DNA of 20,319 bases from an uncultured Eubacteriaceae bacterium. Its GTDB lineage: Bacteria; Bacillota; Clostridia; Eubacteriales; Eubacteriaceae. A program made the position numbers and the translations under genes. The DNA is taken from contig CANQNI010000002.1 in the NCBI GenBank assembly GCA_947625175.1, positions 1-20,319 on the forward strand. Direction: 5' to 3'. How positions within the stretch are numbered: position 1 is the stretch's first letter; each line of letters begins with the position of its first letter. A model generated the notes under the pieces. It ran no database searches, was not told the origin of the DNA, and was given only the letters and a program-made list of their open reading frames with translations. This document shows positions 1-20,319 of the stretch, piece after piece.

Positions 1-1
1 T

Positions 2-1135
2 CAAGACACAAATATTGAAGTTGCTTTTGTAGCTACAAACAGTATAACTCAAGGTGATCAAGTAGAACCCATATGGAGAAATCTTGTAGAAAGATTTCAT
101 ATTGTTATAAATTTTGCCTATACAACTTTTATTTGGAATAATGAAAGTAAAGATAAAGCACATGTTAATGTAGTAATTATTGGTTTTTCAACAGAATCAA
201 ATGAACGAAATAATAAGGTAATATATTCCACTAATTCTTCTAAAAGAGTGAACAATATAAATCATTATTTATTAAATGCACCTAATATTTTGATTTCATC
301 TAGAAGAAAACCTATTTCAAAAGAAGCTCCTGAAATAGTAGGTGGAAATAGACCCGCAGATGGTGGCAATCTTATTATTGAAGCAAGTGATTTAGAGGAT
401 TTTATAAAAAAAGATCCAAAATCAAAGAAGTTTATAAAGAGATTAGTAGGATCAGTTGAATTTCTTCATAATAAACCACGTTTTTGTTTATGGCTAGTTG
501 ATGCGACTCCAAGTGAAATTAATCAAATGCCAGAAGTTAAAAAAAGGATTCAGTTATGTAAAGAATTTCGTTTAAATAGTACTAAAATTGGAACTCAAAA
601 AAGTGCTCAAACTCCACATTTGTTTCAGGAAATAAGAAACTATAAAAATGCTTTACTTATTCCAAATGTTACATCTGAAAAAAGACGTTATATTCCCATA
701 GATTATATTGATAGTGAAACTATTTCAACAAATAGGAATTTTCTTATCTCTGATTGTCCTTTATATGTTTTCGGGATTCTCACTTCAAATGTTCATAACG
801 CTTGGATGAGAGCAGTAGCTGGTAGATTAGAAATGAGGTATAGCTATTCAAAAGGAATTGTTTATAATAATTTTCCATGGCCGAATCTTAATGATAAACA
901 AAAGCAATTATTAGAAAAAACAGCTCAAAATATTTTAGATGTCCGTTCCAAATATCCGGAGAATAGTTTATCCGACTTATATGATGAATTACTCATGCCA
1001 CTAGATTTAAGAAAAGCTCATCAAATCAATGATAGAGCTGTAATGGAAGCTTATGGTTGGGATTGGAGAAACATGAGTGAAGAAGACTGCGTGGAAGAAC
1101 TTATGAAACTTTATCAAAAATTGACTTCGGAATAA
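2..1135 (+). CDS. MmeI/YeeA-type DNA methyltransferase (type IIG R-M), C-terminal part
   Basis: The frame is open from base 2, so the gene is cut by the window edge; a GTG at 248 is internal, not a start. About 377 residues are visible. They match the C-terminal half of class I N6-adenine methyltransferases of the MmeI/YeeA family: an early stretch like ATNSITQGDQVEPIW, then the target-recognition part with CLWLVD, SEKRRYIPIDY, FGILTSNVHNAWMRAVAGRL and YNNFPWPN, and a C-terminal helical piece with LYDELLMPLDLRKAH. In this family one chain usually carries nuclease, methyltransferase and recognition domains; the catalytic NPPY motif and any nuclease lie outside the window. The C-terminus looks complete, ending in a normal TAA. 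Identification of the family is secure from these motifs; whether the upstream part is intact cannot be seen. Confidence 0.88.
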   Translation, partial: QDTNIEVAFVATNSITQGDQVEPIWRNLVERFHIVINFAYTTFIWNNESKDKAHVNVVIIGFSTESNERNNKVIYSTNSSKRVNNINHYLLNAPNILISSRRKPISKEAPEIVGGNRPADGGNLIIEASDLEDFIKKDPKSKKFIKRLVGSVEFLHNKPRFCLWLVDATPSEINQMPEVKKRIQLCKEFRLNSTKIGTQKSAQTPHLFQEIRNYKNALLIPNVTSEKRRYIPIDYIDSETISTNRNFLISDCPLYVFGILTSNVHNAWMRAVAGRLEMRYSYSKGIVYNNFPWPNLNDKQKQLLEKTAQNILDVRSKYPENSLSDLYDELLMPLDLRKAHQINDRAVMEAYGWDWRNMSEEDCVEELMKLYQKLTSE

Positions 1136-1146
1136 AATAAGAGTTT

Positions 1147-1175
1147 TTGACAGATAGGGGAGAAGTAAGTAATAT
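1147..1175 (+). promoter_or_regulatory. Strong sigma-A promoter pointing right
   Basis: TTGACA at 1147-1152, a 17-base spacer, then TAATAT at 1170-1175. It starts 12 bases after the methyltransferase stop codon and points into the antisense side of the decayed repeat gene; no plus-strand gene follows. It may be a relic of a lost gene or drive an antisense or small RNA. Confidence 0.5.
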
Positions 1176-1243
1176 TTTCCAGAATAAACAAAAAATTTTA
1201 GGCATAAAAAACTCCTGTTAAACAGAGGTTAGTAAAATCTATT

Positions 1244-1726
1244 CTAGTAGCATTTAAACTTAGCATCTTTCTGGGTCTAACCGTGATCTGGAAGTGTATT
1301 ATATTCTTCCTCGTCTGTTGTGAGTAAGTGCATTTTTAGCTCTTCATTATAGAGTCGATAAATATTTTTATCTCCACCTGAATAAAAGACTGATTCACCG
1401 TCGTTATCAATTGTCCATGCTTTTGAGTCTAATAGTGTGTTTACTTCGTTATTATCGGATGTGTATAAGTGATTATTAGTGATCAATGAGTAGAGTCTAT
1501 AAACCGGCTTTCCTGAATCTGGTGACTCCCATTTGACCTCTTCATTATCCCAGTCAGGTTGGCTGGACAAAGAAGCCACTTCAGCCGAGCTGGTGGTATG
1601 TAAGTATTCATCAGAAACTTTGTTATAGAGTCTTGTTACTTTCTGATAGTTACTTACAACAGTAATATTGCAGTTATTTGACGGACTTAGGAAACCAAGT
1701 CTATCTTTTTTATAATTTACACATAT
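1244..1726 (-). pseudogene. Fragment of RLYN-repeat (DUF5648-like) protein
   Basis: The minus frame is open from 1726 to a TAG at 1277-1279 and, if that TAG is read through, to a second TAG at 1244. It encodes three copies of a repeat of roughly 45 residues: VTRLYNKVSDEYLHTTSSAE, PVYRLYSLITNNHLYTSDNN and NIYRLYNEELKMHLLTTDEE. This pattern is typical of repeat modules in secreted or wall-associated Gram-positive proteins. After the third copy, LPDHG is followed by TAG where the family normally has tryptophan (HGW), and the frame then continues as TQKDAKFKCY, so TGG to TAG is the likely lesion. No usable start or signal peptide precedes the open stretch; a GTG at 1579 is inside a repeat. I read this as a decayed C-terminal remnant. 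Confidence 0.65.
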
Positions 1727-1832
1727 TTATACACTTTATTCGTTAAACTATAAGTATCTACTTTTAGGAGTACAATTTATATTCTTAAGAAAATTAAGTT
1801 TTTTGCTATTATGAATTAATTTTGTAATACTA

Positions 1833-2924
1833 TTAATGAAGATGAACAGCGAGTCGTCTCAAAGTTCCTTCTACATCGGCTTCTTCATTTTCCAGAGCAT
1901 CTCTTACTTTATAGACAGATCCTTCTTTATAGCCTAACACGCCAATTCTATCCGGAATCTCGCTTGAATCAATCTGGTCTAGGACTGTATTCGGCGCAAA
2001 GAGCCAAAGATAATCTACATAATTTAAATAGTCTACATACTTAGTATCTCTTCTAAAGTCATCAACATCTACTTTAATCTCAATAGCATGAGTAGTTGCT
2101 TCTACGGGATTCCTTGAAGTTAAATTTTCACAAATCAATACATCTGCTTGTTTTCTTCCATGTTCTTCTCCTGTTACAGAAAAAGCAAACTCTTCAATTC
2201 CTCGATAATAATCTCGAATTCGATTGTCTTTTTTTCGTTCAAAGTTCGATCTTCCCCAACGCTTTTGCTTTTCGCCCAACCAACTCCAATGGTTACATAT
2301 AGCACTTTTTAGTTCATCTGCCATAGCCGTATTTCGTTTAATTTTTTCTCTGTCTTCTCTATTATTACCTCCTTCTAATTCTTTTTCTCTTTTTTTCTGA
2401 TAGCGGGCTCTTTTATAGAGTCGTACACTCTCATCTCTTGAAAGATTGCCAGTATTAGCCTTTTGAATAAGTTCATCTCTTCTTATTTTTAAGTCCTTTT
2501 CTTTATCTTGACTAATTCCTATTTCACATCTGACAGCTTTATCGATATTAGTTAAAGTCTGAGGCGGTATGTAATTTAACTCTTTATAATCAAGATTGTT
2601 ACGATTCATAAAATCAGTTAAAACTTTTCCGGCTCTCTTAATAATAAAAGCCCGATCAACTGAGAGACCGTGTCGTTTATCAGCACAGTAGTTGTTTAAC
2701 CAAGCGGTCATTGATTTAAATTGAGGTAAATATAACTCCCGTCTTTCGATTGCGTTAAATAGCTGATACAGAGCATACCAGTCCTGTTGTGCTTTAATCT
2801 GAATCTGGTTAATACTTTCTAAAATTTCTTCGTAACTCGCTTTATCTAAGTCAACTAAAAAACTCTGAGAAAAATAAAATTGTTTCCCAGAGTTTATTTT
2901 GTCTTTTAAAATTTCTTCACTCAT
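1833..2924 (-). CDS. MmcB-like PD-(D/E)XK nuclease with unknown N-terminal domain
   Basis: A 363-residue protein starting at ATG 2924, with AAAGGG seven bases upstream. The C-terminal third (about 245-340) fits the MmcB-type PD-(D/E)XK fold: KQADVLI with D261, AIEIKVDVDDF with E282 and K284, then FRRDTKYVDYLNYVDYLWLF, matching the family's FR.DxKW.DY..YCD pattern. Catalytic residues are present, so it should be able to cut or process DNA. Residues 40-110 form a helical region of unknown family, and 140-235 are strongly charged with a run of Arg/Lys. MmcB is known in proteobacterial DNA repair at about 150 residues; here the domain is fused to about 240 extra residues. The gene follows the exonuclease gene after 43 bases and shares a palindrome with it, so the two likely worked together. 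Function beyond nuclease is inferred. Confidence 0.7.
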   Translation of the reverse strand: MSEEILKDKINSGKQFYFSQSFLVDLDKASYEEILESINQIQIKAQQDWYALYQLFNAIERRELYLPQFKSMTAWLNNYCADKRHGLSVDRAFIIKRAGKVLTDFMNRNNLDYKELNYIPPQTLTNIDKAVRCEIGISQDKEKDLKIRRDELIQKANTGNLSRDESVRLYKRARYQKKREKELEGGNNREDREKIKRNTAMADELKSAICNHWSWLGEKQKRWGRSNFERKKDNRIRDYYRGIEEFAFSVTGEEHGRKQADVLICENLTSRNPVEATTHAIEIKVDVDDFRRDTKYVDYLNYVDYLWLFAPNTVLDQIDSSEIPDRIGVLGYKEGSVYKVRDALENEEADVEGTLRRLAVHLH

Positions 2925-2932
2925 TATATTCC

Positions 2933-2960
2933 CTTTTACTATTACGGAGTAATATTACTC
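2933..2960. promoter_or_regulatory. Palindromic operator before MmcB-like nuclease
   Basis: CTTTTACTATTAC (2933-2945) is identical to 6561-6573 in front of the exonuclease gene. Here the inverted repeat TATTAC/GTAATA is joined to a perfect 14-base palindrome, GAGTAATATTACTC (2947-2960). The position just upstream of the ribosome-binding site suggests binding of a shared regulator. Confidence 0.45.
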
Positions 2961-2967
2961 TAACTTT

Positions 2968-3177
2968 TTATTTAAATTCTTTGATCATTTTTCTAAACAC
3001 ATAAAGGGTCGCTTTAGCGTCTTCTAGAGCGTTATGGTTTTCTTTTACTTTGATTCCATAATAATCTTTGGCAATATCAAGTGGCTGCCATTTATATTTT
3101 TGATAATAATCATTATATTCAGCGTATATGAATGTAAATGCCTTCATTACATCAAAATTCTGTCTTGGAAGCGTAGG
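2968..3177 (-). pseudogene. DEDDh exonuclease, 3' fragment beyond the IS607 insertion
   Basis: The minus strand reads PTLPRQNFDVMKAFTFIYAE and ends with HNALEDAKATLYVFRKMIKEF before TAA at 2968-2970. HNALED is the ExoIII motif (H-x4-D) of DEDDh exonucleases. This is the missing C-terminus of the gene whose 5' part lies at 5574-6552. There is no start codon of its own. Joining the two host parts at a TA dinucleotide restores one frame, EGFRV followed directly by PTLPRQNFDVM, as in intact homologues. Confidence 0.85.
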
Positions 3178-3179
3178 TA

Positions 3180-3488
3180 ACTAGTTACGAAATTCCATAT
3201 TAAAGAGAAAATAGTTAATAATATAGAACTCGAATCTAATAACCATTTAGGAATCCGTCAATAACAGTTCCAACGTTCCGCCAAAACGTGTTCCAACACG
3301 GGCATCAAATCATTTCTCCGTAAATCCAAAGTCAAGCTTTAGATTTTACGGGGACTACAATGCTGAAGTTGCCGTATCAGCATCTATGTCTGCTTTCGGA
3401 TTGTCATCTTCCAGAGGTTCACAGTACTATTTTCATTATTAAAAATAAAGATCTTACTGAAACTTAAAAGCCTCCAAAAGCTTATAAT
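3180..3488 (-). ncRNA. Probable omega-RNA (reRNA) at the tnpB end
   Basis: About 310 noncoding bases lie between the tnpB stop and the element end, on the tnpB strand. They hold a strong hairpin (3318-3351: CCGTAAATCCAAAG pairing with CTTTAGATTTTACGG, one bulge, short loop) and the repeated GTTGGAAC sequences at 3260-3295. In characterised IS200/IS605 and IS607 elements the guide RNA of TnpB is made from exactly this place, and its guide is the host DNA just past the element end. Here the guide would begin CCTACGCTTCCAAGACAG (3177 downwards), which is exonuclease sequence. Existence of the RNA is inferred from position and structure. Confidence 0.5.
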
Positions 3489-4877
3489 TTACAAAACTGA
3501 ATCTTTAAATCCCATAAACCGACGTCCTATAACTAGTGCTGCACTAAAATGGACGTTGAGTTTTCTAAGTTTGGCATATTTTTCTAAACCTATTTTTGTT
3601 GTATAAGCAGGATTAACTTTAGAAAAACCCACTGCCTGTCTGCTGCAGGCTCTTTCGATTGTAGCAACAAACCTCGAATAATCAAAACTGTGAATCATTT
3701 TGTTGTATTTTTTGTTCTTGTTTTTCCTCTGCCGGGCTTTTTTCCTTTTAAAATCCAAATCTTCCACTACGACCGGTTTACCGGCTTTTAAAGCCTGAAG
3801 AGCTATTTTCTTACAAACATCCCTTATTTCAGCCAGAGCCCGGCCACCTGTTCCATGATGGTTTAGTTCTATTCTTTCTAAAGAAATAATATTCCCGCTG
3901 CTCTCTAGTTCAGCTACTGCAAGAAAACCGTCATTATAGTCAATTGCAATAACACCATTATCAGGATCGGTTCGTGGTTCGATCTCATCCGTATCGAAGA
4001 TAATCTGAAGATACCAGTTTCCGTTTTCTCTCTTTTTAAAACGGTAAGTTATCGGACGTTTTCCTTCTTTCTTTGTTGCAGCAGTCAGATAAACTCTCAA
4101 AAGTTCTGCCCCGTAGCGGATTTTGATGCCGCCCGTTTCAATGAATTTCGGCTTCCCTTCTCTCCTGAACGGTAAATCCAAGAGAAGTTTTAATGAAAAG
4201 TTACCGTCTTCCTGAGGCGTCAGCTGCACTATCTGATTTCCACACTTTTCATCGATTCTTCCGATATAGAAGATATTATGGTCTAGAGCTAAATCGTGAT
4301 CTTCTTTCCACTCATCAAAGTTAGAATAACCCGATTCTAAAAGATGAAACTGTGATGAAAACTTTTTCTTTCCGCCAAAAGTCGTAGGAACATGGCCGCT
4401 TTTGATCTGCTTATTTAGCTTATCCTGTTTGATTTTCATTCTGCCGAGCTTACATTTCCATTCATGGAGGGTTTTCTTCTTGTTTCTTAACTCCTCCATC
4501 AGTTCCGGTGTGATGACTTTGTTTCTGGCAAGTTCCTTTAAATTACTGACTCTTGATTGAACCGTTTCTATATCGTCTTCCAGGACTTTGATTTTCTGAC
4601 AGAGTTCCTTTTCCTGTTCCTTCTTCAGTTCAACAAGTGCCTTGTGCCTGCCCCTTTCGCTGCGGACGATCGAATTGGCAGTTCTCGTTAGGATGTTGTA
4701 GTGTTTTTTGATATACTTGGTGTATTCGGGAAAGCTTTTGTATCTGATAAAAAAGCTTTCCGAATTAATGTCATCAAACACTCTACGACTGATTTTCTGG
4801 AATAATCTGACGTTATCGTCCAGATAGTCGTAGAGTGTTTCTGTTTTTGGAAGTAAAGCTTCAACTGTTATTTCCAT
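3489..4877 (-). CDS. tnpB: TnpB-like RNA-guided nuclease family protein (zinc-finger-less variant)
   Basis: A 462-residue protein whose start overlaps the end of tnpA by 17 bases; GAGGAG lies upstream. Residues 80-160 are a long charged coiled coil, followed by the wedge/OB-like region and a C-terminal RuvC-like fold. RuvC-I is VIAIDYNDGFLAVAEL (D313; D316 also nearby) and RuvC-II is PVVVEDLDF (E372). The usual C-terminal zinc finger (two CxxC pairs) is absent, and where canonical TnpB has DRDVNAA this protein has LNVHFSAALVIGRR, so the third catalytic Asp position holds His443. This VHxxAA...VIxRR ending with NPAYTTKIG upstream is, as far as I recall, a recurrent family feature in Bacillota rather than random decay. 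It could be a rearranged active site or a nuclease-poor form. Confidence 0.85.
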   Translation of the reverse strand: MEITVEALLPKTETLYDYLDDNVRLFQKISRRVFDDINSESFFIRYKSFPEYTKYIKKHYNILTRTANSIVRSERGRHKALVELKKEQEKELCQKIKVLEDDIETVQSRVSNLKELARNKVITPELMEELRNKKKTLHEWKCKLGRMKIKQDKLNKQIKSGHVPTTFGGKKKFSSQFHLLESGYSNFDEWKEDHDLALDHNIFYIGRIDEKCGNQIVQLTPQEDGNFSLKLLLDLPFRREGKPKFIETGGIKIRYGAELLRVYLTAATKKEGKRPITYRFKKRENGNWYLQIIFDTDEIEPRTDPDNGVIAIDYNDGFLAVAELESSGNIISLERIELNHHGTGGRALAEIRDVCKKIALQALKAGKPVVVEDLDFKRKKARQRKNKNKKYNKMIHSFDYSRFVATIERACSRQAVGFSKVNPAYTTKIGLEKYAKLRKLNVHFSAALVIGRRFMGFKDSVL

Positions 4878-5463
4878 GTTTTTTTCTCTTTTTCTCCTCT
4901 ATGTTCTTTTCAGCGGTTTTTAACAATTTCTTTTGTTCTTCATAGCCCCGAAGCCTGTAGTATTTTCCTGTAAAAGAAGCTACCAGGCTCATAAAATCCT
5001 GCATCAACTCTTCTGTCAGGCTCTTATCATTTTCATCAAAGGCATAAATCACTTTTACGCCGTAGGAATCAAAGAGTTCTTCAAGATAACGGTTTCCAAA
5101 ACGACTAAGTCTGTCCTTCTGGGTTACCCGGATTGTGTCGATCTTTCCTTCTTTAGCCAGTTTTATCAGACGGTTAAGACCCCTTCGGTTTTCATTTAAG
5201 CCACTTGCCCCATCCTTAATTTCATAGTCAGGCTCCCCATACCTGTCTCGAAGTCTTTCAAGCTGATTTTTAATTAACGTCTTATTGCCGTCGCTGCTTC
5301 TTGCATAATGGGCTGTCCCTTTTTCTTCTGGTGTTATCGGCTGTCCAATAATTCCGAGAATTTCCTCTTTGCTGTAAAGAGTTTGGCCACCCGGTGTTCT
5401 GAAAGCGGTTAATTTACCGGCATCTCTCCATCGTCTGACCGTTTGTGGAGTCACTCGAAGCAT
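4861..5463 (-). CDS. tnpA: IS607-family serine recombinase TnpA
   Basis: A 200-residue protein with an N-terminal MerR-like helix-turn-helix (VTPQTVRRWRDAGKLTAFRT, PGGQTLYSKEEI) and a resolvase catalytic domain: HYARSS with Ser57 as likely nucleophile, TQKDRLSRFG (R118, R121), and a C-terminal charged helix. This order (HTH first, catalytic domain second) defines IS607 transposases. ATG 5463 has GGAG 11 bases upstream, but the frame stays open upstream to 5547 and encodes SERITVGEAAHM, which looks like the first HTH helix (cf. SIGEVAKLL). The upstream part has no ATG, GTG or TTG, so translation may begin at a rare ATA/ATT codon, or the protein has a shortened HTH. The enzyme makes the cut-and-paste circle; tnpB overlaps it. 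Confidence 0.88.
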   Translation of the reverse strand: MLRVTPQTVRRWRDAGKLTAFRTPGGQTLYSKEEILGIIGQPITPEEKGTAHYARSSDGNKTLIKNQLERLRDRYGEPDYEIKDGASGLNENRRGLNRLIKLAKEGKIDTIRVTQKDRLSRFGNRYLEELFDSYGVKVIYAFDENDKSLTEELMQDFMSLVASFTGKYYRLRGYEEQKKLLKTAEKNIEEKKRKKHGNNS

Positions 5464-5573
5464 ATGAGCTGCTTCTCCTACCGTTATTCGTTCTGAATAT
5501 TCTATTTCTATAATACTATTATAAAATACTTCAGAATAATTGGCGATTACTTATTTAGTACAGTTTTTAACTA

Positions 5574-6552
5574 CCCTAAACCCTTCTGCTAGCATAAATT
5601 TATCGTCAAAAGACTGTGAATTATAGCCAACAATTAAATCTGCTTTATCAAAAATGTGTTGAATTTTTTCCCATTTTTCAGAAATAAACTCTTTATCTGT
5701 TACATCCTCTGGTGTTATACCATTGATTTTTATTGCTTCCTGGTTCCACCTACAATCTCCCGGATTAAAATATTCATTTAAAAGAACGTCACCATGCTGA
5801 TTTACCATCGCCACTTGAAGAATACCGCACATTCCAAGTTCTAATCCTGTTGTTTCAATATCGTAAACTACAATATTACTTTCAGGGTCTTCTAAAATCT
5901 GTTCAACTTTTTTAAAATCATTTGTAACATCACGACAGTAACCCGTATAATTAGAAATTTTCTGGTAAGCCTTCTCTAACTTTCTTTTTCCTTTACGCTT
6001 CTTATTTATCTCTTTTTTATTTTTCTGTCTCTCATTTTCATACTTCAGAAGTTCTTTTTTATTCATCGGGCGAGTTTCCTTATCAAGGTAATATGATGAC
6101 TTAGTTGGATACCACTTACTATGTCTCATTACATTTTCAAGAGCTCCTTTTTTAGGAACACGTTTCATTTCCCATAATTGTCTTTTTGTATGATAACAAG
6201 CAGTCTCTGGCTTAACGGTATTGACTCTATTTCTTATAAATTCCTTCGGTACAAATTCAACACATTCTTCTTTTCGACATTTATTCTCTTTTCCAGTCAT
6301 ACATTCCGACTGATAAGGACAAAAATAACAAATGAGTCCATCATAAACTAATCGTCTTAATTCATTTATTTTAAGATTTTCTTTAAAAGTATTAATAACT
6401 ACAATTTCACAATTATCTTCAGGTGGCTCTTTAATAGAAAAAGTTACTGTATTCTCTTTTTTATTTAAAAGGATGTATCTTTCTCCTTCTAAAGAATTGG
6501 CTACTTTTAAGTCAGAGTAGCCTACTTTTATCTTAAGATCACTATATTCCAT
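5574..6552 (-). pseudogene. DEDDh exonuclease (DnaQ-like), 5' part, disrupted by IS607
   Basis: ATG 6552 with GAGGCGG just upstream. The present frame runs 333 residues and ends at a TAA inside the element (5551). Residues 1-110 are of unknown type with a cysteine cluster (C75, C78, C84, C92, C97: ICYFCPYQSEC...KCRKEEC) that might bind metal. Residues 160-200 are very basic. From 227 the DEDDh fold starts: VVYDIETTGLELG (ExoI, D231 and E233) and LIVGYNSQSFDDKFM (ExoII, N311, D316). The last six codons or so come from the element. ExoIII is missing and lies at 2968-3177, so the enzyme should be inactive. The intact protein, about 390 residues, would be a 3'-5' exonuclease encoded just before the MmcB-like nuclease. 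Confidence 0.85.
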
Positions 6553-6560
6553 TACCGCCT

Positions 6561-6594
6561 CTTTTACTATTACTTCGTAATAGTAAATATACCA
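6561..6594 (-). promoter_or_regulatory. Extended -10 promoter and operator of the exonuclease gene
   Basis: A palindrome with 11-base arms, TTTACTATTAC / GTAATAGTAAA, and a 3-base centre (6563-6587). On the minus strand an extended -10, TGGTATATT (6594-6586), abuts it, so a bound protein would cover the transcription start. The flank CTTTTACTATTAC is shared with the site before the MmcB-like nuclease gene. Confidence 0.5.
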
Positions 6595-6966
6595 TAAAAA
6601 TAAAAAATATTATATTTTTAATCTAAAAATTAAATGATTAAACTAATTATTTTGATTAAACATATATTTTTAACCATATTTTATTAATTTATTTATCTAG
6701 CTTTTTAGACAATTAGGCGATCCGCAATAATAAAGAGTTTAATTTTCGTTAAGTTGAATCTCAAATTAGACTTCCCAAGGTTGGAAATGAGGAAAATGTT
6801 CCTAGGCAGTTTTTAGACAATAAAGCTCACTAAATAAATTTTTATGTGATTTATGACTTTTCTTATACTTTTACCTACTAATATTATCAGAGAAAAGTCT
6901 TAAAAGTAGACATATTGAATATCACTCCACTCCCAGCTATTCAGTATAACTTTTACTTAAACTATC
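6595..6966. other. AT-rich intergenic stretch with one inverted repeat
   Basis: No gene is visible. It contains a 9-base perfect inverted repeat, GACTTTTCT (6855-6863) and AGAAAAGTC (6891-6899), with a 27-base loop and no T-run on either side. This lies downstream of the hydrolase pseudogene and might be a poor terminator or an old element end. Confidence 0.4.
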
Positions 6967-7881
6967 TCACCAAATCTCTTTCCAGAATGCCAGCGTCTTT
7001 TCAAAGGCATCGCTTTTGCTCTTCCAACATTGCTCCGGATATTTTCGCTCTACCTGAAACATCATCGTTGAACGGGACTTTAGTGGTACAAGTAAATGAC
7101 TAGCATATTTATAGCTGACACCCTCATATGGATGGGTAAAATTCTTTTCTTTCAGTCGTTCCATAATTTTCTCTGCTGAGAACTCAGAAGGCCACATAGT
7201 ATCATACTCCGGATATAACAACAGTACTGGACCACCGATATTCTCTATCTTAATCTGTACCTCTTCCAACGCATTTAATACTGCATCTTCATAACAGGAG
7301 CGTAGACAAATACTCCGTTCCCTGATACAGTCTCGTATAATAGTAGCTTTAGAGAATTTGAGTCTCGCCCAGGGTAGTTCCTTTCTCTGCCAACTAAAAG
7401 CAGAACACTCCAGTGCTTGAATCCCCCCTTTCTTCACGAAACCTTGACTACAGATGTTCGTCGGGCATACTGCTATTACACAGGAGATTATTTCTGACAT
7501 CAGACTCCCAGCTAGTAAAGCTAACTCTGCTCCCATGGAAATTCCTCATAGGCCGACTTTTTCAAAACCATGCTCATGCAGCCATAGGACAGCTTTTTTT
7601 ACTAATTCTACCGGGATTTTCTTAAACTCATCTGGAAGACCAGGTTCATTCCAATATGCTAGCGCAAGGACTGTTATGCCACGTTTAACATACTGTTCTG
7701 CAATCAACTTCGTAAGATTATAGATTCCATCGCTGCCACCGAGCATAATAACGGCTTTCCCTGGATATTCATCCCGCTTCGGTTCGTATAGTGTACCGAT
7801 AAAATCATCCTTTTCTAATGTAAACTCCTTTTTTGGTGTTAGAGTCAATTGTGCCTGTGCTCGTCGTTCATTTGTTTTCAT
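6967..7881 (-). pseudogene. BAAT C-terminal-type acyl-CoA thioesterase/hydrolase, nonsense mutant
   Basis: ATG 7881 with AGGGAA upstream. The first 111 residues (KAVIMLGGSDGIY, ITVLALAYWNEPGLP, IPVELVKKAVLWLHEHG) end at TGA 7546-7548; the same frame goes straight on with GISMGAELALLAGS, holding the GxSxG nucleophile elbow (Ser of GISMG), then VLLLYPEYDTMWPSEFSAEK (acid region) and SHLLVPL with the likely catalytic His. Homologues have a bulky residue, often Trp, at the stop position, so TGG to TGA is likely. Other Trp codons in the gene are TGG, which argues against recoding. Total length with read-through is 304 codons, close to the usual size for the bacterial family. GC content seems higher than in the neighbours, suggesting separate origin. 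Confidence 0.8.
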
Positions 7882-7892
7882 TAATGATTCCC

Positions 7893-8325
7893 TATTCTTT
7901 AAAATCGCATAATATTATTTAAATACTAGTATCCTTCTTGTTTTATTTGAATATGTTTTTTTGCAGAACACAAAAAATGATGTTTCCTCCGATTACTTAA
8001 GAAGAATCATCATTTTAATAAATATTAAGAAAATAAATATTTTCATAAGAATTCCTATGAAAATTTAGAAATATATCTATTTATTACAGAAAAAAATAGA
8101 AGAATTCCTATGAAAATTACTTTTTTCTATATTTTAAAAATTTAAATAGTAAATTTCATCTAGATTTTAATTCATCCAACCTATTCTAAACTTCTCGAAT
8201 CGACTTTTTCTTTTTTTAACTAATTCTATTCTTTATCAGAAGTAAAATAACAGTAGATCTAAATACATCTGATTTGTCTTGGAATCTTTCATACTTCCAG
8301 CTTTATAAACAGCTACTTTTCCTCG
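7893..8325. repeat. AT-rich intergenic region with two 18-base direct repeats and a palindrome
   Basis: No gene is seen. AGAATTCCTATGAAAATT occurs at 8048-8065 and again at 8101-8118 (18 of 18 bases, 53 bases apart). The first copy is half of a 26-base imperfect palindrome (8039-8064: ATTTTCATA, centre GAATTC, TATGAAAAT). The core TTTCATAGGAA recurs in the palindrome at 16572-16591 behind the par genes, so these may be binding sites of the same partition or regulatory protein. Confidence 0.6.
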
Positions 8326-9038
8326 TTAGAGCTTTCTGTATTTAGGATTATAAAAATGATAACAATTTGAAATAGCTTTCTTAATGGTATTCGAAAGATA
8401 GTTTTTATTTTTCTCCCATTTTTCCCTGGCCAGACCACTTTCCCACATAAATTTTTCTATTCTTTCAAAGTCTCCTGCACAAAAGAAGGCAAGAATTCCA
8501 GCTAATCCCATATCTGCTTCACTTTGAGAATTATATCTATCTTCCCACATACCAACGTCATAAAGTGCAATAAATTTCTCTCCCACTTTTGAATCTCTTA
8601 TTTTTCCTAACAAATTAGAATCGCTAATTTTTTTTACTTCTGATAGAATGTCTTTATTGATCTCTTTCGGTTCTTGTTTTATTTCATTCTTCTTTAACAT
8701 GAACATATTCAAGAACCTTTCTAATTTTTCTGTTACGTCCTTTATTTCATCAGTACTTCCTTCAATACGATTACCAGTTACTGTCGAATATCTTCCAGTA
8801 TCAGATAAATAAACCTCAACTTTATTTTGGCTATTCTTTAAGTAATAACGATTAGTGTTTATCTTGAAATTTTCATCTACTTTTATTAAGACATGAATTC
8901 CATTTCCAGATGCCGAAACCTCAGCATAAGAATCAAAATAATTGATTATTTTTTAGCTGCAGGACTTAGTTTTCCGTCCATATAGCTATCGTCAATATCA
9001 ATTAAGCTAATGCCATCTATAAATTGATGAAAACATGT
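8326..9038 (-). pseudogene. Truncated, frameshifted paralogue of the PrimPol gene
   Basis: Reading minus from 9038: FHQFIDGISLIDIDDSYMDG (AEP motif I, DxD), KLSPAAKK, then a shift at the A-run 8949-8954, then IINYFDSYAEVSASGNGIHV (motif II, SGxGxH), VEVYLSDTGRYSTVTG (motif III area) and a C-terminal part GEKFIALYDVGMWEDRYNSQ ending YRKL. Each block lines up with the protein at 10546-11520 (LIDIDD, SPSGCGIHI, LEIYLPDTGRYSTITG, GEKFIDVYDFGNW). One missing A in the A-run (6 instead of 7) explains the shift. The first 95 or so residues are gone; a TAA precedes the surviving part. The ATG at 8712 is internal. Confidence 0.85.
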
Positions 9039-9195
9039 TTAAACAACGATAACTATCCTAATCTTCTCTTTTGAAAACCGACATAATAGGTTAAAAATTA
9101 GAACACCTTTAATGGTGCCTTAAATAACACCTTATATTTGACCCTTTAAAAAGGCGGTGCTAAAATGAGAAAAAATTAGTTTGATAAATTAAAAA

Positions 9196-9420
9196 ATGAA
9201 AGAAGAAAGAATCGTTACGTTACCACATCTAAAACCAAATAAAAGCAGAAAGAAGAAATTCGCTGTTTATTTAAATGATCAAGAATTACAATGGTTAAAA
9301 AAACTAACAGAAGAAACCAATTTTCCTTCTAGAAGTTCTTTTATGGCAGCTCTTCTTGATAGAGAAATTGAAATATATAAAAATATTAAAAGAGAGGCAG
9401 AGAAAAGAGAAAAGGATTAG
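9196..9420 (+). CDS. Small ribbon-helix-helix-like protein
   Basis: A 74-residue basic protein. The middle part, KFAVYLNDQELQWLKKLTEE followed by TNFPSRSSFMAALLDREIE, has the beta-strand plus two-helix look of CopG/MetJ-type DNA-binding proteins, which control copy number or partition on many plasmids. No clear Shine-Dalgarno is visible before ATG 9196. Upstream (9100-9165) are short repeats of CACC/GGTG that can fold. A 7-base hairpin, GGATTAG/CTAATCC (9414-9439), starts at the stop codon but has no T-run. Its place just before the replication-control region suits a copy-control or repressor role, but that is inference. Confidence 0.55.
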   Translation: MKEERIVTLPHLKPNKSRKKKFAVYLNDQELQWLKKLTEETNFPSRSSFMAALLDREIEIYKNIKREAEKREKD

Positions 9421-9467
9421 TGTTTGCTGACGCTAATCCAGGAACTTAAAGCTCAATTTCTTTAAGT
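9414..9467. repeat. Two hairpins after the small RHH-like gene
   Basis: GGATTAG (9414-9420) pairs with CTAATCC (9433-9439); ACTTAAAG (9444-9451) pairs with CTTTAAGT (9460-9467) around an 8-base loop. Neither has a T-run, so they are more likely RNA stability or binding structures than terminators. Confidence 0.4.
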
Positions 9468-9585
9468 GATAAATTCTAAAACATTTGTAATTATATTTAA
9501 CATATTTTTTCAAAAATTTCCTTACTCATTACTTATTAGAGCTTAACTCCTATTTCTTTTCAAAAGGAAGACGCAACCAATTCAA

Positions 9586-9704
9586 ATGAATAAGGATCAA
9601 ATTATTGAACAAATTTGTTCTCAACTTGACTTAGTTGAATTCGCTAGAGAACTTGGAATTAAAATTAAAAAATAGGTCAAGATTATCGAAGAGGGAGTAA
9701 ATAA
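9586..9704 (+). pseudogene. Remnant of a DnaG/CHC2-type primase N-terminus
   Basis: ATG 9586 opens a 29-codon frame, MNKDQIIEQICSQLDLVEF then ARELGIKIKK, stopped by TAG at 9673. Adding one A to the A-run 9667-9672 continues the frame as IGQDYRRGSK to TAA 9702. DnaG-type primases have this layout before their zinc finger (a helix, then LKxxGxxYxGxCPFH). No zinc finger or catalytic part follows. A weak Shine-Dalgarno lies 16 bases upstream. The replication promoter at 9721 follows directly, so the primase gene was probably cut when the control region arrived. Confidence 0.4.
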
Positions 9705-9720
9705 AAGAATATTTATTTTA

Positions 9721-9729
9721 TGTTATAAT
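9721..9729 (+). promoter_or_regulatory. Extended -10 promoter for the replication leader
   Basis: TGTTATAAT (9721-9729) is a consensus extended -10 (TGnTATAAT) with no good -35. The start would be near 9736, giving a leader that runs through the antisense target and the attenuator towards the PrimPol gene. Confidence 0.55.
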
Positions 9730-9738
9730 TTGGTTGGC

Positions 9739-9880
9739 AAAAAAAATGGGTTCTTGCAGGAACCCGTTTATAACGATACTTTCATTGATGTTCTAGCAAT
9801 ACAACAATGAAGGAATCACAAAGTTGGAAGCTCAACTAAGTGACTAGCTAAGCCTATCGTTTAATGTGCACATTTGTACA
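9739..9880 (-). ncRNA. Antisense (countertranscript) RNA, about 140 nt
   Basis: On the minus strand a promoter TTGCAT (9913-9908), a 17-base spacer and TAAAAT (9890-9885) should start an RNA near 9878. It would end at a terminator: GGGTTC/GAACCC stem (9765-9748 on this strand) followed by eight T (9746-9739). The RNA is fully complementary to the leader from 9721 and covers the antiterminator segment 9822-9837. Size, placement and a strong 3' hairpin match the countertranscripts of pT181, pIP501 and pSM19035. Expression is not shown by sequence alone. Confidence 0.65.
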
Positions 9881-9965
9881 CATTATTTTATCAGTTTAGG
9901 CTGTTATATGCAAGGTAATAAAAGGCTTGTCAGTTGAGCTTCCAACTGACAAGCCTTTTGCCTTT
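9822..9965 (+). promoter_or_regulatory. Transcription attenuator of the replication leader
   Basis: The terminator is AAAAGGCTTGTCAGTTG (9920-9936), a 6-base loop and its exact complement (9943-9959), followed by GCCTTTTT. The leader segment AGTTGGAAGCTCAACT (9822-9837) is the exact complement of 9932-9947, the top of that hairpin. If 9822-9837 pairs forward, the terminator cannot form; if the antisense RNA occupies 9822-9837, the terminator forms and transcription stops. The hairpin has T/A runs on both sides and may also stop minus-strand transcripts. Confidence 0.68.
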
Positions 9966-9989
9966 TTAATTTGGTTATATAGTTGAGTG

Positions 9990-10320
9990 AAAACCAAAGG
10001 GGATATAGTCGCCCTCTTTGGAAGTAACTTGAAGACTGGCCGTCTTGCAAGCGGTTGAGGGGGGTTAGAGCCTGCTACTTACCTATTCCTCCAGACCGGT
10101 GCGACCGTCCTGTGGTTTTGTACGACCAGGGGGGTGCAGGGACTATGTGGATTCGGTTTGCCTTATGTATTAAGTCGGCAGGCTTTTTTATAAGGCAAAA
10201 CGGCATAACGCAGTAACGGCAGACCTGGATGCGTCTGACCTGCATCGGAGCCTCTCAGGCTTCTAGCTGTACAACCAGCTACCTTCCCTCAAAAGTAATT
10301 ATACACTATTTACTTTATTA
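9990..10320 (+). ncRNA. GC-rich structured noncoding region, possible large RNA
   Basis: This stretch is far richer in G and C than its surroundings, and has no gene longer than 23 codons. Pairings I can see: a closing stem ATAGTC-CC (10005-10013, one bulged G) with GGGACTAT (10139-10146); TTGAAGAC/GTCTTGCAA (10029-10050); TTTGCCTTAT/ATAAGGCAAA (10157-10166, 10190-10199); GATGC/GCATC (10228-10246); GAGCCT/AGGCTT (10248-10262); AGCTG/CAGCT (10265-10280). The strand is not fixed; plus is assumed because it lies between the leader and the PrimPol gene. I do not recognise it as a known class: no T-box, tmRNA, RNase P or group II domain V motif is visible. It could be part of the replication leader or an independent ornate RNA. 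Confidence 0.5.
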
Positions 10321-10323
10321 AGA

Positions 10324-10419
10324 GGGGGGTAGCTCTTTAAACACGCTGGTTTAGTGCTACGCACATAAACCTACCCCTTAAACTCTTTTTATTAATAGTG
10401 TTTAAAGAGCTTAAGGGGT
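10324..10419 (+). promoter_or_regulatory. Leader with mutually exclusive RNA pairings before PrimPol
   Basis: AGCTCTTTAAACAC (10331-10344) is exactly complementary to 10398-10411. GGGGTAG (10326-10332) can pair with CTACCCC (10371-10377), and ACCCCTTAA (10373-10381) can pair with TTAAGGGGT (10411-10419), which would break the previous pair. Inside is a firm hairpin, GGTTTAGTGC/GCAC-A-TAAACC (10348-10371). The arrangement suggests a second switch controlling PrimPol expression, or an origin fold. Confidence 0.5.
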
Positions 10420-10433
10420 GTTTAACCTCCCTA

Positions 10434-10518
10434 GAATATATAAATATATATTCCTGAGAAACCGTGTATTTCTAGTGTTTAATATGTGTTTATTTAGTAT
10501 ATCCCGTAGGGATATACT
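10434..10518. repeat. AT palindrome and 23-base hairpin upstream of PrimPol
   Basis: GAATATATA/TATATATTC (10434-10453) is an AT-only palindrome. AGTATATCCC (10496-10505) and GGGATATACT (10509-10518) form a perfect 10-base stem with loop GTA, ending 27 bases before the start codon. It could be an operator, an mRNA hairpin, or part of the origin. Confidence 0.5.
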
Positions 10519-10545
10519 GCGGCATTGTCTTAAAGAAAGGAAGCT

Positions 10546-11520
10546 ATGAAGAAATCTAAAAATACATCTAATAGTTTTAAGAATGAAGATATTTTAATAA
10601 GTAATAGTGTATGTTGGGAAAATATTCCTAATGAATTAAAAAATAATGGTCTTTTTTGTTGCTATAAAGCTCAGAGAACAAAAGAAGGCCATTATAATAA
10701 AACGCCTTTTATTCCTGTCAATGGAAATCCAGCTGATGTTTCTGATCCCTCTACATTTAGATCTTATCAGGAAGCAAAAGACGATTTTAATTGGGAAGCT
10801 AACGGATATCATGGTGTTGGAGTACTCTTAACTAATAATATTGGTCTTATTGACATAGATGATTGCTATTTATTTGGTGACTTATCTCCTTTAGCTAAAC
10901 ACATCATAGAAAAAATGAATACCTATACGGAAATCTCTCCTTCTGGTTGTGGAATTCATATCCTCTTTAAAGTAAAAAATAACTTTAAAATTAGCACAAA
11001 AAAATATTACATAAAAAATCCAAATAATAATTTAGAGATATATCTTCCGGATACAGGACGTTATTCAACTATTACAGGACAGCATCTTGTTGGAACACCT
11101 AAACAAATTAAAATCAGAAGTGATGAAATTTTAGAAGTTTTTAATGAGTATATGCGTAGAAAATCTAGTAATTTCAAAATTAAAAAGCCACAAAAGGAAA
11201 ACCCTGATTCCAAAGATAAGATAAAAAAAATGAGTGATAAGGAACTTTTAAGAAGAATTAGAGTATCAAAATCAGGAGAAAAGTTTATAGACGTTTATGA
11301 TTTTGGAAACTGGAGAAAACATTTTAAAAGTCAAAGTGAAGCTGATATGTACTTAGCTGGTCTTTTTGCATTCTTTACTGGCAAAGATACTGAAAGAATA
11401 AGTCAGTTGATGTTAGAAAGTCCACTTTACAGACAAAAATGGAACACTAATAAGAATTATCTTGAAAGAACTATTGAGAAAGCAATTAAAAATTGCAAAA
11501 TTAACTATAATCCAAAATAA
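10546..11520 (+). CDS. PrimPol-type primase-polymerase / replication protein
   Basis: A 324-residue protein, start ATG 10546 with AAAGGA six bases upstream. The N-terminal part carries the bifunctional primase pattern CCYKAQRTKEGHYNKTPFIP plus a DPSTFRSYQEA segment, then archaeo-eukaryotic primase motifs: I, GLIDIDD (D103, D105); II, SPSGCGIHI (H138); III, LEIYLPDTGRYSTITG (E164). The C-terminal part (about 230-324, GEKFIDVYDFGNW, SEADMYLAGLFAFF) resembles the small helical domain found behind NrS-1-like phage polymerases. No helicase domain is present, so it would rely on a host or other helicase. It follows the attenuator and structured leader, which points to a role as replication initiator or primer maker. 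A frameshifted paralogue is at 8326-9038 and a C-terminal scrap at 11527-11601. Confidence 0.82.
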   Translation: MKKSKNTSNSFKNEDILISNSVCWENIPNELKNNGLFCCYKAQRTKEGHYNKTPFIPVNGNPADVSDPSTFRSYQEAKDDFNWEANGYHGVGVLLTNNIGLIDIDDCYLFGDLSPLAKHIIEKMNTYTEISPSGCGIHILFKVKNNFKISTKKYYIKNPNNNLEIYLPDTGRYSTITGQHLVGTPKQIKIRSDEILEVFNEYMRRKSSNFKIKKPQKENPDSKDKIKKMSDKELLRRIRVSKSGEKFIDVYDFGNWRKHFKSQSEADMYLAGLFAFFTGKDTERISQLMLESPLYRQKWNTNKNYLERTIEKAIKNCKINYNPK

Positions 11521-11526
11521 ATTAAG

Positions 11527-11601
11527 GTGAAAAAATATTATTTTGAAAAAATAGAGAAGGCCATTGAAAATTACTATAAAGTTAATTTGAGCTTAAAATA
11601 G
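11527..11601 (+). pseudogene. Duplicated scrap of the PrimPol C-terminus
   Basis: A 24-codon frame from GTG encodes YYFEKIEKAIENYYKVNLS, matching the end of the preceding PrimPol (RTIEKAIKNCKINYNPK). It is a decayed tandem copy of the gene's last 20 codons. AGAGAAGGCC (11553-11562) is matched by GGCCTTCTCT at 11658-11667, an inverted repeat with a 95-base loop. Confidence 0.5.
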
Positions 11602-11715
11602 AGATTTTTATCCATACAATCTTACCGTTTTATAAAATCTGATAAATCATTAAAAAAGGCCTTCTCTGTTTGCCGATATAATATATTAGAAAGAGTTATT
11701 TTTTCAAAAGTAACT

Positions 11716-11755
11716 AATAACCTCAAGACTTCTTCCTTCCCTGAGGTTATTTTTG
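11716..11755 (+). terminator. Terminator of the PrimPol transcript
   Basis: AATAACCTCA (11716-11725) and TGAGGTTATT (11742-11751), a perfect 10-base stem with a 16-base loop, then TTTTTG. The stop codon of the convergent gene (11747) lies inside the stem. Confidence 0.75.
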
Positions 11756-12307
11756 TTTTACATCATCTAAGGATAATTGACCTTCAATTTGTTTATTTTC
11801 ATCGTTTTCTTCTTCTGGAAGTTTAACGTTTAGTTTTTCCAATAAGATATCAAATTTCCTTTTCTCGTTAAGCTGCTCTTCTAATTTTTTAATTTCATTT
11901 CTTAGCTTTTCATTTTCTTCTTCGATTCCCTTTATGGTTTCTTCTTTAAGGGTTTTAATTTTTCCTTCTAAGATACTGTTTTCTTTTCTAAGTCCTTTTA
12001 TTTCTTCGACTAGTTCTTTTTCTGAATTTTCTTTCTCTAGGGCAGCATTATTCTGGTAGGATTCATAGATGCCGTTCATTGCGAGGACATTCGACCTGAT
12101 TGCAGCAATATTGGTTGAAACAGAATTGATAAGATTTTTAAAGTCAGGATTAATTTTAGCGGTATTTGATTCGATAATTTCAATAAGTTGCGGATAAACA
12201 TCTCCAAGTTTTGTAATGCCGTTCTGTTCGGCAAAGTTTGTAACAAGATTTTGCCATCGATCCTTAACTTCTTCTGACATCTTAACGTTATAGACTTTAT
12301 CGTTCAT
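11747..12307 (-). CDS. Ribbon-helix-helix/coiled-coil plasmid protein
   Basis: A 186-residue protein from ATG 12307 with a near-perfect AAGGAG site. Residues 1-50 (VYNVKMSEEVKDRWQNLVTN, GDVYPQLIEIIES) look like a short strand and two helices, as in ribbon-helix-helix proteins. Residues 85-160 are an almost uninterrupted coiled coil rich in Glu and Lys, and the tail is acidic (PEEENDENKQ). Such proteins act on plasmids as repressors, as accessory factors at oriT (MobC-like) or in replication. The gene lies downstream of the HUH initiator, behind a terminator and its own operator-rich promoter, so it is expressed separately and is probably self-regulated. The exact job is unknown. Confidence 0.65.
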   Translation of the reverse strand: MNDKVYNVKMSEEVKDRWQNLVTNFAEQNGITKLGDVYPQLIEIIESNTAKINPDFKNLINSVSTNIAAIRSNVLAMNGIYESYQNNAALEKENSEKELVEEIKGLRKENSILEGKIKTLKEETIKGIEEENEKLRNEIKKLEEQLNEKRKFDILLEKLNVKLPEEENDENKQIEGQLSLDDVKQK

Positions 12308-12322
12308 TATTTTTCTCCTTGA

Positions 12323-12376
12323 GTATACTTCTTAAACCAGTATACCTGCCTATTTTAAGGTATTCAAGTAATACCT
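12323..12376 (-). promoter_or_regulatory. Promoter with overlapping operators for the RHH/coiled-coil gene
   Basis: Minus-strand TTGAAT (12367-12362), 17 bases, TATACT (12344-12339). The -10 overlaps a GTATAC (12340-12345); another GTATAC lies at 12323-12328 next to the ribosome-binding site; and the -35 lies in an inverted repeat AGGTATT/AATACCT (12358-12376). The layout predicts repression, probably by the product itself. Confidence 0.6.
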
Positions 12377-12439
12377 AAGAAACTCAGAAGGATTTTATCA
12401 TTAAAAAATAAACGTAATACAGAATAAAGGGATTTTACT

Positions 12440-12468
12440 TGAGTATACCTGGTATACTGGTATACTTC
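12440..12468. repeat. Cluster of three GTATAC sites
   Basis: GTATAC at 12443-12448, 12452-12457 and 12460-12465, centres 8-9 bases apart and flanked by related bases (GAGTATACCT, TGGTATACTG, TGGTATACTT). With those at 12323 and 12340 there are five within 143 bases. They may be upstream operator sites. Confidence 0.6.
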
Positions 12469-12565
12469 AGAAACTTACGGCATTTCTAGAATTACTTTTT
12501 GAGGAATTTTTGAGATATTAAACAAAACGTATGAGGTTAACCGTCAGATCTATTATACTGAGAAT

Positions 12566-12608
12566 AAAAAGATTTTCCAGTAGAGGATAGGTCCCTAAAG
12601 GAAAATCT
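12566..12608 (-). terminator. Terminator of the transfer/HUH initiator operon
   Basis: On the minus strand AGATTTTCC (12608-12600), a loop of 21 bases with an inner GGGA/TCC pair, GGAAAATCT (12578-12570), then a T-run (12570-12566). It sits 18 bases past the stop codon of the initiator gene. Confidence 0.7.
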
Positions 12609-12625
12609 ATTCATTAAATAAAGAA

Positions 12626-13471
12626 TTAGACAAAATAATAGTTAACATCTACAGGAAGATCCTGGCCAGCCATAAGTTTGTACTGGCTACTATAAGATGG
12701 TTCTCCAAATTGATTTGGACTAAACTTTTCATCTGGAATAAAAATTTTATAGGCTTTGGGAACTTTTAAGTTCCTTGATTTAAAATAAGCTTTTGACTTG
12801 TACTCCCTCTTATCCAAGTCTTTGGAGAAATATTTACTAATGTAGAGACCTCTTTTTTTACTATCGATCTTTTTTATCTTATTGATCTTTACAAATCCAA
12901 GACGCCAGAGCTCTTCTATTTTTGATGTAGGAATAAAGGGAAAGGAAAATAAAATAACATGGTAATGAATGAGTCCAGACTTGGTACGCTCCCAAGTGGC
13001 TAAATATTTGAGCGGCATATCCGGAAAATTTTTCTCTAAATAATATTTAAGCCTTCTAATGAACTTATCAAAGTTATAGTTTGAAACTTTAATGTCTTTA
13101 CAAAATGGCTCCTTAGAATCCTGGGTTAAAGTCAGAAATGAGGTTTTATCGTCGAAGTTTAAGTCGACAATCCTGCGGACTTCATTTTGTCTATTTTTAT
13201 AATAATTCTTTCTCTTAATTAAGCTTTCAACCCTCTCATATCCCTTTTTGTTTTTAGACTTATTTGAAGTGCTGGTATCTTTAGAGTAGCCAATTTTAAT
13301 GGGTCTTTTATAGCGCCACAGTTCAACATTGGATTTTGTATGGATAATCTTAGTGTTGTAGTATTTTTTTTCGTGAGATGTTTTCTTATTAATCAAGTTA
13401 ACTAGAGTGTGGACCAACGGGGGACATTCCATTCGGTTCGGCTCTGCCGACCCGCCGCTCCGCCGGTCCAC
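12626..13471 (-). CDS. HUH-type rolling-circle initiator/relaxase
   Basis: 281 residues if started at GTG 13471. Motifs: FLTLTQ (112-117, motif I), GLIHYHVILFSFPFI with the HUH pair H169/H171 (motif II), and GLYISKYFSKDL with Y210 and Y214 (motif III, catalytic tyrosine candidates), then YKSKAYFKSRNLKVP as in Rep proteins of small mobile elements. It nicks one DNA strand and stays joined to its 5' end, starting rolling-circle replication or transfer. The first 13 codons lie in a GC-rich cruciform and read like non-coding sequence (DRRSGGSAEPNR), so the true start may be ATG 13432 (MECPPLVHTL), although no good Shine-Dalgarno is seen. It follows the TcpA/FtsK gene, as orf20 follows orf21 in Tn916-like elements. 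Confidence 0.82.
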   Translation of the reverse strand: MDRRSGGSAEPNRMECPPLVHTLVNLINKKTSHEKKYYNTKIIHTKSNVELWRYKRPIKIGYSKDTSTSNKSKNKKGYERVESLIKRKNYYKNRQNEVRRIVDLNFDDKTSFLTLTQDSKEPFCKDIKVSNYNFDKFIRRLKYYLEKNFPDMPLKYLATWERTKSGLIHYHVILFSFPFIPTSKIEELWRLGFVKINKIKKIDSKKRGLYISKYFSKDLDKREYKSKAYFKSRNLKVPKAYKIFIPDEKFSPNQFGEPSYSSQYKLMAGQDLPVDVNYYFV

Positions 13472-13472
13472 A
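13408..13472. other. GC-rich cruciform, candidate oriT / double-strand origin
   Basis: TGTGGACC (13408-13415) and GGTCCACA (13465-13472) are exact complements. Inside is a second stem, GGTTCGGC/GCCGACCC (7 of 8 pairs, 3-base loop, about 13434-13452), and a GCCGCTCCGCC tract. The block is strikingly GC-rich within DNA of about one-third GC. It lies between the TcpA/FtsK gene and the HUH gene, where Tn916-type elements carry oriT, and HUH initiators often have their origin at the start of their own gene. Confidence 0.6.
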
Positions 13473-13508
13473 TTATAAATCTGCTTTTAGAATAACTTCT
13501 GGAAAGGC

Positions 13509-14912
13509 CTACCCAAGATTACTATCTCCAGGATAACGTAATGGCACTAGTAAATCGTCATTTTGTCTACAGCTAAAGCGGAGCAGTTCATTTAAGTCCT
13601 CAATTAAAGGAGCCTTAAAGGGTATCGGCCTGTCAGAGTCGATTCCATCAAAATAGATATAGCCCTCGCCAGGTCGCCTTGACTTATAGGACATACCCTC
13701 ATTACTTCCAAAAACCATACGATAGCCATCATCTGACATATTGCCTAAAACGGCTCGAAGTCCTAGCTGATCTCTAATATTAGTCGGAATAGTATCAGCA
13801 TCTGGCTTTTGAGTCGAGAGTATTACAAATACACCGGCTTGTCTTCCCTGGAAGATGATCTGTTTTAAATTATCGACCACCTCAGACTTTACCTTTTTAT
13901 CGCAGGAAGCTAAATAACCGCCAAATTCATCTATTAAAAGGATAATGGGTTTATACCCCAGATCTTTATAGCTAAAGCCAATATCTCTGTGGGTATTAGC
14001 TATCTCTTCGTAGCGCTCTAACATGGCTTCTTTTACCAGTCTGATATTTTTTGCAATACCACCTGTCGAGTATTCAAGAAAGACATTTCTTCCTAAAAAA
14101 TAATTTTCGGCCATTGTGAGATCTGATCTTTTCGGATCACAGATGTAGAGAGTATAGTCCTTTTTAATAAAATAGGCGATCAGATAGAAGATAAAATAAG
14201 TCTTTCCGCCACCGGTATTTCCGGCAATAAGACCATGAGGAGATTTATCTATCTTCCAGGTAAGTCCCGTATCAATTGGAATCTCTCCTTCTTTTACTCT
14301 GCTTCCAACAACAGGAGCTACAAGTCTTCCGCCATTTCCCATATATTTCAAGGTGTAGACAACGCTGTCAACCTGGTCTCTCTTTGATATGAGTTCCATA
14401 GCAAAGCGGTCCTCTAGAGCCCGGTCGAGTTCTCTTATTTTATCAACCAGACCGGTACCATACGTGTAGGCTGTAATTTCAAGACCATTCGGTAAAATTT
14501 TATATTCAAATCTCGCTGATCCTTCAAACTTTCCCTCATCTTTCCTCGATAGATCCTGGCTTAAGAGAATATTCCCTAAATAGTCAATTATTTCCTTTTC
14601 CCGTACCGTAACATGAAAGAGACGCTCTTTGAGTTTATCCCTGAAGCGAAAGGCTAAGAGACATGGTAGAGCTATAAAAGAAACTATAAAGAGAATTTTC
14701 ATAGGACCAGAGATATCAAAAAAGGCGTTAGGCTTCTCCCTCATTCCAAAAATGGATAGAATAAGAGTTAATGAAAATATCAGAGTCAGTTTTAATATGG
14801 TGGACTCTAGGTAGAGATCCTTTTCCTTTAAGAAAACCACATAATGGTTATCTTCGAGTTTCTCCCAGGTAACTTCCTTTTTAGTCTGACCTTTCATCCT
14901 AAAGCGCTCCAT
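13509..14912 (-). CDS. TcpA/FtsK-SpoIIIE-type DNA translocase (coupling protein)
   Basis: 467 residues. Two membrane segments near 38-55 and 72-89, a linker domain, then an FtsK-type ATPase: LIAGNTGGGKTYF (Walker A, 231-238), TLYICDPKRSDL, PIILLIDEFGG (Walker B, 325-330) and IFQGRQAGVFVILSTQKPDA, the typical sensor region. There is no C-terminal winged-helix gamma domain, so it is not cell-division FtsK; it fits TcpA-like coupling proteins or Tra translocases of Gram-positive mobile elements, pumping DNA at the membrane. The frame overlaps the upstream gene by 14 bases. ATG 14912 is listed, but ATG 14897 (MKGQTKKEV) is better placed behind GGAG. Product should act with the HUH initiator encoded 37 bases downstream. 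Confidence 0.85.
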   Translation of the reverse strand: MERFRMKGQTKKEVTWEKLEDNHYVVFLKEKDLYLESTILKLTLIFSLTLILSIFGMREKPNAFFDISGPMKILFIVSFIALPCLLAFRFRDKLKERLFHVTVREKEIIDYLGNILLSQDLSRKDEGKFEGSARFEYKILPNGLEITAYTYGTGLVDKIRELDRALEDRFAMELISKRDQVDSVVYTLKYMGNGGRLVAPVVGSRVKEGEIPIDTGLTWKIDKSPHGLIAGNTGGGKTYFIFYLIAYFIKKDYTLYICDPKRSDLTMAENYFLGRNVFLEYSTGGIAKNIRLVKEAMLERYEEIANTHRDIGFSYKDLGYKPIILLIDEFGGYLASCDKKVKSEVVDNLKQIIFQGRQAGVFVILSTQKPDADTIPTNIRDQLGLRAVLGNMSDDGYRMVFGSNEGMSYKSRRPGEGYIYFDGIDSDRPIPFKAPLIEDLNELLRFSCRQNDDLLVPLRYPGDSNLG

Positions 14913-15513
14913 GAGTCATTGTAAATTTGGCCCAAAAGTTTTTTCCGTCTTCGAAAGGTTGAGTAGAGATACAAAAGCTTCCGCCAAATTTATATTCAAG
15001 ATCTCCATTAAAATCATCTATGACTCTGAAAAAATCAAATCCAGAAGACGTAGTAGCCATCGTTACTTCTAATAGACCATTTGAACAAAAGTGGACAAGA
15101 TAGAAAGCTGGACTTTTTATACCTCTTTCTGTATTTTCAAGTGCGCCGCATTCCAGAGCAATTAAAGTAATCTTTCTAAATGCTTCATAATATTTTTTAG
15201 GAACACCCGTCAGAATTCTTTTAAAACTCCCCCAAGAAGTGTAGAGTAAAATATAAGTAGAGATTAAGATCCCTAATATGGAAACAGCTACTATAATCCA
15301 CGAAGACTTATAGTATTGAATAAATACAGCTACAGCCAGAATGAGGCCAATCACCATAAAGCATTGGATGTATGATTTGTATTTCTCTAAAGGACTGTTG
15401 ATATCCTTTATTTTTACAATAAAATGCTCATTATTAATCTTCTTCCAGACAGTCCGTCCGGTTAATACCGCACTATTTGCTCTTATTAGGGCCTCCTTTG
15501 AGTAATACAGCAC
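14899..15513 (-). CDS. Membrane protein resembling the N-terminal half of the coupling ATPase
   Basis: 204 residues with two membrane segments (about 49-66 and 71-91). It resembles residues 1-190 of the neighbouring TcpA/FtsK protein: VWKKINNEHFIVKI here versus TWEKLEDNHYVVFL there; and SNGLLEVTMATTSSGFDFF (144-162) versus PNGLEITAYTYGTGLVDKI, at nearly the same spacing. It lacks the ATPase. I infer an internal duplication that gave a membrane partner of the translocase. Start codon is doubtful: GTG 15513 has no Shine-Dalgarno, while AAAGGAGG at about 15496-15503 is followed by in-frame ATA only. It overlaps both neighbours, so translation is probably coupled. Confidence 0.65.
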   Translation of the reverse strand: MLYYSKEALIRANSAVLTGRTVWKKINNEHFIVKIKDINSPLEKYKSYIQCFMVIGLILAVAVFIQYYKSSWIIVAVSILGILISTYILLYTSWGSFKRILTGVPKKYYEAFRKITLIALECGALENTERGIKSPAFYLVHFCSNGLLEVTMATTSSGFDFFRVIDDFNGDLEYKFGGSFCISTQPFEDGKNFWAKFTMTHGAL

Positions 15514-15835
15514 TGTCGGCTGTAGCTTTTACACCTACTGTACTATTCATAAAGTAGAAATGGGCGATAAGGTTTTTGAATATGACATTAATAACTTCCG
15601 GACTTTCAAGAACGGAATCATCGATTTCCTGGTCTCCATCAACACGAACCCTTATTTTTTCATAAGCTTGGGCCGGAAGAGCAACTTCGTAGGTCGTACC
15701 TACTCTTTCTTCTGTTCTTACACCGTCAATATAGCGGTAGGTGGGACGAATCCCTGTAAGAATGTATTGTTTTCCGAAATCATTAATATCTAATCTTATT
15801 TGATTTGGATTAAGTATTTTAAATACTCCTTTCAT
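15473..15835 (-). CDS. Small protein at the head of the transfer operon
   Basis: 120 residues beginning MKGVFKILNPNQIRLDIND, with a beta-rich pattern (QYILTGIRPTYRYIDGVRTE, TTYEVALPAQAYEKIRVRV) and no membrane segment. I do not recognise the family with certainty. Its position, first of four genes ahead of a TcpA-like ATPase and an HUH protein, matches the small orf22/orf23 proteins of Tn916-type elements. ATG 15835 has no Shine-Dalgarno upstream; AAAGGAG lies inside codons 2-4 and is followed eight bases later by an in-frame ATA. Its 3' end overlaps the next gene by 41 bases. Confidence 0.6.
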   Translation of the reverse strand: MKGVFKILNPNQIRLDINDFGKQYILTGIRPTYRYIDGVRTEERVGTTYEVALPAQAYEKIRVRVDGDQEIDDSVLESPEVINVIFKNLIAHFYFMNSTVGVKATADSAVLLKGGPNKSK

Positions 15836-16350
15836 AAAAATTTGAAAACTAGATTACCGTAAACTGTCGTTTTCGCCGGTTAAAGAATAATAGAGCCTTA
15901 ACAGTAGAAGATAAACTTTAATCGGCTTATCATAAAGAGAATTTTATTCGCTAATTCCCTTCTATTTTAGTATACACAGTTTCGTATATACGAATCAAGA
16001 ATAATTTTCTATTTATAAGTAATTCACTTAGATTTCTATGGATTTTATTTAGAAAATAAGTTATAATATTACTTTTAATGCGTTAATATCTTATTTTTTA
16101 AAATCTTAATGAAGAAAATTTAACACTTTAATTATGTTTAAAGTTGGACATTAAATAGAGAGAAAGGAATATTGGCTATAATAATTCTAAAAACATATCG
16201 AGACGTAAATTTCAGACCATCTAGGGTCCTTTTTTAATGTAAAAAGAGGTTTAAGGATAAAAATAAGGTTTTATCCCAGTCAGATATATTCGCTAAAGAA
16301 GTTTTCTAGAGGAAATAATAAAAATTAACGAGTTAGGATTAAGCTATAAA
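15836..16350. promoter_or_regulatory. Noncoding region upstream of the transfer operon with operator-like palindrome
   Basis: No gene above about 22 codons is visible. It holds a perfect 14-base palindrome TTCGTATATACGAA (15981-15994) and a GTATAC (15970-15975) about 145 bases before the transfer operon, possible operators. At 16178 a TATAAT follows AAAGGA, and a weak hairpin GACC/GGTC followed by six T lies at about 16217-16236, so a short plus-strand RNA is possible. Confidence 0.4.
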
Positions 16351-16388
16351 GCCTATAGCAGTAAAAGATGCTATAGGCGCATTTTTCC
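16351..16388 (+). terminator. Plus-strand terminator with no obvious gene
   Basis: GCCTATAGC (16351-16359), a 10-base loop, GCTATAGGC (16370-16378), then GCATTTTTCC. The strength suggests that a real plus-strand transcript ends here, yet no plus-strand gene lies upstream in the preceding 500 bases. Confidence 0.6.
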
Positions 16389-16479
16389 TTTAACATATGT
16401 TTTGATTTCACAGGAACTACATCTGAAATAGCCCCTCTGTAATCAGTATAATTGAAAATTTTACTTTAGAAATAAATTT

Positions 16480-16591
16480 ATTTTCATGAAAATTCAAAAG
16501 TAAATAAATAATTTCTTTAGAATTCTTAAGAAATAGCTAAACTATATTTAATATTTATCTACTTTAATTTTATAATTTCCTATGAAATTAT
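16480..16591. repeat. Palindrome cluster behind the par genes
   Basis: ATTTTCATGAAAAT (16480-16493, perfect), a 24-base imperfect palindrome (16511-16534, ATTTCTT...AAGAAAT around AGAATTCT), and ATAATTTC-CTAT-GAAATTAT (16572-16591), which overlaps the stop codon of the HTH gene. They resemble the sites upstream of parA and at 8039-8118. Candidate centromere (parS-like) sites. Confidence 0.6.
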
Positions 16592-16983
16592 TTTATTTCT
16601 TCTAAAATTCTTTGAATTTCGTTACTACTAAAAAACCACTTTCCTTTTTTCTTCTCACCGTGGATAATCCCCTTCTTTAACCAGTTGGTAATTGTTCTAG
16701 GATCGACATTCAGATAATAGGCAGTTTCATTTAAATCAAGATTCTCCTGTTGTTTTAATTCTATAACAGAAGGCTTCTTTTTCGCTTTCCTCATTTCCTT
16801 TAAAGCAAAATTCTGATACTTAGGAGTGAGCTCATTAAAAAGATTAATAATTTCTATAATTAATTGGGTTTGATGAAGTTCATCAATGTCCTCATTCGAA
16901 GCCTTAGTAATTATGGCTTCGGAGGCTGTTATTTTCTTTTTAGGACTAAGTGCCTCTAATTGACTTTTATATTTTTTACTCAT
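16588..16983 (-). CDS. HTH protein partnered with ParA (likely centromere-binding protein)
   Basis: 131 residues. The N-terminal 75 are helical and charged without a ParB-type fold; the C-terminal 55 form a MerR/excisionase-like helix-turn-helix: LDLNETAYYLNVDPRTITNW then LKKGIIHGEKKKGKWFFSSNE. ATG 16983 overlaps the end of parA by 8 bases, as ParB-type partners do, so it should bind DNA near the locus and stimulate ParA. There is no ParB, ParR or ordinary ribbon-helix-helix gene next to parA, which makes this the natural candidate. The DNA it binds is probably the palindrome family on both sides of the operon. The partner role is inferred from order. Confidence 0.65.
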   Translation of the reverse strand: MSKKYKSQLEALSPKKKITASEAIITKASNEDIDELHQTQLIIEIINLFNELTPKYQNFALKEMRKAKKKPSVIELKQQENLDLNETAYYLNVDPRTITNWLKKGIIHGEKKKGKWFFSSNEIQRILEEIK

Positions 16984-17737
16984 TTTCTAAACCTTCCAAA
17001 AAGTCATCGACTAAAACCTGATAATCTTCCGAAACTTTTGCTCTTTTGTCATATTCAAAAACAGGTTTATTAGCAACCTGAGACTCCTTTATAATAGTCG
17101 ACTCACGTATTGGTGTTTTATAGACTTTAGTTGAGAGTGTCTTATCAGCTATCTTTTCAATCATTTCTCTAATATCTTTTGCCAGATTAGTCCTCTGGTT
17201 ATAACGAGTAATGAGAACTCCATCAATTTTAAGATTGGAATTAGTATAGTTTCTGACAGTATCAATGGTTTCTGAAATACTTTGAAGAGCCTGACAGGAA
17301 AGAAAATCAGCTTGAACTGGTATTAAAACTCTATCCGCTGCTGTTAGAGCATTTATGGTAAGTACTCCTAAGGACGGAGAGGTATCAATTAAAATAAAGT
17401 CGTACTCGTCTTTAATTTTTTCTATGGATTCTTTTAACTTGTATTCTCTTCCAAGACTATTTAACTGTTCTTCAGCTACTGATAAAAAAGAAGAAGCAGG
17501 TATTAAGTCTAGACCTTCAAGATTAATAATGAGGGATTTTGGATTTTTATCCTGAGTAATTAAGTTTGAAGAATTAAAATCCTCTTCTTCTACGCCACAA
17601 ATCATACTCAAGTTATGTTGAGGATCTAAATCTATTAGAAGTACTTTGTATCCCTTATCAGAGAGACCAAAGCCGAGATTTGCTGCTGTAGTAGTTTTAG
17701 CTACTCCACCTTTTTCATTAGAAATAGTAATAATCAT
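16976..17737 (-). CDS. parA: ParA-family partition ATPase
   Basis: 253 residues starting MIITISNEKGGVAKTTTAAN, the deviant Walker A (KGGxxKT) of ParA/Soj proteins; motif A' DLDPQHNLS, Walker B FILIDTSPSLGVLTINAL, then the usual PVQADFLSCQAL and VLITRYNQRTNLAKDI. There is no N-terminal DNA-binding domain, so it is the short Soj/type Ib-like form. It drives segregation of the element by ATP-dependent binding to nucleoid DNA. The Shine-Dalgarno is weak (CTAAGAAA); the palindrome TTCCTAGGAA lies 15 bases upstream and could be an operator. Confidence 0.92.
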   Translation of the reverse strand: MIITISNEKGGVAKTTTAANLGFGLSDKGYKVLLIDLDPQHNLSMICGVEEEDFNSSNLITQDKNPKSLIINLEGLDLIPASSFLSVAEEQLNSLGREYKLKESIEKIKDEYDFILIDTSPSLGVLTINALTAADRVLIPVQADFLSCQALQSISETIDTVRNYTNSNLKIDGVLITRYNQRTNLAKDIREMIEKIADKTLSTKVYKTPIRESTIIKESQVANKPVFEYDKRAKVSEDYQVLVDDFLEGLENE

Positions 17738-17751
17738 ATTTTTCTTAGAAA

Positions 17752-17835
17752 TTCCTAGGAAATTAGTTAAAATTCACTTATTATTATGAGATTAATAAAC
17801 TAATTTCTTAAGAAATCTGAGTTTTTCTTATTATA
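17752..17835 (-). promoter_or_regulatory. parA promoter region with two palindromes
   Basis: TATAAT on the minus strand at 17835-17830; then ATTTCTTAAGAAAT (17803-17816, perfect 14-base palindrome) and TTCCTAGGAA (17752-17761), both between promoter and gene. TTTCCTAGGAA differs in one base from the TTTCATAGGAA core found at 8048-8118 and 16572-16591. Likely autoregulatory and perhaps centromere sites. Confidence 0.5.
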
Positions 17836-17985
17836 CTATAAATTAAAATGAAGAGATCAAACTTATGAAAAGCGTCTATAAAACTTACTACATTAGGATT
17901 AGATAACCGATTAGGTAAGAGAGTTTATAAATGATTATCGACTTTGTTATAAAGACATTAGAATGCCTTCTCTAAAGGAAACGGA

Positions 17986-18014
17986 AGAAAGGCTCCACAG
18001 TGTGGAGCCTTTCT
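17986..18014. terminator. Bidirectional terminator, copy 1, at the 3' end of the DUF1016 gene
   Basis: A perfect palindrome with 14-base arms (AGAAAGGCTCCACA, one central G, exact complement), touching the TAG of the DUF1016 gene at 18015. The GGCTCCAC/GTGGAGCC core with AAA/TTT flanks is terminator-like on both strands. A 31-base identical copy lies at 19121-19151. Confidence 0.65.
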
Positions 18015-19052
18015 CTAACTATCCTCATTTTCAAGAGCGAATAATTCTCTTGAAGCTTGAATTCTTTCTTTGAGCTTTTTTTCTAAAGCTTTCATGTCCG
18101 GAATTTCAAGAAGATAACTGGCCGCTCTAAGATTTTCTTTATTGAGTTCCAGAAGTTCAAAATAATCTTTTTTAATATCGGTACAAAGAATAAGGCCAAT
18201 AGGTGGATTTTCTCCTTCCTGTTTTTCATATTTTTCAAGCCAGTTTAAATAAAGCTCCATCTGACCCTTATCCTGAGCTTTAAAAGGACGAGTTTTTAAA
18301 TCAATAGCTACTAAGCATTTTAGTTTGCGGTGATAAAATAATAAATCAATAAAGTAATCATCTTCATCTATCTGAATCCGGTATTGTCTGGCAATAAAAG
18401 AAAAATCTGTTCCAAATTCTTTAATCGTATTTTCAATATCGTTAATTAAGGCCTTTTCTAAATCTTTTTCAAGATAATCAGGTTTTAAATTTAGAAAATC
18501 TAGGATATAAGGATCCTTAAAGGCTAAATCAGGAGATAAAATATGGATTTTCCTGAATTGCTCAAGTTCCTTTTTTACTATTGGTTCAGGATTCTGACTT
18601 ATAAGAGTTCGTTCATAAAGAAGACTATTTTTTTGCTTTTGAAGCTCTCGAACACTCCAGCGATTATTTTGAGCCATTAGAATAAAAAATTCACGTTTTA
18701 AAGGCTCTTTGATATACATAATCTCACGAATAACAGACCAGCTCAGAGAGGTTATCATTTCTTTAAGATATTCATAATCTTTAAAGGTTCGATAAAAGTA
18801 ACTAAAGCTTCTAAGTTGTTTAACGCTCCAGCCACGTCCAAATTCCTGAGTTAACTGCTTTGATAGAATTTCCAGTTTTTTCTTTCCATAATCTTCCTTA
18901 TTATCAGTAAGAATCCGTTCATTAATTAAACGGCCAATATTAAAATATAGCCATGACATCTCGGAATTAATATATTGATAAGTCCTATTTTTGCTCTCGG
19001 TTATCAGTTCTTTAATCTCTTCAAATAGATTCAGATCCAAATCATTTTCCAT
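18015..19052 (-). CDS. DUF1016/YhcG-family PD-(D/E)XK nuclease
   Basis: 345 residues, full length for the family. The N-terminal DUF1016_N part holds YFNIGRLINERILT, YGKKKLEILSKQLTQEFGRG and WSVKQLRSFSYFYRTF; the C-terminal nuclease has FIARQYRIQIDEDDYFIDLL with D236, then LVAIDLKTRPFKAQDKGQME. The usual ELK is IDLK here (D251, K253), a conservative E-to-D change in the catalytic triad that could lower or alter activity. The tail is charged. Members are common next to restriction and other defence genes and on mobile elements; the biochemical target is not firmly known. ATG 19052 has no strong Shine-Dalgarno; a TATAAA-like box (GATAAAAT) lies about 15 bases upstream. It is a stand-alone gene between two identical terminators. 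Confidence 0.85.
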   Translation of the reverse strand: MENDLDLNLFEEIKELITESKNRTYQYINSEMSWLYFNIGRLINERILTDNKEDYGKKKLEILSKQLTQEFGRGWSVKQLRSFSYFYRTFKDYEYLKEMITSLSWSVIREIMYIKEPLKREFFILMAQNNRWSVRELQKQKNSLLYERTLISQNPEPIVKKELEQFRKIHILSPDLAFKDPYILDFLNLKPDYLEKDLEKALINDIENTIKEFGTDFSFIARQYRIQIDEDDYFIDLLFYHRKLKCLVAIDLKTRPFKAQDKGQMELYLNWLEKYEKQEGENPPIGLILCTDIKKDYFELLELNKENLRAASYLLEIPDMKALEKKLKERIQASRELFALENEDS

Positions 19053-19116
19053 AGTTTCATTTTATCAGAGAGATAATCCAGCTTAAATTTAAGATTTTTA
19101 GGTGCTGACGGAGGAA

Positions 19117-19149
19117 AGAGAAAGGCTCCACAGTGTGGAGCCTTTCTCT
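19117..19149. terminator. Bidirectional terminator, copy 2, upstream of the DUF1016 gene
   Basis: A perfect palindrome of 16-base arms around one G, containing the same AGAAAGGCTCCACA arm as copy 1 and the same following CTAA. It lies 65 bases upstream of the DUF1016 start and before the plus-strand gene at 19241, so it may insulate the two. Confidence 0.65.
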
Positions 19150-19240
19150 AATAGGCCGATCAAATTTAAATTGAACGCGAATAAATTGACTTTTATTCTC
19201 ATTGAAAATCTGGTAGATTTTCTTAAAAAAAGAGAGAAAA

Positions 19241-19492
19241 ATGATCCTGGGATTAAGAACAGAAGAAGATCTAAAATTAACGAAGGCCTTTAAATTGGTT
19301 CAAAAAGAAGCAGCCAAAGAAGGTAAAGTATTCTTCTTAAAAACAATCGAAGATATAGAACCAAGTAATGATAATCTTTGGCCTGAAAGTATGTGGGGAT
19401 GGCTTATTCCAAAAGAAATGGCTTCAACTTTTAATAAAATTTACCTGGATGAAGAAGGTTTTCGCTGGCTTAACTCTTATGATATAAACTGA
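19241..19492 (+). CDS. Small protein of unknown function
   Basis: 83 residues, soluble and acidic at both ends: LRTEEDLKLTKAFKLVQKEA, FFLKTIEDIEPSNDNLWPES, WGWLIPKEMASTFNKIYLDE. ATG 19241 has AAAGAGAG nine bases upstream. The tidy composition and ribosome-binding site argue for a real gene. I do not recognise the family. It begins a plus-strand group with the small gene at 19553. Confidence 0.55.
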   Translation: MILGLRTEEDLKLTKAFKLVQKEAAKEGKVFFLKTIEDIEPSNDNLWPESMWGWLIPKEMASTFNKIYLDEEGFRWLNSYDIN

Positions 19493-19502
19493 TGGGATTA
19501 TT

Positions 19503-19556
19503 ATGAAAGAGCCAGGCGGGAAGAAACTAAAAATGGATTTGAGTATAAATTTATGA
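19503..19556 (+). CDS. Possible 17-residue coupling ORF
   Basis: ATG 19503 to TGA 19556, MKEPGGKKLKMDLSINL, starts 11 bases after the previous stop and ends in ATGA overlapping the start of the next gene (19553). The gene at 19553 has no Shine-Dalgarno of its own, so this ORF may serve translational coupling. Weak evidence. Confidence 0.25.
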   Translation: MKEPGGKKLKMDLSINL

Positions 19557-19813
19557 ATATTCCGAAAGATTTTAGAGGTTTAAGACTTACTGAAGAGGAA
19601 GAAAAAAAATATATAGCACTGAGTGAATATTTTGATAAGGAGATAATCGTAGAGCTTATTAACGGCAAAGCCATGCAGGGAAGGTTAACTGATATAGAAA
19701 ATCCCTATGATGTGGCACCCGAATATCCTATGTTTATAATCGAAGAAACACCTGATTCAAAATACCTTGTTGGAATATATTTAAACGAAATTAAAGAATT
19801 TAAATTAGCTTAA
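19553..19813 (+). CDS. Small protein, possibly Sm-like fold
   Basis: 86 residues. Residues 29-84 (EIIVELINGKAMQGRLTDIE, PMFIIEETPDSKYLVGIYLN, EIKEFKLA) have the alternating strand pattern and the NGxxxxGxL turn that occurs in Sm-like or related small beta-barrels, but no family match can be claimed. ATG 19553 overlaps the stop of a 17-codon ORF; no Shine-Dalgarno. Function unknown. Confidence 0.5.
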   Translation: MNIPKDFRGLRLTEEEEKKYIALSEYFDKEIIVELINGKAMQGRLTDIENPYDVAPEYPMFIIEETPDSKYLVGIYLNEIKEFKLA

Positions 19814-19896
19814 ATTATAATAATAAACTCTGGAATTAAAAGAAAACGGCTATCAATTTACTGATTGTCAGGGTGTCCTATCTTGAAATAAATGGC

Positions 19897-19943
19897 AAAA
19901 AAAAACAGTGCTGAAAACTTTTGCTTCCAGCACTGTGTTATTT
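19897..19943. terminator. Bidirectional terminator between convergent genes
   Basis: ACAGTGCTG (19905-19913) and CAGCACTGT (19928-19936) with a 14-base loop. Nine A precede it (T-run on the minus strand) and GTTATTTTC follows on the plus strand. It should end the minus gene from 20093 upwards and the plus genes to its left. Confidence 0.72.
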
Positions 19944-19985
19944 TCATTTAAGCTATTTATTTTTCGACGATCAGAATTCCCATAG

Positions 19986-20087
19986 CTAGGAATTCATCTG
20001 CTCCTCATATCCACCAGTAAATTCTTTAATCCGCCGCTGGTGGTCAACTTGTTTTAATATGGCATGAATTATATCACTTTTTAGGAA
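19986..20087 (-). pseudogene. Short coding-like fragment
   Basis: A minus frame without a start reads FLKSDIIHAILKQVDHQRRI and KEFTGGYEEQMNS, ending TAG 19986. It lies just past the stop of the minus gene at 20093 but in another frame, so it may be a leftover of that gene or its former neighbour. Two inverted repeats overlap it: GAATTCC/GGAATTC (19974-19995) and CCACCAG/CTGGTGG (about 20010-20042). Confidence 0.3.
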
Positions 20088-20092
20088 TTAAA

Positions 20093-20319
20093 TCAATCTT
20101 CATACGCTTTTAAAACCGACAAAAGGAGATCGATATCTGTTGAAAATAAGATCTCTCCATGGCTCTTTTCATATTCATCTAGATAGTCTTGGCACTCTTT
20201 AATGATTTGATTGAAATGTTCTTGAATCGGTATTAATGTAGTTTGTCGATCCTCTTGAGCATAGGCCTGAAACGGTCGTGTAAACCGTCTTTCAATTGGC
20301 ATCATTTTACGATATTCAA
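20093..20319 (-). CDS. C-terminal part of an unknown protein, cut by the window edge
   Basis: The frame is open to the right edge (EYRK before the double ATG at 20300-20305), so the start may lie outside; there is no Shine-Dalgarno before MMPIERRF. The visible 75 residues are helical: FTRPFQAYAQEDRQTTLIPI, QEHFNQIIKECQDYLDEYEK, STDIDLLLSVLKAYED. I do not recognise the family. A strong terminator at 19897-19943 lies downstream. Confidence 0.5.
   Translation of the reverse strand, partial: EYRKMMPIERRFTRPFQAYAQEDRQTTLIPIQEHFNQIIKECQDYLDEYEKSHGEILFSTDIDLLLSVLKAYED

Follow-up and report, generated by a model that had tools for sequence, protein, structure and literature searches.

How might the PrimPol gene of a plasmid-like element, probably its replication gene, be controlled by the DNA in front of it? 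The gene lies in a stretch of 20,319 nucleotides, referred to here as the window, which makes up the entire contig C2 of a genome of 1.6 Mb in 238 contigs. An initial annotation of this stretch proposed that the gene is preceded by a transcription attenuator under the control of an antisense RNA. Judged from sequence and thermodynamics, this reading is probably correct. What is new about the locus is how known parts are combined; it does not represent a new kind of system.

In the proposed mechanism, RNA polymerase would start near position 9736 and produce a leader RNA. As long as no antisense RNA is bound, the leader segment 9822-9837 would pair with the 5' arm of the emerging terminator, its loop, and the first part of its 3' arm. 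The antiterminator formed in this way would allow transcription to proceed in the direction of PrimPol. The antisense RNA, ~140 nt long, starting near 9878 and ending at 9739, would bind the leader and withdraw 9822-9837 from this competition, so that the terminator at 9919-9960 forms. In other words, more copies of the element would mean more antisense RNA and less PrimPol, and the copy number would be held down. The features on which the argument draws are collected in the table.

Table. Positions of the features discussed, numbered from the first nucleotide of the window.
Feature	Position	Strand	Basis and remarks
Sense (leader) promoter, extended -10 TGTTATAAT	9721-9729	+	Letters checked; predicted start ~9736
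Antisense promoter TTGCAT-17-TAAAAT (-35 at 9913-9908, -10 at 9890-9885)	9885-9913	-	Letters checked; position weight matrix (PWM)
Terminator of the antisense RNA, GGGTTC-CTGCAA-GAACCC-A-T8, 6-bp stem	9739-9765	-	Terminator scan and letters
Predicted antisense (counter-transcript) RNA, ~140 nt	9739-9878	-	Ends predicted from promoter and terminator
Predicted attenuated leader RNA, ~230 nt	9736-9965	+	From promoter to attenuator
Hairpin A (antiterminator arm) AGTTGGAAGCTCAACT, the complement of the terminator top	9822-9837	+	Complementarity, folding, shuffles
Intrinsic terminator (attenuator), 17-18 bp stem	about 9919-9966	+	Terminator scan, folding
324-aa PrimPol of NrS-1 type (AEP domain and PF22763) without a helicase; presumably the gene under attenuator control	10546-11520	+	Pfam, profile, model
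Truncated second copy of PrimPol, aligned to residues 117-324 and with one stop	8341-8958	-	Protein comparison
Match to Rfam EGFOA RNA (RF02955) in the long leader	10085-10246	+	Covariance model
All four GTGTTTAA copies of the window, clustered, and competing inverted repeats	10331-10482	+	Word and repeat search
Strong promoter-like site TTGACC-17-TGCTAAAAT before the ribbon-helix-helix (RHH)-like gene	9138-9166	+	Score 15.4, best plus-strand site in 9000-10620
74-aa RHH-like protein (predicted strand-helix-helix)	9196-9420	+	Structure model
Rolling-circle-type Rep	12626-13471		PF23343 and PHROG "rolling circle DNA replication initiation"

The extended -10 element claimed for the sense promoter is present letter for letter. 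It is a perfect extended -10 without a -35 box (the -35 position reads ATAAAA), and the promoter is thus of the extended -10 type only. The opposing promoter is also where it had been placed, and it is better than claimed. Its -35 box agrees with the consensus at three of six positions, and a TGA precedes its -10 box, making it an extended -10 promoter as well, a detail absent from the initial annotation. In a PWM with hand-set weights, the antisense promoter is the top minus-strand site in 9000-10620, with a score of 11.3; the sense promoter (7.9) ranks second on the plus strand of this interval and falls below 8.6, the level reached once per kb. Scores of at least 9.6 occur at ~1 site per 2 kb per strand in the window. 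A simple promoter scan, which returned 6 promoter-like sites compared to 9.5 in shuffled sequences, listed neither promoter because both -35 boxes are weak. The antisense terminator with its run of eight T is well formed, and the arms of the 17-bp sense terminator (9920-9936 and 9943-9959) pair at 17 of 17 positions, as had been stated. Terminator-like sites in 9000-11500 number 4, against 1.3 expected (sd 1.0). Two other candidates, a type I toxin-antitoxin system and leader-peptide attenuation, were set aside; the leader seems, by eye, to hold very short frames only.

The claimed complementarity of 16 leader bases (9822-9837) to the top of the terminator (9932-9947) is exact (16/16), and the paired stretch takes in the loop of that top together with its two arms. 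The upstream segment, AGTTG-GAAGCT-CAACT, is a hairpin in its own right whose loop complements the terminator loop AGCTTC. None of 5000 dinucleotide shuffles of 9721-9918 reached 16 bases, the best being 13. Likewise, none of 464 terminators in 71 loci of PrimPol relatives had an exact upstream complement of at least 12 within 250 nt, a harsh cut that would miss the known attenuator of plasmid pSM19035 with its complement of 11. Complements of 10-11 occurred at two of these terminators, both in a single locus (L080) and neither upstream of a PrimPol-like gene; even at a cut of 10, no match was found within 1500 nt upstream of the PrimPol match in the 71 loci. Folding of the predicted 230-nt leader yields -82.9 kcal/mol, which corresponds to z -8.4 relative to 200 shuffles.

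Could the complementarity have arisen because the terminator hairpin was copied, leaving two similar palindromes that regulate nothing? Both segments are indeed hairpins with near-identical arms, and the searches described below returned no relatives that would show selection. However, the loops are exactly complementary, and the spacing and order of the segments suit a switch. Furthermore, the competing arm lies precisely between the antisense promoter and terminator, and in pSM19035, by eye, an upstream hairpin likewise copies the arms of the terminator. A regulation-free origin of the complementarity is very improbable.

How would the two helices compete as the leader is being made? The nascent RNA was represented by partition-function folds of growing transcripts, and coverage by the antisense RNA was modelled by making 9739-9878 unavailable for pairing. 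In the free leader, the probability of the best antiterminator pair stayed at 0.97-1.00 while the transcript ended between 9939 and 9954, and was still 0.88 at 9957. It dropped to 0.07 at end 9960, where the terminator is slightly better. With 9739-9878 blocked, the best terminator pair reached 0.26 at 9948, 0.95 at 9951, and 1.00 from 9954 onwards. The helices are balanced, as the 16-bp duplex has -26.1 kcal/mol and the terminator hairpin -27.2; the hairpin at 9822-9837, whose arms copy those of the terminator top, is weak (-4.2 kcal/mol). The equilibrium fold of the free leader at 9960 also gives the terminator (0.93), and antitermination must therefore be kinetic.

The interval of transcript ends over which blocking matters is 7 nt in the window and at most 5 nt among 161 control terminators, which were taken from the 71 loci (stem of at least 9, 184 nt of upstream sequence available) and folded with a fixed geometry. 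The known pSM19035 attenuator gave an interval of 2, a value reached by 12 of the 161 controls; thus, the interval test ranks the window first, yet it is not a sharp classifier. Layout and nascent-RNA calculation fit the countertranscript attenuation logic that the initial annotation had recognized, and the pSM19035 attenuator was found by the same kind of screen.

Is it unusual for such an attenuator to precede a PrimPol gene? The initial annotation had called the pairing unusual, which is mostly wrong, for antisense attenuation of a primase-type initiator is already known. The Rep proteins of pAMbeta1 and pSM19035 carry a PriCT_1 primase domain, and we take RepE and RepS, by their names, to be the proteins of these two plasmids. 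Passages of PMC5703833 group the Inc18 initiators, that of pIP501 included, as PriCT_1 plasmids and describe Cop together with antisense attenuation for them. Passages of PMC5862659 assign RepE/RepS and the Rep of ColE2 to the Prim-Pol clade, and group primases like that of NrS-1 with the PrimPol proper family; neither pSM19035 nor pIP501 occurs in the searched main text. Among the matches listed in a search of open-access literature, no case of antisense attenuation with a PrimPol of the NrS-1 branch appeared.

The likeness to Inc18 plasmids covers the intrinsic terminator, the gene for a small DNA-binding protein upstream, and the primase-type Rep, as far as these plasmids are treated in passages of PMC4981023 and PMC5703833. 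According to the same passages, the antisense RNA of pIP501 is 136 nt long and lies in the rep leader, which compares with ~140 nt predicted here. In pSM19035 (L110), the screen at a stem limit of 6 found a terminator of 15 bp at 533-567. Its complement of 11 nt, 147 nt upstream, falls by eye within the hairpin that copies the terminator arms, and the Rfam family Plasmid_RNAIII (RF00235) matches at 349-479 on the minus strand, an antisense position similar to that in the window. The layouts are alike, whereas the letters differ: RF00235 is matched in pSM19035, but the window has no match to it at the gathering level, nor does 9600-10600 have one when E values up to 5 are allowed. The Inc18 Rep carries PriCT_1 and a helix-turn-helix (HTH) part, but the window PrimPol has PF22763 instead, and a profile comparison of PrimPol with RepE/RepR gave a probability of 0.2%, the RepE/RepR profile being built from two near-identical sequences. 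The terminator lies 71 nt from the gene in pSM19035 but 580 nt from it here, with the EGFOA match in between.

The RNAI/repC system of pT181 follows the same logic in that its antisense RNA favours the terminator over an upstream leader pairing, as described in passages of PMC5703833. The pT181 RNA is 87 nt long, and RepC is a Rep_trans rolling-circle initiator; Rep_trans had no Pfam match among 17 of the 32 listed ORFs of the window. Antisense RNA control beside a primase-type replication protein also occurs with the Rep of ColE2, where it acts on translation. Another such neighbourhood is found in pSYSA, whose asRNA1 is antisense to a small gene and acts together with RNase E, according to passages of PMC9978351.

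The PrimPol protein belongs to the branch of the phage NrS-1 primase-polymerase by profile and by fold. A profile of nine sequences matched the DNA primase 7ola at E 3.1e-64 and the phage NrS-1 primase-polymerase at E 2.8e-58, and the AEP motif residues D103, D105, and H138 are invariant across the nine sequences. A structure search with the AlphaFold model (pLDDT 86.7, pTM 0.60) returned NrS-1 structures first (E 1.7e-17) and the PrimPol of pRN1 next. The TM-scores were modest (best 0.48 by query length, rmsd 11.9), which may reflect a different placement of the domains. Unlike the phage protein, the window PrimPol consists of the primase and PF22763 part only and has no helicase domain. The end of the truncated second copy is 71% identical over 109 aa to a PrimPol on a 3.9-kb contig (C158) of the same genome, to which the intact PrimPol is 55% identical over 100 aa. 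A 29-codon frame at 9586-9675 (+) looks, by eye, like the beginning of a primase of the phage or DnaG type and is possibly a remnant.

Does PrimPol set the copy number? In the preferred reading PrimPol would limit replication; either PrimPol or the rolling-circle-type Rep could be the rate-limiting initiator. It is conceivable, though doubtful, that PrimPol is a plasmid primase while Rep initiates, in which case the attenuator would tune the supply of primers rather than copy number. PrimPol stops after PF22763 and has no match to the HTH and helicase parts that many initiators carry, and Rep matches PF23343 and a PHROG named for rolling-circle initiation. On the 3.9-kb contig (L107), the end of a PrimPol gene also shares one strand with relatives of Rep, of the FtsK-like protein, and of a 120-aa protein. 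Against this, an FtsK-like protein and a rolling-circle Rep can form a transfer module, as is known from Tn916-type elements. Moreover, antisense attenuation classically acts on the rate-limiting rep gene, as in the treatment of pIP501 in passages of PMC4981023. A primase role of PrimPol is compatible with the attenuator itself.

The distance from terminator to gene counts against the preferred reading, as do the sense promoter that has no -35 box, the equilibrium fold of the free leader, the reduced PrimPol, the presence of a Rep, and the failure of the searches below to return a relative with this leader. What does the long leader contain? The part at 9975-10349 has ~50% GC and holds the match to EGFOA, an orphan Rfam family typed as an sRNA gene. 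The match passes narrowly (39.4 bits against a gathering score of 37.7; E 0.00038 for the whole window) and contains a 55-base insert. EGFOA was found in 1 of 40 genomes of the family, 2 of 398 in a phylum sample, and 2 of 391 in a class sample, own genome counted each time; the second match of the class sample is below gathering. One of the other matches lies near an Rhs-like fragment (L004, by eye from the translation), and the one below gathering (L111) lies near a gene that resembles, by eye, a type I restriction specificity subunit; neither has a recognized replication gene nearby in the 1.7-3.1 kb of sequence at hand. EGFOA was absent from the 12 scanned PrimPol loci out of the 71, its core pattern matched no viral contig, and an open-access literature search for EGFOA or RF02955 returned nothing relevant.

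Alternatively, a real attenuator might not govern PrimPol. The 230-nt leader and its antisense RNA would then be a self-contained pair, and EGFOA and PrimPol would be transcribed from promoters downstream of 9965. The 580-nt gap, the composition and sRNA-typed family of the region behind the terminator, and the neighbours of EGFOA in the two other genomes speak for such an arrangement. However, 9965-10545 contains no plus-strand promoter at the one-per-kb level (the best site has a PWM score of 7.0 and a 15-nt spacer). This favours transcription from upstream, yet does not prove it because the sense promoter itself scores little more. In addition, passages of PMC4981023 and PMC5703833 locate such attenuators in the leader of the rep gene in described plasmids. 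Independent transcription of PrimPol is unlikely, and the preferred reading is that transcripts escaping the attenuator would run on for the 580 bases to the PrimPol gene.

The four copies of GTGTTTAA, a word picked after looking at the sequence, fall within 146 nt, and 2 of 100 whole-window shuffles hold four or more. The inverted repeats 10331-10344/10398-10411 and 10373-10388/10404-10419 (+) overlap and are mutually exclusive. Cluster and repeats may represent an origin or an RNA structure, and the repeats at 10331-10419 look like a second switch or an origin. One could imagine a two-stage RNA control in which EGFOA and the helices at 10331-10419 act as a second switch or an origin, and the leader RNA or the GTGTTTAA cluster guides priming by PrimPol. 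This extension is improbable; if it were true, EGFOA would gain a role and RNA copy control would be tied directly to priming by PrimPol.

The gene upstream of the attenuator encodes the 74-aa RHH-like protein. Its model (pLDDT 81.9, from a two-sequence alignment) has strands at residues 3-8 and 21-26 and helices at 28-40 and 46-73. The protein has no Pfam match at E 0.001, no NCBIfam match at 0.1, and one weak match to a PHROG of unknown function; one relative (P0048) is 90% identical over 85% of the length. Its location makes it a candidate Cop-type repressor, a role for which CopR of pIP501 in passages of PMC4981023 is a positional precedent. CopR is an HTH_XRE protein, in contrast to the RHH-like protein here. 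The window also encodes ParA, the rolling-circle-type Rep, and the FtsK-like protein, which point to a mobile replicon. The Pfam score for FtsK is under its cut-off, and plasmid matches to the FtsK-like protein are 34-35% identical. The contig ends show no exact end-to-start overlap that would indicate a circle.

Is the leader conserved together with the gene? Plasmid, phage, genome, and viral searches returned no relative with the same leader. Plasmid and phage collections held no nucleotide relatives of 9600-10600. Among 67 genomes of the order, six besides the own genome matched 9600-10545 over 24-43 bases; in the one of these examined (L097), the match lies, by eye, between a tRNA and an integrase-like frame, and no attenuator was seen. 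The single PrimPol protein found no relatives in viral contigs, and the PrimPol profile picked up relatives at 20 loci of genome contigs and 51 of viral contigs, with an identity of 38% for the best one. Counted by genome, and with the own genome included each time, relatives occurred in the family (2 of 40), the order (7 of 67), and, at E 1e-30, the class (27 of 391). The closest proteins, P0002 (52%) and P0003 (47%), are absent from the matches of the genome and viral scans, which used short peptide patterns on drawn samples; absence in these scans is therefore weak.

Under one strict rule, none of the fetched PrimPol relatives has a comparable attenuator upstream of the gene, the upstream sequence being shorter than 1000 bases in 5 of the first 71 loci and at most 1500 in the later whole-genome loci. 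Among 91 terminators in L082-L108, the sole matches of at least 12 (L088 and L096) are copies of the window, and one place covered by the overlapping loci L087 and L091 has an AT-rich 10-nt match ~850 nt upstream of a PrimPol-like match. No complement of at least 10 was found among 64 terminators in L112-L136, a screen that left out nine class matches without a locus or already known. In 44 viral contigs sharing the 16-mer (L137-L180), one of 196 terminators had a complement of 10. In 7 of these 44 contigs, the 16-mer itself lies within a terminator-like hairpin, but no upstream partner of at least 10 accompanies it. The screen missed the attenuator of pAMbeta1; it therefore overlooks real cases, and its absences count little.

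If the attenuator reading is true, antisense attenuation would be a module joined to replication proteins of different branches, among them a branch of primase-polymerases known mainly from phages. The locus would then be a compact, testable copy-control unit. The orphan EGFOA RNA, placed inside a replication leader, would likewise obtain a testable context.

The window carries further elements. An IS607-like unit at 3489-5463 (-) combines an HTH-resolvase protein (PF00239) with a protein that is TnpB-like by eye and has no Pfam match at E 0.001. Near the contig edge, 248-1135 (+) holds the end of a restriction-modification gene, with target recognition and C-terminal domains of the MmeI type. 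Two perfect hairpins at 17986-18014 and 19117-19149 share the arm AGAAAGGCTCCACA and flank a DUF1016/YhcG gene at 18015-19052; they are possibly the ends of a small mobile unit.
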